From contig SVIZ01000006.1 in assembly GCA_015069205.1 (NCBI GenBank), positions 124,001 to 188,000 on the forward strand: a stretch of 64,000 nt of DNA, in the 5' to 3' direction. Made by a program: the position numbers and the translations under genes. Under the pieces are notes generated by a model, which ran no database searches, was not told the DNA's origin, and worked only from the letters and a program-made list of their open reading frames with translations. Each line of letters begins with the position of its first letter. The stretch's first letter is position 1. Below are positions 1 through 64,000 of the stretch, piece after piece. This DNA comes from Oscillospiraceae bacterium. Lineage in GTDB: Bacteria; Bacillota; Clostridia; Saccharofermentanales; Saccharofermentanaceae.

Positions 1-111
1 GCCGTTAACGGTAACTCTGCCGGCCTGGCAGACATCGTTTGCGACAGTCCTGCGCTTTATTACTCTGGAAAGTTTAAGGAACTTATCAAGCCTCATTATT
101 ATCTCCCGTAA
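1..111 (+). CDS. C-terminal fragment of an unidentified protein (starts before the window)
   Basis: Frame 1 is open from base 1 to TAA at 109-111 ([36 protein letters not shown]). Codon use looks coding. Overlaps the recR 3' end tail-to-tail. Confidence 0.4.
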
Positions 112-709
112 GCATTACCCTGCCTTTCAAAGCTGAAAGGAGAGTAAGGTCATCTGCGTATTCGATATCAGAACCCATCGGAAGACCTGAAGCCAGACGG
201 GATACCCTGATGCCGGAAGGCCCCAGCATTCTTGAAAGATAAAGTGCCGTGGCATTGCCTTCGGCTGTCTGGTTGGTTGCAACGATAACTTCCGTGATCT
301 CCGGGTGATCGGCCAGACGCTTGATCAGGTCAGGGATCGTAGTATCGGAAATGCTCGTGGACTTCATCGGATTAAACACTCCGTGAAGCACGTGATAGAG
401 TCCTTTATACTCGTGCGCACGCTCAAACGTTGACACGTCTCTCGGTGACTCGACAACAAGAACCGTTGTCTTATCCCTTAACTGGTCTGAACAGATGGGG
501 CAGGGATCTGAGTCCGTGAAATTCTGGCAGCAAGTGCATCTCTTTGTGGATGCTCTTGCAGACATGATCGCGGATGTCAAAGCCGCGGCATCCTTATCAT
601 CCATGGCAAGGACGTGGAATGCCAGACGCTGCGCAGACTTGCCGCCTATTCCCGGGAGACTGCTGAGCTGAGTTATTAAATTCTGAATTGAAGGCGAATA
701 TCTTGCCAT
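86..709 (-). CDS. recR: Recombination mediator RecR
   Basis: 207 aa; [15 protein letters not shown]4 zinc motif [16 protein letters not shown], Toprim segment [12 protein letters not shown]; follows dnaX-ybaB as in other Firmicutes. Confidence 0.97.
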
Positions 710-711
710 TA

Positions 712-1050
712 TCAGAAGGGCATCTTCATGCCGCCTGTGATGGCACCGATACGCTCTTGATTAGTCTTGTCAACCTGCCCAAGAGCCTGGTTTGCAGCAG
801 CGATGATGAGATCCTGGAGACCTTCGATATCTTCGGGATCAACTACGTCCTTGGCAATCTCAACACTCTCAAGCTGATGCTTACCTGTAACAACTACCTT
901 TACGAGTTCGCCGCCTGCAGTACCTGTAAATCTCATTTCCTGGATCTCAGCCTGAGCCATCTCGATCTGTCTCTGCATTCTTTGAGCCTGTGCAACTACC
1001 TGATTCATGTTGCCGCCCATACCCATTCCGCCGCGGAATCCTTTTGCCAT
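712..1050 (-). CDS. YbaB/EbfC family nucleoid-associated protein
   Basis: 112 aa; MGGNMNQVVAQAQRMQRQIEMAQAEIQEM...; between dnaX and recR. Confidence 0.95.
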   Translation of the reverse strand: MAKGFRGGMGMGGNMNQVVAQAQRMQRQIEMAQAEIQEMRFTGTAGGELVKVVVTGKHQLESVEIAKDVVDPEDIEGLQDLIIAAANQALGQVDKTNQERIGAITGGMKMPF

Positions 1051-1090
1051 GTTTATAACCTCCGGTTAATTAATCTAATCAATTATATAC

Positions 1091-3460
1091 TTAATCGCCG
1101 AAATGAACGTCTGTGGGAACACCCATGTTCCTTGAACGCTCGTTGAAATCGTCAAGCTTCCTGTCAAGCTCTGATGCCTGTTCTCTCTTGACCTGCTCGG
1201 AATACTGCTTTTGCGTGCAGATGTAGAGGTGGTCGGCACCGAACTCGTCTTTAATGCCTGAAGATATCTGTCTGAATGCCTGGGATTTTTTGAGATTGGA
1301 CAATAAAGTTATGTCCCTGTCCTCGAAAACGATATAAGCAGACGTGCCTTCTTTCTTAAGGCTCGTGCGCTCTAAGATGACAGCTATGTTCTCATTTGTT
1401 CCCTTAAGTCTGGATGTGACATTCGTCCACCTTAAGGCGATGTCTGCATCCTCACCCGTAAATGACGGAGCTCTTACCGAGCTTGATCTTCCGTCCACGA
1501 TAAGACCGCTCTTATCTGCCTGTACGGCAATCTGTGAACGGGGCTGGACGGGTGCAGCGGGCGCCTCAGGTTCGACAGTCTCTTCTTCCTCTTCGTTCTC
1601 AAGATCATTGAGAAAAGAAGAAGACAGATTCCCGAAGATGCCCAGAGGCTGCATGGGTGCAGGCTCTTCCTGCTCTTCGGGTTCGTCAAAACCAAAGCTG
1701 AACTTTGATTCTGTATTCTCATCTTCCTTCGGCATGAAGGAGAAGATGGTAGGTTCGGCATGCTTCTCATGGGAAGTGTCAGCCGGGATATATTCATCAT
1801 CCTGCGAGTCGTCTTCTACAGGCTCTGCGGACTTTTCAGGTTCAGCAGGTGCCGGGATCTCAGGCTCCTGAATGATCGAAGAGAAAAGAGATCCTGTTGA
1901 AGGCTTGGGTTCTTCAGATTCTTTAGGTTCACTTGAAGAAGTGCCGAAAATAGAAGGAGTTGCAGACGGCTGCGGTCTGTAAGGAGTCGCAGAAGGCTGG
2001 GGCCTGTAGGGTGCAGGAGGTACCGGTATAGACAGTTCTGCGTCAGGAGCAGGCTCAGAAACTGAAGATTTTTCCTCAGCACTTTCCTCTGCCTTGGCAG
2101 GCTCTTCAGTCTTTTTCTTGAAAAGACTCTTAACATCCTTTGCAGGCTTGGGTTCTACTGCGTGTTTAGGTTCTTCGGAGGCTTTTGTCTCTTCAGATGT
2201 CTTGGTCTCTGAAGAACTCTTTTCTTCTTCAGGTTTTTTTACTTCCTCAGTGATCTTAACTGTGTCAGTGCTCTTTACGGGACTGTCGTTTAATGTAAGC
2301 GTTGCAGCCTTTGCAGCCTGGTTCTTTTCGAAGTCGGGAATGACGATCGGAGTAACGGGGAGAGCTGACTTTCTGCCGCAGAGGCGCATCAGCATGAGCT
2401 CGAAACTCGTTGCGATGTCAGGAGACTTGCGAAGTTCCGCATATTCCTTTGAAAGGTAGCTTATATAACCGGTCAATGTATCTGCGCTGACCTTTGCGGC
2501 AGTCTGATACATATCCTGGATGGTTTCCTTAGGATAGGGGAGATAGATGATCGGATCTGCCTTGACCCTGATGATGAGGAGATCTCTGAAGTAAGCTGCA
2601 AGGTCAAGCGTGAAACGCGCCTGGTTCTTGCCTGAACCGTTTAAGATCTCGCAAAGGTCGATGAGCTCGTCGAAGCGTGCATCGATAAGGCAGTTTGCCA
2701 TCTTGAAGAGAAATGAGCTGTCTACTGTGCCCGTGATCCTCTCGACGTCCTGTGAAGTGATCTCCTTGTCGCCGGAAATGGCGGAGATCTGGTCAAGGAG
2801 GGAAAGAGCGTCACGGAGCGCGCCGTCAGATCTTGAAGCGATGAGGCGGAGCGCATCGTCAGAGGCGTTTATGCCTGACTTGCCACAGACTTCTCTTAAT
2901 CTTCCTGAGATAAGATCGATCGGGATCCTCTTGAAATCGTATCTCTGGCAACGTGAGATGATGGTTGCCGGGATCTTGTCGGATTCCGTCGTAGCAAAAA
3001 GGAACATTACATGCTTCGGAGGTTCCTCGATAGTCTTAAGAAGGGCATTGAATGCACCCTTTGAGAGCATGTGGACCTCGTCGATGATGTAGACCTTATA
3101 TGTGGTTCTCGTAGGAGCAAAATTAACTTCCTGAAGGATCGGCCTGATGTCGTCGACACCATTGTTGGAAGCGGCGTCCATCTCGGTAACGTCAAGGATG
3201 GAACCGTCCAAGATACCCTTACATGTTGGACATTCGTTGCATGGATTACCGTTTATGGGATTCTCGCAGTTGACCGCGCGTGCGAATATCTTCGCAATGG
3301 TGGTCTTACCCGTACCGTGCTGACCGCAGAAAAGATATGCATGGGCAAGCTTTTTTGCAACTACTGATTGCCTGAGGGCAGTGACAGCGGCTTCCTGACC
3401 GACAACATCATCAAATTTAAGAGGTCTGTACTGTCTGTAGAGAACGATATGATCTTCCAT
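1091..3460 (-). CDS. dnaX: DNA polymerase III subunit gamma/tau
   Basis: 789 aa; YRQYRPLKFDDVVGQEAAV, Walker A GQHGTGKTT, zinc motif CENPINGNPCNECPTC, DEVHMLS; long acidic Pro/Glu/Ser-rich linker. Confidence 0.97.
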   Translation of the reverse strand: MEDHIVLYRQYRPLKFDDVVGQEAAVTALRQSVVAKKLAHAYLFCGQHGTGKTTIAKIFARAVNCENPINGNPCNECPTCKGILDGSILDVTEMDAASNNGVDDIRPILQEVNFAPTRTTYKVYIIDEVHMLSKGAFNALLKTIEEPPKHVMFLFATTESDKIPATIISRCQRYDFKRIPIDLISGRLREVCGKSGINASDDALRLIASRSDGALRDALSLLDQISAISGDKEITSQDVERITGTVDSSFLFKMANCLIDARFDELIDLCEILNGSGKNQARFTLDLAAYFRDLLIIRVKADPIIYLPYPKETIQDMYQTAAKVSADTLTGYISYLSKEYAELRKSPDIATSFELMLMRLCGRKSALPVTPIVIPDFEKNQAAKAATLTLNDSPVKSTDTVKITEEVKKPEEEKSSSETKTSEETKASEEPKHAVEPKPAKDVKSLFKKKTEEPAKAEESAEEKSSVSEPAPDAELSIPVPPAPYRPQPSATPYRPQPSATPSIFGTSSSEPKESEEPKPSTGSLFSSIIQEPEIPAPAEPEKSAEPVEDDSQDDEYIPADTSHEKHAEPTIFSFMPKEDENTESKFSFGFDEPEEQEEPAPMQPLGIFGNLSSSFLNDLENEEEEETVEPEAPAAPVQPRSQIAVQADKSGLIVDGRSSSVRAPSFTGEDADIALRWTNVTSRLKGTNENIAVILERTSLKKEGTSAYIVFEDRDITLLSNLKKSQAFRQISSGIKDEFGADHLYICTQKQYSEQVKREQASELDRKLDDFNERSRNMGVPTDVHFGD

Positions 3461-3504
3461 AGTAAGTTCCTTAAAGCCGAATCGAAATCAAAAAACTAAA
3501 AATG

Positions 3505-3649
3505 TCCGTCCCGCCCGAACTGCCGTCGGTAAGGCTTGACCCGCGGCGCACTTCGTAAACCGCTTACTGCTGCTTCCTTCCGGACCTGACAGGGTTCACG
3601 GCCCGAAATCGCACGGGACCTTGGCCGGCGGCAGACCGCGCGGGACGAA
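3505..3649 (-). ncRNA. ffs: Bacterial signal recognition particle RNA, small type
   Basis: Reverse complement carries the conserved domain IV core GTCAGGTCCGGAAGGAAGCAGCAGTAAGCGG; ends pair (CGTCCCGC / GCGGGACG); upstream of dnaX. Confidence 0.93.
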
Positions 3650-3730
3650 CATCTGAATTATCAAACACAAGGATTATAACATAAAAGATTCTATTATTAA
3701 TTCAATTATAGGGACAACCCGAAATCAACA

Positions 3731-4978
3731 TCAGGAATAACAGGATTCAATGAATTTCTGCGTATATCCGCCGATCGTTGCAATTGCTGTTCCTGCCGCA
3801 TCCGGTGCAGCCGCTTCAACATAGATAATGAGTGCGATGGGCTCCTTGTAATCCACTATCGCACATTCCATGTATGCGCCCCTGCCTGTATTCCTTCCGA
3901 GAACGTGAAGGATCCTGGTACCCTGAGGGAAAGCAGCGGCCAAAGGAGATTCGATCTCGCTGTGGGCCATGTCGTTGATCAGACGCTGGTGTACCTGGGG
4001 TGTGTTGATGAATACGTGATAAAGATATGACAGGTAGTTGCCCATGTCGTAGCAGGAGATCGTTCCGGGCGCGCGGAATTCCATTCCTCTGTAATCTTTA
4101 TAGATAACTGAGTCGGTATATGAGATATAACCGCTGATCTCGTTTACCTTTTTGACTGCTTCATCAAGTCCGCCCATTTCCTCGATAACAAAATTGAGAG
4201 CAACACTGTCGTTCTTTATGATGGCGTAGTTAAGGAGGGTGCGCATATAAAACTGTTTGCCGAAGAAATATGTCCTGGCAATATATGAGGAATTACGTGC
4301 GCTGTTGGGAGGGTTCTCCTCATAGTCTATTACCTTTGACAAAGGACCCGTAGTACCGGCAATGCTGTCGTAGTAAGCAATCTCAAAGGGAATTGCCATT
4401 GCGCCTGCGGGAACTACCGGATCGAGCTCGTCAACGCCTAAACGTTCGTCTGAAGACAAAGAGATAAACTCGAAGCAGATCCTCATTTCAGGATGGGTCT
4501 TCTGGTAGTTTACGACTCGTTCCTTGAGCTCTTCCAAAGCAACTGCTCTTTCCTGATATGTAGCAGTCTGGATGCCCATGGGCTGGAAGCTGAAATCCCT
4601 GTCTTCCGTGAACGGGTCAGGTGAATTGTTCTGTGATGTATGGGCCGTTTCCTCAGGAGACGGTGTAGGCGTGGGCGTCGCAGCGAGCACGGCATGAAGT
4701 GCAGTGGTCGTTGCGGTCGTCGTTACCTCTGTGGTTGTCTCGGTCGTAGTATGAACCGGTCTCTGATATTGCGAGTAAGCAGTAGTAGTACTCGTGGCCG
4801 CACCGACAAGTCCGGGGTACATCTGGCGGTAAAGATCCTGCTTTGCAGCTATGGAACTTATAAACACAACCATAAAGGTTACAAAGAGCAGAACCCCGAT
4901 GATTATGAGGGTACGCTTTTTGCGGGATGATTTTATCCCTTCAGCCTTTTTCAGAAATGTCGGATTCGGTCTTACCAT
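3731..4978 (-). CDS. Membrane-anchored serine hydrolase/class A beta-lactamase-fold protein, probably catalytically degenerate
   Basis: 415 aa; N-terminal TM (RTLIIIGVLLFVTFMVVFISSIAA), Thr/Pro-rich linker, then a region resembling class A beta-lactamase-like domains (PAGAMAIPFEIAYYDSIAG ... NDSVALNFVIEEMGGLDEAVKKVNEISG). Confidence 0.7.
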   Translation of the reverse strand: MVRPNPTFLKKAEGIKSSRKKRTLIIIGVLLFVTFMVVFISSIAAKQDLYRQMYPGLVGAATSTTTAYSQYQRPVHTTTETTTEVTTTATTTALHAVLAATPTPTPSPEETAHTSQNNSPDPFTEDRDFSFQPMGIQTATYQERAVALEELKERVVNYQKTHPEMRICFEFISLSSDERLGVDELDPVVPAGAMAIPFEIAYYDSIAGTTGPLSKVIDYEENPPNSARNSSYIARTYFFGKQFYMRTLLNYAIIKNDSVALNFVIEEMGGLDEAVKKVNEISGYISYTDSVIYKDYRGMEFRAPGTISCYDMGNYLSYLYHVFINTPQVHQRLINDMAHSEIESPLAAAFPQGTRILHVLGRNTGRGAYMECAIVDYKEPIALIIYVEAAAPDAAGTAIATIGGYTQKFIESCYS

Positions 4979-4984
4979 TAATTA

Positions 4985-6658
4985 TCAGAACAGTCCTGTG
5001 ATCACGCCGTTATTGTCGATGTCGATGTCCATTGCTGCAGGGTGGGGAGGAAGTCCCGGCATTGTAACGATGGTTCCTGTAAGGATAACGAGATATCCTG
5101 CGCCTGCTGACAGGAAACAGTCTCTGACTGTAAGTGTGAATCCAGCCGGATTGCCGAGCTTCTTGGGATCATCAGACAATGAATATTGTGTCTTTGCAAT
5201 GCAGATAGGGAGGTTGCCGTAACCCTTTTCGACGAACTCCTTTATCTTTGCGGAAGCTTCAGGAAGAATGTCTACGTTTGCAGCGCCATATATCTTTGTT
5301 GCAACCTTGCTGATCTTTTCTTCGACTGAATCTGTAAGTTCATATGTATATTTAGGGTTCTTTGGCTGGTTTTTATCCAGGATGGAAACAGCCTTGTTTG
5401 CAAGGTCGATTCCGCCTTCGCCGCCCTTTGCGAAAATCTCTGCCGGTGCGAAGTCCGCGCCTGTAGCCTTGCATGCTTCTTCAACGATTGCGAGTTCTTC
5501 TTCGGTATCCGTAAGGAATCTGTTGGAAGCAACGAGGACCGGAACGCCGAAGTTCTGCATGTTCTCGATGTGCTTAAGAACGTTTGCAAGACCTGCTTTG
5601 ACTGCTTCAGGATTGGGCTCTGAGAGTTTGTCCTTCGGAATGCCTGCATTGTACTTGAGAGATCTTACCGTAGTTACGATAACTACGAGATCAGGCCAGA
5701 TGCCGAGGTCTCTGCACTTGATGTCGAGGAACTTCTCGGCGCCTAAGTCAGCACCGAATCCTGCTTCTGTTACGACGATGTCGCCGAGCTTCAATGCTGT
5801 CTTTGTCGCTATGCAGGTATTGCATCCGTGTGAGATATTGGCGAAAGGTCCGCCATGAACAAGAGCGGGAACGCCTTCCAATGACTGTACGAGGTTAGGG
5901 CACATTGCGTCCTTAAGGCAGGTAGCAAGAGCGCCTGTTGCGCCGAGCTGTCCTGCTGTGACGAGGTTGCCGTCCATATCGTATGCAATGGCGATGCGGT
6001 CAAGTCTTACCTTGAGATCGTCCATGTCCTTAGCAAGACAGAGGATGGCCATGATCTCGGAAGCAGCTGTGATCTGGAAGATCTCGGGACGTGTTACGCC
6101 CTTTGTGCCGCCGCCGACACCGACAGTAACTGCCCTGAGGCATCTGTCGTTCATGTCGAGACATCTCTTCCATAAGATCCTGTCCTTATCGATATTGAGT
6201 TCGTTGCCCTGGAAAAGATGGTTGTCGATCATGGCAGCGAGAAGGTTATTTGCAGTTGTGATCGCATGAATGTCACCGGTGAAGTGAAGATTGATGTCTT
6301 CCATCGGGACGACCTGTGAATAGCCGCCTCCGCAAGCGCCGCCCTTGACGCCGAAGACAGGTCCCAGAGAGGGCTCTCTTAAAGCGAGAACGGGCTTTTT
6401 GCCGATGAGCTTTAAGCCCTGGGCGAGACCGATGCTTACTGTCGTCTTGCCTTCACCTGCAGGTGTAGGGTTCATGGCTGTTACGAGGATGAGTTTGACA
6501 TTGGGATTAGAGGGCAGATTCTCTACATAATCCAAAGGAAGTTTTGCTTTGTATTTGCCGTAAAGTTCGAGTTTGTCGGTATCGATTCCAATGCTTTCGG
6601 CTACCTGGGTTATGGGGTTGATCTTTGCGTTTTGAGCTATCTCGATGTCACTAAGCAT
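4985..6658 (-). CDS. fhs: Formate--tetrahydrofolate ligase
   Basis: 557 aa; TAMNPTPAGEGKTTVSIGLAQGL, REPSLGPVFGVKGGACGGGYSQVVPMEDINLHFTGD. Confidence 0.98.
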   Translation of the reverse strand: MLSDIEIAQNAKINPITQVAESIGIDTDKLELYGKYKAKLPLDYVENLPSNPNVKLILVTAMNPTPAGEGKTTVSIGLAQGLKLIGKKPVLALREPSLGPVFGVKGGACGGGYSQVVPMEDINLHFTGDIHAITTANNLLAAMIDNHLFQGNELNIDKDRILWKRCLDMNDRCLRAVTVGVGGGTKGVTRPEIFQITAASEIMAILCLAKDMDDLKVRLDRIAIAYDMDGNLVTAGQLGATGALATCLKDAMCPNLVQSLEGVPALVHGGPFANISHGCNTCIATKTALKLGDIVVTEAGFGADLGAEKFLDIKCRDLGIWPDLVVIVTTVRSLKYNAGIPKDKLSEPNPEAVKAGLANVLKHIENMQNFGVPVLVASNRFLTDTEEELAIVEEACKATGADFAPAEIFAKGGEGGIDLANKAVSILDKNQPKNPKYTYELTDSVEEKISKVATKIYGAANVDILPEASAKIKEFVEKGYGNLPICIAKTQYSLSDDPKKLGNPAGFTLTVRDCFLSAGAGYLVILTGTIVTMPGLPPHPAAMDIDIDNNGVITGLF

Positions 6659-6827
6659 ATCTGGCCTCTCCTCTTAAAAAAGTAATATGAATACGATTGT
6701 ATTGTAAAAGGACAGGCATTTCAATCACGGCAATAAGCAGAAGTGCAAGATTTTAAGCGTCTCCGCGGCACACCACTACATTTTGTAGGATATGTGGTAT
6801 TTTTTCACTAAATGTTGTGTTTTTTCG

Positions 6828-6856
6828 TTGACAATATATCAAGGAAATGTTAGCAT
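6828..6856 (+). promoter_or_regulatory. Predicted sigma-A promoter of veg
   Basis: TTGACA (6828-6833), 17-bp spacer, TAGCAT (6851-6856). Confidence 0.7.
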
Positions 6857-6943
6857 TGGTGCATATTGGTAATATTTCCGTAATGTTCCTTTAAGGTTAC
6901 TGAAATATTTGAGAACTCTAGTCTCCGGGTGGGGGTAATACTT

Positions 6944-7216
6944 ATGATCATCAGTTCCGATTTGGAAATGTGCAAGGCTAAGTTTGAAGAGCTTATCGGC
7001 AAGCGTATCGTTTGCAAGACTAACGGCGGCCGTAAGAGGATCATCACTTACATCGGCACAGTTGAGCACTGCTATCCCAACGTTTTCACAATGCTCTGTA
7101 ACAACGAAGCAGGCAAGCAGTCCATCGTTTCCTTCTCATATATCGACGTTCTCACAAGAACAGTAAGAGTAGGAATCATGCCCGAGAAGGCACAGGAAGA
7201 CGTAGTAGCCGTTTAA
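6944..7216 (+). CDS. veg: Veg family protein
   Basis: Start re-assigned to ATG 6944 (MIISSDLEMCKAKFEELIGKRIVCKTNGGRKRIITYIGTVEHCYPNVF...) behind a GGGGGT site; resembles B. subtilis Veg; next to ispE as in Bacillus. Confidence 0.88.
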   Translation: MIISSDLEMCKAKFEELIGKRIVCKTNGGRKRIITYIGTVEHCYPNVFTMLCNNEAGKQSIVSFSYIDVLTRTVRVGIMPEKAQEDVVAV

Positions 7217-7243
7217 TATTAAGCTTAAGCAAGTCACTTAGAG

Positions 7244-7287
7244 CACTGTCATTACTGAGAAGATCAGGTTTTGACAGTGTTTTTTTT
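7244..7287 (+). terminator. Rho-independent terminator after veg
   Basis: CACTGTCA (7244-7251) / TGACAGTG (7272-7279) followed by T8. Confidence 0.85.
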
Positions 7288-7391
7288 GCCTGTTTTTATG
7301 AAACATAACTGACACAGGGGTTTGCTTTTATTTCCTCAAATAATAAGGTAAAATTGATATATAAAATTCGACGCTAAGGGCGATTAATTTT

Positions 7392-8342
7392 ATGGATTCT
7401 TACGAGATCACAGCTAATGCAAAGTTAAATCTTTTCTTGCGTGTACGCGGGATTCTTCCGAACGGATATCACAGCCTGTATTCGATAATGCAGGAGATAG
7501 ACCTCGCGGATACTCTTACCATAAACATTTATCCTGAACTTGATAACGGTTTTGATATCAAATGCATAGGCAGAAACGATATCGATCCGCAGAAGAACCT
7601 CTGCAGAAAAGCCAGAGACAGATTCTTCTCATCACTTCGCAAGAAGGCAGGTGCAGATCCTTCGGTTCCGGATGCAAAACGCTGGAAAAAGGGTATTTTC
7701 CCTAATATTGAAATCGTACTTACAAAGGTTATTCCTTCCGAATCCGGTATGGGAGGCGGAAGTTCCGATGCTGCAGCAACGCTTATGGTGCTCCAGGAGC
7801 ATTTCGGCAATCCTTTTACCGATGAGGAACTTAACCAGCTTGCAGTAAATGTAGGTGCGGATGTTCCGTTCTTCCTTTACGGCGGAACATGTCTTTGCCA
7901 GAGCGTCGGCGAGGAGATCAGCCAGCTTGAACCTCTTGCAGGCATACCTCTTCTCATCGTTAAACCTTCGAAGGGCGTATCAACTCCCGAGTGTTTTCAT
8001 GCAATAGACAGCAAGCCTTTGCCGGAGTTCGACGAAGACCGCTATTCTGCTTTTATTGAGAATCTGAATAACACAGACAAAACGCCTCTTGAAAGATTTC
8101 TTGAAGGAAAAGACCTTCTTACGAATGATCTTGAGATGCCTTCCCTTGAGATGATCCCTGAGATCGGCAATGCAATGGATCTGCTTCTTGAGACAAGAGC
8201 AAAATTCAGCCGCATGACAGGTTCAGGCAGCGCCGTTTTTGCAATGTATGACAGCGAAGATGCAAGGGATGCCGCTTATAAGACCATCAAGGAAAGTCAG
8301 GCAATTTCCGGCTGTGATGTGTTCGTTTCAAAAACGATCTGA
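7392..8342 (+). CDS. ispE: 4-diphosphocytidyl-2-C-methyl-D-erythritol kinase
   Basis: 316 aa; AKLNLFLRVRGILPNGYHSLYSIMQEIDL, PSESGMGGGSSDAAATL, MTGSGSAVFA. Confidence 0.97.
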   Translation: MDSYEITANAKLNLFLRVRGILPNGYHSLYSIMQEIDLADTLTINIYPELDNGFDIKCIGRNDIDPQKNLCRKARDRFFSSLRKKAGADPSVPDAKRWKKGIFPNIEIVLTKVIPSESGMGGGSSDAAATLMVLQEHFGNPFTDEELNQLAVNVGADVPFFLYGGTCLCQSVGEEISQLEPLAGIPLLIVKPSKGVSTPECFHAIDSKPLPEFDEDRYSAFIENLNNTDKTPLERFLEGKDLLTNDLEMPSLEMIPEIGNAMDLLLETRAKFSRMTGSGSAVFAMYDSEDARDAAYKTIKESQAISGCDVFVSKTI

Positions 8343-8876
8343 TCAGAATGAAGTATTGGCAAAAAGGCCTCTCTTATAGCCTCTTGAGTTTTCAGAATCG
8401 ATAAGTTCGAATCCTCTTTTTCCGTAGAATTCAACCATGTTCTTATTCGTGGCAGCAGAGTGGAGAAGTACACACTTTGTTCCATCTTCGCGTGCCATGT
8501 CCAGAGCTTTTGTGATGAGATCTATTCCGAGTCCCGTTTTCCTGTAGTTCTGGATTACAGCAAATCTGGAAATGTAGTAGGAGGGACCGGCTTTTTCGAG
8601 GAAGCTTAATGTCTTATCGGAGAAGTTGTAGATGATGGGATTCTCAACTCTTTTAAGGCAGATGGAGCCGACGATCTTTCCGTCTGATTCGGCAACAAGG
8701 CAGGTCTGACGGATTATTCTGTCGGCAACGCTCTCAACGCTCTCGGTCATTGCCTCAAGCATCGAAGATGATATCCCTGAATCCGTGCAATAAGTAAGCA
8801 TCGCGCTCTTTAGCAAGCGCGATACTTCAGCAGCGTCATTGACGGTAGCGATTCTTATTACGGGTCCTGTTTTCAT
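8343..8876 (-). CDS. GNAT family N-acetyltransferase
   Basis: 177 aa; YISRFAVIQNYRKTGLGIDLITKALDMAREDGTKCVLLHSAATNKNMVEFYGKRGFEL. Confidence 0.85.
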   Translation of the reverse strand: MKTGPVIRIATVNDAAEVSRLLKSAMLTYCTDSGISSSMLEAMTESVESVADRIIRQTCLVAESDGKIVGSICLKRVENPIIYNFSDKTLSFLEKAGPSYYISRFAVIQNYRKTGLGIDLITKALDMAREDGTKCVLLHSAATNKNMVEFYGKRGFELIDSENSRGYKRGLFANTSF

Positions 8877-9799
8877 CAGTTAAGGAAGCAGTTTACAAGG
8901 ATAGCCTTGTGAGCGTGGAGTCTGTTCTCAGCCTCATCGAAAACAACGCTCTGAGGTCCGTCGATAACGTCTTCAGTAACTTCATAACCTCTGTAAGCAG
9001 GGAGGCAATGCATGAAGATTGCATCCTTGTGAGCTACGCCCATAAGCTTGGAGTTAACCTGATAGTTCTTGAAGATCTCAACTCTCTTGGCCTTCTCGGC
9101 TTCCTGGCCCATTGATGTCCATGTATCAGTGTAGATAACGTCAGCGCCTTCGGCAGCTTCGAAAGGATCTTCTGTCATGACGATCTTTGAACCCGTTACC
9201 TTTGCATCTTCCTTTGCTTCGTTTACATACTTGTCAGGGCATGTGTAGTCTTTGGGGCTTGCAACGGAGATATCCATTCCAGCCTTTGCGCAAGCATGGA
9301 GAAGGGAATTGGCCATGTTGTTGCCGTCACCGAGATAAGCCATCTTGAGACCCTTGAGTTTACCTTTGTGCTCCTTGATCGTAAGGAGGTCAGCTAATAC
9401 CTGTGTAGGATGCTGGTCGTCTGTAAGTCCGTTGATTACGGGAACCTTGCCATATTTAGCGAGGTCCTCGACATCCTGGTGGCTGAATGTTCTGATCATG
9501 ATGCCGTCAACCATTCCGGAAAGAACGTTTGCCGTATCGTAGATAGTCTCGCCTCTGCCGATCTGGATGTCGTTGTTGCTCAAAAAGAGTGCCTGGCCTC
9601 CGAGTTGATACATGCCGACTTCGAAAGATACTCTTGTTCTTGTGGATGACTTTGTAAAGATCATGGCAAGTGACTTACCTTTAAGAAGGTGGTGCTCAAT
9701 GCCTGCTTTTGTCTTAGCCTTAAGATCGATCGCCGTATCGAGAAGATAATCAAGATCTTCAAAGCTTACGTCTCTGTGGAAATCTATATAATGCTTCAT
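8876..9799 (-). CDS. argF: Ornithine carbamoyltransferase
   Basis: 307 aa; FTKSSTRTRVSFEVGMYQLGG (STRT), HPTQVLADLLTI, MHCLPAYRGYEV. Confidence 0.97.
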   Translation of the reverse strand: MKHYIDFHRDVSFEDLDYLLDTAIDLKAKTKAGIEHHLLKGKSLAMIFTKSSTRTRVSFEVGMYQLGGQALFLSNNDIQIGRGETIYDTANVLSGMVDGIMIRTFSHQDVEDLAKYGKVPVINGLTDDQHPTQVLADLLTIKEHKGKLKGLKMAYLGDGNNMANSLLHACAKAGMDISVASPKDYTCPDKYVNEAKEDAKVTGSKIVMTEDPFEAAEGADVIYTDTWTSMGQEAEKAKRVEIFKNYQVNSKLMGVAHKDAIFMHCLPAYRGYEVTEDVIDGPQSVVFDEAENRLHAHKAILVNCFLN

Positions 9800-9823
9800 T
9801 TTTCTAATGTCTCCTTATTCTCT

Positions 9824-11182
9824 TTATTCGTCGTCAGGTGTGGCGTCTTTGGGTGTTGTAAGTCCTGCTGCATCAAGCTTGTCGATCTTTGCACTTCCGA
9901 TGCTTGCAGCTGATTCCTTGACCTGCTTCTTCGTGGGGAGCGCGTCCTTGATCCTTCCGAAAACATTCTTGGGACCTGCAGTGTTCTTCAAGATCTTGTC
10001 CAATGCTTTGACGAACTGGTTTGCCTGGGCCTTTGTGATGATGAGCGGAGGGGCAAGTCTGATTGTTGATTTTCCGATAGCGCTTACGAGGATGCCCATC
10101 GTGAAGAGCTGCTCACGCATACCCTGCGCGGTGATCGTATCGTCGAATTCGATACCGATGAGAAGGCCCTTGCCTCTTACCGAACGGATGCAGTTGTACT
10201 TTGATCTGAGCTTGTTAAGCTTCTCGAAAAGTTCTGCGCTTACATCCTGAACATTATCAATGATGCCTTCCTGTTCGATCGTTTCCATTACGGCATTACC
10301 TGCTGCGCAAGCGAGAGGATTGCCGCCGAATGTTGAGCCGTGGTCACCGGGTTTAAAGCCTGTAGCGATCTCGTTTGTTGTGAGCATCGCGCCGATCGGA
10401 ACTCCGCCGCCAAGACCCTTTGCGAGAGTCATGATGTCAGGTACTACACCGTATGTCTGGTAGCAGAAGAGCTTGCCTGAACGGCCGATACCTGTCTGGA
10501 CTTCATCGAAGATGAGGATGATGCCCTTTTCAGAGCAGAGCTTTCTTACTTCCTTAATGTATTCAAGGTCAGCCGGATGAACGCCGCTCTCACCCTGGAT
10601 GAGCTCGAGCATGATCGCTGCAGTCTTGGGATTAACAGCTTCGATCAGTGCGTCGATATCGTTATAAGGTACGTGAACAAAGCCCGGAACGTTAGGCTCG
10701 AAAGGCCTTGAGAACTTCTCCTGGCCTGTAGCTGCAATAGTTCCCATCGTTCTTCCGTGGAAGCTCATGTTTGCAGTGATGATCTCGTATTTATTTACAT
10801 CCTTATAGTAGAAGTAACTTCTTGCGAGCTTGATTGCTGCTTCGTTAGCTTCAGCACCGGAGTTGCAGAAGAATACCTTGTCTGCAAAGCTTGCGCGGCA
10901 TAGTCTGTATGCGAGTTCTGACTTCTCCGGAATATAGTAGTAGTTACAAGCGTGAATGATGCTCTTTGCCTGTGAGCAGATAGCTGAAGTAAGCTTCGGA
11001 TGCGCATATCCGAGGCAGTTTACGGCGATGCCGCCGATCATGTCCAGATATTTTTTTCCTTCGGTATCGTAAAGATAGCATCCCTTGCCTTTTACGAAAG
11101 CAACAGGGAGGAGGTTAAATACCTGAAGACAATAATTCTTATCAAAATCCTGAATCAGAGCGAGATCATTTTCTATACTCAT
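9824..11182 (-). CDS. argD: Acetylornithine aminotransferase (class III PLP aminotransferase) with C-terminal extension
   Basis: 452 aa; [31 protein letters not shown] type motif, [15 protein letters not shown]; in the arg cluster. Confidence 0.95.
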
Positions 11183-12110
11183 AATGTTCTTTTTTCTCCT
11201 TTACGATCATTGTGCCGATGCCGTTCTTTGTAAATGTTTCAAGAATAATAGAATGAGGGATCCTTCCATCTATTATGTGGGCTCTGTCGACACCTCGCAA
11301 TACCGTATCAAGACAGCCTTCGATCTTCGGGATCATGCCGCCTTTGATAATGCCCTCCTCAACGAGATCTTTGATATCATTCTGATCCAGAACGGGAATG
11401 ATATAGTCCGAACCGTCTTCAAGTTTCTTCAATACGCCGCCGACGTCGGTAAGCGTGATGAGCTTTGAAGCGCCCAATGCAACAGCTACCTCTGCTGCGA
11501 CTGTATCTGCGTTGATATTGTAGCTCTCGCCGTCTTTTCCGACGCCGATAGGTGCGATGACGGGGATATACTCGTCGTTTGCAAGCATGGAGATGACCTT
11601 GGTGTTGATCTTCTTGATCTTGCCTACATAACCGATATCAATGCTGTTGCCTTCGGCATCTTCTGTCATTTTCTCTGCTTCGATGAGGTTGCCGTCGATA
11701 CCTGAAATACCGATAGCTTTAGCGCCCTTGCCGCAAAGAGTTGAGACGATGTCCTTATTTGTCTTACCGATGAGGACCATCTGGGCATAACCCATGGTCT
11801 CTTCGTCTGTATATCTCAAGCCGTTTACGAAGTGGGATTCCTTATTAACCTTATTAAGCATGTCGCTGATGTCAGGTCCGCCGCCGTGAACGATTACGGG
11901 ATTGATGCCGATATACTTGAGAAGAGTGATATCGTCCATGACAGACTGCTTCAGTTCTTCGTTGATCATGGCATTTCCGCCGTACTTGATGACGAATGTC
12001 TGGCCTCTCATCTTCCTGATGTAAGGAAGAGATTCGATAAGGATCGATGCCCTGTCTACGTTATTCTTCATGTCGCCCGTGATTACGGGATTTTCTTTCT
12101 GTCCTGCCAT
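11166..12110 (-). CDS. argB: Acetylglutamate kinase
   Basis: 314 aa; [39 protein letters not shown]. Confidence 0.97.
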
Positions 12111-12112
12111 GA

Positions 12113-13189
12113 TCAGATACCTCTTACGATATTCTTAAGTCCGGAAGTCTCTTCGAATCCGAACATTACGTTTGCTGCCTGTATTGCCTGAAGAGCTGCG
12201 CCCTTGCCGAGATTGTCCTGTGCCGTGAAGAGCTTGATGATTCCTGTCTCGGGATCGAAAACTCCGTTTACGTCAATGTAGTTTGAACAAGCTACTGCCT
12301 TAACGTCCGGCAGTTCCTTTCCGGAAAGCACTCTTACGAATGTCTCGTCTTTATAAAATTCCTTATATATAGCGTTGATCTTCTCTGAAGAAATATCACT
12401 GAATTCCTTTGAAGGCTTTGCATAGACCGTAGCGAGCATTCCGCGCTTGAAGGGTGCTAAGTGGGGAGTAAAGGTTACAGTTACGTCACCCGGATTTTTT
12501 CCTGCAAGGAAAGAGCACTGCTCGGAAATCTCTGTTGTGTGGCGGTGTCCCACAGCGCCGTAAGGCTTGAATGACTCATCAACTTCGCAAAAGGCATATG
12601 CGAGATCTGATTTTCTTCCCGCGCCGCTTACGCCTGATGTTGCATCGATGATGATCGAGTTTTCTTCAATAAGGTGAGCCTTAAGGAAGGGGGCAAGCGC
12701 GATAAGTGAACATGTCGGATAACAACCGGGATTTGCTACGAGATTAGCTGTCTTGAGCTGCTCTCTGTAGAATTCGGGAAGTCCGTATACTGCGTTCTGC
12801 AAAAGTTCCGGATTGGGATGTGTAAGCTTATAAGACTTCTCGTATGTTGCAAGATCCTTATATCTGAAGTCACCGCTGTGGTCGATTACCTTTACGCCTT
12901 CAGCAAGGAGCTCGGGAACGATCTTAGCTGATACTCCGTGGGGAAGAGCAGTGATAACGAGATCGGAATCCTTTGCTACTTCGGCATAGGGGAGATCTTC
13001 ACAAAGATTATCTACGATTCCCCTGAATTCGGGATAGATATCAGAATAAGGCTTGCCTGCAAAAGTCTGGCTTGTAAGATGGCGGAATCTGAAGTAAGGG
13101 TGGTTTGCAAAACCTCGTACGAGTTCTGCACCTACATATCCTGTTGAACCAATGATAGATACGTACTTTACAGCTTCTTCAGTTGCCAT
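12113..13189 (-). CDS. argC: N-acetyl-gamma-glutamyl-phosphate reductase
   Basis: Start re-assigned to ATG at 13189 ([26 protein letters not shown]) behind [22 protein letters not shown] active-site motif. Confidence 0.96.
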
Positions 13190-13241
13190 GTTAAATTCCT
13201 CCGTAAGAGTGAGATTCCCCACCCTGATGTGTGATTTATGC

Positions 13242-13282
13242 AATATAATGCATAAATATTCAAAAGTCAACATAAATATGCA
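13242..13282 (-). promoter_or_regulatory. argC operon promoter overlapped by tandem ARG-box-like operators
   Basis: Minus strand: TTGACT (13265-13270), 17-bp spacer, TATATT (13242-13247). TGAATATTTATGCA at 13249-13262 matches TGNATWWWWATNCA exactly; a second 12/14 match at 13269-13282. Confidence 0.75.
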
Positions 13283-13661
13283 TAATTTACTACATATATT
13301 ATTGAGGGGATCTAACACGCATAATATCGCTAATATCCCGGTCATGTGCTTCCGGGGGTCTTTTAGTAATAAAAAAGTAATATTATTTTTTTGGATTTTC
13401 ATCACAAAAAGGTATATTGCACAATATAACAAAAGTCCGAAAATGCTTTATTTTGCTTGTTTTGCCTCTTTTTCTTGTACAACACTCACAAAATAGTTTA
13501 AGGGTATTTGATATATTTACCAAGCAAGGCAAATTACTATCCCAAATTCCCAAAACATTTTTTGGGAAATGTGTCATATAGTAATGAAAATTACGTTTTG
13601 ATACTATTCTCGTAGTTATCAAGCCCAGATGTATGGGCACAATTTTGGAGGTTTGAAGAAT

Positions 13662-14777
13662 ATGGCAAGTTTATCTTTCCAGCATGTTTACAAAAAGTAT
13701 GAGGGCGGCGTTGTTGCTGTATCAGATTTTAATCTTGACGTAGCAGATAAGGAATTCGTTATCCTCGTAGGTCCTTCAGGATGCGGTAAGTCTACAACAC
13801 TTCGTATGCTCGCTGGTCTTGAAGATATTTCAGAAGGTGAAATTTATATCGACGATCGTTGTGTAAACGACGTTCTTCCTAAGGACAGAGACATCGCAAT
13901 GGTTTTCCAGAACTACGCTCTCTATCCTCATATGTCAGTTCGCGACAACATGGCTTTCGCTCTTAAGCTCAGAAAGATGCCTAAGGACGAGATCAACCGC
14001 CGTGTACAGGAAGCAGCTAAGATCCTTGAGATCGAGCACTTGCTTGACAGAAAGCCTAAGGCTCTCTCCGGTGGTCAGCGTCAGAGAGTTGCTCTCGGCC
14101 GTGCTATCGTTCGTGACCCTAAGGTCTTCCTCATGGACGAGCCTCTCTCAAACCTCGACGCTAAGCTCCGTGTACAGATGCGTGTTGAGATCACAAAGCT
14201 TCACCACAGACTTAAGACAACATTCGTTTACGTTACACACGACCAGACAGAGGCTATGACCATGGGTACCAGAATCGTAGTTATGAAGGATGGTTTCATT
14301 CAGCAGGTTGACTCTCCTACGGAGCTCTATGACAACCCGGTTAACACATTCGTTGCAGGATTCATCGGAATGCCTCCTATGAACTTTATCAATGCTGTTA
14401 TCAACGTTGAGGGTTCTGACGTATTCGTTTCTTTCGAGAACGTTACAATCAAGCTCCCTGAGAGATATGCAGTTGAAGAAGTTATGGATCGTGACGGTCA
14501 GGAAGTTATCTTCGGTGTAAGACCTGAGGCAATCACAGACGATATTACATACGTTACTGATCACCCTGAGTCTGCATTCACAGCTGACGTAGACGTCGTC
14601 GAAATGCTCGGTGCTGAGACATATCTCTACGTTACAGTTAACGGATCACTCCCGCTCACATGCCGTGTTGACCCTACAACTTCACAGTCTGCAGTTGGTC
14701 AGGTTGTTGACCTCGCAGTTGACTCTAACCGTATCCACCTCTTCGATAAGGATACAGAGCAGAGCATCATTTCTTAA
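13662..14777 (+). CDS. msmX: Carbohydrate ABC transporter ATP-binding protein, MsmX/UgpC type
   Basis: Start at ATG 13662 behind GGAGG; GPSGCGKSTTLRMLAGLE, LSGGQRQRVALGRAIVRDPKVFLMDEPLSNLDAKLR, VYVTHDQTEAMTMGTRIVVM, C-terminal TOBE region. Confidence 0.92.
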   Translation: MASLSFQHVYKKYEGGVVAVSDFNLDVADKEFVILVGPSGCGKSTTLRMLAGLEDISEGEIYIDDRCVNDVLPKDRDIAMVFQNYALYPHMSVRDNMAFALKLRKMPKDEINRRVQEAAKILEIEHLLDRKPKALSGGQRQRVALGRAIVRDPKVFLMDEPLSNLDAKLRVQMRVEITKLHHRLKTTFVYVTHDQTEAMTMGTRIVVMKDGFIQQVDSPTELYDNPVNTFVAGFIGMPPMNFINAVINVEGSDVFVSFENVTIKLPERYAVEEVMDRDGQEVIFGVRPEAITDDITYVTDHPESAFTADVDVVEMLGAETYLYVTVNGSLPLTCRVDPTTSQSAVGQVVDLAVDSNRIHLFDKDTEQSIIS

Positions 14778-14803
14778 TCTTAATAATTCGAGAACCTCAA
14801 TTA

Positions 14804-14844
14804 GAGGCCGTGACTCTTGTAAAAGAGCTCACGGCCTCTTTTAT
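14804..14844 (+). terminator. Rho-independent terminator after the ABC ATPase
   Basis: GAGGCCGTGA ... TCACGGCCTC followed by TTTT. Confidence 0.85.
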
Positions 14845-14956
14845 GTGGCAAAAAAGAGACAAAAACGGGCGTTTGCTTGCACCTTTTTGAGAATAATAAT
14901 ATTATTTAGAGTAGCGTTTTAGGCGTTCTTATTGATTTCTAAAAGAGGTAGAAGCA

Positions 14957-16063
14957 ATGGAAGAGATTAAGAAATGTATGCGTCAGGTAAAAACAATTAT
15001 TTCCGCTAACTGCGGCGTAATTGATACGGCGGGCAAGATCCTTGCTGCTACGAATGAGATTGGTGAAGAAGAGACAGATCCTTCCTTCAGAGCAGTCGTA
15101 TCTTCCGATAATCTTTTCGCTTCCACAGCAGACAGAACATACCTCAAGGTGTTCATCGGCGAACAGCTCAAGTACATCCTTTACATTGAGAGCACGGATC
15201 CGGATTCAAAGGTAACACTCCAGCTCATCGCAGAGTGGATGAAGACTTTGGTCAAGGAAAAGGGTACTGATGCCGAGAAGGCGATCTTTATCCGTAATGT
15301 ATTGCTCGATAACGAGATCAGAAGCGAAGTGCCTATGATCGCAAGAGGCTATAAGATCGACTGCAACGATCCGAGACTCGTTCTCGTAGTTAGAACTACT
15401 GCAGAGCAGAGTGCAGAAGCATTTGAGATCCTGCAGAACCTTTATACAGATTCAGATGTTGCTACTGTCATCTCCATGGATGATACAACGGCAATCGTTA
15501 TCATTGACGCTCTTGAATCACAGGTCAGCGAAGATACAAGAGACAGCTTTATCGAAGAGACTGCACAGTCCGTACTGGCATGCCTCACATCCGAAGGCTG
15601 CAAGGCAAAGGTCGCTGTAGGTTCTGTCGTAGGTTCGTTCATGGATATAAGCAAGTCTTACTCTGATGCCATGACGGCACTTAAGGTAAGCAAGATCTTT
15701 GACGGTGAATCTGACCTTTCAAGATATGACAAGTTAGGTCTCGGAAGGCTTATTTATCAGCTTCCTAAGCCCCTCTGCGAAATGTTCATCAGAGAGGTTT
15801 TCCCCAACGAGGCATTCAAGCAGCTCGACGAAGAAACAAGAACAACGATCGATACTTTCTTTGCCAACGACTTGAACGGTTCCGAGACTTCAAGAGAATT
15901 GTTCGTACACAGAAACACTCTCGTGTACAGACTTGAGAAGGTAAAGACCAAGACAGGCCTCGATCTCAGAAAATTTGATGATGCGGTACTCTTTAAGATG
16001 GCGACAATGGTAAGGACCTATATCGATTATCTTAACGATACCAATGACAACAAGATCAGGTAA
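14957..16063 (+). CDS. PucR/CdaR-family transcriptional regulator
   Basis: 368 aa; C-terminal HTH_30-like segment SRELFVHRNTLVYRLEKVKTKTGLDLRKFDDAVLFKMATMV. Confidence 0.85.
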   Translation: MEEIKKCMRQVKTIISANCGVIDTAGKILAATNEIGEEETDPSFRAVVSSDNLFASTADRTYLKVFIGEQLKYILYIESTDPDSKVTLQLIAEWMKTLVKEKGTDAEKAIFIRNVLLDNEIRSEVPMIARGYKIDCNDPRLVLVVRTTAEQSAEAFEILQNLYTDSDVATVISMDDTTAIVIIDALESQVSEDTRDSFIEETAQSVLACLTSEGCKAKVAVGSVVGSFMDISKSYSDAMTALKVSKIFDGESDLSRYDKLGLGRLIYQLPKPLCEMFIREVFPNEAFKQLDEETRTTIDTFFANDLNGSETSRELFVHRNTLVYRLEKVKTKTGLDLRKFDDAVLFKMATMVRTYIDYLNDTNDNKIR

Positions 16064-16068
16064 CTAAT

Positions 16069-17475
16069 TTGATAGATTTTATTGACGTTGAGAAAACATA
16101 CAAGTCGGGAGTTGAGGCTCTCAAGGGTGTCAGCTTCACGATCGAAGACGGTGAATTCGTCTTCATAATAGGCAAATCAGGTTCAGGTAAGTCGACTCTT
16201 CTCAAGTGCATTACATGCGAAGAGACCCCGACTTCAGGTAAAGTCACTATCGACAACTTTGACATCTCACATATGAGCCGTGCGCTCGTACCTGTTTTGC
16301 GCCGTAAGATCGGCATGATTTATCAGGATTTCCGTTTGATCGAGACCAAGACGGTCGCAGAGAATGTTGCATTCGCAGGCGAGATCATCGGTGTTCCCAA
16401 GCAGAGTCTCATGAATACAGTCCAGATCTGCCTCTCGGTAGTAGGACTCAAAGATAAAGCTGACTGTTATCCTCAGGAACTTTCCGGTGGTGAGCAGCAA
16501 CGAGTTGCCATTGCAAGAGCGATGGTAAACAACCCCAGCCTTATAGTCGCTGACGAGCCTACGGGAAACCTTGACCCTGAGACATCCGAGGCGATAATGG
16601 CGATGCTCTTAGAGCTCAACCAGAACGGCGGCACCACGATAATCATCTGCACACACGACAGCACGATGGTTGACCGCATGAAACAGAGAGTTATCGAGAT
16701 CGATGACGGTCTTGTCGCAAGAGACGAGAAGCGAAGCGGCTATAAGGGTGAACAGACAGATACAAGTGCATCTGCTCCCCAGACGGCAAGGACCTCACTT
16801 TACGGCGGTTCAAGAAGCGTTGCTTTCGGCGATGACGAAGAATATGGCGATAATTACGATGATCCGGCTTACGGGACTTCTGAAGTAATAGATCATAATG
16901 CCGGTCTTGTTTTTGGAGAAATGGCAGGCGGTGATGTTCAGAAAGCCGTTCCTGCAGAAGAACTTTTCGAGCCTGAAGAAGAAAAGGTAGTTGAGGAAGT
17001 TATTGCTGAAGAAGTAATTCCCGAAGAGGTTATTCCCGAAGTTACGGAAGTATCAGGGCCTGTTATCGAGGAACCGGTATTACAGGAAGAGCCCGTTCAG
17101 GCTGAACCTGAGATAATCGAGATCAACATTCCCGAAAATGACACACCGGTAGCATTCGGAGACGAGGTCATTGAAGCACCTTCAGCTCCGTCCGAACCTG
17201 AAAAGACTCCTGAAAAGACTCCTGTAGCGCCTGTTGCTGCATCTGTCGATGAAGATCCCGACATAACATCTTCTGATGAACTTGCTTTCCCCAACAAGGA
17301 AGCATCTGATGAATCCAGAGAATTCAAGCGTGAACAGAAGCGCAAGGCACGTGAGGAGAAGCTTGCCCAGAAGGAAGCTAAGCGTCAGGAAAAGCTCAAT
17401 AAGAAGAAAAAGGTGAGAGGCACAGGCTTCACACCTGACAGTGACATAGATATTTTCCCGGAGGACGATGAATAA
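16069..17475 (+). CDS. ftsE: Cell division ATP-binding protein FtsE with long acidic/charged C-terminal extension
   Basis: 468 aa, TTG start; IDVEKTYKSGVEALKGVSF, GKSGSGKSTLLKCIT, LSGGEQQRVAIARAMVNNPSLIVADEPTGNLDPET; ftsX follows. Confidence 0.95.
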   Translation: MIDFIDVEKTYKSGVEALKGVSFTIEDGEFVFIIGKSGSGKSTLLKCITCEETPTSGKVTIDNFDISHMSRALVPVLRRKIGMIYQDFRLIETKTVAENVAFAGEIIGVPKQSLMNTVQICLSVVGLKDKADCYPQELSGGEQQRVAIARAMVNNPSLIVADEPTGNLDPETSEAIMAMLLELNQNGGTTIIICTHDSTMVDRMKQRVIEIDDGLVARDEKRSGYKGEQTDTSASAPQTARTSLYGGSRSVAFGDDEEYGDNYDDPAYGTSEVIDHNAGLVFGEMAGGDVQKAVPAEELFEPEEEKVVEEVIAEEVIPEEVIPEVTEVSGPVIEEPVLQEEPVQAEPEIIEINIPENDTPVAFGDEVIEAPSAPSEPEKTPEKTPVAPVAASVDEDPDITSSDELAFPNKEASDESREFKREQKRKAREEKLAQKEAKRQEKLNKKKKVRGTGFTPDSDIDIFPEDDE

Positions 17476-18372
17476 ATGAGCGGCAGAGCATTTATCAATT
17501 CAATCAAGGAAGGCGTCCTCGGAATCATCAGGCATCCGCTCGTTACCATGGCATCGATCACTACCATTATGATGATGCTCATCATTATGGGTGCTTTCTA
17601 TATGTTCTCGGTCAATGCGAGAAGGATCATGACAAAGCTTTCCCAGAGACCGCCTATTGAAGTTTACATGACACTTCAGTGCACGGAAGAGGAAAGACAG
17701 TTTGTTGCACAGCAGCTTACAAACAACCCGGACGTCATTGAATATACGATGTCTTCACCTTTGGAGAACTATGAAGGATTCAAGGAAAACCTCGGTTCTT
17801 CCTCATCTATCCTCGATGACTTCGACTACAACATGTATCTTCCTTACACATTCAGCATCCGTCTTGCAGATCCTTCTGTTGCGGATACGGTATGTGCTGA
17901 AGTTGCAACATATTCAGGCGTATCAAAGGTAGCCCAGGAAAGCAGCGTAATGAACTTCCTTACCAGGGCATCAAGGATCGTAAACATAACTACAGCAGTA
18001 TCGTTTGTGGTCCTTTTCATAATCGCTCTGTTCATCATCTCGAACATGGTCCGAATCTCCGTTTACTCAAGAGCCAGCGAGATCGAGATCATGAAATTCG
18101 TCGGAGCTACAAATAACTACATCAGATTCCCTTATATTACTGAAGGTGCGATCGTAGGTTTGTTCAGTGCTCTTGCTTCATGGGCAATAGTAACTCTCGT
18201 ATATAACCAGGTTTACTCAAGAGCTATGAGATCTATCGATCCGGCAAGCTTTTATGCCCTCGCTACAACAAGATCCATCATGTGGCATGAACTCGTGATC
18301 CTCGTTGTCATGGGACTGATAATCGGTGCCGTCGGAAGCGGCATCTCCGTACGTAAGTACGTCAGGGTCTGA
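17476..18372 (+). CDS. ftsX: Cell division protein FtsX (permease-like)
   Basis: 298 aa; GVLGIIRHPLVTMASITTIMMMLIIMGAF, SEIEIMKFVGATNNYIRFPYITEGAIVG. Confidence 0.95.
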   Translation: MSGRAFINSIKEGVLGIIRHPLVTMASITTIMMMLIIMGAFYMFSVNARRIMTKLSQRPPIEVYMTLQCTEEERQFVAQQLTNNPDVIEYTMSSPLENYEGFKENLGSSSSILDDFDYNMYLPYTFSIRLADPSVADTVCAEVATYSGVSKVAQESSVMNFLTRASRIVNITTAVSFVVLFIIALFIISNMVRISVYSRASEIEIMKFVGATNNYIRFPYITEGAIVGLFSALASWAIVTLVYNQVYSRAMRSIDPASFYALATTRSIMWHELVILVVMGLIIGAVGSGISVRKYVRV

Positions 18373-18380
18373 GGTTTATT

Positions 18381-19658
18381 ATGGAAACTGAAGAGATTAC
18401 AGTAAAAACAGAAAAAAAGCAGAATATCGTACTGAAGAAGTTCTGCATGTTCTGTGTAGCGCTTTTATCCTGTCTAATCGCAACGGCATCAAGCTCATGG
18501 ATGTCTGCAAAGGGAGTAGTTGCCGTAGGCGGCGTACCGGTCCTTCTTAACGAAGTAACCCAGGCTGACATCGATGATGCGAAGGAAAGAAGAGATGCGG
18601 CAAGAGCCGAAGCAGACGAAGCTTCTGAAATGATCTCGCAGCTGGAGGACCAGAGGACTGATCTCGAAGGAGAACTTTCCAAGCTCAATGAGGCGAGCGA
18701 TGCTCAGCGTGAGCAGTACGTGATAATCTACGGCCAGCTTGAAGCTGCTCTTGAAGAGAAGGCAAAGGCTTTGGACGAGTTCATCGTTGCTCAGGAAAAC
18801 CTTGAGGCGCAGCAGAAGGTCTTCACAGACAGAGTTACCGTAATGTTCGAATACCAGAACAAATCCACTCTTGAAGTCCTTTTGGAATCAGACAGCATCG
18901 CCGGTTTCTTTACGAACATGGAACTCATCACTCTCATCGCAGATGCTGATGCACAGGCAATCGAAATGCTCCAGACGGCACTTGATGATGCCCAGCTTCA
19001 GGCAGACATTAAGCTTCAGTACGCTGAAGAGATGCAGGCGGTAGCAGATGAGAAGAAGAGACAGTTAGATGAGCTCGAGTCCCTCATAGGAACCACTGAA
19101 GCAGCGCTTGATAATCTGAATACTGACATCGATTCCTGGGAACAGCAGGAAGACGAGCTTGAAGCTTATGCTGAATCACTTGATGACGAAGTTAAGAGGC
19201 TTCAGGAGGAGTACGACCAGCAGCAGAGAGTAAAGTATTCCGGCGGCAACGCTTTCCGCTGGCCTACTTATAATACTTACATCACATCTTATTTCGGATA
19301 CAGAACGCACCCCGTTTACGGCACGACCAAATTCCACTCCGGAATCGATATCGGCGCAGGTTACGGTGACACGATCATGGCTGCATGCTCGGGTACAGTC
19401 ATCTATGTAACCGAACCATACGAAGGATGCAACAAGGGCGGTACAGGTTACGGCAATTACTGCATCATCGATCACGGCAACGGCTATTCCACACTCTACG
19501 GACATGCAAGAGACATCTATGTTTCCGAGGGACAGTGGGTAGAAGCAGGCCAGTCTATCGGAGAAGTAGGAAGCACGGGAACTTCCACCGGTGCACACCT
19601 TCACTTCGAAGTCCGTGTATGGGGCGAGACCCAGAATCCTCTGGATTATCTGCCCTAA
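18381..19658 (+). CDS. Coiled-coil murein hydrolase activator / M23 peptidase (EnvC-like)
   Basis: 425 aa; N-terminal TM/signal, long coiled coil, LytM domain with HSGIDIG and HLHFEV zinc ligands; follows ftsEX. Confidence 0.92.
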   Translation: METEEITVKTEKKQNIVLKKFCMFCVALLSCLIATASSSWMSAKGVVAVGGVPVLLNEVTQADIDDAKERRDAARAEADEASEMISQLEDQRTDLEGELSKLNEASDAQREQYVIIYGQLEAALEEKAKALDEFIVAQENLEAQQKVFTDRVTVMFEYQNKSTLEVLLESDSIAGFFTNMELITLIADADAQAIEMLQTALDDAQLQADIKLQYAEEMQAVADEKKRQLDELESLIGTTEAALDNLNTDIDSWEQQEDELEAYAESLDDEVKRLQEEYDQQQRVKYSGGNAFRWPTYNTYITSYFGYRTHPVYGTTKFHSGIDIGAGYGDTIMAACSGTVIYVTEPYEGCNKGGTGYGNYCIIDHGNGYSTLYGHARDIYVSEGQWVEAGQSIGEVGSTGTSTGAHLHFEVRVWGETQNPLDYLP

Positions 19659-19664
19659 TATCTT

Positions 19665-20408
19665 ATGGACGACAGCTTTTACGACATTCTCGCATCGCAT
19701 TACGACGATCTTCAGCTCACAGGCGATACTTCCGCATGGGCTCCTTATATCTGCGGTCTCATAACCGATTTCTGCAAAAAGGATGTTCCTTCTGTAACTG
19801 ATCTCGGGTGCGGAACGGGTGTCATAACCAATTATCTTGCATCAAAAGGCATGACTGTTACTGGTGTTGATCTTTCTCCCGACATGCTTTCTGTAGCTTC
19901 ATCTGGTGATGAGACCGGAACTGTGTCATGGATCTGCGCAGACATTACCGAATATGAAGGTCCCGTTTGCGACTGCTTCATATCAACGATGGATACCATC
20001 GGCCACATAACTGATGTAAAGGCCCTCTCGAAAATGTTTGCTTCCGTAAGCGGACTTCTTGAAGAAGGCGGTGTATTTATCCTTGATACGACCACCAAGC
20101 ATCACTTCGAAGAGACTTTGGGCAATAATGTCTTTTACGAAGACTACGACGACTTTACTCTTTTATGGGTAAACCATTACGATAAGGATGAGAAGATCAA
20201 TCACGCCGAGCTCACTCTTTTCGAGCTTTGCGAAGACGATCTTTACGAAAGATACGACGGTGAACTCACCGCGAGATTCCATTCGCGCGAAGAGATAGAG
20301 CAAATGGCAGCAAATGCCGGACTTAAGGTGCTTGCCGTATATGGTGAACTTAACAGGGAAGAACCTGAAGATACCGATGAACGCATATTCTTTGTGTTCG
20401 GTAAATAA
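19665..20408 (+). CDS. Class I SAM-dependent methyltransferase
   Basis: 247 aa; VTDLGCGTGVITNYLASKGMTVTGVDLSPDML. Confidence 0.88.
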   Translation: MDDSFYDILASHYDDLQLTGDTSAWAPYICGLITDFCKKDVPSVTDLGCGTGVITNYLASKGMTVTGVDLSPDMLSVASSGDETGTVSWICADITEYEGPVCDCFISTMDTIGHITDVKALSKMFASVSGLLEEGGVFILDTTTKHHFEETLGNNVFYEDYDDFTLLWVNHYDKDEKINHAELTLFELCEDDLYERYDGELTARFHSREEIEQMAANAGLKVLAVYGELNREEPEDTDERIFFVFGK

Positions 20409-20427
20409 TTATATATAAGGAAGAGAT

Positions 20428-21333
20428 ATGTCAGATAACGCGTATTATGTACCGGGTGCGCCCGAAGATCTCAAAAAGGACCATATCGTAAGGGCAGAAG
20501 GCCTTGGCGGTCTGGTCAAGTGCCTTTGTGTCAGCACAAAGACCGTTTGTGAGACTGCAAGGGTCATGCATCAGATGTCTCCTGCCGCAACGGCTGCTTT
20601 GGGACGTTTCATGACAGGATCTCTTCTTATTTCCGAATCAATGAAAAACGAGAAGGATACCCAGACGACCATCATCAGAGGTGACGGCCCGATGGAAGGC
20701 ATGACCTGTGTAGCCGACTTCGGCTTTAAGGTCAGGGCATATCCCGTTGAACCGGTAATCCCCACCGAATATCACAAGCCCGGCAAGATCAATGTCGGTG
20801 CAGCAGTTGGTAAGGGAAGCCTTACGGTAATAAGGGATGTCGGACTTAAAGAGCCCTATGTAGGTGTGTCTGAACTCGTATCGGGTGAGATCGCCGAAGA
20901 TTTTGCATATTATCTTGCCAAGTCGGAACAGACCAAGTCGATCGTATCGCTCGGCGTCCTTCTTGAACATGGTGAGGTCAGCGCGGCAGGCGGACTCATG
21001 ATCCAGCTGCTTCCCGGCGCAGGTGAAGATGAGATCTCCTATCTTGAAAAGAGAGCTTCAGGATTCCCTGAAATATCTTTCCTTTTCAAGGAAGGTTTTA
21101 CCCCCGCCCAGATAATCGATCTGTTCATGGGAGATCCTGACCTGGTATATCTTGACGGCCAGGAAGTTGAATTTAAGTGTAACTGCAGCAGGGAGAGGAT
21201 GCTCTCAGGTCTTGCCGCTCTCGGAAAAAATGACCTCGAAGAGATAACAAAAGACGGAAAACCTATTGAAACTGTCTGCAGATTCTGCAATAGTAAGTAC
21301 GTTTTCGACCCTGAAGAATTAAAATTCGGTTAA
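20428..21333 (+). CDS. hslO: Redox-regulated chaperone Hsp33
   Basis: 301 aa; C-terminal zinc cysteines CNC...CRFC; VEFKCNCSRERMLSGLAALG. Confidence 0.95.
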   Translation: MSDNAYYVPGAPEDLKKDHIVRAEGLGGLVKCLCVSTKTVCETARVMHQMSPAATAALGRFMTGSLLISESMKNEKDTQTTIIRGDGPMEGMTCVADFGFKVRAYPVEPVIPTEYHKPGKINVGAAVGKGSLTVIRDVGLKEPYVGVSELVSGEIAEDFAYYLAKSEQTKSIVSLGVLLEHGEVSAAGGLMIQLLPGAGEDEISYLEKRASGFPEISFLFKEGFTPAQIIDLFMGDPDLVYLDGQEVEFKCNCSRERMLSGLAALGKNDLEEITKDGKPIETVCRFCNSKYVFDPEELKFG

Positions 21334-21370
21334 ATGCTTGAAATAGAGCGAAAAAAGTCGAAAAAAGTAC

Positions 21371-21399
21371 TTGCAAATCCCAAAACATGATAGTAGAAT
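21371..21399 (+). promoter_or_regulatory. Predicted promoter of the S10 operon
   Basis: TTGCAA (21371-21376), 17-bp spacer, TAGAAT (21394-21399). Confidence 0.6.
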
Positions 21400-21405
21400 A
21401 CTTTC

Positions 21406-21728
21406 CGCACGCGTCTATTTAGGGTGTATTTTGCCCTGAAACACGAGTGATAAGGCTTTGATAACGGAGATTGCCACGAGGTGATGCGCAGCTGCGCGGG
21501 AGTCACGAGGTGGGGAACTTCGAAGGAGCCGAAGGCGGAGGATACGATCCGATGCCGTCTCGGGACCCTCAAGTCCGGAGAGTCGCAAGCAGTACGTTAC
21601 TGCCCAGAGAACCAAAGTGCCGCCAAGCAGGTGGTAACTGGATAGTCTGGGTTTTTGAATGGAAAGCCAAGACACTCCCGACAGGGTTGAGAAAAAGAAA
21701 TACAGCTTATAGTAAGGAGGCCAACAAA
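21406..21728 (+). ncRNA. Candidate structured 5' leader RNA of the S10 operon
   Basis: About 320 nt GC-rich non-coding-looking stretch with many local helices: GCGCAGCTGCGC, CTTCG/CGAAG, GGA/TCC, CTCgGGAC/GTCCgGAG, CAGTA/TACTG, CCCAGA/TCTGGG. Confidence 0.55.
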
Positions 21729-22046
21729 ATGGCAGCAAAGACAACAATGGTCAGAATTAAGCTCAAGGCTTATGATCACAAGATCCTCGACGAGAGCGCA
21801 AAGCTTATCGTAGATGCACTTGCACGTGATGATGCAAGCTTCTCCGGTCCTATCCCGCTCCCTACAGAGAAAGAGGTAGTTACGATCCTTCGTTCACCTC
21901 ACGTAAATAAGGATTCCCGTGAGCAGTTCGAGCAGAGAACTCACAAGAGAATCATCGACGTCTATACACCGTCTTCCCAGACGATGGATGACATTGGCAA
22001 GCTTGACATGCCTGCAGGCGTTTCTATTGAAGTAAAGATCAAATAA
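21729..22046 (+). CDS. rpsJ: 30S ribosomal protein S10
   Basis: Start re-assigned to ATG 21729 behind [28 protein letters not shown]. Confidence 0.97.
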
Positions 22047-22157
22047 TGACGCTTGTGGCTTAAATCGGTTTTTAAAGGATTGCCAAGCCTTGAAAACCGA
22101 GGTCACGTTCTTCGGGAAACCGTTGAACCAATAACCTAAATAGGAGGAAAGAACTTT

Positions 22158-22784
22158 ATGACGAAATTCATCATTGGCAGAAAGTCCGGCATGACACAGT
22201 TGTTCGATGACAACGGTAACGTTATTCCGGCAACCGTTATAAGCTGCGAGCCTATGTACGTGCTCCAGAACAAGACGGTAGAGACTGACGGATACAAGGC
22301 CTGCAAAGTAGGTACAGGATCCATCAGAGCAAAGCTTGTAAACAAGCCTGACGCAGGACAGTTCAAGAAGGCTGACGTTGAGCCTAAGAGAATTATCCGC
22401 GAGTTCACACCCGACGAGGAGTACAGCCTCGGACAGGAGATCAAAGTATCCGATATGTTCGCAGTCGGCGACAAGGTTGACGTTAGCGGCGTATCCAAGG
22501 GTAAGGGATTCCAGGGCAACATCAAGCGTCACGGACAGAAGGGTGGTCCTTCCGGTCACGGCTCAATGTATCACAGAAGAGTCGGTTCAATGGGCGCTAC
22601 TTCCACACCCGGTAGAGTTGTACCCGGTAAGAAGATGCCTGGACATATGGGCGCAGTTAACTGCACAGTACAGAACCTTAGCGTTGTCATGGTTGACGGC
22701 GAGAGAGGAATCCTCGTAATCAGAGGAGCTATTCCCGGACCTAAGGGCGGCATCGTAACAGTACAGAATACTGTTAAGGCATAA
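22158..22784 (+). CDS. rplC: 50S ribosomal protein L3
   Basis: GRKSGMTQLFDDNGNVIPATVI; GKGFQGNIKRHGQKGGPSGHGS. Confidence 0.98.
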   Translation: MTKFIIGRKSGMTQLFDDNGNVIPATVISCEPMYVLQNKTVETDGYKACKVGTGSIRAKLVNKPDAGQFKKADVEPKRIIREFTPDEEYSLGQEIKVSDMFAVGDKVDVSGVSKGKGFQGNIKRHGQKGGPSGHGSMYHRRVGSMGATSTPGRVVPGKKMPGHMGAVNCTVQNLSVVMVDGERGILVIRGAIPGPKGGIVTVQNTVKA

Positions 22785-22801
22785 GACGGAGGAACATAGT
22801 A

Positions 22802-23425
22802 ATGGCTAAAATTGATGTTAAAGATTTGACAGGTGCCGTTAAGGGTTCCATCGAGCTTTCCGATGAGATTTTCGGCATTGAGCCCAACGAAGTTGCAATG
22901 TCTACAGTAGTTAGAAACCAGCTTGCAAACAAGAGACAGGGCACACAGAAGACAAAGACAAGAAGCGAAGTATCCGGTGGTGGTAAGAGACCTTACAGAC
23001 AGAAGGGTACAGGCCGCGCTCGTCACGGTTCAGAGCGTTCCGCACAGTATGTTGGCGGCGGCATCATCTTTGGACCCAACCCCAGATCATACAGCTACAC
23101 AGTACCTAAGAAGGTTAAGAGACTTGCTCTTAAGTCTGCTCTTTCTTCAAAGGTTGCTGATCAGAAGTTGATCGTTGTAGAGAACATGGATCTTGACGAA
23201 GTAAAGACAGCTACAGTTGCTAAGGCTCTCAAGGCTATCGGCGCTGGCAATTCTTCACTCATCGTTCTCGAGGACGTAAACAAGAACGCAGAGCTTTCTG
23301 CAAGAAACATCAAGGATGTTAAGACAGCACTCGTTAATACGATCAATGTATTAGACATCCTCAAGTATGACAGCTTTGTTGCTACAAAGGCTGCAGTTGA
23401 GAAGATTGAGGAGGTGTACAAGTAA
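22802..23425 (+). CDS. rplD: 50S ribosomal protein L4
   Basis: RSEVSGGGKRPYRQKGTGRARHGS. Confidence 0.98.
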   Translation: MAKIDVKDLTGAVKGSIELSDEIFGIEPNEVAMSTVVRNQLANKRQGTQKTKTRSEVSGGGKRPYRQKGTGRARHGSERSAQYVGGGIIFGPNPRSYSYTVPKKVKRLALKSALSSKVADQKLIVVENMDLDEVKTATVAKALKAIGAGNSSLIVLEDVNKNAELSARNIKDVKTALVNTINVLDILKYDSFVATKAAVEKIEEVYK

Positions 23426-23778
23426 TGAAGTCACCCTATGATGTAATCATTAAGCCCATCATCACAGAGAAGACGATGGCTATCACAGAAGAGGGCAAGT
23501 ACACATTCGTAGTTGCAGCTGACGCTGAAAAGCCTGAGATCAAGGCTGCAGCTGAGAAGCTCTTCGGTGTAAAGGTAGTTTCCGTTAACGTTGCTAACTA
23601 TGACGGCAAGGTTAAGAGACTTAGAAACAAGCCCGGCAAGACAGCTGCTTTCAAGAAGGCTGTAGTTACTATCGCTACAGATTCTGTTGAGGGTACATAC
23701 CTCGGCAAGGGCGGTAAGGCAGTCAAGACCGGAACAAAGAACAAGACATCAATCGAAGAATTCGGTTTTGGTCAGTAA
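23425..23778 (+). CDS. rplW: 50S ribosomal protein L23
   Basis: YDVIIKPIITEKTMAITEEGKYTFVV. Confidence 0.98.
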   Translation: MKSPYDVIIKPIITEKTMAITEEGKYTFVVAADAEKPEIKAAAEKLFGVKVVSVNVANYDGKVKRLRNKPGKTAAFKKAVVTIATDSVEGTYLGKGGKAVKTGTKNKTSIEEFGFGQ

Positions 23779-23801
23779 TGTAATCAAGGAGAGAAATTAA
23801 A

Positions 23802-24632
23802 ATGGCAGTAAAAACATTTAAACCTACTTCTCCCGCAGTTCGTGGAATGGCCATAGCTGACTATTCCGTTCTCACAAAGAAGGACCCGGAGAAGAGCCTT
23901 CTTAAGTCTAAGAAGAAGAGCGGCGGCCGTAACTCTTATGGTCGTATCACGGTTCGTCATATCGGCGGCGGTAACCGTACAAAGCTCAGAGTAATCGATT
24001 GGAAGCGTGACAGAGTAGGTATCCCTGCTACAGTCAAGGCAATCGAGTACGATCCTAACAGAACAGCTTACTTGGCACTCATCCAGTATGTTGATGGTGT
24101 TAAGTCCTACATCCTCGCTCCCGAGGGCCTCAAGGTAGGTCACAAGGTTGAGAGCGGCCCGGATGCAGATATCCTTAACGGTAACGTTCTTCCTATTTCA
24201 TCTATCCCGGTTGGTACAATTATCTGCTGCGTAGAGATGAATCCCGGAAAGGGCGCTCAGCTCGTTAGAACAGCTGGTGCTTCCGCACAGCTCATGGCTA
24301 AGGAGAATGGTTTCGCTCAGATCCGTCTTCCTTCCGGCGAAGTTCGTATGGTTCCTGAGAAGTGCCGCGCAATGATCGGTTCTATCGGCAACGCAGAGCA
24401 CGAGAACGTTAAGCTCGGTAAAGCTGGTAAGTCCAGACATGCTGGTGTAAGACCTTCAGTTAGAGGTGTTGTAATGAACCCTAATGATCACCCTCACGGC
24501 GGTGGTGAAGGTAAGTCTCCTATCGGTCTCCCCGGCCCTGTTACACCTTGGGGTGTTCCTACATTGGGTAAGAAGACACGTAATAAGAAGAAGCAGTCCA
24601 GCAAGTATATTGTTAAGTCGAGAAAGGCATAA
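23802..24632 (+). CDS. rplB: 50S ribosomal protein L2
   Basis: [51 protein letters not shown]. Confidence 0.98.
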
Positions 24633-24644
24633 GGAGGCAGTTCA

Positions 24645-24923
24645 ATGAGTAGATCAACCAAAAAGGGCTATTACGTTCAGGACGCTCTCATGAAGAAGGT
24701 CGAGGCGTTGAATGCAGCCAACGACAAGAAGATCATCCAGACTTGGTCTAGAGCTTCTACGATTTTCCCTGAATTCGTCGGCCACACAATCGCAGTATAC
24801 GACGGTCACAAGCATGTTCCGGTATACGTTACTGAGGACATGGTAGGACACAAGCTTGGTGAGTTCGCACCTACACGTAAGTTCGGCGGTCACACAAGCA
24901 ACGAGAAGTCCGCTTCTAACTGA
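24645..24923 (+). CDS. rpsS: 30S ribosomal protein S19
   Basis: [51 protein letters not shown]. Confidence 0.98.
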
Positions 24924-24940
24924 TAAGGAGGGTAAGATCT

Positions 24941-25417
24941 GTGGAAAAGATTATTTTAAGCAGAGACAATATTGAGAAGAACCGCGAGAAGATCCTCGAA
25001 GCTTATGCGGCTCCTTCCAAGTCTTCTAACAAGCTTCCCACTCCTACAAAGAAGCAGAGAAAGCTTCTCGGTATGGGAAGAGACAGAGGAACAGCAACAG
25101 CTAAGTACATTAGAATTGCTCCCCGTAAGGTAAGAGTAGTTGCTAATCTCATCAAGGGTAAGTCTTTAGATGATGCTTATGCAATCCTCACATACACACC
25201 CAAGGCAGCTTCACCTGTCATCGCAAAGGTTTTGAAGTCAGCTGAGGCAAATGCTGTCAACAACTTCGATCTCTCCAGAGACAAGCTTTATGTTGCAGAT
25301 TGCATTTCCAACCCCGGCCCCGTGCTCAAGAGATATATCCCCAGAGCAAGAGGTTCGGCTAGTTCGATCAAGAAGAGAACAAGTCACGTTACTGTAGTTC
25401 TCAAGGAAAGGGTATAA
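24941..25417 (+). CDS. rplV: 50S ribosomal protein L22 with N-terminal extension
   Basis: 158 aa; ATAKYIRIAPRKVRVVANLIKGKSLDDAYAILTYTPKAAS preceded by about 50 extra residues; GTG start. Confidence 0.96.
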   Translation: MEKIILSRDNIEKNREKILEAYAAPSKSSNKLPTPTKKQRKLLGMGRDRGTATAKYIRIAPRKVRVVANLIKGKSLDDAYAILTYTPKAASPVIAKVLKSAEANAVNNFDLSRDKLYVADCISNPGPVLKRYIPRARGSASSIKKRTSHVTVVLKERV

Positions 25418-25429
25418 GGAGGTTTAAGC

Positions 25430-26179
25430 ATGGGTCAGAAAGTTAACCCGAATGGACTTAGAGTAGGCGTTATCGATGACTGGAGCTCACACTGGTATGC
25501 CGACAAGAATACCTTTTCTGATTGTCTTGTCGAAGATCAGAAGATCCGTGAGTTCGTATTGAAGGCAGTTGAGCCTATCGCAAGAGGCAACGCTAAGAAG
25601 CCCGTAGATGAGAACCGCACAAATGTTGCTGGTGTTTCAAAGGTCATCATCGACCGTAAGGGTACAGACAGAATCAACGTTATTGTTAAGACAGCTCGTC
25701 CTTCACTCGTAGGCGGCGACAAGGGTTCCGGAAGAATTGCTCTTAAGGATGCACTCGAGAAGGAATTCAACAAGAACGTTGCTAAGGATAAGAAGAGAAC
25801 ATTCACTGTTGATATCGAAGTTATCAAGAACAGTGATACAGATGCACTCCTCGTAGCTCAGAACATTGCAGCACAGCTCGAGAACCGTGCAAGCTTCAGA
25901 AGAGCAATGAAGAGAGCAATGCAGATGGCTATGAAGCAGCCCGGCGTTCTCGGAATCAAGACAAAGTGCTCCGGCCGTTTGGGCGGTGCCGAGATCGCAA
26001 GATCCGAGACATATCACGAGGGCACAATCCCGCTTCAGACACTCCGTGCAGATATCGATTATGGATTTGCTGAGGCAAATACAACATACGGTATCATCGG
26101 CGTTAAAGTCTGGATCTACAAGGGTGAGGTTTTCGGCCAGAAGAGCCAGTCAAAGAAGTCTGAAGGAGGAAAAGCTTAA
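25430..26179 (+). CDS. rpsC: 30S ribosomal protein S3
   Basis: [60 protein letters not shown]. Confidence 0.98.
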
Positions 26180-26610
26180 TGTTACTTCCTAAGAGAACAA
26201 AGTATAGAAAGCAGCAGAGAGGCCGTATGAAGGGCCAGGCTCACCGCGGCAACTTCGTAGCTTACGGTGATTACGGACTTCAGGCACTTGAACCCTGCTG
26301 GATCAAGTCAAATCAGATCGAAGCAGCACGTGTCGCAATCAACAGATACGTAAAGCGTGGCGGTAAGGTATGGATCAAGATCTTCCCTGACAAGCCGGTA
26401 TCAAAGAAGCCTGCACAGGTCCGAATGGGTTCCGGTAAGGCAGCAAACGAGTACTGGTGCGCAGTAGTTAAGCCGGGCAGAGTTCTTTTCGAGATCTCAG
26501 GCGTTACTGAAGAGCAGGCAAGAGAAGCAATGAGACTTGCAGGACACAAGCTCCCTTGCAAGACAAAGTTTATCGCAAAGGTAAAGGAGGAAAGCACAAA
26601 TGAAGGTTGA
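26179..26610 (+). CDS. rplP: 50S ribosomal protein L16
   Basis: [32 protein letters not shown]. Confidence 0.98.
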
Positions 26611-26800
26611 AGAAATCCGCAAGATGTCTGATGAAGAACTTTCTTCTGAGCTCGCCTCTTTGAAGGAAGAACTCTTCAAGCTCCGCTTCCAGCATGCAAC
26701 AAACCAGCTCGACAATACAGCTCAGATTGCACAGGTTAAGCGTGATATCGCTAGAGTAATGACAATTCAGCGCGAGAAGCAGCTCGCTGCTAATAAGTAA
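26600..26800 (+). CDS. rpmC: 50S ribosomal protein L29
   Basis: [36 protein letters not shown]; overlaps the rplP end. Confidence 0.97.
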
Positions 26801-26814
26801 GGAGGAGACGACAA

Positions 26815-27072
26815 ATGGCTGAAAGAAACTTAAGAAAAACCAGAGTCGGTCTCGTTACATCTGACAAGATGGATAAGACGATCACAGTTTCCGTCGTAGA
26901 GCACGTTAAGCACCCTCTTTACGGAAAGATCATGAAGAGAACCTACAAGCTTAAGGCACACGATGAGAACAACGATGCTCACATCGGCGATAAGGTTGAG
27001 GTTATGGAGACACGCCCTATTTCCAAGGATAAGCGTTGGAGACTGGTTAGTGTCGTTGAGAAGGCTAAGTAA
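26815..27072 (+). CDS. rpsQ: 30S ribosomal protein S17
   Basis: [32 protein letters not shown]. Confidence 0.98.
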
Positions 27073-27096
27073 GGCGATTAAAGGAGGATATATCAG

Positions 27097-27465
27097 ATGA
27101 TTCAGGTTGAATCCAGACTCAGATCTGCCGACAACACCGGAGCAAAAGAGCTTCTCTGCATCAAAGTTTTGGGTGGCTCTTGGAGAAAGTATGCCAACAT
27201 TGGCGATGTTATCGTTTGCTCCGTAAAGAGCGCTGCTCCCGGCGGCATGGTCAAGAAGGGTGATGTTGTTAAAGCCGTTGTAGTACGTTCCAAGCAGGGC
27301 GTAAGACGTAATGACGGTTCTTATATCAAGTTCGACGAGAATGCGGCAGTCATCATTAAGGAAGACAAGAATCCCCGCGGTACTCGTATCTTTGGACCCA
27401 TAGCAAGAGAGTTAAGAGATAAGGACTACATGAAGATCCTGTCTCTCGCTCCGGAAGTTCTTTAA
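27097..27465 (+). CDS. rplN: 50S ribosomal protein L14
   Basis: [39 protein letters not shown]. Confidence 0.98.
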
Positions 27466-27479
27466 GGAGGAATCGACAC

Positions 27480-27833
27480 ATGGCTAAGAGTAGTGTTCAT
27501 GTAAAGAAAGACGACCAGGTCATTGTCATTTCCGGCAAGGACAAGGGCGCAAAGGGTAAGGTTCTCATGGTAGATGAGAAGAAGGGCAGAGTTTACGTAG
27601 AAGGCGTAAACATGGTCAAGAAGCATCAGAAGGCAAGAAGCCAGACAGCTCCTTCAGGAATTGTTGAGCGCGAAGGTTCTATCGATGCATCAAACGTAAT
27701 GCTCGTTGACCCCAAGACAGGCAAGCCCACAAGAGTTGGCTACCGTATTAACGAAGACGGTTCTAAGTCCAGGATCGCTAAGAGATCCGGCGAGGTCATC
27801 GATACGGTTTCTAAGGCTAAGAAGGGGGAGTAA
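27480..27833 (+). CDS. rplX: 50S ribosomal protein L24
   Basis: VHVKKDDQVIVISGKDKGAKGKV. Confidence 0.97.
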   Translation: MAKSSVHVKKDDQVIVISGKDKGAKGKVLMVDEKKGRVYVEGVNMVKKHQKARSQTAPSGIVEREGSIDASNVMLVDPKTGKPTRVGYRINEDGSKSRIAKRSGEVIDTVSKAKKGE

Positions 27834-27836
27834 TCA

Positions 27837-28376
27837 ATGGCCAGATTAAAAGATAAGTACATTTCCGAAGTAGCACCCGCACTTCAGGAGAAGTTCAAGT
27901 ACAGCTCACCTATGCAGATCCCGAAGGTCGACAAGATCGTCCTCAACATGGGTGTTGGCGAAGTTAAGGATAACCCGAAGGCTCTTGAGAGCGCTATGCG
28001 TGACATGGGCATCATTGCAGGCCAGAAGCCTGTAGCAACGGTTTCCTCAAAGTCTATCGCAGCCTTCAAGCTCAGAGAGGGCATGAAGATCGGATGCAAG
28101 GTTACTTTGAGAGGCGATAATATGTATTACTTCCTCGATAAGCTTGTCAGCCTTGCTCTTCCTCGTGTACGTGACTTCCGCGGAATCAATCCCAATTCCT
28201 TCGACGGACACGGTAACTATGCGATGGGTATCAAGGAGCAGCTTATGTTCCCTGAAATCGACTACGACAAGATCGACAAGATTCGCGGTATGGACATCAT
28301 CATTGTTACTACTGCCGGAACAGACGAAGAGGCATTCGAGCTCTTGAAGCTCATGGGCATGCCTTTCCGCAAGTAA
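27837..28376 (+). CDS. rplE: 50S ribosomal protein L5
   Basis: [60 protein letters not shown]. Confidence 0.98.
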
Positions 28377-28394
28377 TTTGGAGGAGAATATCAC

Positions 28395-28580
28395 ATGGCA
28401 AAGAAGTCAATGATTCTTAAGTCTCAGAGGACACCCAAGTTTTCCACACAGCAGCATAACCGTTGCAAGATCTGCGGAAGACCTCATGCCTATATCCGTA
28501 AGTACGGCATCTGCCGTCTCTGCTTCCGTGATTTGGCATACAAGGGAGAGATTCCGGGCGTAAGAAAGGCAAGCTGGTAA
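28395..28580 (+). CDS. rpsN: 30S ribosomal protein S14 (zinc-binding type Z)
   Basis: 61 aa; [38 protein letters not shown]. Confidence 0.98.
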
Positions 28581-28632
28581 CAGTTTCTTTCTTAAGAATT
28601 AGAACTGTCCATATTTAACAGGAGGAAGAATT

Positions 28633-29028
28633 ATGCAGATTACAGATGCAATCGCAGATATGCTTACAAGAATCCGCAATGCCGGTACTGCAGGACACGC
28701 TACAGTTGATGTTCCCCAGTCCAACATGAAGAAGGCTATTGCTCAGATTCTCCTTGATGAAGGATATATTGAGAAGTTTGAGACACTCGAGGGAAATACT
28801 CAGGGTATCATCAGAATCACACTCAAGTATTCCGGAAGAAAGCCGGTTATCTCCGGTATCAAGAGAATCTCCAAGCCCGGTCTTCGTACATATGCGGACA
28901 AGGAGAATCTGCCCCGCGTACTCAACGGCTTGGGCGTTGCTATCATCTCAACATCTAAGGGTGTTATGACAGATAAGCAGGCTAGAAAGCTCGGCGTTGG
29001 CGGCGAAGTTCTCGCTTATATTTGGTAA
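28633..29028 (+). CDS. rpsH: 30S ribosomal protein S8
   Basis: [38 protein letters not shown]. Confidence 0.98.
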
Positions 29029-29136
29029 TTTTTAGAAGTCTGATCAAGACTTCCTAAAATATACATCTCTGAAAAGCCCCGGGTAGGGCGACATACCCTT
29101 CCGGAGGTTAAATCTCAAGAGCAGGAGGAAAAATTT

Positions 29137-29676
29137 ATGTCAAGAATCGGCAGAATGCCCATAGTCGTTCCCGCCGGCGTCGATGTTAAGATCGATGGTC
29201 AGCACGTAACGGTTAAGGGCGGCAAAGCAGAGCTCTCACTTGATGTACATCCCGACATCACAGTAAAGCTGGAGGATGGACAGATCCTCGTATCACGTCC
29301 TTCCGATGATAAGAATCATCGTTCACTCCACGGCCTTACAAGAGCGCTCATTCAGAATATGGTAACCGGTGTACACGAAGGTTTCTCTAAGACATTGGAG
29401 ATCAACGGTGTAGGTTACAGAGCAACAAAGCAGGGCAACAAGGTTGTATTCAACCTCGGTTATTCTCATCCTATCGAGATGGTTGAACCCGCTGGCATCA
29501 CAATCGATGTCAAAGATAACCAGGTCATCGTACAGGGCGCTGACAAGCAGCTCGTAGGCGAGACAGCAGCAAAGATCCGTTCTCTCAGAGTTCCTGATGT
29601 TTATAAGGGCAAGGGTATCAAGTATGCCGGCGAGCACCTTATCATCAAGGAAGGTAAGACCGGTGCTAAGAAGTAA
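29137..29676 (+). CDS. rplF: 50S ribosomal protein L6
   Basis: [50 protein letters not shown]. Confidence 0.98.
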
Positions 29677-29699
29677 GGCGCAAAGGGGGTTTATTCAAC

Positions 29700-30068
29700 A
29701 TGATTGGTAGAATTGATAAAAATGAAATTCGTAAGAGAAAGCATGTTCGTGTAAGAAAGAAGATTTCCGGAACGACAGAGTGCCCTCGTCTTTGCGTATA
29801 TAGAAGCAACAGCCACATTTACGCTCAGATCATCGATGATACAAAGGGAGTTACTCTTGTTAGCGCTTCTACGCTCGACAAGGAGATCAAGGGCTCCGTA
29901 TCCGTTGGCAGCAACATCGAGGCAGCTAAAGCAGTTGGTAAGCTTATCGGTGAGCGCGCAATTGCCAAGGATATCAAGGACGTAGTATTCGACCGTGGCG
30001 GATATCTCTATCACGGAAGAGTACAGGCTTTGGCAGAGGCGGCAAGAGAAGCCGGTCTCTCATTCTAA
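29700..30068 (+). CDS. rplR: 50S ribosomal protein L18
   Basis: [55 protein letters not shown]. Confidence 0.98.
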
Positions 30069-30086
30069 TCGGGAGGAGCAAATTAG

Positions 30087-30605
30087 ATGGCTTTAGAGTC
30101 TAAGAACATTTCAAGAGAAGAAAAGAAGGATAAGGAGTTCGAAGAGCGCGTTATCCACATCGGCCGTGTTTCCAAGACTGTTAAGGGCGGTAAGAACATG
30201 AGATTTGCTGCTCTCGTAGTTATCGGTGACAGAAAGGGTCGTGTAGGTAAGGGCATCGGTAAGTCCACCGAGGTTCCGGACGCTATCAGAAAGGGTATCG
30301 AAGAAGCAAAGAAGAACATCGTTGATGTTTCAATTGTTAACGGTACTATCCCTCACGAGACAGTCGGTGAATTCGCTGCAGCTCACATCGTTATGAAGCC
30401 TGCTGCAAACGGTACCGGTGTTATCGCTGGCGGTCCTGTTCGTTCAGTATGCGAGCTTGCAGGTATCACAGATATCCGTACAAAGTCAATCGGATCCAAC
30501 AATCCTAACAATATGGTCAACGCTACTATTGAGGGTCTTAAGTCCTTGAAGTCCGCTGAAGAAGTTGCAAGACTTCGCGGTAAGTCTGTTGACGAGATTA
30601 AGTAA
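30087..30605 (+). CDS. rpsE: 30S ribosomal protein S5
   Basis: [44 protein letters not shown]. Confidence 0.98.
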
Positions 30606-30619
30606 GGAGGCCCGCTCAA

Positions 30620-30799
30620 ATGGCTAACATCAAGATTAAGCTTGTCAAAAGCACAAATAAGGCAAGAGAGTCCGAGAAGGCTACAATTAGAGCTTTGGGC
30701 TTGAAGAAGATCGGTCAGACTGTTGAGAAGGCTGACAATGAGGCTACACGCGGCATGATCAAGAAGGCTGTTAACTACGTAGCCGTAGAAGAGAATTAA
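30620..30799 (+). CDS. rpmD: 50S ribosomal protein L30 (absent from the ORF track, 59 aa)
   Basis: Translated by eye: MANIKIKLVKSTNKARESEKATIRALGLKKIGQTVEKADNEATRGMIKKAVNYVAVEEN*; AAGGAGG upstream; between rpsE and rplO. Confidence 0.96.
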   Translation: MANIKIKLVKSTNKARESEKATIRALGLKKIGQTVEKADNEATRGMIKKAVNYVAVEEN

Positions 30800-30811
30800 T
30801 GGAGGTGCCAC

Positions 30812-31255
30812 ATGAAGCTCAATGAAATGACTTCCGCAGGCAACGAAAAGGCTTATCGTAAGGGTAGAGGTCCCGGATCAGGCAACGGAAAGACTTCCGG
30901 CCGTGGTCACAAGGGTCAGAACGCTCGTTCAGGCGGCGGTGTAAGACCTGGTTTCGAAGGTGGTCAGATGCCCCTTTACAGACGTCTCCCTAAGAGAGGT
31001 TTCAATAATAAGAGATTTGCTCCTGCTTACATCGAAGTAAATGTTGGAGATCTTGAAGTATTCGATAACGGAACAGCAGTAGATGCTAAGGCTCTCGCTG
31101 AGAAGGGTGTTATCACTCTTCCTAAGGTTAACGACGGCGTCAAGATTCTCGGCAACGGCGAGCTCACAAAGAAGCTCGATGTAACAGCTGTTAAGTTCAC
31201 AGCTTCAGCTAAGGAGAAGATTGAGAAGGCCGGAGGCACGGCAACGGAGGGCTAA
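30812..31255 (+). CDS. rplO: 50S ribosomal protein L15
   Basis: [47 protein letters not shown]. Confidence 0.98.
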
Positions 31256-31260
31256 TAGGC

Positions 31261-32604
31261 ATGAATGGTATTTTTGATACTGCAGTTAACGCTTTTCGTG
31301 TAGAGTCTATACGTAAAAGACTGCTCTATACCTTCATGATCCTGGGCATCTTCATGCTCGGCGGACTCGTACCTGTACCGGGTATCGATGGTGAGCAATT
31401 CACCAACGTTATCCGTCAGTGGGGTCAGCTCGGTAGCATTATGGACCTTATCTCAGGCGGTGGCCTGTTCCATGCGTCCATTTTGTCACTGGGTGTATCG
31501 CCTTACATTAACGCATCAATCATCATTCAGCTCTTAACTGTCGTTATCCCTGCTTTGGAAGATCTTTCCAAGGAAGGTGAGTCCGGCAGAAAGAAGATGG
31601 ATAAGATAACCAGAGTTTCAGCTATTGGTTTGGCTTTTGTTCAGTCCTGCCTGTTCACATATTCAACACGTTCGGCTCTGAACGGAAGCCTTCCCACATG
31701 GCTCAACGCAGCTCTTGTAGTTCTTGCTTTCACAGCTGGTTCTGCAATCGTTGTATTCCTCGGTGAGAAGATCAATGACAAGGGAATCGGAAACGGTGTA
31801 TCCCTCCTGATCTTCGCTGGTATCGCAACCCGTCTTCCCGATATGGTTAGGAACCTTTATGAGAAGTGCGTCAGCATCAGCGACTCAGTCGAAAATGCTG
31901 CTTTGGGAATCCTCCTCGGAATTCTTGTATTCATCGTTGTAGCGATCGTAGCTGTCGCTATCATCGTCTTCGTTCTTTATGTTCAGAACGCAGAAAGAAG
32001 AATTCCCGTTCAGTATTCCAAGAAGGTTATCGGCAGACAGCAGCGTGGTGGTAACAGAGACTATATTCCGCTCAAGGTTAACATGTCCGGTGTTATGCCT
32101 GTTATCTTCACAATGTCACTTTTGGCTATCCCGAACATTATCGTTACGTTGTTCTTCAGCAACAGCACGAACAAGGTTGCACTCTGGCTTAAGTCAGCAT
32201 TCACCGGAAGTGTTTGGTACTATATACTTTACTTCCTCCTTGTTATCGGATTTACATTCTTCTATACGGCGATCAATTTCCATCCCGTTGAGATTGCAAA
32301 CTCCATCACAAAGAACGGCGGTATGATAAACGGTATCAGATCCGGTAAGCCGACAACTGATTTCATTAAGACAACAGCTCACAGACTCAACTGGCTGGAA
32401 GCTTTCTTCCTTGTTATCGTCTGCATCCTGCCGACAGTAATCGGTATTCTTACAGGTTTGGAGAATGTATGGTTTGCAGGTACTTCAGTTTTGATTCTTA
32501 CAGGTGTTGCTAACGACCTCATCGTTCAGGTTGAAGGTGAACTTGAGATCAGAAGTCCTAAGGGATTCCTGGAAGATCTTACGATCAAGACAGGCAGAAG
32601 ATAA
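31261..32604 (+). CDS. secY: Preprotein translocase subunit SecY
   Basis: 447 aa; RKRLLYTFMILGIFMLGGLVPVPGID; SLGVSPYINASIIIQLL. Confidence 0.98.
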   Translation: MNGIFDTAVNAFRVESIRKRLLYTFMILGIFMLGGLVPVPGIDGEQFTNVIRQWGQLGSIMDLISGGGLFHASILSLGVSPYINASIIIQLLTVVIPALEDLSKEGESGRKKMDKITRVSAIGLAFVQSCLFTYSTRSALNGSLPTWLNAALVVLAFTAGSAIVVFLGEKINDKGIGNGVSLLIFAGIATRLPDMVRNLYEKCVSISDSVENAALGILLGILVFIVVAIVAVAIIVFVLYVQNAERRIPVQYSKKVIGRQQRGGNRDYIPLKVNMSGVMPVIFTMSLLAIPNIIVTLFFSNSTNKVALWLKSAFTGSVWYYILYFLLVIGFTFFYTAINFHPVEIANSITKNGGMINGIRSGKPTTDFIKTTAHRLNWLEAFFLVIVCILPTVIGILTGLENVWFAGTSVLILTGVANDLIVQVEGELEIRSPKGFLEDLTIKTGRR

Positions 32605-32629
32605 TTAACTGCTATTAAAGTAACTTCAA

Positions 32630-32722
32630 AGGGACTGTCTCAGAATGGATGAGATGGTCCCTGTTTCTTTGAAAAAATCACAGTAGAAGTCACAGTACAC
32701 CCTGACGGTTACTGTGATTTTT
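32630..32722 (+). terminator. Tandem terminator-like hairpins after secY
   Basis: GGGACtgTCTCA / TGAGAtgGTCCC near 32631-32662; then TCACAGTA (32690-32697) / TACTGTGA (32710-32717) followed by TTTTT. Confidence 0.75.
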
Positions 32723-32819
32723 CTGCGATATGAGGTCAAAGACTCCGAAAGAATACAGCATTTTGAGACGACGCCTTTTCCTTTGCGCATAAATCTGATT
32801 TAGGGACTATAATGAGGAT

Positions 32820-33986
32820 ATGGGCAACCTTTTAGATTATCTGGCATGGAGGGGAGACCTTCCCCTTGAAAGAGATCCTTTCAACAGTGTTGATGCACTG
32901 CTTTTGTCATGCCTGTCCTATGTCGATTTCGCAGATGTCGCTCCGGGTATGGGAGAGGGAAAGATAACTCTCGAAGAAGCTTCCGAAAGGTTCTTCACAC
33001 TCCATTCTCCGGAAGAACTTGCACAGGATAAATCCTTTATCAGCTTCGCACCTTCGATGCTTAAGGCCCTGGCTGATTCGGACAGGTTCAAGGATGCTTA
33101 CATACTTAATTATGTAAACGATACGGATATATCCCGTGAGATACAATTCTCTGCAATTGAGATCGATACATCTGACGGCGCGACTTTCATCTCATTCAGG
33201 GGAACAGATGACACCATTATCGGATGGAAGGAAGATTTTAACTTAAGCTTCATGACAGTTCCCGCTGAAGATGAGGCTGTGGCTTATCTGAAGAAAGTTG
33301 CGGATGGAAAAAACAATACAGTAAGGATAGGCGGACATTCAAAGGGAGGACATCTCGCAGTTTATTCTGCGGCTTTGGCAGATGACAAGCTTAATTCCAG
33401 AATCGAAAGCATATATAACTTTGACGGCCCGGGATTCAACCGCGACGCGACGGAGTCTGAGAACTTCAGGAAGATACAGGGCAGGATCGTGAAGATAATC
33501 CCGGAAAGTTCCATCGTCGGAAGACTGTTATTCAATGCGACTGAACCTGTCATTGTAAGAAGCAATGAGACGGGAATAATGCAGCACAATCCTTTATCCT
33601 GGCAGCTTGAAGGTAAAGAATTCGAGACAAGGGACTTCACGGATAAGATAAGTGATCTTTTCGATGAGACAATGACAAAGTGGCTCGATGAGATGAGTTT
33701 TGAGGAAAGAAAAGTCTTTGTAGATGAACTTTTCTCGGTTTTCGAAGCATCCGGCTGCGAGAACTTAAGCATGCTTACAAAAGTCGGAGTCAAAGGGACC
33801 AGAGCCATGATCGGGAGAATGAAGGAGATCAAGAACGACTCAGGTGAAAAGGTAAGGACACTTATGAAGATGTTCTTCGTAAACATAAACGTACTGAAAG
33901 ACAGCGTCGTTAAAGAGAAACTGGAAGAAAGTCCTATAAAGCTCGGAATAGCAGCAAATATAAGCAAAAAGAACGGGAAGCAGTAA
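32820..33986 (+). CDS. Mbeg1-like / DUF2974 alpha/beta-hydrolase
   Basis: 388 aa; MGNLLDYLAWRGDLPLERDPFNSVDALLLSCLSYVDF; nucleophile elbow GGHSKGGHLAVYSA. Confidence 0.88.
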   Translation: MGNLLDYLAWRGDLPLERDPFNSVDALLLSCLSYVDFADVAPGMGEGKITLEEASERFFTLHSPEELAQDKSFISFAPSMLKALADSDRFKDAYILNYVNDTDISREIQFSAIEIDTSDGATFISFRGTDDTIIGWKEDFNLSFMTVPAEDEAVAYLKKVADGKNNTVRIGGHSKGGHLAVYSAALADDKLNSRIESIYNFDGPGFNRDATESENFRKIQGRIVKIIPESSIVGRLLFNATEPVIVRSNETGIMQHNPLSWQLEGKEFETRDFTDKISDLFDETMTKWLDEMSFEERKVFVDELFSVFEASGCENLSMLTKVGVKGTRAMIGRMKEIKNDSGEKVRTLMKMFFVNINVLKDSVVKEKLEESPIKLGIAANISKKNGKQ

Positions 33987-33998
33987 AGCTTCCCGTTT
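33972..33998 (+). terminator. Terminator, probably bidirectional
   Basis: ACGGGAAGC agtaa AGCTTCCCGT TT overlapping the 3' end of the hydrolase gene. Confidence 0.7.
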
Positions 33999-34022
33999 AT
34001 CTTATATGATGTTGTCCTTATA

Positions 34023-35945
34023 TCATGCCTGTTGGGTGAGAACAGGGAATGACAGTGACACTTTGAAGAGATCTCCATCTATATCGATCCTAAATGAGCC
34101 GCCCTGAAGTTCGGTCATGCTCTTGGCGATCGAAAGGCCGAGACCGTTACCTTCTGTGTTTCTGGACTGATCGCCTCTTACGAAACGCTCAACAAGTTCG
34201 TCAGCGCTGATATTGAGTTCTGCGCTCGAAGTGTTTTTGAATGTGGTGACTGCCTGATTGCCTTGGACTTCAAGTGACAGGTAAACTCTGGTTCCGGGCT
34301 GGGCATACTTGCAGATGTTGTTCATGAGATTGTCGTAGATCCTCATCATGCGTCTGCCGTCTGCCATGATCATTACAGGTCCTTCGGGTGCGTTCGTTAT
34401 AAGATTCAGATTGGATGCTTCGAGCTTCTCTTTAAATTCTCCAGCAGTCTGGGATACGAATGTTACAGCGTCAAGAGGAGCGGGAACGATCTCAAGGTTG
34501 CCCGTTGAAGCCTTGGATGCTTCAACGAGATCTTCTATAAGTCTCTTTAGTTTATCTGACTGTCTTACAACAACTTCGGAATACTCTGCCATCTTGGGAT
34601 CAGAAGGATCAGTGGTTCCCATGAGTGAAGCGTAGTTGATGATCGATGTAAGAGGTGTCTTGATGTCATGTGAGACATTTGTGATGAGCTCTGTTTTCAT
34701 GCGCTCTGACTTAAGTCTTTCTTCTACTGCGATAGTAACTGAATCAGAAACATTGTTGAGGTTAAGAGCGTGTTTTTTGAAGTCTCCCCAGAGTCCTTTG
34801 GTGCTTACGCGGTAAGTGATATCGCCTTCTGCGATCTTATCTCCTGCAATCTTAAGTTTTCTGAGCATAAAGGCAATATAAAGAATGAACGGGCAGAGGA
34901 TGAGTTTTTCGAAAAACCAACCTATTGAGATCACATCAGATTCAAACCCCGAACCGGCCATTACTATGATTTCGACAAATGATAATCCTGCAACGAAAAG
35001 GACTGTTCTCCAGATGAGAGGTATCGAAAGAATGCCTTTGATAATGAGCTTGAAGAGTTTTCCTATCAGCATGATTATCTTATACACAAGTAATCCCTTG
35101 ATAAGTGAGTGAAGCTTAACTCGTGCAGCAAATGCCACGCATAATCCGAGCATCATGTTCAAGACCAGCAAGATCAGTAATATGCTCATGACGATCTCGA
35201 GCCTTCCGGGTGCAGCGCCTGCAATGAGCACTCCGATGGATGAGACAAAAATGAAGCCTGCTAAAAGAAGATCGAAAGGGATCTTTCCGGTAGGACCTAA
35301 ACAGATTTCATCAGAACCCGGCTTTTTACCGGTGACACACATGAGAGCAACAAATGCAGCGATGCCTGCGATCACGCAGATTATGGCAACAGGGTAGACT
35401 ATATAGCGGGTGCTTATAACCAGGTGGATCACCTGTTTGTCGAATGCAGAGTATTTTGATAAGGCCAATGAATCAGCATATGCGTTGACTGTGGCTTCGA
35501 CCACTGTATCGCCGGGTTCAGAATAATTGTCATGAGAGTGTTTGTATTCTCCGTTTTTATCGTAAACAAGTCTCATATCGAATGTGTAGAGCTTGTAATT
35601 CTCGAATTCTCCGGGCTTACCTGCAGCTTCTGATACATCCTTATAATCACGTGTGGATGTGATCAGTTTGCCGTCTTTGTCCTTAACTTCGATGCTGATG
35701 TTTTCGACATGATAATTCTGGATGCCGAGAAGATTCTCTGTCTCACTCATCGCGGTATAGTAGATGAATGATTCATCATTTTTCTGATAGAACTCTTCTT
35801 CGGTTATATCGTAAAGATCTTCCTGTATGCATACTACCGATGCACATACACATCCGAAAGTGACTATCACTAAGATGTTGATGATAAGGAACAGCAGGAA
35901 TTTTCCCGGAACTGTCCTTAAAAACTGATTCTTCTTGTTTTCCAT
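34023..35945 (-). CDS. Multi-pass membrane sensor histidine kinase
   Basis: 640 aa; several TMs; H-box LITNVSHDIKTPLTSIINYASLM; ATPase GNGLGLSIAKSMTELQGGSF. Confidence 0.93.
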   Translation of the reverse strand: MENKKNQFLRTVPGKFLLFLIINILVIVTFGCVCASVVCIQEDLYDITEEEFYQKNDESFIYYTAMSETENLLGIQNYHVENISIEVKDKDGKLITSTRDYKDVSEAAGKPGEFENYKLYTFDMRLVYDKNGEYKHSHDNYSEPGDTVVEATVNAYADSLALSKYSAFDKQVIHLVISTRYIVYPVAIICVIAGIAAFVALMCVTGKKPGSDEICLGPTGKIPFDLLLAGFIFVSSIGVLIAGAAPGRLEIVMSILLILLVLNMMLGLCVAFAARVKLHSLIKGLLVYKIIMLIGKLFKLIIKGILSIPLIWRTVLFVAGLSFVEIIVMAGSGFESDVISIGWFFEKLILCPFILYIAFMLRKLKIAGDKIAEGDITYRVSTKGLWGDFKKHALNLNNVSDSVTIAVEERLKSERMKTELITNVSHDIKTPLTSIINYASLMGTTDPSDPKMAEYSEVVVRQSDKLKRLIEDLVEASKASTGNLEIVPAPLDAVTFVSQTAGEFKEKLEASNLNLITNAPEGPVMIMADGRRMMRIYDNLMNNICKYAQPGTRVYLSLEVQGNQAVTTFKNTSSAELNISADELVERFVRGDQSRNTEGNGLGLSIAKSMTELQGGSFRIDIDGDLFKVSLSFPVLTQQA

Positions 35946-36644
35946 TAGTTTCTCCCCTTCTCGATCTTATAACCCTGGCCGAAGATAACTTTTATGTATC
36001 TCGGTTCATTGGGTGTGATCTCAACCTTTTCTCTAAGATGTCTGATATGTACCGCAACGGTGTTTTCGCCTGCTGACAAAGCGCTTTCGCCCCATACCTT
36101 GCTGTATATCTCTTTGGGCGAGAAGACTTTGCCGGGATATTCCATAAGCAGCTTTAATATGTCGAACTCTGTGGGGGTGAGGCTGACGGCGTTTCCGTCT
36201 ACCGTAACGGTCTTGGTGGTGTCATCAAGTTCGATCCCGCCGACCGTAAGAAGTTCTTTGGCAGCTGTTCCTGAGCCGAGCTTGGTGTAGCGTCTGAGCT
36301 GTGATCCTACTCTTGCGGCAACCTCCAGGGGGTTAAAGGGCTTGGTGATATAATCATCAGCCCCTATGTTAAGTCCCAATATCTTGTCCTGGTCCTCTGA
36401 CTTCGCGGTTAAGAGGATGATGGGCATATTGAACTTCTCCCTGATCTTTGCCATCGCTGTTATCCCGTCCATTTGCGGCATCATGATATCCATCAGTATG
36501 AGATGTATGTCTTCCTTCTCAACAAGTTCTGTTGCTTCGACACCGTTAAATGCCTCGAAAAGCCTGTAATCCGGATTCTGCAGGTAGATCTTCAGAGCGT
36601 TTACGATATCTTTGTCGTCATCACAAATGAGAATGTTATACATG
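35945..36644 (-). CDS. OmpR-family response regulator
   Basis: MYNILICDDDKDIVNALKIYL; LILMDIMMPQMDGI; winged-helix VWGESALSAGENTVAVHIRHLREKVE. Start chosen at ATG 36644 behind a G-rich site. Confidence 0.94.
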
Positions 36645-36787
36645 TTTCCCCCCACACTGTTTCAAGATAATGAAATTCTACGGATAAAAGCCTTAATATC
36701 AAATGACTTAATTCCTTAAGATTTGATTAAGTCTGCAAGTTTATGGCAAAATATCCCCTGAAAAAAATAATATAAGGTAAAAGATAA

Positions 36788-37336
36788 ATGCTGTACATAA
36801 TAAGACACGGAAAAACTGACTGGAATCTTAAGCATAAGCTTCAGGGAAAGACGGATATCCCGCTAAATGACATGGGCCGCGATATGGCTAAAGAAGCAGG
36901 GGAGCTCTATAAGGACATCAATTTTGATATCTGCTTTTGTTCTCCTCTGGTAAGAGCCAGAGAGACCGCCGAGCTCCTGCTTCAGGGAAGGGATATCCCC
37001 GTGATAATAGACGAAAGGCTTACAGAGATGGGCTTTGGTATCTATGAAGGCACCGAAAATGTTTTCGAAAAGCCTGAGTGTCCCGTAAGAGAACTTTTCT
37101 TTAATCCGGCATCCTATAAACCTGTCGGAGGTGCTGAAAGCCTTGAAAGTCTTATCTCCAGGACAGGTGAATTCCTGAATGAAAAGGTCTGGCCGCTCAT
37201 GGATGAAGGCAAGGATGTCCTGATAGTAGGCCATGGCGCCATGAATTCGGCGATCATCGGACAGATAAGGAATACTCCCCTTGAAAAATTCTGGGCTGAA
37301 GGCATTGAAAACTGCCGCCTGATAAAGCTCCTATAA
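36788..37336 (+). CDS. Histidine phosphatase family protein (phosphoglycerate mutase-like)
   Basis: 182 aa; MLYIIRHGKTDWNLKHKLQGKTDIPLNDMG; LIVGHGAMNSAII. Confidence 0.92.
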   Translation: MLYIIRHGKTDWNLKHKLQGKTDIPLNDMGRDMAKEAGELYKDINFDICFCSPLVRARETAELLLQGRDIPVIIDERLTEMGFGIYEGTENVFEKPECPVRELFFNPASYKPVGGAESLESLISRTGEFLNEKVWPLMDEGKDVLIVGHGAMNSAIIGQIRNTPLEKFWAEGIENCRLIKLL

Positions 37337-37341
37337 ATAGG

Positions 37342-37367
37342 AGCGACCACCCCGAAGGGTGGCCGCA
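37342..37367. terminator. Hairpin between convergent genes
   Basis: GCGACCACCCcgaaGGGTGGCCGC; no strong T run on the + strand. Confidence 0.5.
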
Positions 37368-37531
37368 AATATGGGGATAATAGGAATAGAAAAATGTCTT
37401 TGTTGATATTTGAAGTATAGTTTATTTAGGCTTGTATTTCAATGACCTATATTAAATGTTGTATTAATGTAATTTGAAAAGAATGTGAAGGTTTTTATCG
37501 TTATATTAACGAAATTTACACCTTATTCTTA

Positions 37532-39055
37532 TTATTGCGGCCGGCTTCCTCTATCACCTCCCGGAAAAGCACCGGGATCACCGCCCGGCATCATTCCGCC
37601 GGGACCAAAACCTGAACCTCCGCCGGAGATATTGTCCTCAAGTACTATTGTCTCTTCGTAATTTCCTGCCGTAAAGGTATAGTTATTGCCTGTGACAAGC
37701 TCCGGACTGCTGATAAGCACTGTCTGGTAAGAACAATCTGCCGTTACCTTTATTATTTCATTTCCTGAAGGATCTGTAACACAGATCTCGGTCCCTTCGG
37801 ACTGGCTTCCTGTATTTATAAGCATTGTACCCTGTGAAGCGCTTGTAAAGTTCGTTGCCATACCTGATGCACCTGCCATTACTACTGTACCGCCTGTGAT
37901 AACAGCGTTTCCGTTGACATCCAGGGAACCGTTGCCGCTTCTGGTAGGACCCATAACAACAAGCGTTCCGCCGTTCATCTCAAATGAACCGTTGGAATCT
38001 ATGCCGTCTCCTTCAGTTCTTACATAGAGCTCGCCGCCATTGATCACCAGTGTTGTGGCACTGTCTGCCTGCATTGTCTCACCAGATGGAGATACCGCAT
38101 TTATTGCATCGTCTGATGAGACTATTGAGATGCTGCCGCCGTTAAGCGTTATGTTCCGGGCTTCTATGCCTTCGTAGGAATTTGTTATGTTTACCGTGCC
38201 GTCATCTATCTGAAGTGAAGAAACAGCTGTCAGGCCGTCATCTCCTGCATCGATAGTTATATTTCCGGATGAGACGAAAATATATCCCTTTGACTCATCT
38301 TCATCGTTGTCAGACTGGATGCCGTCTTTTCCGCAGGTGATATTAACATCCGCATTCTGTACGGATACGGAATCCTTTCCCTGAATGCCGTCCTTTTCAC
38401 TTGTTACGGTAACCGTGCCGCCTGTGACCATGATGTCATCCTTGCCGACGATGCCGTGTCCGGTTGATTCGACATTAAGAGATCCGGAACCGTTGATCGT
38501 AAGATCTGTTTTCGCGAAGATCGCACCGTCAACACTGTTGTCATCCTTGGAATCGAACTCGCCGGTGTTTGCCAGAAGGTTCTCTGTACCGTCTTCCAAA
38601 GTGATATAGACATTATCGGCATTAAGGCAGTAGAGAGCTGCATAATCGGATGACGTGATGTTTGCATTCTTCAGTACGATCCTTATATCATCTGAATCTC
38701 CGGCATCGACTACTATATATCCGTCATCCAGAGTTCCTGTGAATACATAAGTACCTTTGCCCTTGATCGTGATAACAGAACCGTCAATCTGAACTGAAGA
38801 TGAATCTGTTACGGCAGAAGAACCCGTAAGTGTAATGGTCTCTGATTCCGTTTCATCGTAACCTGTCTCAAGGTCCTTATCCGTGAAAGCCTCTTCCGAG
38901 GTGATCGATGTCGAGGCAGCAGTTGATTCCGGTGATGAAGTGCTTGTAGTTCCTGATGCCGAAGTTGTCCCGGAACATGCTGTAAGTGTGGTGACTAAAA
39001 GTGCGCCTGCTGCAAGCATTGCCAAAATCTTATGATCTGTCTTAAAACGTTTCAT
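37532..39055 (-). CDS. Lipoprotein with right-handed beta-helix carbohydrate-binding domain (DUF4353 / Cthe_2159-like)
   Basis: 507 aa; lipobox LLVTTLTACS; repeats such as DLTINGSGSLNVES, DDIMVTGGTVTVTSEKDGIQGKDSVSVQNADVNITCGKDGIQ; Gly/Pro-rich C-tail. Confidence 0.85.
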   Translation of the reverse strand: MKRFKTDHKILAMLAAGALLVTTLTACSGTTSASGTTSTSSPESTAASTSITSEEAFTDKDLETGYDETESETITLTGSSAVTDSSSVQIDGSVITIKGKGTYVFTGTLDDGYIVVDAGDSDDIRIVLKNANITSSDYAALYCLNADNVYITLEDGTENLLANTGEFDSKDDNSVDGAIFAKTDLTINGSGSLNVESTGHGIVGKDDIMVTGGTVTVTSEKDGIQGKDSVSVQNADVNITCGKDGIQSDNDEDESKGYIFVSSGNITIDAGDDGLTAVSSLQIDDGTVNITNSYEGIEARNITLNGGSISIVSSDDAINAVSPSGETMQADSATTLVINGGELYVRTEGDGIDSNGSFEMNGGTLVVMGPTRSGNGSLDVNGNAVITGGTVVMAGASGMATNFTSASQGTMLINTGSQSEGTEICVTDPSGNEIIKVTADCSYQTVLISSPELVTGNNYTFTAGNYEETIVLEDNISGGGSGFGPGGMMPGGDPGAFPGGDRGSRPQ

Positions 39056-39081
39056 GTTGTTTCTCCTTTCATTTCCGGCTG

Positions 39082-39762
39082 TTAAAGCTGGTCTGTGTTC
39101 TGAATCTGATATTCCGCAAGGGAGATCTCGAGATTGCCGTTCCTTGTGCGGAGCTGGTCTATGAATTCTTTCTCGATCGAAGGATCGGTGAGGACTATCT
39201 CATAACTGAGTTTATAGAGCGAACCCATATTGCTGGTCTTTACCTGTTTTAACTTGTAGGACTTAGTGTATTTTTCAAGGAATTCATCGAATACATCCGA
39301 ATAGTTAAGGTTTTCCGGGATCGTTATCTTAAGGATCTTACGGGTGCTCTTTTTCCCGTCCGCCGAAAACCTTGAGTACATGAGTATCGCAAGACCTATG
39401 AGGCAGGTGAAGAGGGCGGCATATCCGATATATCCCATTCCCATGATGAGACCCATTCCCATGACTGCAAAGATCGCACCGATCTCTCTTGCCGTTCCCG
39501 GTGCCGACCTGAACCTTACGAGGCTGAACGTTCCGGCTACTGCAACGCCTGCACCGATATTGCCGTTGACCATGAGGATGACCACGCAGATAACTGCCGG
39601 GAGTATCGCAAGAGTCATGACAAAGCTCTTGGTGTAGTCATTGCGGTATGTGTGGATCAGGGCCATGATCCCGCCGAGCACAAGAGACACAAGGACGAGA
39701 ATGATGAATACTAAAGGTGTTATTCCTGTTGAAGGGATTATCGAATTAAAAAGATTAAGCAT
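39082..39762 (-). CDS. DUF4956-type membrane protein
   Basis: 226 aa; several TMs (LVFIILVLVSLVLGGIMALIHTYRND, SFVMTLAILPAVICVVILMVNGNIGAGVAVAGTFSLVRFRSAPGTAREIGAIFAVMGMGLIMGMG). Confidence 0.82.
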   Translation of the reverse strand: MLNLFNSIIPSTGITPLVFIILVLVSLVLGGIMALIHTYRNDYTKSFVMTLAILPAVICVVILMVNGNIGAGVAVAGTFSLVRFRSAPGTAREIGAIFAVMGMGLIMGMGYIGYAALFTCLIGLAILMYSRFSADGKKSTRKILKITIPENLNYSDVFDEFLEKYTKSYKLKQVKTSNMGSLYKLSYEIVLTDPSIEKEFIDQLRTRNGNLEISLAEYQIQNTDQL

Positions 39763-40480
39763 AGTAAACGTTCCTTTCCGGATATTGATCTGCTATCAAA
39801 TGTTCTTTGTAGTAAGTTCCGTATTTTGAATAGGTGACTTTCCGTATATTGTTCTCACTTAAGAAATGCGCCATCCACATAGGCATTGCGCCCGATATCT
39901 TTATTTCCATAAGTGTTGTGCCTGAAGGAAGAAGTGAGTGTCCCCATATATCGCTTCCGAGATCGAGTTCGGTATTTCTTGCGAGTATGTTCTCATCAAG
40001 TGTCAGTCTGAATCCCGGATCTTCCTTATCGAAATATGCTTCGCGTTCGTAACTGATAAATGCCTTTGCCTCTATGCCTTCGTAAAACCTGAGAAAGTAA
40101 TCTATCTCAGATGTGATCTGGTTCTTAAAAGGAATCTCTTTCCTTTTATCTATCCAGTCGCAGGCAGCCGTCTTGGGGATTGCAACACGTCTTTTATAGA
40201 CGACGCTTTCAAACTTCTTTTTGATCTCGACGAAGACCACATCACTCTCATCTGTTCTCTGATAGGACCTTACTCTCAGCTTCTCTTTGTAGACCGGGTG
40301 ATCCAATGAGTCTCTTATGAGCCTGAAACTGTCCGTGTCGTAGTAGATGTTCCTGATCGTTGTCCTTCCAAACTGATCGAGCACTAATCTGTCTTTCGTC
40401 TCTTCCAGAAGTTCTTTTTTCTGAGAGGGCGTGAGAAAGAATTTATATTCATATCTTTCGAAAACATCCTGGTATGACAT
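39755..40480 (-). CDS. VTC-domain (polyphosphate polymerase-like) protein
   Basis: 241 aa; FERYEYKFFLTPSQKKEL, KEKLRVRSYQ, VVFVEIKKKFESVVYKRRV, FISYEREAYF, FRLTLDENI, LMEIKISGAMPMWM; tunnel-type basic/acidic motifs. Confidence 0.87.
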   Translation of the reverse strand: MSYQDVFERYEYKFFLTPSQKKELLEETKDRLVLDQFGRTTIRNIYYDTDSFRLIRDSLDHPVYKEKLRVRSYQRTDESDVVFVEIKKKFESVVYKRRVAIPKTAACDWIDKRKEIPFKNQITSEIDYFLRFYEGIEAKAFISYEREAYFDKEDPGFRLTLDENILARNTELDLGSDIWGHSLLPSGTTLMEIKISGAMPMWMAHFLSENNIRKVTYSKYGTYYKEHLIADQYPERNVYYA

Positions 40481-40493
40481 GATTTTTAAACCT

Positions 40494-40537
40494 CGTTTAA
40501 GTTTGTTGCCCTAATCTTAGGGTGCAAACTTAAAACG
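40494..40537. promoter_or_regulatory. Long imperfect inverted repeat just upstream of the VTC gene
   Basis: CGTTTAAGTTTGttgCCCTAA tc TTAGGGtgCAAACTTaAAACG. Confidence 0.7.
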
Positions 40538-40578
40538 GACTTTAAAGCAAACGCATGAAAATTGAGTGAAAGGAAACT

Positions 40579-40628
40579 GACACCGCAAACTGTTGAAATG
40601 GTAATATTTAATAAGTGAATGCGGTGTC
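40579..40628. promoter_or_regulatory. Perfect 9-bp inverted repeat upstream of the response regulator gene
   Basis: GACACCGCA (40579-40587) ... TGCGGTGTC (40620-40628). Confidence 0.55.
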
Positions 40629-40652
40629 TCATAAGTTATAAGAGGTATAAGT

Positions 40653-41327
40653 ATGAGAATTCTTTTGGCAGAAGACGAGAGATCTTTATCTAAAGCTCTG
40701 AAAGCGATACTTACTAAGAGCAACTATTCCGTTGACTGTGTTTTCGACGGTGAAGAAGCCGTCTCATATGCTATGGCGAGTGAATATGATCTTGTGATTA
40801 TGGATATCATGATGCCGAAGCAGGACGGAATATCCGCATTAAAGGAGATCAGGTCAAAAGGCAACAGTGTTCCTGTTCTTATGCTCACCGCCAAAGCTGA
40901 GATCGATGATAAAGTCGAAGGACTGGATTCAGGTGCCAATGACTATCTGACAAAGCCTTTTGCGACAAAAGAGCTCCTGGCAAGGATAAGAGTGCTTACA
41001 AGACAGCCTCAGTCTGCAGGCGACAACATCTTAAAGTTCGGAAATCTTACACTGGACAGGGGAAGCTTCGAGCTCTCTTCTCCCAAGGGAAAATACAGAC
41101 TTGCCGGCAAGGAATTCCAGATGATGGAAATGCTTATGATGAATCCCGGGATACTTATATCGACGGAGAAGTTCATGGATAAGATATGGGGCATTGATTC
41201 TGAAGCAGATATCAGCACGGCATGGACGTATATATCGTATTTAAGAAAGAAGCTTACCGCTCTGGAAGCTGATGTCCAGATAAAGGCAGTAAGAAATTCC
41301 GGTTATACTCTGGAGGCGGTCAAATGA
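40653..41327 (+). CDS. OmpR-family response regulator
   Basis: 224 aa; MRILLAEDERSLSKALKAIL; LVIMDIMMPKQDGISAL; C-terminal winged helix. Confidence 0.95.
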   Translation: MRILLAEDERSLSKALKAILTKSNYSVDCVFDGEEAVSYAMASEYDLVIMDIMMPKQDGISALKEIRSKGNSVPVLMLTAKAEIDDKVEGLDSGANDYLTKPFATKELLARIRVLTRQPQSAGDNILKFGNLTLDRGSFELSSPKGKYRLAGKEFQMMEMLMMNPGILISTEKFMDKIWGIDSEADISTAWTYISYLRKKLTALEADVQIKAVRNSGYTLEAVK

Positions 41328-42589
41328 TCAGTAAACTCCGCAGAAAATTCATAATCATATCCATGCTGTCGGTTACTTTGGTGCTTACGGTTCTGATCGC
41401 AGCCATCAATATCTTTAACTACCGTAAAGTAATCAATAATGCTGATGATGTCCTCAATATACTTGAAGCCAACGAAGGTGAGTTTCCGCCCGATACGAAT
41501 CCCGATCCTCCAAGAGACGGGCAGTTTGGAGACCATGGCGGCGGTAGAAAAGATCATGGCGGAGAGATGTCTCCCGAGATGAGATTCGAAGTGAGATTTT
41601 TTACGATCACTTTTGATAAGAACGGCAATGTCACTGAGATCGACACGGGAAAGATAGCAGCTGTTGACACTTCAAATGCAAGAGCTCTTGCCGAATCTGT
41701 ATATGCGGGCGGTAAGACCAAAGGTTTTGAAGGTGATTACAGATTCAGAAGAAGTGAATACGGCGATGAGACACTGATCGTTTTTTACGACTGCGGAAGA
41801 AGTCTTGATAATGCAAGATCTTTTCTGGGAATAAGTGCAGTCATCTCCCTGATCGGACTGCTCGTAGTTTTCGTATTAATAGCAGTATCTTCAAAAGCCG
41901 TTATAAGACCTGTTGCCGAAGCTTATGAAAAGCAGAAGAGATTCATCACCGATGCGGGCCATGAACTCAAGACGCCTCTGGCAGTTATCAATGCTGACTG
42001 TGATGTGCTTGAATTAGAGGACCAGGACGGTGAAAACGAATGGCTCTCGGACATAAGAAAGCAGACAGAAAAACTTACGGTGCTGACCGAAAGGCTTATC
42101 TATCTTGCAAAGACAGAAGAAGGCTCTAAAACAGAACTTGTTAAAATTGATTTCCCGTTGTCGGATGTTTTATCGGAGGAGACAGATTCCTTCAAAGGGC
42201 TTGCGAGATCTTCAGGTAAAACAATAGAGACAGATATTGCTTCAGGAATCACATACAATGGTGACCAGAAAGCAATTGCAGAACTGATATCGATCCTTAT
42301 TGATAATGCGGTCAAGTATTCTCCTGAAGAAAGCACGATAAAAGTCTCGCTAAAAAAGAATAATTCAAAAGTAATGCTTTCCGTGAGCAACGATACAAAA
42401 GAGACCATGTCAAAAGAAGACCTTGCCCACATGTTTGACAGGTTCTACAGAACTGATAAGTCGAGAAATTCAGAGACCGGAGGATACGGGATCGGCCTTT
42501 CAATAGCAAAAGGGATTACTGAATCTCACGGCGGCAGGATCTATGCATCCGGAAGTGAAAAAGAGATAACAATAACGGCTGAACTTTGA
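41324..42589 (+). CDS. Sensor histidine kinase
   Basis: 421 aa; two TMs, extracytoplasmic region with DHGGGRKDHGG; H-box FITDAGHELKTPLAVINADCDVLE; GGYGIGLSIAKGITESHGG. Confidence 0.95.
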   Translation: MISKLRRKFIIISMLSVTLVLTVLIAAINIFNYRKVINNADDVLNILEANEGEFPPDTNPDPPRDGQFGDHGGGRKDHGGEMSPEMRFEVRFFTITFDKNGNVTEIDTGKIAAVDTSNARALAESVYAGGKTKGFEGDYRFRRSEYGDETLIVFYDCGRSLDNARSFLGISAVISLIGLLVVFVLIAVSSKAVIRPVAEAYEKQKRFITDAGHELKTPLAVINADCDVLELEDQDGENEWLSDIRKQTEKLTVLTERLIYLAKTEEGSKTELVKIDFPLSDVLSEETDSFKGLARSSGKTIETDIASGITYNGDQKAIAELISILIDNAVKYSPEESTIKVSLKKNNSKVMLSVSNDTKETMSKEDLAHMFDRFYRTDKSRNSETGGYGIGLSIAKGITESHGGRIYASGSEKEITITAEL

Positions 42590-42602
42590 GTTCAGCCGCT
42601 TT
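42576..42602. terminator. Hairpin between convergent genes, overlapping the kinase stop codon
   Basis: CGGCTGAA (42576-42583) / TTCAGCCG (42591-42598). Confidence 0.65.
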
Positions 42603-42608
42603 GCTTTA

Positions 42609-45584
42609 TCAATGGAGGAATTCGAAACTCAAAAGTGAAGGATTGCCCATTCCCTTGAATGTGAGATACAGGGGATATACACCATCCGGTATAGTGAATT
42701 CGGCTTTGTTGTCGGTCCATGCCGTGCAGAAGTCAACGCCGATCGTACCTAATACTTCACCGTCAATTGAGGTCCTTATCTCAAACTCACCTTTGCCGTA
42801 ACCTCTGGTGGTGATCCTTAACCCCTTTACACCTTTGAGATCGAAATACTTGAATCCTACCGTCGTATTCTCATAGATGTCTCTGATATAGGAAGGATCT
42901 TTTTCGCCGTCCTGGTGATCTTTTGTGATGTTTGCTTCGTGGAGCTCTCCGACATACATCTCCTCTTTATCGTTGAAGATGTTGCATGCGATCTGCGAAG
43001 AGTATTCTTCTGTGTCACGGAGCGGGCCGCCGTTAAGGCCGCATGATGTGATCTCGACCTGGGCAATCTGTCCGTTCTCATCAAATGAGATCTTCTCTGC
43101 GCATCCCTGACGTGAATACCATGAGTTGTTCGTCTGTCTGTGATAGAAGATATACCAGTCGTCACCAATCTGAACGATGCTTCCGTGATTGTTTGCACCG
43201 AATGCAGCAGGCTTTTGTGCGGGCTTATAAGAATCGATTCCGATATCGCAGTTGCTTACGATGACTCCGCCGTACTTGAATGGTCCGAGCGGATTATCGG
43301 AATAACCGTAGCAGAGTTCGTGCATCACCTGTGAAGAATAGATGAGGTAGAAGATACCATTTCTTTCTCTTATGGAAGGAGCTTCGAAGAACGCGTGACC
43401 TTCGTATTCCGTTCCCTTGCTGTGCTGTGTTGAAGGGATAACAAATTCAGGTGCTCGTTTGATCGTAAGCATGTCCTTATCAAGAACGGTTACCATGCAT
43501 CCATGACGTGAAGCATCACCCTGACCGCAGAATCCGGTGTACATATATGTCGTGTCACCAATGGTGATGACGCCCGGATCGAACTGCTGTTCGTCTCCTT
43601 CCTTTCTGCCAAGGACAGTGCCGTCTTCGTAGTGGACATTTCCTATGAATTCGAACTTGCCTGAAGGTGAATCCGATACGGCAACTGAGATAACGCAGTC
43701 ATTATCCAGTGCATAGAACAGATAGTATCTGCCGTCAGGTCCGACTGTCATGTCAGGTGCATAAAGGCATCCTCTGTTATCTGCATTATGGGGATCATCA
43801 GTTCTCTTGAAGATAACGCCTTCATAAGTCCAGTTGCCGAGATCATCGACAGGTGCTGACCAGGTAACATAATCTCCAAGACAGAATGCGTAGCCGTTGA
43901 AGAAGTCGTGTGAACCGTAAACATATACTCTGTTGTTGAATACATAAGGCTCACCGTCAGGAATGTATTCCCAGTTGGGAAGGTAAGGGTTGAATGCCTG
44001 CTTTTTCGGAACTTCATAAAGAGCTACCTTAGGTCCTTCTGCCTCAGCTTTGATCTCAGCGGCTTCCCCGACAGTAGCTTCTGCGATGTGCTCGGTCATG
44101 AAGGTATAGAAATCAGATTCGGGAGAATCTTCCTGGACGGTTGTCTTCGCACCGTCTCTTGTGAAGTGCATCTCGTTCTTGAAATCAGGTGTGAAAGGTT
44201 TCCACAAAGGCAGAGCCGTACCGTCGACATCCTTTCCGTTCGGATCGCCGTTCTTAATGAAGTTGACGAAATACGTGCTCATCTGTCTTGCGATGTCGAA
44301 GTGCCTTCCGGTCACGGGTCTCCAGCACTTGCCGAGGTTATCGAAGAAGAACCACAGATCTACGGAGTGGAATGTGCCCGGATTGTCGTCGCCCGGGATA
44401 TCGGGTTCGAAGCAGTAGTAATAACCCGGCTTGTCGTTATGTGCAAACGCAGCTTTGACGGCGCATTCGATTGCACGGAGCGTTGCGTACTGGTTGCCGT
44501 TGTTTTTCTGTGCTTCTGGGAATGAGAGGAATTTCTCAGTCTTGGAGCCGAATATCTCTCTTGCCTTGGCTTCGAACTCTTCCTTTGAACCGGCGAAGAT
44601 AGAACTGGGGAATTCATCGTAGGTGTTGCCCGACATGAGCGGAACGTGTGCATGCTTTCCTTCAAGGAACAGCTTGTAAGGTTCATCGTCCATGAAGACG
44701 TTGTCTATCATGGGCGTGAAGAAGTAGCTCTCTGCTTCCCTGAATTTTGAAGCATTGTCACGGATGAATGAAGCATCGAGTTTTCTTGCTTCTTCCAATG
44801 TCTTTACACCGAGCTGCTCGAAAAACTTTACACCGTATGAACATGCATCATCGGCAGTCCTGGGGATCATTACAAAGTCTTTAATGTAAGGGAATGAAAT
44901 GATCCCCGAGAGGATGATGGCTCTCTGATAAAGTCCGATGCTTGATTTGGCAGTCAGGTGGTTCAGAACGCTTCCTCCGCCTGCAGACTGGCCTGCGATC
45001 GTGATGTTGTCAGGATCACCACCAAATGCAGCGATGTTTCTTATTACCCATTTAAGTCCTGCCTGCTGGTCCAGAAGACCGAAGTTTGCAGGTGCTTCAG
45101 GAGACTCTTGGAAAAGCTCGGGGTGGGCAAGGAAACCGAATGCGCCGAGTCTGTAGTTTACTGATACGACAACGATGCCTTTCTTTGCGAGGTTCTCACC
45201 GTTGAACTCCATCTCTGCGGTATATCCCCACTGGAATCCGCCGCCGAAGAACCATACGAGCACCGGAAGCTTTTCATCGGCGCTCCTGGCATTTGTCCAG
45301 ACATTCAGATAGAGGCAGTCTTCATTGATCTCGATATCCGGATCAACATGCCACTCTCTGCAGTAGATGTCTGTTCCGATACCCGGCTGGTCCTGCATGG
45401 AGATCGGCGCGAATTTATATGCGTCGTAGATGCCGTCCCAATCCTTACAGGGCTGGGGAGCCTTCCAGCGGTTGCTGCCTACAGGCGGCTGGGCAAAAGG
45501 GATTCCTTTAAAAACTGAGATTCTTGTGTTGTTTCCGGGAAGACCTCTAACGAGTCCGTTCTCGGTTTTTACTATCTTTAACAT
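42609..45584 (-). CDS. Fusion: carboxylesterase (type B) + glycoside hydrolase family 43-like domain + C-terminal CBM6-like domain
   Basis: 991 aa; esterase GQSAGGGSV and FHSVDLWFFF; GH43-like YVFNNRVYVYGSHDFF, LYAPDMTVGPDGRYYLFYAL, YEGHAFFEAPSIRERNGIFYLIYS; C-terminal beta-rich NTTVGFKYFDLKGVKGLRITTRGYGKGEFEIRTS. No signal peptide. Confidence 0.88.
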   Translation of the reverse strand: MLKIVKTENGLVRGLPGNNTRISVFKGIPFAQPPVGSNRWKAPQPCKDWDGIYDAYKFAPISMQDQPGIGTDIYCREWHVDPDIEINEDCLYLNVWTNARSADEKLPVLVWFFGGGFQWGYTAEMEFNGENLAKKGIVVVSVNYRLGAFGFLAHPELFQESPEAPANFGLLDQQAGLKWVIRNIAAFGGDPDNITIAGQSAGGGSVLNHLTAKSSIGLYQRAIILSGIISFPYIKDFVMIPRTADDACSYGVKFFEQLGVKTLEEARKLDASFIRDNASKFREAESYFFTPMIDNVFMDDEPYKLFLEGKHAHVPLMSGNTYDEFPSSIFAGSKEEFEAKAREIFGSKTEKFLSFPEAQKNNGNQYATLRAIECAVKAAFAHNDKPGYYYCFEPDIPGDDNPGTFHSVDLWFFFDNLGKCWRPVTGRHFDIARQMSTYFVNFIKNGDPNGKDVDGTALPLWKPFTPDFKNEMHFTRDGAKTTVQEDSPESDFYTFMTEHIAEATVGEAAEIKAEAEGPKVALYEVPKKQAFNPYLPNWEYIPDGEPYVFNNRVYVYGSHDFFNGYAFCLGDYVTWSAPVDDLGNWTYEGVIFKRTDDPHNADNRGCLYAPDMTVGPDGRYYLFYALDNDCVISVAVSDSPSGKFEFIGNVHYEDGTVLGRKEGDEQQFDPGVITIGDTTYMYTGFCGQGDASRHGCMVTVLDKDMLTIKRAPEFVIPSTQHSKGTEYEGHAFFEAPSIRERNGIFYLIYSSQVMHELCYGYSDNPLGPFKYGGVIVSNCDIGIDSYKPAQKPAAFGANNHGSIVQIGDDWYIFYHRQTNNSWYSRQGCAEKISFDENGQIAQVEITSCGLNGGPLRDTEEYSSQIACNIFNDKEEMYVGELHEANITKDHQDGEKDPSYIRDIYENTTVGFKYFDLKGVKGLRITTRGYGKGEFEIRTSIDGEVLGTIGVDFCTAWTDNKAEFTIPDGVYPLYLTFKGMGNPSLLSFEFLH

Positions 45585-45785
45585 AGGAAACTCCTCATAA
45601 ATAATTTATAACTGTAATTATGTTAGTTAAATAAACAACTGAATTCAACGGGATAAATTACTGATAAGAGCAGGTATAAATCAAGCACTTTACAACGTTC
45701 AAGTTTGCAAAGACAAGGTGTTTTTAATAACATAGTAAAGTACGTGTAAATCATCGGATCATGTTTTCGGGGCGGGCATAAAAGA

Positions 45786-47549
45786 ATGGCTAAAGGCGAT
45801 AAGGGAAATATACTCAGCAGACTTAAGCTGAATAAAAAATTCCTTTTAATGTACATATTATGCGTTATCCTGCCGCTCGTAATTACCGACGCGATCCTTT
45901 TCAAATCTGTTTTCGATGCCGAACGCCGCAACCAGACATTCTACAGGGAAAGAGGAATAGAAGCTTATACCAATTATCTTGATGACCTTTTATCATCAGA
46001 TGCCGCAATTGCTACGGCGATCGACGTTAACGATAACCTTAATAAATTTATCAATACCGGTTACCAGATACCTTACGATTACTACAAAAGCTACGTTAAT
46101 ACGGTTTCCAATTCATTTTTCTCAACAATGTCTGATATGAACCAGAAAAGGCTCGTTATCTATTCGGATAACCAGACGATGCTGAGCGGACACTATTTCC
46201 ACAATCTCGCAGAAGCTAAACGCGAACGGTGGTATATAGACTTTATCGAAAACGGAAAGATGGAAGCCGTTTACGCATATTACGACAACGCGCCGGTTGT
46301 GCTGACCACAGATCAGGACCGTTTCATATATGTGCGAAGGATGACCAATACAAGGTCCAGCATCACAAAGATAATCACGATCGAACACAAAAAATCCTGG
46401 ATTGCAACCGAGATGAACGACATCCCGGTAAACTGCTCCATGTATGTCTGCTGTGATGACTACGTAATCTATTCGAACCAGAACATAAATGCCGATTATG
46501 ATTCCCTCTTGCAGAAGGTTAATGTAGATCCTTATGTAACTGTCGAGGAATACGAGAAGTTCGGTACTACGTTTAAGATCTATGCATTTACTGATGATGT
46601 TGCGCTGGCGTCGGTCTTAAAGAACAACCTGCCGGCACTGCTCATTATCGTTGTCTTTACGCTCCTTTTTCCGATCCTAATCATGAAGATGCTCGAGAGA
46701 TCCATCACAAGCAGAATCAGTATTCTTGAGAAGGCTTTCGGTGAAGGCGGCAACGAGATCTTCCAGCCGATCAAGGAGATCACGGGCACAGATGAGATCT
46801 CTTCACTCATGCATAACTACAACAGGATCGTTGATATCAACAACGAACTTACAAATACGATCTATAAAGATAAGCTGCGCGAACAGGAAAGTGACCTCGC
46901 CCGTAAGAACGCGGAGCTCCTTGCACTGCAGAGCCAGATCAATCCGCACTTCCTTTTTAACGCTCTCGAGAGCATAAGAATGCACAGCATTCTCAAAGGT
47001 GAGACAGAGACCGCAGAGATGGTACAAAGACTTGCCGTCATGCAGAGGCAGAACGTTGAATGGCACGAAGATGCGGTTACCATTGAAGAAGAGGAAGAGT
47101 TCATCAATGCTTATCTTCAGCTTCAGAGTTACCGTTTCGGCGACAGGATATCATTTAACGTCGACATCAGTGAAGAATGCAAGAAGATACTGATTCCCAA
47201 ACTTACTCTTGTTACCTTTGTTGAGAATGCGTGTGTTCACGGTATCGAGTCCAAATCCTCACAGGGCTGGATCTTTGTAAGGGTATATAAGAACGATGAC
47301 CAGCTTGTTATCGAAGTTGAAGATACGGGTGACGGTATGGATGAGAAGGAAGTTGAGCTTTTACAGCAGAACATGAATAATGTCACTATTGATACAATTA
47401 AGAAAGCTAAACATGTAGGCATCCTGAATGCCTGTCTCAGAATAAAGATGATGTTTAAAGATCAGGCGAAGTTTACGATAGAGAGTGAGAAGGGTATCGG
47501 AATGAGCGTAATCATCATGATACCTTCAGATATGATCACAACAGCTTAA
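45786..47549 (+). CDS. YesM-type sensor histidine kinase
   Basis: 587 aa; two TMs; LLALQSQINPHFLFNALESIRMHSILKGETETAEMVQRLAVMQR. Confidence 0.94.
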   Translation: MAKGDKGNILSRLKLNKKFLLMYILCVILPLVITDAILFKSVFDAERRNQTFYRERGIEAYTNYLDDLLSSDAAIATAIDVNDNLNKFINTGYQIPYDYYKSYVNTVSNSFFSTMSDMNQKRLVIYSDNQTMLSGHYFHNLAEAKRERWYIDFIENGKMEAVYAYYDNAPVVLTTDQDRFIYVRRMTNTRSSITKIITIEHKKSWIATEMNDIPVNCSMYVCCDDYVIYSNQNINADYDSLLQKVNVDPYVTVEEYEKFGTTFKIYAFTDDVALASVLKNNLPALLIIVVFTLLFPILIMKMLERSITSRISILEKAFGEGGNEIFQPIKEITGTDEISSLMHNYNRIVDINNELTNTIYKDKLREQESDLARKNAELLALQSQINPHFLFNALESIRMHSILKGETETAEMVQRLAVMQRQNVEWHEDAVTIEEEEEFINAYLQLQSYRFGDRISFNVDISEECKKILIPKLTLVTFVENACVHGIESKSSQGWIFVRVYKNDDQLVIEVEDTGDGMDEKEVELLQQNMNNVTIDTIKKAKHVGILNACLRIKMMFKDQAKFTIESEKGIGMSVIIMIPSDMITTA

Positions 47550-47562
47550 ACCGGGGTGGATT

Positions 47563-49161
47563 ATGCTTAAAGTAATACTTGTTGACGACGAACCTTATAT
47601 CCTTCAGGGCCTTCAGGTCCTGATCGACTGGGAGAGCGGCGGTTTTGAGATCGCAAAACTCTGCTCCAATGGTAAGGAAGCATTGAAGTATCTTAAAGAA
47701 AACGATGTCGATCTCGTTATCTCCGATATCAAAATGCCGGAGATGTCAGGACTTGAACTTCTTGAGACGGTCAAGAAGGAGAAGATCTCAAATGCCGAGT
47801 TCGTACTGCTCACAGGTTATGATGATTTCGCATATACGCAGAAGGCGATAAGAAACGGATGTCTCGATTACATCTTAAAGCCGGTTGAAGAAGAGGAACT
47901 TATTTCTGTCTTAAGAAAAGTTACCAACATCAACAAAGAGTCGATCATCCTGAGAAAAGACAGGGAGAAGATGGAGGATGCATATCTCGCAAGGGTCATC
48001 AGACATCTCATAAGAGGCAAATTCAATGACGAGGACATAGATTATGCCAACAAGCATCTCCAGCTTCTTGGCAATATGAGATTTATTTATATTGAGCTTG
48101 TCCACAGCGAGATCGAAGATGAAGATAGTGATTCGGACGAGTATGACATGAATGCCGCCCAGAAGCAGCTCTTCAATGCGTGCAAAGAAGTCCTCAAGGA
48201 ATATGCAAACCATTTTACGCTCGATATCTCGTTCGATGAGGATAACTACAATGTGGGTTTCCTTTTTTGCGATAACATGGCTGCCCTCCGTGACACCAGC
48301 GAAAAGGAATTCCTTGAAGTTTTCGTCAAAAAGATCGAGACAATGATCATTAATCCGATCAGGATGTTCTGCGGTGAGGCGGTACCTGATATTTCATCTC
48401 TTTCCAAATCGTTTGATTCATGCAGGAGACTTAAGAGTATTTCCGGATTCCATAATAAAAAGAAGATCTATTTCTATGAGGATACCCAGACCGGACATGC
48501 AAGTATCGTCCTGTGTAAAAATACCATCGATGAGATTATAGGTTCTATTATTAAAAATGACACACAGATGATAGAACAGGGTATCGATAAGCTTCACGAG
48601 GAACTCCATGGCAAGGAAGGAACCAACAGGGCGTTCGACCTTAATATCAACTATCTTCTTTTCCAATTGATACATCTCGCGAGCGAGCTCGATGATTCGG
48701 TCAACCAGGAAGAGATCATCCAGTATATTTCTGAACAGACATCGGAAGGCGTGTTCGTCAGAGGCAGCCACCAGCACCTTAAAAAGTTTGCTTTGGAGTA
48801 TGCCGCATACCTGTCAGAACTCCGGAAGAGCATCTCTCACGGAATCCTTGCATCTGTAGAAGCGGAAGTAAGAGAGAATTACGCCGACAACATCAGCCTT
48901 AAGTCTTTAGGTGATAAGTATCACATCAACAGTTCTTATCTCGGACAGGTCTTCAGCAAGAAGTACGGAATGTCCTTTAAGAACTACCTGACAAATTACA
49001 GGATCAAGGAAGCCGCCAGGCAGATCATCAATACGGACAAGAAGATAAACCGTATTGCAGAAGACGTCGGATACAAGGACAGCGACTACTTTATCCGCAA
49101 ATTTATTGAGATCATGGGGTGTACCCCGTCAAAGTACAGAAAGACAAACAGAGAATCCTGA
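47563..49161 (+). CDS. YesN-type response regulator with AraC HTH domain
   Basis: 532 aa; MLKVILVDDEPYILQGLQVLIDW; C-terminal YHINSSYLGQVFSKKYGMSFKNYLTNYRIKEAARQI. Confidence 0.95.
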   Translation: MLKVILVDDEPYILQGLQVLIDWESGGFEIAKLCSNGKEALKYLKENDVDLVISDIKMPEMSGLELLETVKKEKISNAEFVLLTGYDDFAYTQKAIRNGCLDYILKPVEEEELISVLRKVTNINKESIILRKDREKMEDAYLARVIRHLIRGKFNDEDIDYANKHLQLLGNMRFIYIELVHSEIEDEDSDSDEYDMNAAQKQLFNACKEVLKEYANHFTLDISFDEDNYNVGFLFCDNMAALRDTSEKEFLEVFVKKIETMIINPIRMFCGEAVPDISSLSKSFDSCRRLKSISGFHNKKKIYFYEDTQTGHASIVLCKNTIDEIIGSIIKNDTQMIEQGIDKLHEELHGKEGTNRAFDLNINYLLFQLIHLASELDDSVNQEEIIQYISEQTSEGVFVRGSHQHLKKFALEYAAYLSELRKSISHGILASVEAEVRENYADNISLKSLGDKYHINSSYLGQVFSKKYGMSFKNYLTNYRIKEAARQIINTDKKINRIAEDVGYKDSDYFIRKFIEIMGCTPSKYRKTNRES

Positions 49162-49169
49162 TAAAAAGC

Positions 49170-49199
49170 CGGTCTGCCAAGTGCAGACCGCTTCTTTTT
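49170..49199 (+). terminator. Rho-independent terminator after the YesN-type gene
   Basis: CGGTCTGC caagt GCAGACCG followed by CTTCTTTTT. Confidence 0.8.
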
Positions 49200-49299
49200 G
49201 TGCATATTGCACTAATACGGCTTCGTTTATTTGTATATTGATGTGGAAAACAATGCATTTTTATAGAGTTTATCAGTATTTTAGTTTGAGTTTCTCGGG

Positions 49300-49328
49300 T
49301 TGTGGCAAATATGGGGCAAACATATAAT
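49300..49328 (+). promoter_or_regulatory. Predicted promoter of the sugar ABC transporter operon
   Basis: TTGTGG (49300-49305), 17-bp spacer, TATAAT (49323-49328). Confidence 0.55.
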
Positions 49329-49383
49329 TTAGGTGCTAAATACTCGTTTTAATTAGCGAGAATCTATTTCGGGAGGTCTAGTA

Positions 49384-51141
49384 ATGAAGACTAAGAAAAT
49401 CGTTTCATTGATCTTAGCATCAATGCTGGCGGTATCATCTTTTGCTGCATGCTCAACCAAGCCCACTGACACACAGACAAGTGGCACAGGCGAGCCTGCT
49501 CAGACAGGTGATGGAAAAGAAATCGTTGACTTCACAATGTTTGCTGCTATGGCAGGCAAAGAGAAGAACGACGGTAACGACATCATGGAGCTCATTGCTG
49601 AGAAGACAGGTGTACGTGTTAAGGAAACATGGCTCACAGGTCAGGACGCAGGCGAAGCTATCGGCTCCATCATTGCTTCAGGTAAGTTGCCTGATCTCAT
49701 TGATGGTGGTGACGGTTCCGTTACACTCTATCAGAACGGTTTGCTTGTAGCTTGGGATGATTATCTTGAAAAGTATCCTAACCTCAAGGAAATGTACACA
49801 GACGAAGAGTGGGATAAGTTCCGTATGGACGATGGCCACATTTATTGGGCAAACGTTTTCGGAAACTCTTATGACCACAACACAGCAACAGGCCACAACG
49901 GTGAGGCTTTCTGGATTCAGGTTCGTGTTCTTGAATGGGCTAACTATCCTAAGATCCAGACTCTTGACGAGTACTTCAAGCTCCTCGAGGACTATGCAGC
50001 TGCTAACCCGGAACTTCCGGATGGAACACCTGTAATTCCTTATACATGCCTCTGCGAAGACTGGAAGTATTACTGCCTTGAGAACGCTCCTATGTTCCTC
50101 GATGGTTATCCGAACGATGGTTGCTGCATCGTTAATATCGACGCTGGTATGGACAACCCGAAGGTTGTTGACTACAACACAACAGACACAGCTAAGATGT
50201 ATTTCAAGAAGTTGAACGAAGAGTACGCTAAGGGCGCTATCGATCCTGACTTCGCTACACAGACATACGACGAGTATATTGCTAAGCTTTCTACAGGTCG
50301 TGTACTTGGTCTCTGCGATCAGTATTGGGATTTCGCTTACAACATCATGGGACCCTTCGCTTCACCCCTCGAAGCAACTGATGGTACAACATTCCGTCTC
50401 GATGAACTCGGATGCGACTATGTACCTCTCGGACTTACAGCTAAGCCCGGCATGTCACAGCAGTGGCACTCTTACGATGACGAGCTCAACCAGTCTTCCG
50501 GCTGCGCAGTTACAACATCCTGCAAGGATCCTGATCTCGCATTCGCATTCTTGAGCGCACTCCTCGATCAGGACATCCACGATCTCCGTTTCTGGGGTAT
50601 CGAAGGTGTTGACTACCTCGTTGACGATCAGGGTCTCTACTACAGAACAGAAGAGATGAGAGAGAACTGGAAGAGCGACAGCTACAAGGCTAAGCACACA
50701 TGCGAATACTCATACTGCCCTCAGTGGATGGGTATGAGCAAGGACGGCATCAACAGAATGCAGCCTGCTGAGCAGCCTTCAGAGTTCTACGAAGGTCTCG
50801 CTGAACCTCTTAAGAAGTGCTTCGCAGCTTACGGCGCTCAGACATACTCCGAGTTCCTCGGTTCTGAGATTGTTGTAAATGCTCCTTGGTATCCTCTCTG
50901 GTCATGGTCTAACAACATCAGCTCTGACACTCCCGGCGGAATCGCTTGGAAGAGAATGGGCGAAGTTAAGCACCTCTGGCTCCCTACAGTCGTTATGTCT
51001 AGCGACTTCGAGTCTGATTGGGCTTCTTACCAGGCAGCTTACGCTGAATGTGATCCTCAGGCATTCCTCGATGAGGCTCAGGCTGAGGTCAACAAGAGAC
51101 TTGAGACAGCTAAGTCCTATGGATGGACAGCACCTGTTTAA
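49384..51141 (+). CDS. Extracellular solute-binding lipoprotein (LplA/YtcQ-like)
   Basis: 585 aa; lipobox VSSFAACS; VDFTMFAAMAGKEKNDGNDIMELIAEKTGVRV; followed by two permeases. Confidence 0.92.
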   Translation: MKTKKIVSLILASMLAVSSFAACSTKPTDTQTSGTGEPAQTGDGKEIVDFTMFAAMAGKEKNDGNDIMELIAEKTGVRVKETWLTGQDAGEAIGSIIASGKLPDLIDGGDGSVTLYQNGLLVAWDDYLEKYPNLKEMYTDEEWDKFRMDDGHIYWANVFGNSYDHNTATGHNGEAFWIQVRVLEWANYPKIQTLDEYFKLLEDYAAANPELPDGTPVIPYTCLCEDWKYYCLENAPMFLDGYPNDGCCIVNIDAGMDNPKVVDYNTTDTAKMYFKKLNEEYAKGAIDPDFATQTYDEYIAKLSTGRVLGLCDQYWDFAYNIMGPFASPLEATDGTTFRLDELGCDYVPLGLTAKPGMSQQWHSYDDELNQSSGCAVTTSCKDPDLAFAFLSALLDQDIHDLRFWGIEGVDYLVDDQGLYYRTEEMRENWKSDSYKAKHTCEYSYCPQWMGMSKDGINRMQPAEQPSEFYEGLAEPLKKCFAAYGAQTYSEFLGSEIVVNAPWYPLWSWSNNISSDTPGGIAWKRMGEVKHLWLPTVVMSSDFESDWASYQAAYAECDPQAFLDEAQAEVNKRLETAKSYGWTAPV

Positions 51142-51165
51142 TTCCGTCTTGAATAATTAATTGTG

Positions 51166-51207
51166 GTGGCAACCATGGCATAAACACTGTGGTTGCCACT
51201 TTTTTTC
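51166..51207 (+). terminator. Terminator/attenuator between binding-protein and permease genes
   Basis: GTGGCAACCA (51166-51175) / TGGTTGCCAC (51190-51199) followed by T8. Confidence 0.85.
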
Positions 51208-51224
51208 ACAGGAGTGGTTAAAAA

Positions 51225-52193
51225 ATGGAAAATTCGATCGTTAAATCGAAAAGGGTTAAAGAGGTAGACATTAACAAGCCGAAGTTAACTGCCAAAGAAT
51301 TCAAAAGGCAGTGGATACTGGTGGCAATCAGTGCCGTTTATGTCATTTACGGAATTATTTTCTATTATCTGCCTCTTGCAGGTTGGATAATTGCTTTCCA
51401 GAACTTCGTATTTGCTAAGGGTATCGGCGGTTCCAAGTGGGTCGGTATCGACAAATTCAAGTTCTTGTTTAGTGATAAAACGTTCCTGATGGTTATCAGA
51501 AATACATTTGTAATGGGTGTCCTCAATCTTTTCTTCAGTACAATCGTTGCAATTGCTTTCGCTATCCTCTTGAACGAGGTCAGGAATAAGTATTTTAAGA
51601 AATCCATTCAGACGATTTCTTACATGCCTCACTTCCTTTCATGGATCATCGTTGTTGCTATCGTTCACGATGCTTTGACTTCAACAGGTATCATCAACGA
51701 CATTCTTATAAGATTAGGCATCTTAAAGGCACCTTACGCGTTCCTCGGCGATCCTAAGCTTTTCTGGGGTATCGTCACACTCTCACATCTTTGGAAAGAG
51801 ACAGGTTGGAATGCGATCATCTATCTCGCAGCTATTACATCAATCGATCCATGCCTCTATGAGTCAGCATCAATCGATGGTGCCGGACGTTTCCAGAAGA
51901 TGCGTTATGTAACTCTTCCGGGTCTCCGTCCTACTATCATGATCCTTCTCTTGATGAACATGGGTAACGTTCTTAATGCAGGATTCGAGCTCCAGTACTT
52001 GCTCGGTAACGGTCTTGTACAGAACGTTTCAAGAACGATCGACATCTACATCCTCGACTGGGCATTGGATGCACGTAATATGGACTACTCACTCGGTACC
52101 GCTGCAGGTATCTTCAAGACTGTAGTTTCAATGACATTTATCGTAGTTTCTAACTACATCGCCAAGAAAAAAGGCGATGAGCGTCTATTCTAA
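51225..52193 (+). CDS. Carbohydrate ABC transporter permease (LplB-like)
   Basis: 322 aa; multi-TM; EAA-like loop YESASIDGAGRFQKMRYVTLPGLRPTIMILLL. Confidence 0.93.
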   Translation: MENSIVKSKRVKEVDINKPKLTAKEFKRQWILVAISAVYVIYGIIFYYLPLAGWIIAFQNFVFAKGIGGSKWVGIDKFKFLFSDKTFLMVIRNTFVMGVLNLFFSTIVAIAFAILLNEVRNKYFKKSIQTISYMPHFLSWIIVVAIVHDALTSTGIINDILIRLGILKAPYAFLGDPKLFWGIVTLSHLWKETGWNAIIYLAAITSIDPCLYESASIDGAGRFQKMRYVTLPGLRPTIMILLLMNMGNVLNAGFELQYLLGNGLVQNVSRTIDIYILDWALDARNMDYSLGTAAGIFKTVVSMTFIVVSNYIAKKKGDERLF

Positions 52194-52211
52194 GGAAAGG
52201 GGGAAAGTATC

Positions 52212-53144
52212 ATGGCAGATGTTGTTTCTTTTGATAAAATCAAGCACAAGAAGAAAATGGCAACTGAAGACATAGTCTTCACTGTACTCAACACCACTTT
52301 CCTTGTATTGTTTGCGGTAGTTACACTTTATCCGGTTCTTAACACATTGGCATATTCCTTTAATGAAGGTAACGACGCGGTAAGAGGTGGTATTTACCTC
52401 CTCCCCCGTAAGTGGTCACTCAGAAGTTATCACGAGATCTTCTTCGAGAGACCCGGTATCCGTGTTGGCGCTAAGGTTACAGTTGCAAGAACTATTCTTG
52501 GTACTCTTACGTCTTTGGCAGCAAACGCATTGCTCTCATTCATCCTCAGCCGCAAGAAGTTCCTCTTCAAGTCCGGTTTGTCACTCTTCTGGATCATCAC
52601 AATGTATGCATCCGGCGGTATGATCCCGGTACTCGTACTCTTCAGATACCTCCACCTCACATCAAGCTTCTGGGTTTACATCATCCCCGGTATGGTCAGT
52701 GCATTCAACGTAATGGTCATGAGAACATACATGGCAGGTATCCCGGATTCACTCGAAGAAGCTGCTCAGCTCGAAGGTGCCGGCTACATGAGAGTATTTA
52801 TAAGTATCATTTCACCTTTGTGTAAACCTGTTTACGCTACAATTGCTCTGTTCGTTGCGGTATATCACTGGAACTCATGGTTCGATGCTATGCTCTACAA
52901 CAGATTCGATCCTCAGTACACAACACTGCAGTACGAGCTCATGAAGCTCCTGGATTCCGTATCCGCTACGACAGGTACATCATCCGGCGCTCAGATGTCT
53001 CAGTCTGCTGCAGCTAACACGATTACACCTATCACGGTAAGAGCTGCCGCTACGATCGCGACAATGGCACCTATCATCGCCCTCTATCCGTTCCTTCAGA
53101 GATACTTCGTTACTGGTCTTACGATCGGTGGTGTTAAGGAATAA
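52212..53144 (+). CDS. Carbohydrate ABC transporter permease (LplC/YtcP-like)
   Basis: 310 aa; EEAAQLEGAGYMRVFISIISPLCKPVYATIALFVAVYHWNSWFDAMLY. Confidence 0.93.
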   Translation: MADVVSFDKIKHKKKMATEDIVFTVLNTTFLVLFAVVTLYPVLNTLAYSFNEGNDAVRGGIYLLPRKWSLRSYHEIFFERPGIRVGAKVTVARTILGTLTSLAANALLSFILSRKKFLFKSGLSLFWIITMYASGGMIPVLVLFRYLHLTSSFWVYIIPGMVSAFNVMVMRTYMAGIPDSLEEAAQLEGAGYMRVFISIISPLCKPVYATIALFVAVYHWNSWFDAMLYNRFDPQYTTLQYELMKLLDSVSATTGTSSGAQMSQSAAANTITPITVRAAATIATMAPIIALYPFLQRYFVTGLTIGGVKE

Positions 53145-53174
53145 GGTTTATCGTTCAAACGTAAGATTCAAGCT

Positions 53175-53202
53175 TGGGCTGTCTCAGATGGGGCAGCCCT
53201 TC
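53175..53202 (+). terminator. Hairpin terminator after the permeases
   Basis: GGGCTG tctcagatggg GCAGCCC TT. Confidence 0.6.
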
Positions 53203-53300
53203 TTATCTTAGAAAACAAAGAATTTGATTTTGTTGTAAAATATAGCGGCCGACAGGGAATATACGGCGGAAAATTGATTGATCAGGTAGTGAATAATTAA

Positions 53301-54806
53301 ATGAATATATTAAAACCAGACAGTCCGGTAATGGATTTCATAAGCACGGTAGCAGATCTCATCATTCTCAATCTGCTTTTCGTAATCTGCAGTATTCCAA
53401 TCGTTACTTTCGGTGCTGCTTATTCGGCAAAGTATTATGTTGCGATGAAAAAGATAAGAGGCGAGGAGACAGGTACGGTAGGTCCTTTCTTCAAAGCCTT
53501 CAAGCGCAACTTCAAGCAGTCAACTATTGCATGGGCAGTAATGCTCGTTGCGTACGCTCTTATTGGTCTGGACTGGCAGTGGATCCTTTATACCGGTTGG
53601 GGTGAGACCCCGACGATCTATAAGGTTGGTGTCATTGTTTTTACCGTTATTGCTATCCTTATGACGATTGCGATCTTCCCGACTATCGCCAGATATGAGA
53701 TGAAGATCCCGGAATACTTCAAGGCCGCATTTATCCTGGTAATAATCAAGTTCATCCCGCTCATCCTTATACTCGCATTCTTCCTGGGTTCTGTCGTTGC
53801 ATGCCTCTGGTACGCACAGTGGTTCCCGCTTATATATGTTTTCTGCTCGACATCACTTACTTACTTCATCTGTCTTGTAATGATCAAGCAGTTTGACAAG
53901 CTCGAAAAGAACCAGGCTGAGAAGCTTAAGGCGCTCCAGGATTCCGTTCAATACGATCCTGAGACCGATGCTGCAGGCAATATCTCACTTGCAGCAGGTA
54001 AGAAGGATATCAAGGAACTCGAAAAAGGCCTTGATACACCTGACGCTGAAGAAGACAAGTCCGGAAATAAGGTTACGAGATTCTTCAGAACGGAAAAGAA
54101 GAAGCTCGCAAGTCTTTCTTTTAAGCAGAAGGCAGTATATCTCGCACAGTATTATCTTCCCGGAACAGTTCTGGTAATCCTTCTCATCGGAGCGATCGTC
54201 TGGTATTCAATGGATATATACAGAGACAAGATGCGCGTCCTGGGCGGCGGCATGGTCAACTGCCACGTTACTGACGAAGGCCGTGACTATGCGACAAAGG
54301 GCTTCCTTGAATGGGGCGGATATAAAAAGAACAGGACTGCAGCAGTTCTTGATGCTGAAGACCTCAATTTTACAAGTGATTCCGAATATGATGCGAATTA
54401 TCTTGAAGTCGCATTCAGAGCTTCGATCCTTACGGGAACCTACGATTATCTTATCCTGCGTGAAGATGCCGTTTATAATTATTCGACACCTGACTATTTC
54501 CAGGACATGAATGATCTTGTAAATATGGAAAACTTCTCGGAAGATGATTTCTACTACTATGTGGCAACGGATGAGGAGAAGGCCAGAGCCTCACAGGGGA
54601 TTTCTTTCAGGGATATCTTCAACGGCGGTGAAGAGGAAGAAGAGGATGCTCCGGTTCCGCTCGGACTGAAGCTGACAGATGAGATCGAGAGAAAGCTCGG
54701 CCTTGATGAAGAGTACACATACTATATTGCTTTCGCATATTCGACATCTTCAAACGGAAATGATGATTGCGTAAAGTTTATCGAGTATCTGTTCGGAAAG
54801 TGCTGA
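53301..54806 (+). CDS. DUF624 (YesL-like) membrane protein fused to an additional TM and extracytoplasmic domain
   Basis: 501 aa; N-terminal DUF624-like LLFVICSIPIVTFGAAYSAKYYVAMKKIRGEETGTVGPFFKAFKRNFKQST; linker; TM YYLPGTVLVILLIGAIVWYSMDIYRDK; C-terminal unknown domain. Confidence 0.8.
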   Translation: MNILKPDSPVMDFISTVADLIILNLLFVICSIPIVTFGAAYSAKYYVAMKKIRGEETGTVGPFFKAFKRNFKQSTIAWAVMLVAYALIGLDWQWILYTGWGETPTIYKVGVIVFTVIAILMTIAIFPTIARYEMKIPEYFKAAFILVIIKFIPLILILAFFLGSVVACLWYAQWFPLIYVFCSTSLTYFICLVMIKQFDKLEKNQAEKLKALQDSVQYDPETDAAGNISLAAGKKDIKELEKGLDTPDAEEDKSGNKVTRFFRTEKKKLASLSFKQKAVYLAQYYLPGTVLVILLIGAIVWYSMDIYRDKMRVLGGGMVNCHVTDEGRDYATKGFLEWGGYKKNRTAAVLDAEDLNFTSDSEYDANYLEVAFRASILTGTYDYLILREDAVYNYSTPDYFQDMNDLVNMENFSEDDFYYYVATDEEKARASQGISFRDIFNGGEEEEEDAPVPLGLKLTDEIERKLGLDEEYTYYIAFAYSTSSNGNDDCVKFIEYLFGKC

Positions 54807-54811
54807 TCGGC

Positions 54812-54840
54812 TTGACAATATAACCCCGCCCTAATATAAT
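54812..54840 (+). promoter_or_regulatory. Consensus sigma-A promoter of rpmH-rnpA
   Basis: TTGACA (54812-54817), 17-bp spacer, TATAAT (54835-54840). Confidence 0.85.
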
Positions 54841-54932
54841 TTTACGGTTAAATTAAGATTGTCGTATTATGCGCTGCCGCCAGAAACGCGGGTGTGCAAT
54901 TTAAAGAAACAACGATCCGGAGGATTTATATT

Positions 54933-55070
54933 ATGGCAAAAATGACATTCCAGCCCAAGAAGAGACAGAGGGCAAAGGTTCACGGCTTCAGAGCAAGAAT
55001 GGAGACAGCTAACGGCCGTAAGGTTCTTGCAGCTAGAAGAGCCAAGGGCAGAAAGAGACTTGCGGTCTGA
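54933..55070 (+). CDS. rpmH: 50S ribosomal protein L34 (absent from the ORF track, 45 aa)
   Basis: [45 protein letters not shown] translated by eye; GGAGG upstream; rnpA follows. Confidence 0.97.
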
Positions 55071-55097
55071 TCTTAAGACCGCAATCGCAATCTCGCT

Positions 55098-55475
55098 TTG
55101 AAATCGGTAGCGCTCAGATTCAACTTTGAATTTAACAGGGTTTACCGGTATGGGAAATTCGCAACCGGCAGATACCTGTCGGTTCACGTGCTTAAAAGAA
55201 GAGAAGGAACCACTCAAAGCGGCTATAAAGTAGATCCTGCATTAAGACGGACCGGCTTTTGCGCAAACAAGAAAGAGCTTGGTGCAGTCGGAAGGAACCG
55301 TGCAAGGAGACTGATGAGAGAGTCTTACAGGCAACTGGAGGACAGACTTCCCACAGGTTACGATTATGTATTTACTTTAAAGGCCAAGGGCGGAATCCCG
55401 GATTTCCACGAATTAAGCACAGATATGGGGAAATGCCTGTCCAGGCTTGATCTAATTGACGGAGTAACCGTATGA
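55098..55475 (+). CDS. rnpA: Ribonuclease P protein component
   Basis: 125 aa; [43 protein letters not shown] start. Confidence 0.95.
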
Positions 55476-55684
55476 TTGCCAAAGCCTTAATAGGAATGGT
55501 TCGCTGGTATCAAAAGCATATTTCTCCTGCTATAGGACCCCACTGTAAGTATCAGCCGACTTGTTCGCAGTACATGATCGATGCGGTAACAAAGTACGGT
55601 GCCATTAAAGGCGGACTTATGGGCATTTGGCGAATATTGCGGTGCAATCCTTTTTCAAAGGGCGGATACGATCCCGTCAGGTAA
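55472..55684 (+). CDS. yidD: Membrane protein insertion efficiency factor YidD
   Basis: 70 aa; [62 protein letters not shown]. Confidence 0.97.
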
Positions 55685-55715
55685 GCAAAACATTCATTAG
55701 AACCGGAGACCAATA

Positions 55716-56822
55716 ATGGGAGATTTTATAGTTCAGTTATCTATTCTCGACCCGCTTTACACATTGTTTGGCTGGCTTACGAGAGTTTTATATGATTTCT
55801 TCGGCAATTACGGTTTGGCTATTATCTTCCTTACCGTAATTATCAGAGGAGCACTCATCCCGCTGAATATCAGATCACAGAAGTCCATGCTCAAGATGCA
55901 GGCATTAAGCGGCAAGCAGGCAGAACTTCAGCGCCAGTATGGGGATGACAAGGAAGGCTATCAGGAAGCTTTCATGAAGCTTCAGAAGGAGAATGGCGCA
56001 GGCGGACTTTCAGGATGCCTTCTTCCTTTCCTTCAGTTGTTCTTCATCTGGCCTATCTACCGTATCGTCAGCGGACCTTTGATCTACCTTTCACAGGTAA
56101 GCAAAGATAATGTCCAGTCCATGATCGATCTCGGAAACAGATTCGGCGGAACAGGCTTATTTGACGGCAGGATCAGTGTTGATATCCACATCGGACTTAT
56201 CAAGGCGTTGAATGAGAATGCACAGTTCCTTAAGGAATGTATCGACCAGGGACTTATCAGACTCGATCAGATGGTAGACCTCCACTTCCTCGGAATGGAT
56301 CTTACAGTTACACCCGCATGGAATCCTTTTGAGATCGCAAAAGATCCCAAGACATATCTTCCCATGCTCCTTATCCCGATCATCGTTGTTCTTGTTAACA
56401 TCGCAACCATGCAGTTGACTAAGATCATGAAGCCCGGCTGGAAGGAAGAGGAAGAGGCTAAGAAGCGCGCCAAGAAGAATCCTGCAAGAGCAGGTCAGGC
56501 CGGTGACGGCAAAGGCGCTGAGGATATGGCTCAGAACTCAATGAAGATGATGAACTGGATGATGCCTGTCCTTATGCTCGTAACAACATTTACAATGCCT
56601 GCAGCAATGGGTCTTTACTGGATCATCTCAGGTCTTATGAGCATCATTACAAGCGTTATCGTATATTTCATGTTCACCAAGCCTTACGAAGCCAAGAAGG
56701 CTGAGATCGAGGCTAAGAAGGACGCCGTTTTCAAGAAGGGCGGAAAGGCTGCTCTCGCCGGTGTTGACGCTGACGTTAAGGCTGAAGGTTCCAAGAAGAA
56801 CGGCAAGAAAAAGAAGAATTAA
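55716..56822 (+). CDS. yidC: Membrane protein insertase YidC/Oxa1
   Basis: 368 aa; GNYGLAIIFLTVIIRGALIPLNIRSQKSMLKMQ; multiple TMs; basic tail. Confidence 0.96.
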   Translation: MGDFIVQLSILDPLYTLFGWLTRVLYDFFGNYGLAIIFLTVIIRGALIPLNIRSQKSMLKMQALSGKQAELQRQYGDDKEGYQEAFMKLQKENGAGGLSGCLLPFLQLFFIWPIYRIVSGPLIYLSQVSKDNVQSMIDLGNRFGGTGLFDGRISVDIHIGLIKALNENAQFLKECIDQGLIRLDQMVDLHFLGMDLTVTPAWNPFEIAKDPKTYLPMLLIPIIVVLVNIATMQLTKIMKPGWKEEEEAKKRAKKNPARAGQAGDGKGAEDMAQNSMKMMNWMMPVLMLVTTFTMPAAMGLYWIISGLMSIITSVIVYFMFTKPYEAKKAEIEAKKDAVFKKGGKAALAGVDADVKAEGSKKNGKKKKN

Positions 56823-56849
56823 TTTTGGCTCGAAGGAGGCCATGTACAT

Positions 56850-57569
56850 ATGGAGAAGACAGTAATCAAGACAGGCAAGACGGTTGATGAAGCAATTGAG
56901 GCAGCTCTTTCCGAGCTCGGTTGTACAAAAGAACAGGCTACTATCGAGGTAGTTGAAGAAGGAACAGAAGGCGGTTTTCTCGGTTTAGGCAGAAAGGACG
57001 CTGAAGTTAAGGTTACATTTAATTCTGAAGAATCAGGCGAGGCTGCTCCTGCTGCAGAGTCTGATGACGATACATATTTCGGTGATGACGAGAGCTTTGA
57101 AGGAGATGCAGTCAGCGAAGCTGAAGATGCAGCTGCAAACTTCGTAGCTGAAGTTCTTTCAGGCATCGGCATTCACGGCAACATGGATTCTTACAGAGAA
57201 GACGATACTATCTTTATCTCTGTTACCGGTTCTGACTGCGGTGCAGCTATCGGACGTCATGGTGAGACACTCGAAGCTATCTCTTACATGACAAACCTCA
57301 TCGCTAACAAGCACAGCGAGCAGAGAGTTCACGTTTACCTCGACGTCGGCGGATACAGAAAGCACAGAGAGCAGGTTATCAAGGGTCTCGCTGATAAGGC
57401 AGTATCCAGAGTAAGACGTTCAGGACGTAAGGTTACAATGGAGGCTATGAGCCCCGCTGAGAGAAGGATCGTTCACTCTTATCTCCAGGATGTAAACGGT
57501 GTAACAACTCACAGTGAGGGTGTTGAGCCTAACAGATGCGTTGTCGTAACACCTGAAGAGAAGAAGTAA
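56850..57569 (+). CDS. jag: Jag/KhpB RNA-binding protein (Jag-N, KH, R3H)
   Basis: 239 aa; GGFLGLGRKDAEVKV; IGRHGETLEAISYMTNL; R3H segment MSPAERRIVHSYLQDVNGVTTHSEG. Confidence 0.95.
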   Translation: MEKTVIKTGKTVDEAIEAALSELGCTKEQATIEVVEEGTEGGFLGLGRKDAEVKVTFNSEESGEAAPAAESDDDTYFGDDESFEGDAVSEAEDAAANFVAEVLSGIGIHGNMDSYREDDTIFISVTGSDCGAAIGRHGETLEAISYMTNLIANKHSEQRVHVYLDVGGYRKHREQVIKGLADKAVSRVRRSGRKVTMEAMSPAERRIVHSYLQDVNGVTTHSEGVEPNRCVVVTPEEKK

Positions 57570-57600
57570 TCCGCTTCAATATTCATAATCAGATCTATCG

Positions 57601-59022
57601 ATGTATTCGTATGATGACGAACCTATCTGCGCCTGCTCAACGCCGGCCGGAATATCAGGCATAGCGGTTATCCGCATCTCGGGTAACGGCTGTGGAAAAC
57701 TTGCCGATAAATGTTCAGTCATCTTAAGAAGCAGCGGTGATTATTCTAAATTATCCGAACTGCCCGGTTATACCTGTGCATTCGGTTATGTAAAAGATCC
57801 TTCAAACGGCATTAAAGTAGACGAAGTCATCTTCACTCACTTTGAAGCACCACATTCATATACCGGCGAAGAGATGGTTGAGATCTCATCACATGGTTCA
57901 GGTGCGGTAAAGCAGGAGATTTTAAAGTGTCTCGGCATGTCCGGAATAAGAATGGCTTATCCCGGCGAGTTCTCCAGAAGAGCTTTCATTAACGGTAAGA
58001 TGAGCCTTGCTTCGGCAGAAGCCGTAATGGATGTCATCAATTCCGAGACCGAGAGACAGCTTGAGGCTGCAGGAAGCCTTATGTCAGGCAAGCTCGCTGA
58101 AGAGATCGATTACATAGAACGCAATCTATATGATCAGGCTGCCATGCTTGAGACATTTACGGAATTTGATACTGAAGATCCCGATGAAGAGGAAGCAAAG
58201 CTTGAGACGGTCAAGGACAATCTCAGCGATTGCCACGACAGACTGACTACTCTCTGCAAAGGTTACGGCAAGGGAAGAATACTTTCCGAGCGTCTCCGTG
58301 TAGCGCTTTTGGGACTTCCAAACAGCGGCAAGAGCACGCTCCTTAATACTCTTACGGGTTTTGACAGGGCGATCGTTACTGAGGTTGCCGGAACCACGAG
58401 AGACACCATTGAAGTTCAGCTTAATATCAACGGCATTCCCGTTACGCTGATAGATACGGCAGGCATCCGAGAGACCGATGACATCATCGAGTCTATGGGA
58501 ATAGGCAAGGCCTATGAGGCTGGCAGAGGTTCAGACATGATCTTCTACATGATCCCGCCTGACATGACTGCGGATGAAGCATATTCGGGAGTTAAAGGCA
58601 TCATTGAAGACTGTGAGTCTGTTACCGCGGTCTTTTCGAAAAGTGATGCAGGTGAGAATCCCGACAGGGAAGAGATAGAGACCAAGCTTAAGACGCTTGG
58701 CATTGAGAGCTTTATCTCGATCAGCGCGGAAGAAGACCTCAACATCGACAAGCTTGAAGACGTCATCATCGATTACTATAACGAACTTGGCGGCGGAGCT
58801 TCCGAGGGACTTCTCATTACCAACAGCAGACACTATTCCAAATTCCTTAAGGCATCCAAGAAGCTTGCACTTGCTCTTGATGCGCTCGATAATAATCTCG
58901 GTACAGAGGTGTGCGCATCTGCATTGAGAGCATGCCTGGATGAGATCGGCGAGGTAACAGGCAAGACCGTATCAGCTACGTTGGCAGATACCATCTTCTC
59001 AAGATTCTGCATAGGTAAGTAA
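57601..59022 (+). CDS. mnmE: tRNA uridine-5-carboxymethylaminomethyl modification GTPase MnmE
   Basis: 473 aa; LLGLPNSGKSTLLNTLTGFDRAIVTEVAGTTRDTIE; C-terminal FCIGK. Confidence 0.98.
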   Translation: MYSYDDEPICACSTPAGISGIAVIRISGNGCGKLADKCSVILRSSGDYSKLSELPGYTCAFGYVKDPSNGIKVDEVIFTHFEAPHSYTGEEMVEISSHGSGAVKQEILKCLGMSGIRMAYPGEFSRRAFINGKMSLASAEAVMDVINSETERQLEAAGSLMSGKLAEEIDYIERNLYDQAAMLETFTEFDTEDPDEEEAKLETVKDNLSDCHDRLTTLCKGYGKGRILSERLRVALLGLPNSGKSTLLNTLTGFDRAIVTEVAGTTRDTIEVQLNINGIPVTLIDTAGIRETDDIIESMGIGKAYEAGRGSDMIFYMIPPDMTADEAYSGVKGIIEDCESVTAVFSKSDAGENPDREEIETKLKTLGIESFISISAEEDLNIDKLEDVIIDYYNELGGGASEGLLITNSRHYSKFLKASKKLALALDALDNNLGTEVCASALRACLDEIGEVTGKTVSATLADTIFSRFCIGK

Positions 59023-60960
59023 ATGACTATCCGTGAGGCTTTAGAGTTAGAAAGAAGCTTTGAAGCGGGAACATTTGATGTTGCCGTTGTAGGAGCTGGC
59101 CATGCCGGATGCGAAGCTGCGCATGCGTGCGCAAAGCTGGGTCTTGATACGATCCTTTTCACGCTTTCTTTAGACAGCCTTGCAAATCTTCCGTGCAATC
59201 CTTCGATCGGAGGAACTTCCAAGGGCCAGCTCGTAAGAGAGATCGATGCCCTGGGCGGCATAATGGGAATAATGGCAGATAAGTGCGCTGTTCAGATGAG
59301 AATGCTCAACCGTTCCAAAGGACCTGCCGTTTATTCACCGAGAGCCCAGGAAGACCGTGCGATGTATTCTGTCGAGATGAAGCATTATCTCGAGAATCTC
59401 CCTAACCTCACACTGAAGCAGGCTCATATTACAGGACTCCTTGTAGATGACGAGGGCAAAGCTGCCGGCGTCATGACCGAAGGCAAAGCAATTTACAGGG
59501 CGCGAGCCGTTGTTATCTGTTCCGGCACATATATGGAAGCCAGGATAATCAGAGGCGAAGTTATCGTAGAGAGCGGCCCGGACGGACTTCCGAGATCAGT
59601 CGGATTGTCTTCATCTCTTAATGCATTAGGTGTTCCGCTTTTGAGATTCAAGACAGGTACTCCTGTAAGAGTTAATTCCAATTCAGTTGATTTCTCGCAG
59701 ATGACGAGACAGGACGGCGAAGACGACATTCCTCCCTTCTCATACAGAAACGAGATGGAGGGAAAACTCCCCGCACCTTCTGAAGAGCAGATCCCCTGCT
59801 GGTCTATCTGGACAACGGAAGAGACACGTAAAGTAATTGCAGACAACATGGACAGATCGCCTCTTTACAGCGGCGAGATCAAAGGCATCGGCCCGAGATA
59901 CTGTCCTTCGATAGAAGATAAATTCATGAGGTTCAAGGATAAGACAAGGCATCAGATCTTCGTCGAACCCATGGGCCGTCATACGAACGAGATGTATCTT
60001 CAGGGATTCTCCACAAGCCTTCCCGAAGAGATACAGGAGAAGATGGTAAAGTCTTTGCCCGGTCTTTCAAATGCAAAGATCCAGAGAGCAGCATATGCCA
60101 TCGAATACGATCTTGTAGATCCGCTCTCCATTAAGGCGAGCCTGGAATCAAAGGTCGTTCCGGGTCTTTTCACGGCAGGCCAGATCAACGGTTCTTCTGG
60201 ATATGAGGAAGCAGCCGCACAGGGAATCGTCGCAGGCATAAATGCAGCAATGGGATGCCTTGGAAAAGACGCTGTGATCATCGACAGATCACAGGGCTAT
60301 ATCGGCGTGCTTATAGATGACCTCGTTACCAAGGGAACAAACGAGCCATACCGCATGATGACTTCACGCGCAGAGTACAGACTCTTCTTAAGACAGGATA
60401 ATGCCGACGAGAGACTTACTCCCATAGGACACGAGATAGGTCTTATCAGCGATGAGGTTTTCGAGAAGTTCAAGAAAAAGGTTGAAGCGATCGCAGAAGA
60501 GACAGAGAGACTTAAGAAGACTTATGTTGCTCCAACAGATGAGCTGAAAGTCCTGCTTGAATCAGTTAACCAGACACTGCCTAAATCAGGTGAGAGCCTT
60601 GCTGATCTCATTAAGCGCCCGGACGTTACTTACGATCTTCTCGCACCGGTCGATAAGAAGAGAAAACCTCTCCCGCGCAACGTTACTTTCGCGTGCGAGA
60701 CCAACATTAAATACGAAGGATACTTATCACTCGAGAAAGAAAAGATCGAGAAGTTCAAAAATCTCGAGAAGATAAGGATACCTGAAGACATAGACTATTC
60801 GCTGATAAAAGGACTCAGGATAGAGGCTACGCAGAAGCTTTCCAAGATGAAGCCTGAGAGCGTTGGCAGAGCTTCGAGGATCTCGGGTGTATCACCTGCA
60901 GACTGTGAGGTGCTTCTCGTATATCTTGAACAGCTCAGAAGGAGACACGATAATGGCTGA
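59023..60960 (+). CDS. mnmG: tRNA uridine-5-carboxymethylaminomethyl modification enzyme MnmG
   Basis: 645 aa; VAVVGAGHAGCEAAHACAKLG; CNPSIGGTSKGQLVREIDALGG. Confidence 0.98.
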   Translation: MTIREALELERSFEAGTFDVAVVGAGHAGCEAAHACAKLGLDTILFTLSLDSLANLPCNPSIGGTSKGQLVREIDALGGIMGIMADKCAVQMRMLNRSKGPAVYSPRAQEDRAMYSVEMKHYLENLPNLTLKQAHITGLLVDDEGKAAGVMTEGKAIYRARAVVICSGTYMEARIIRGEVIVESGPDGLPRSVGLSSSLNALGVPLLRFKTGTPVRVNSNSVDFSQMTRQDGEDDIPPFSYRNEMEGKLPAPSEEQIPCWSIWTTEETRKVIADNMDRSPLYSGEIKGIGPRYCPSIEDKFMRFKDKTRHQIFVEPMGRHTNEMYLQGFSTSLPEEIQEKMVKSLPGLSNAKIQRAAYAIEYDLVDPLSIKASLESKVVPGLFTAGQINGSSGYEEAAAQGIVAGINAAMGCLGKDAVIIDRSQGYIGVLIDDLVTKGTNEPYRMMTSRAEYRLFLRQDNADERLTPIGHEIGLISDEVFEKFKKKVEAIAEETERLKKTYVAPTDELKVLLESVNQTLPKSGESLADLIKRPDVTYDLLAPVDKKRKPLPRNVTFACETNIKYEGYLSLEKEKIEKFKNLEKIRIPEDIDYSLIKGLRIEATQKLSKMKPESVGRASRISGVSPADCEVLLVYLEQLRRRHDNG

Positions 60961-61822
60961 CGGCTTGTTCCCCAGAAGAAAACCTCTTACCAAAGACGAT
61001 ATAAAGCGTTTGAGAGAAAGCCTTCCCAAGAAGGTTGAGATCAACGCTGAAGGAACAAAGATCACCAAGCAGGACGAAGAGCCGGCAGATGTTGCTCCCA
61101 TCCTTGAATCGCATTCCGAAGAGATAAGCGTTCCTCTTTCTGCTGAAGAGATCCGTGCCTTCCAGGTCTACGCATCCATGCTCAAAGAGAAGAATAAGGT
61201 AATGAACCTTACCGCTGTGGATGACGATAAGGGAATAGCCATGAAGCACTTTATCGACTCACTAACCCTCTGCCCTTACATCAGGGAAGAAGAGGAAAAG
61301 AAAAAGAGTTCCAAGGCACTTGCCTTTGTCGATGTAGGAACGGGCGCGGGTTTTCCCGGCCTTCCGGTCAAGATATCATGTCCCGAATTGTCCGTAACCC
61401 TCATGGATTCGCTTGAGAAGCGCCTCAAGTTCCTGGACGAGGTCATTACCGCATTGGACCTCAAAGACTGCAATACGGTGCATTCAAGGGCTGAAGACGC
61501 AGGCAGGAACAAGAAATTCCGTGAAAAGTACGACATAGTTACCGCCAGAGCCGTTGCAAAGCTCTCCGTACTCGCCGAGTATTGTCTCCCGCTGGTTAAG
61601 GTCGGAGGCGTATTCCTTGCCATGAAGGCACATTCGGAAGAAGAGGAAGCAGAGGGCGCAAAGGCGATCGCGCTTCTTGGCGGCACCATCGAAAAGACTG
61701 ATACATTCATGCTTCCCGGAACAGACATGGAGAGAACGATCATTGTCGTAAGAAAGATCCGTCCGACTCCCGCAAGATTCCCGAGGAAAGCGGGCACACC
61801 TTCCAAAACCCCCATAGCCTGA
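60953..61822 (+). CDS. rsmG: 16S rRNA (guanine(527)-N(7))-methyltransferase RsmG
   Basis: Start re-assigned to ATG 60953 (MADGLFPRRKPLTKDD...) overlapping the mnmG end; DVGTGAGFPGLPVKI; RAVAKLSVLAEYCLPLVKVGG. Confidence 0.95.
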   Translation: MADGLFPRRKPLTKDDIKRLRESLPKKVEINAEGTKITKQDEEPADVAPILESHSEEISVPLSAEEIRAFQVYASMLKEKNKVMNLTAVDDDKGIAMKHFIDSLTLCPYIREEEEKKKSSKALAFVDVGTGAGFPGLPVKISCPELSVTLMDSLEKRLKFLDEVITALDLKDCNTVHSRAEDAGRNKKFREKYDIVTARAVAKLSVLAEYCLPLVKVGGVFLAMKAHSEEEEAEGAKAIALLGGTIEKTDTFMLPGTDMERTIIVVRKIRPTPARFPRKAGTPSKTPIA

Positions 61823-61852
61823 TATAAGGACATTTGTGCTATATATTATAAT

Positions 61853-61926
61853 TATATACGCGCGCACGCGTTTACTTATGGTATAATACTTTAGTTTGTA
61901 GAATTATATCTATTAACTAAAGTATT
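61853..61926 (+). promoter_or_regulatory. gyrA promoter region: alternating Y-R tract, extended -10, perfect dyad
   Basis: TATATACGCGCGCACGCGT (61853-61871); TGGTATAAT ending at 61887; AATACTTTAGTT (61885-61896) / AACTAAAGTATT (61915-61926). Confidence 0.65.
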
Positions 61927-61969
61927 CTAATTACCCGTGAATAGTGCTTTTTGCGGGCGGAGGCGACAA

Positions 61970-64000
61970 ATGGCAGACAGCGACGACAAGAAACAGGCCA
62001 GGCTTCAACAGGAAGCCGAGATGGACGAGGTCTTCAAGTCAGAACAAACGACAATAGTTCCGGTTGACTTAGACGGCGAGATGAAGAAGTCCTTCATCGA
62101 CTACGCAATGTCGGTTATTTCCGACCGTGCTCTTCCGGATATCAGAGACGGACTTAAGCCGGTTCACAGAAGAATCCTTTATTCAATGTTTACACAGGGT
62201 TTTACACCTGATAAACCGTACCGTAAGTGCGCTACCACTATCGGTGACGTTCTTGGACGTTTCCATCCTCACGGTGACGCATCCGTTTACGATGCTCTCG
62301 TAAGACTTGCACAGGATTTCTCTCTCAGACATCCTCTGGTCGATGGTCACGGCAACTTCGGTTCGTTGGACGGAGACCCGCCGGCAGCTTACCGTTATAC
62401 GGAGGCAAGACTCGAGAAGATCGCATTGGAGATGATGAGAGACATCAACAAGAATACTGTTGATTTCCGTCCTAACTTCGATGAACACGAGATGGAGCCT
62501 GTATCGCTTCCTTCACGTTTCCCGAACTTCCTCGTAAACGGCGCGGTAGGTATCGCCGTTGGTATGGCTACAAATATTCCGCCGCACAATCTCGGTGAAG
62601 TTATCGACGGATGTATCATGATGATGAATAACCCTGACGTAACGGTCGATGAGCTCATGACTGTCGTCAAGGGACCTGACTTCCCGACAGGCGGTGCCAT
62701 TCTCGGTACTTCAGGTATCAGAGAGGCGTACCTCACAGGTAAGGGACGTATCGTTGTACGTGCCCATGCTGAGATCGAGGACCATGGCGGCAAGACAAGG
62801 ATCATCGTTCACGACATTCCTTATGCAGTCAACAAGGCAAGACTTATCGAGCGTATGGCTGATCTCGTTAAGGAGAAGAAGGTTGAAGGCATCTCCGGAT
62901 TAAGAGATGAATCCGACCGTAACGAGCAGGTACGTATCGTTATCGAGCTCAAGAAAGATGCCAATGCCGATGTCGTTCTTAACCAGCTTTACAAGAACTG
63001 CTCACTTCAGGATGCATGCTGCGCAAATATGCTCGCGCTTGTACCGGATAGCGAAGGCAAGCTCGAACCTAAGCTCGTAGGCCTTAAGGAAGCTCTCTAT
63101 TACTACATCAAGCACCAGGAAGATGTTGTTACACGCCGTACACAGTACGACCTTGAGAAGGATGAAGCTAAGAAGCACATCGACGAAGGTCTCCTCATTG
63201 CGATGGATTACATCGATGAGATCATCGCCATCATCAGATCATCACGTACCGAGGCTGAGGCTAAGGTCCGCATGTGCGAGAGATTCGGTCTTTCCGACAA
63301 ACAGGCACAGCACATCGTTGACATGAGACTCGGACGTCTCACAGGACTTGAGAGAGAAAAGCTCGAAGCAGAGATCAAGGCTCTCACGGAAGAGATCGAA
63401 TACTTCCACAGAGTTCTTTCTGACAAGACATTGCTCGACGGCATCATCAAGGATGAGATGACAGAGATCAAGAACAAGTTCGCTACTCCGAGAGTTTCAG
63501 AGATCATCAACGGTTCCTTCGAGGATATCGACGACGAGTCATTGATCGCAGAAGAGAACATCGTTGTTACTCTCACACACTTCGGCTACATCAAGCGCCA
63601 GAGAGTTGATACATACAAGGCACAGCACAGAGGCGGAAGAGGTATCTCCGGACAGTCCACAAGAGAAGAGGACTATGTCGAGAAGATCATCACGACCACT
63701 ACACACAAGTTCCTTTTGTGCTTCACCAACACAGGTCGTGTATTCAAGATCAAGGGATATAAGATCCCTGAGACTACATCACGTTCTGCAAGAGGTACTG
63801 CTCTGGTCAATCTCTTGAACCTCAATGACGGAGAGACAATAAGGAACATCATCCCGATCGACAGCTTTGAGGAAGAGGATCTCTACCTTACAACTGTTAC
63901 AAAGTATGGTGTTATCAAGAAGACATCCATCGATAAGTACTCCAACATCAACAAGAATGGTCTTATCGCTACAAAGATCCGTGAAGGAGACAGCGTTGTC
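61970..64000 (+). CDS. gyrA: DNA gyrase subunit A (truncated by window end)
   Basis: ATG 61970 behind GGAGGCG; MKKSFIDYAMSVISDRALPDIRDGLKPVHRRILYSM; open for 677 codons to base 64000. Missing from the ORF track because it has no stop in the window. Confidence 0.98.
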   Translation, partial: MADSDDKKQARLQQEAEMDEVFKSEQTTIVPVDLDGEMKKSFIDYAMSVISDRALPDIRDGLKPVHRRILYSMFTQGFTPDKPYRKCATTIGDVLGRFHPHGDASVYDALVRLAQDFSLRHPLVDGHGNFGSLDGDPPAAYRYTEARLEKIALEMMRDINKNTVDFRPNFDEHEMEPVSLPSRFPNFLVNGAVGIAVGMATNIPPHNLGEVIDGCIMMMNNPDVTVDELMTVVKGPDFPTGGAILGTSGIREAYLTGKGRIVVRAHAEIEDHGGKTRIIVHDIPYAVNKARLIERMADLVKEKKVEGISGLRDESDRNEQVRIVIELKKDANADVVLNQLYKNCSLQDACCANMLALVPDSEGKLEPKLVGLKEALYYYIKHQEDVVTRRTQYDLEKDEAKKHIDEGLLIAMDYIDEIIAIIRSSRTEAEAKVRMCERFGLSDKQAQHIVDMRLGRLTGLEREKLEAEIKALTEEIEYFHRVLSDKTLLDGIIKDEMTEIKNKFATPRVSEIINGSFEDIDDESLIAEENIVVTLTHFGYIKRQRVDTYKAQHRGGRGISGQSTREEDYVEKIITTTTHKFLLCFTNTGRVFKIKGYKIPETTSRSARGTALVNLLNLNDGETIRNIIPIDSFEEEDLYLTTVTKYGVIKKTSIDKYSNINKNGLIATKIREGDSVV

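Follow-up and report, generated by a model that had tools for sequence, protein, structure and literature searches.

VTC polymerases are usually regarded as eukaryotic (e.g. PMC13318637). Genes with a VTC domain are also annotated in prokaryotes, and we found no biochemical test of their products in the literature. Among bacteria, a related gene set, cotH-PPP-DUF4956(-DUF4832), has been described as accessory to the Pel loci of Gram-positive species (PMC7112168), and the corresponding genes of S. intermedius (SIR_1592-1594) have been deleted (PMC12345266). In one medium, loss of either the DUF4956 or the CotH gene brought aggregation down to less than half; the amount of Pel was raised by loss of DUF4956 and lowered by loss of CotH, while both aggregation and Pel remained after deletion of the VTC gene SIR_1593 (PMC12345266). 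The three-gene arrangement was reported as not found outside Pel loci (PMC12345266). The CotH version is also present in NELoc-2 of C. perfringens (PMC2879425), where the VTC gene is followed by the gene of a membrane protein of about 225 aa annotated as 'tubulin/FtsZ' and then by CotH. Judged by its position and size, this membrane protein is probably DUF4956.

The locus described here lies in a 64-kb stretch of DNA (the window) from a genome of 2.69 Mb. It shares the VTC-DUF4956 pair with the Pel accessory set but differs from it in the third gene, which codes for a Cthe_2159-type lipoprotein instead of CotH, in that no PelG-like gene was found within the sampled flanks of loci of this type, and in the presence of a two-component system and a candidate regulatory box. 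The genes found downstream in NELoc-2, i.e. those of a 685-aa protein, a HEAT-repeat protein and a glycosyltransferase, are missing in the window. The first-pass annotation of this DNA suggested an undescribed surface-polymer system. This is true in part: the CotH version has been described, both in Pel loci (PMC7112168) and by way of the S. intermedius deletion mutants (PMC12345266), whereas in the literature we found no description of the Cthe_2159 version, of the exchange of partners or of the regulatory box.

It is also useful to compare the locus to the eukaryotic VTC complex (yeast Vtc4). The tunnel fold, a nearly identical set of active-site residues and a membrane partner tightly coupled to the enzyme are common to both. 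On the other hand, the 241-aa protein of the window consists of the VTC domain only and lacks an SPX domain, its membrane partner is of a DUF4956/MgtC-like type instead of a VTC membrane domain (Vtc1 type), and genes of exported partners and of a two-component system are added. The analogy to the VTC complex that was drawn earlier is valid for the catalytic domain, with respect to both fold and residues of Vtc4, but does not extend to the membrane protein, a predicted MgtC relative for which no link to the VTC membrane domain was detected.

The operon and its proteins

The three genes are located on the minus strand. They encode a VTC-domain protein, i.e. a triphosphate-tunnel, polymerase-like enzyme (39755..40480, 241 aa; Pfam VTC, 125.4 bits, cut-off 23), a DUF4956 membrane protein (39082..39762, 226 aa; Pfam DUF4956, 58.4 bits, cut-off 30.6) and a Cthe_2159-type beta-helix lipoprotein, the exchangeable surface partner (37532..39055, 507 aa; PF14262, 244.4 bits, cut-off 25.8). 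The VTC and DUF4956 reading frames overlap by 8 bp (39755-39762), and 26 bp separate DUF4956 from the lipoprotein gene. The gene content, the placement and the overlap given in the first-pass annotation are borne out by the ORF coordinates and by Pfam scores far over the cut-offs; the four motifs listed there (YEYKF, KLRVRS, VEIKKK and MEIK) are all present in the VTC protein, and the exported, Cthe_2159-type nature of the lipoprotein agrees with its Pfam score and with a signal peptide that contains the lipobox LTAC. The VTC protein has relatives in a Ruminococcaceae MAG (RUG13324; 98% identity) and in a Mageeibacillus MAG (55% identity), which points to a Clostridia bacterium, probably one of the rumen, as the source.

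A search of the PDB with the single VTC sequence gave no match and a profile was therefore needed; that of 48 VTC proteins matched yeast Vtc4 (E 1.3e-19). The AlphaFold2 model of the VTC protein (pLDDT 92.5) has Vtc4 (3g3r) as its closest PDB structure in a fold search (E 7.5e-13, TM 0.73), CYTH enzymes being a poorer match (E 3e-8). The alignment of the 48 diverse proteins contains 21 invariant columns. Residues K13, R69, R71, K87, K96 and R146 of the VTC protein correspond to K200, R264, R266, K281, K294 and R361 of Vtc4, and R158, E192, K194, S218 and K219 to R373, E426, K428, S457 and K458, respectively. With the exception of T198, which is replaced by E11, the mapped tunnel residues of Vtc4 are kept, and in the 48 proteins they vary little or not at all. 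On this residue map the catalytic residues are intact. They include the positions of R264, R266 and E426, and Vtc4 is inactivated by R264A/R266A/E426N (PMC9911596).

In hydrolase-type tunnel enzymes such as YgiF, the second metal is held by three glutamates (PMC4641920). In the VTC protein two of the three are replaced by R9 and K194, as in Vtc4, and the remaining one is kept as E11 (the correspondence was established by motif). Lys458 of Vtc4 is important for polymerase activity and of little weight for hydrolase activity (PMC4641920). The replacement of two metal-site glutamates alongside a retained E11 favours a polymerase over a hydrolase, without settling the question.

The DUF4956 protein is, by profile alignment, a distant relative of MgtC and unlike the VTC membrane domain. 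The hhalign comparison covers nearly the whole length (98.1%, E 1.1e-13, 198 columns), and the annotation of SIR_1592 (PMC12345266) agrees with this relationship. The DUF4956 protein of the window's genome gave no match to Pfam MgtC (PF02308) at E 0.001, and several other VTC-linked DUF4956 proteins match this family just below the cut-off. A helical membrane domain followed by a ferredoxin/ACT-like domain is common to DUF4956 and the MgtC/SapB family; the two differ in that the DUF4956 proteins stay under the Pfam MgtC cut-off and in that the GxGFLGAG region of MgtC aligns with a region of DUF4956 that bears an arginine-containing SxVRFR motif. R83 and R85 belong to the best conserved positions of DUF4956, and the positive-inside rule would place them on the cytoplasmic side. 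The AF2 model consists of five long helices and a C-terminal ferredoxin/ACT-like domain. No significant match to a PDB structure, VTC complexes included, and no known channel fold was found for this model; the nearest structures, PII-like regulators, concern the C-terminal domain and are not significant.

The lipoprotein shares its beta-helix domain with Cthe_2159 (PDB 4peu, 4phb; E 4.3e-34 against 4peu). It differs from Cthe_2159 in having a lipid anchor and a Gly/Pro/Asp-rich tail and in being encoded in an operon with VTC-DUF4956.

Pairing of VTC with DUF4956 and exchange of the third gene

The neighbourhood was analysed in a sample of 196 genomes of the class, where genes within 4 kb were taken as neighbours and 116 full-length VTC genes were found. 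DUF4956 is a neighbour of VTC in 109 of the 116 cases, and it is located downstream on the same strand in 108 of these 109 pairs; most of the 7 VTC genes without a DUF4956 neighbour are close to contig ends. About half of the sampled genomes (97 of 196) carry a full-length VTC gene, DUF4956 is also present in 95 of these 97, and no genome among the 196 has DUF4956 over the cut-off without VTC. The distance matrices of the two proteins are correlated with r 0.91 (97 pairs; permutation maximum 0.06), the value for VTC and the linked kinase being 0.51 in a subset of 29. The pairing is near-obligate, the grouping of VTC, DUF4956 and a third gene is not due to chance, and the conserved neighbourhood anticipated in the first-pass annotation is a reality. 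Long VTC reading frames in two loci (L182, L172) were considered as VTC-DUF4956 fusions, and were discarded, since their length seems to be an artefact of choosing starts mechanically. For scanning contigs for VTC, the profile of 48 proteins was too diverse, and a closer set of 19 worked. In six loci (L016, L021, L024, L026, L031 and L033) the gene directly before VTC codes for an apparently exported protein of about 285 aa with a metallo-beta-lactamase fold.

The three genes are part of a larger module that is far more widely spread than a single operon shows. Outside the class, VTC-DUF4956 is accompanied by CotH in Nonomuraea (Actinomycetota), by Cthe_2159 and a divergent two-component system in Paenibacillus, and by CotH, HEAT and glycosyltransferase genes in Planococcus. 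The latter set (L231, 5389-12069), in which VTC-DUF4956-CotH precedes the HEAT-repeat and glycosyltransferase genes, is found on a 67-kb plasmid of Planococcus maritimus, so VTC-DUF4956-CotH can be plasmid-borne. Corynebacterium glutamicum, Methanosarcina acetivorans and a Bacteroides control genome encode both families (presence only).

With 4 kb again as the limit, CotH is the third gene at 47 of the 109 VTC-DUF4956 pairs and Cthe_2159 at 31, and neither is present at the remaining 31; no pair has both. The CotH-like kinases to which the first-pass annotation had pointed are thus an alternative third partner. If the two types were independent, the probability of zero overlap would be 3e-10, a value that is too strong because the loci share ancestry and the third-gene position. 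The 31 pairs that have neither partner count against a reading in terms of exchangeable partners. A wider search returned a single locus (L189) with both Cthe_2159 and CotH genes, placed before VTC-DUF4956. On a tree of 113 VTC proteins, a quick and approximate one, both partner types are present in both main clades, and at least 9 switches between CotH and Cthe_2159 are found.

One of these exchanges left a trace in the protein itself. The N-terminal anchor of the Cthe_2159 protein of locus L093 matches the anchors of the CotH partners of related loci (E 8e-10 to 1e-5 in a phmmer comparison among about 1500 N-termini, the next unrelated match being at 0.08), which we read as an ectodomain replaced behind a retained anchor at least once. 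This is the one clear case in which the membrane anchor appears to have been kept while the ectodomain changed; two other Cthe_2159 proteins (L071, L108) carry a CotH-type anchor more weakly. All three loci belong to the VTC clade other than that of the window, and the signal peptide of the window's lipoprotein has no clear link to the CotH anchors.

As to the connection with Pel, 3 of 48 CotH loci contain PelG within 8-kb flanks, 9 contain a glycosyltransferase-linked cluster and 36 contain neither; the first two counts are lower bounds because contig ends cut the flanks. The sampled flanks of 30 Cthe_2159-type loci, the window's included, have no PelG-cluster genes.

Possible functions of the module

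The explanation we consider best is that the operon encodes a synthase that couples the making of a phosphate polymer to its export and has a surface partner of exchangeable type, i.e. a minimal bacterial counterpart of the VTC machine, and we would put the chances of this being correct at about even. The cytoplasmic VTC enzyme would polymerise phosphate from a nucleotide triphosphate in an obligate complex with DUF4956, which would receive the anionic chain at its arginine-bearing cytoplasmic face and move it across the membrane. The exported third protein would then handle the chain or the surrounding matrix; in the window this partner, a beta-helix with a lipid anchor, would bind either the polymer or a polysaccharide, and in other genomes its position is taken by a CotH-type kinase. 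The direct-repeat box that precedes VTC may be where the divergent two-component system acts to switch the operon on.

Several observations count against a polymer synthase: the hydrolase-type glutamate E11 where Vtc4 has T198, the lack of a clear effect of the SIR_1593 deletion (PMC12345266) and, as regards the coupling to export, the lack of a fold match of DUF4956 to a known channel. Moreover, a PPK1 gene is present in the window's genome (G000:C19:57113-57712), so the cell has another polyphosphate route. The idea that VTC substitutes for a missing PPK1 was rejected, since PPK1 is present here and the two genes are distributed independently in the genomes of the class (PPK1 was not detected in 60 of the 97 VTC genomes).

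The main rival to the synthase is a regulatory role in matrix production, where the module makes no polymer and instead regulates envelope or exopolysaccharide production: VTC would sense or bind polyphosphate or a nucleotide, DUF4956 would act in an MgtC-like manner on the ATP/phosphate balance, and the exported partner would tune matrix assembly. This is consistent with the MgtC relationship of DUF4956 and its ferredoxin/ACT-like, presumably cytoplasmic domain with PII-like regulators as nearest (not significant) structures, with the 12 CotH loci that adjoin Pel or a glycosyltransferase-linked cluster, and with the S. intermedius mutants, in which loss of DUF4956 increases Pel and decreases aggregation, loss of CotH decreases both, and loss of VTC is without clear effect (PMC12345266). 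We nevertheless consider it rather unlikely, as the tunnel residues, that at the position of Lys458 (PMC4641920) among them, show little or no variation even between highly diverged proteins, and as a polysaccharide synthase is absent from the sampled surroundings of most loci. The VTC protein could also be a tunnel-type tri- or polyphosphate hydrolase or a nucleotidyl cyclase that recycles the phosphate by-product of surface polymer synthesis, given that the fold is common to CYTH enzymes and the metal-site glutamate E11 is present; the invariant Arg9 and Lys194, which as in Vtc4 take the place of two of the three second-metal-site glutamates, and the clearly better structural match to Vtc4 than to CYTH enzymes make this improbable. 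Finally, many Cthe_2159 proteins are encoded away from VTC, as would be expected if the operon served an ordinary carbohydrate-binding lipoprotein, with VTC and DUF4956 as bystanders. This last possibility appears very remote to us in view of the nearly universal VTC-DUF4956 pairing, the usually fixed partner position at VTC loci, the N-terminal anchor that was conserved across an ectodomain switch, and the recurrence of the window-type architecture in Paenibacillus.

Returning to the export-coupled synthase, the conserved set is, on the evidence of its sequences, a good candidate for bacterial phosphate-polymer synthesis at the cell surface. If polyphosphate synthesis is coupled to export, many gut Clostridia would own an overlooked route for extracellular phosphate polymer. 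A more specific version, which is highly speculative and which we regard with considerable doubt, would be that VTC-DUF4956 makes and exports polyphosphate, that CotH partners draw phosphate from it for the phosphorylation of surface targets, ATP being scarce there, and that Cthe_2159 partners hold it in the wall or matrix; if exported partners do use polyphosphate, the module would amount to a phosphate-polymer system of the cell surface that is of general use and whose outputs can be swapped. In any case, the supposed Pel accessory set becomes a module of general occurrence, whose core is defined, whose output is of two alternative kinds and for which there is a candidate operator; with these defined, its function is directly testable.

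The divergent two-component system and the candidate box

The first-pass annotation overlooked a divergent two-component system (40653-42589, plus strand) that starts 172 bp from VTC and belongs to the conserved neighbourhood. It consists of an OmpR/PhoB-type response regulator (40653..41327, 224 aa; Pfam Response_reg and Trans_reg_C) and a sensor histidine kinase with a conserved N-terminal sensor region (41324..42589, 421 aa; Pfam HisKA/HATPase). Response regulators are found near VTC in 40 of 115 loci; counted by gene slot, they occupy 44 of 622 slots close to VTC as compared to 8 of 591 that are far from it. About 50 VTC-linked kinases have a sensor region homologous to that of the window's kinase. 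We rejected the view that the system is exclusive to VTC loci, since of the 38 copies of the sensor region in the sampled genomes of the class only 10 lie close to VTC; this lack of exclusivity counts against the regulatory part of our explanation. Two further copies adjoin Cthe_2159 genes with no VTC close by (G014:C65, G008:C7), and a congener in which VTC, DUF4956 and Cthe_2159 were not detected (G179) still has a related sensor kinase.

Upstream of VTC we found a candidate response-regulator box that consists of two 11-bp direct repeats, TTTAAAGTCCG/TTTTAAGTTTG (40525..40546, minus strand), 45 bp from the VTC start. The pattern TTTAAGGTTnnTTTAAGGTT was derived from the upstream regions of the closest relatives and then scored everywhere; the copy in the window matches it at 14 of 18 positions. 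Matches of at least 14/18 are enriched upstream of VTC genes, being present in 38% of those adjacent to a response regulator and 23% of the other VTC genes as opposed to 0.7% of 1453 other genes, percentages that include the relatives that defined the pattern. Three perfect copies all come from the class sample, which had no part in defining it. An inverted repeat, TTTAAGTTTG...CAAACTTAAA (40496..40534), overlaps the box; it was found by repeat search and its arms are kept in loci L118 and L119.

A second two-component system is located at 34023-36655 in the window. Among the loci that were searched, only L105, L118 and L119 have a match to its 640-aa kinase, and the system was set aside as a part of the module since the sensor matched close relatives only. 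On the other side of the locus, at 42609-45584, there is a 991-aa ORF in which, read by eye, a carboxylesterase appears to be joined to a family-43-like glycoside hydrolase domain.
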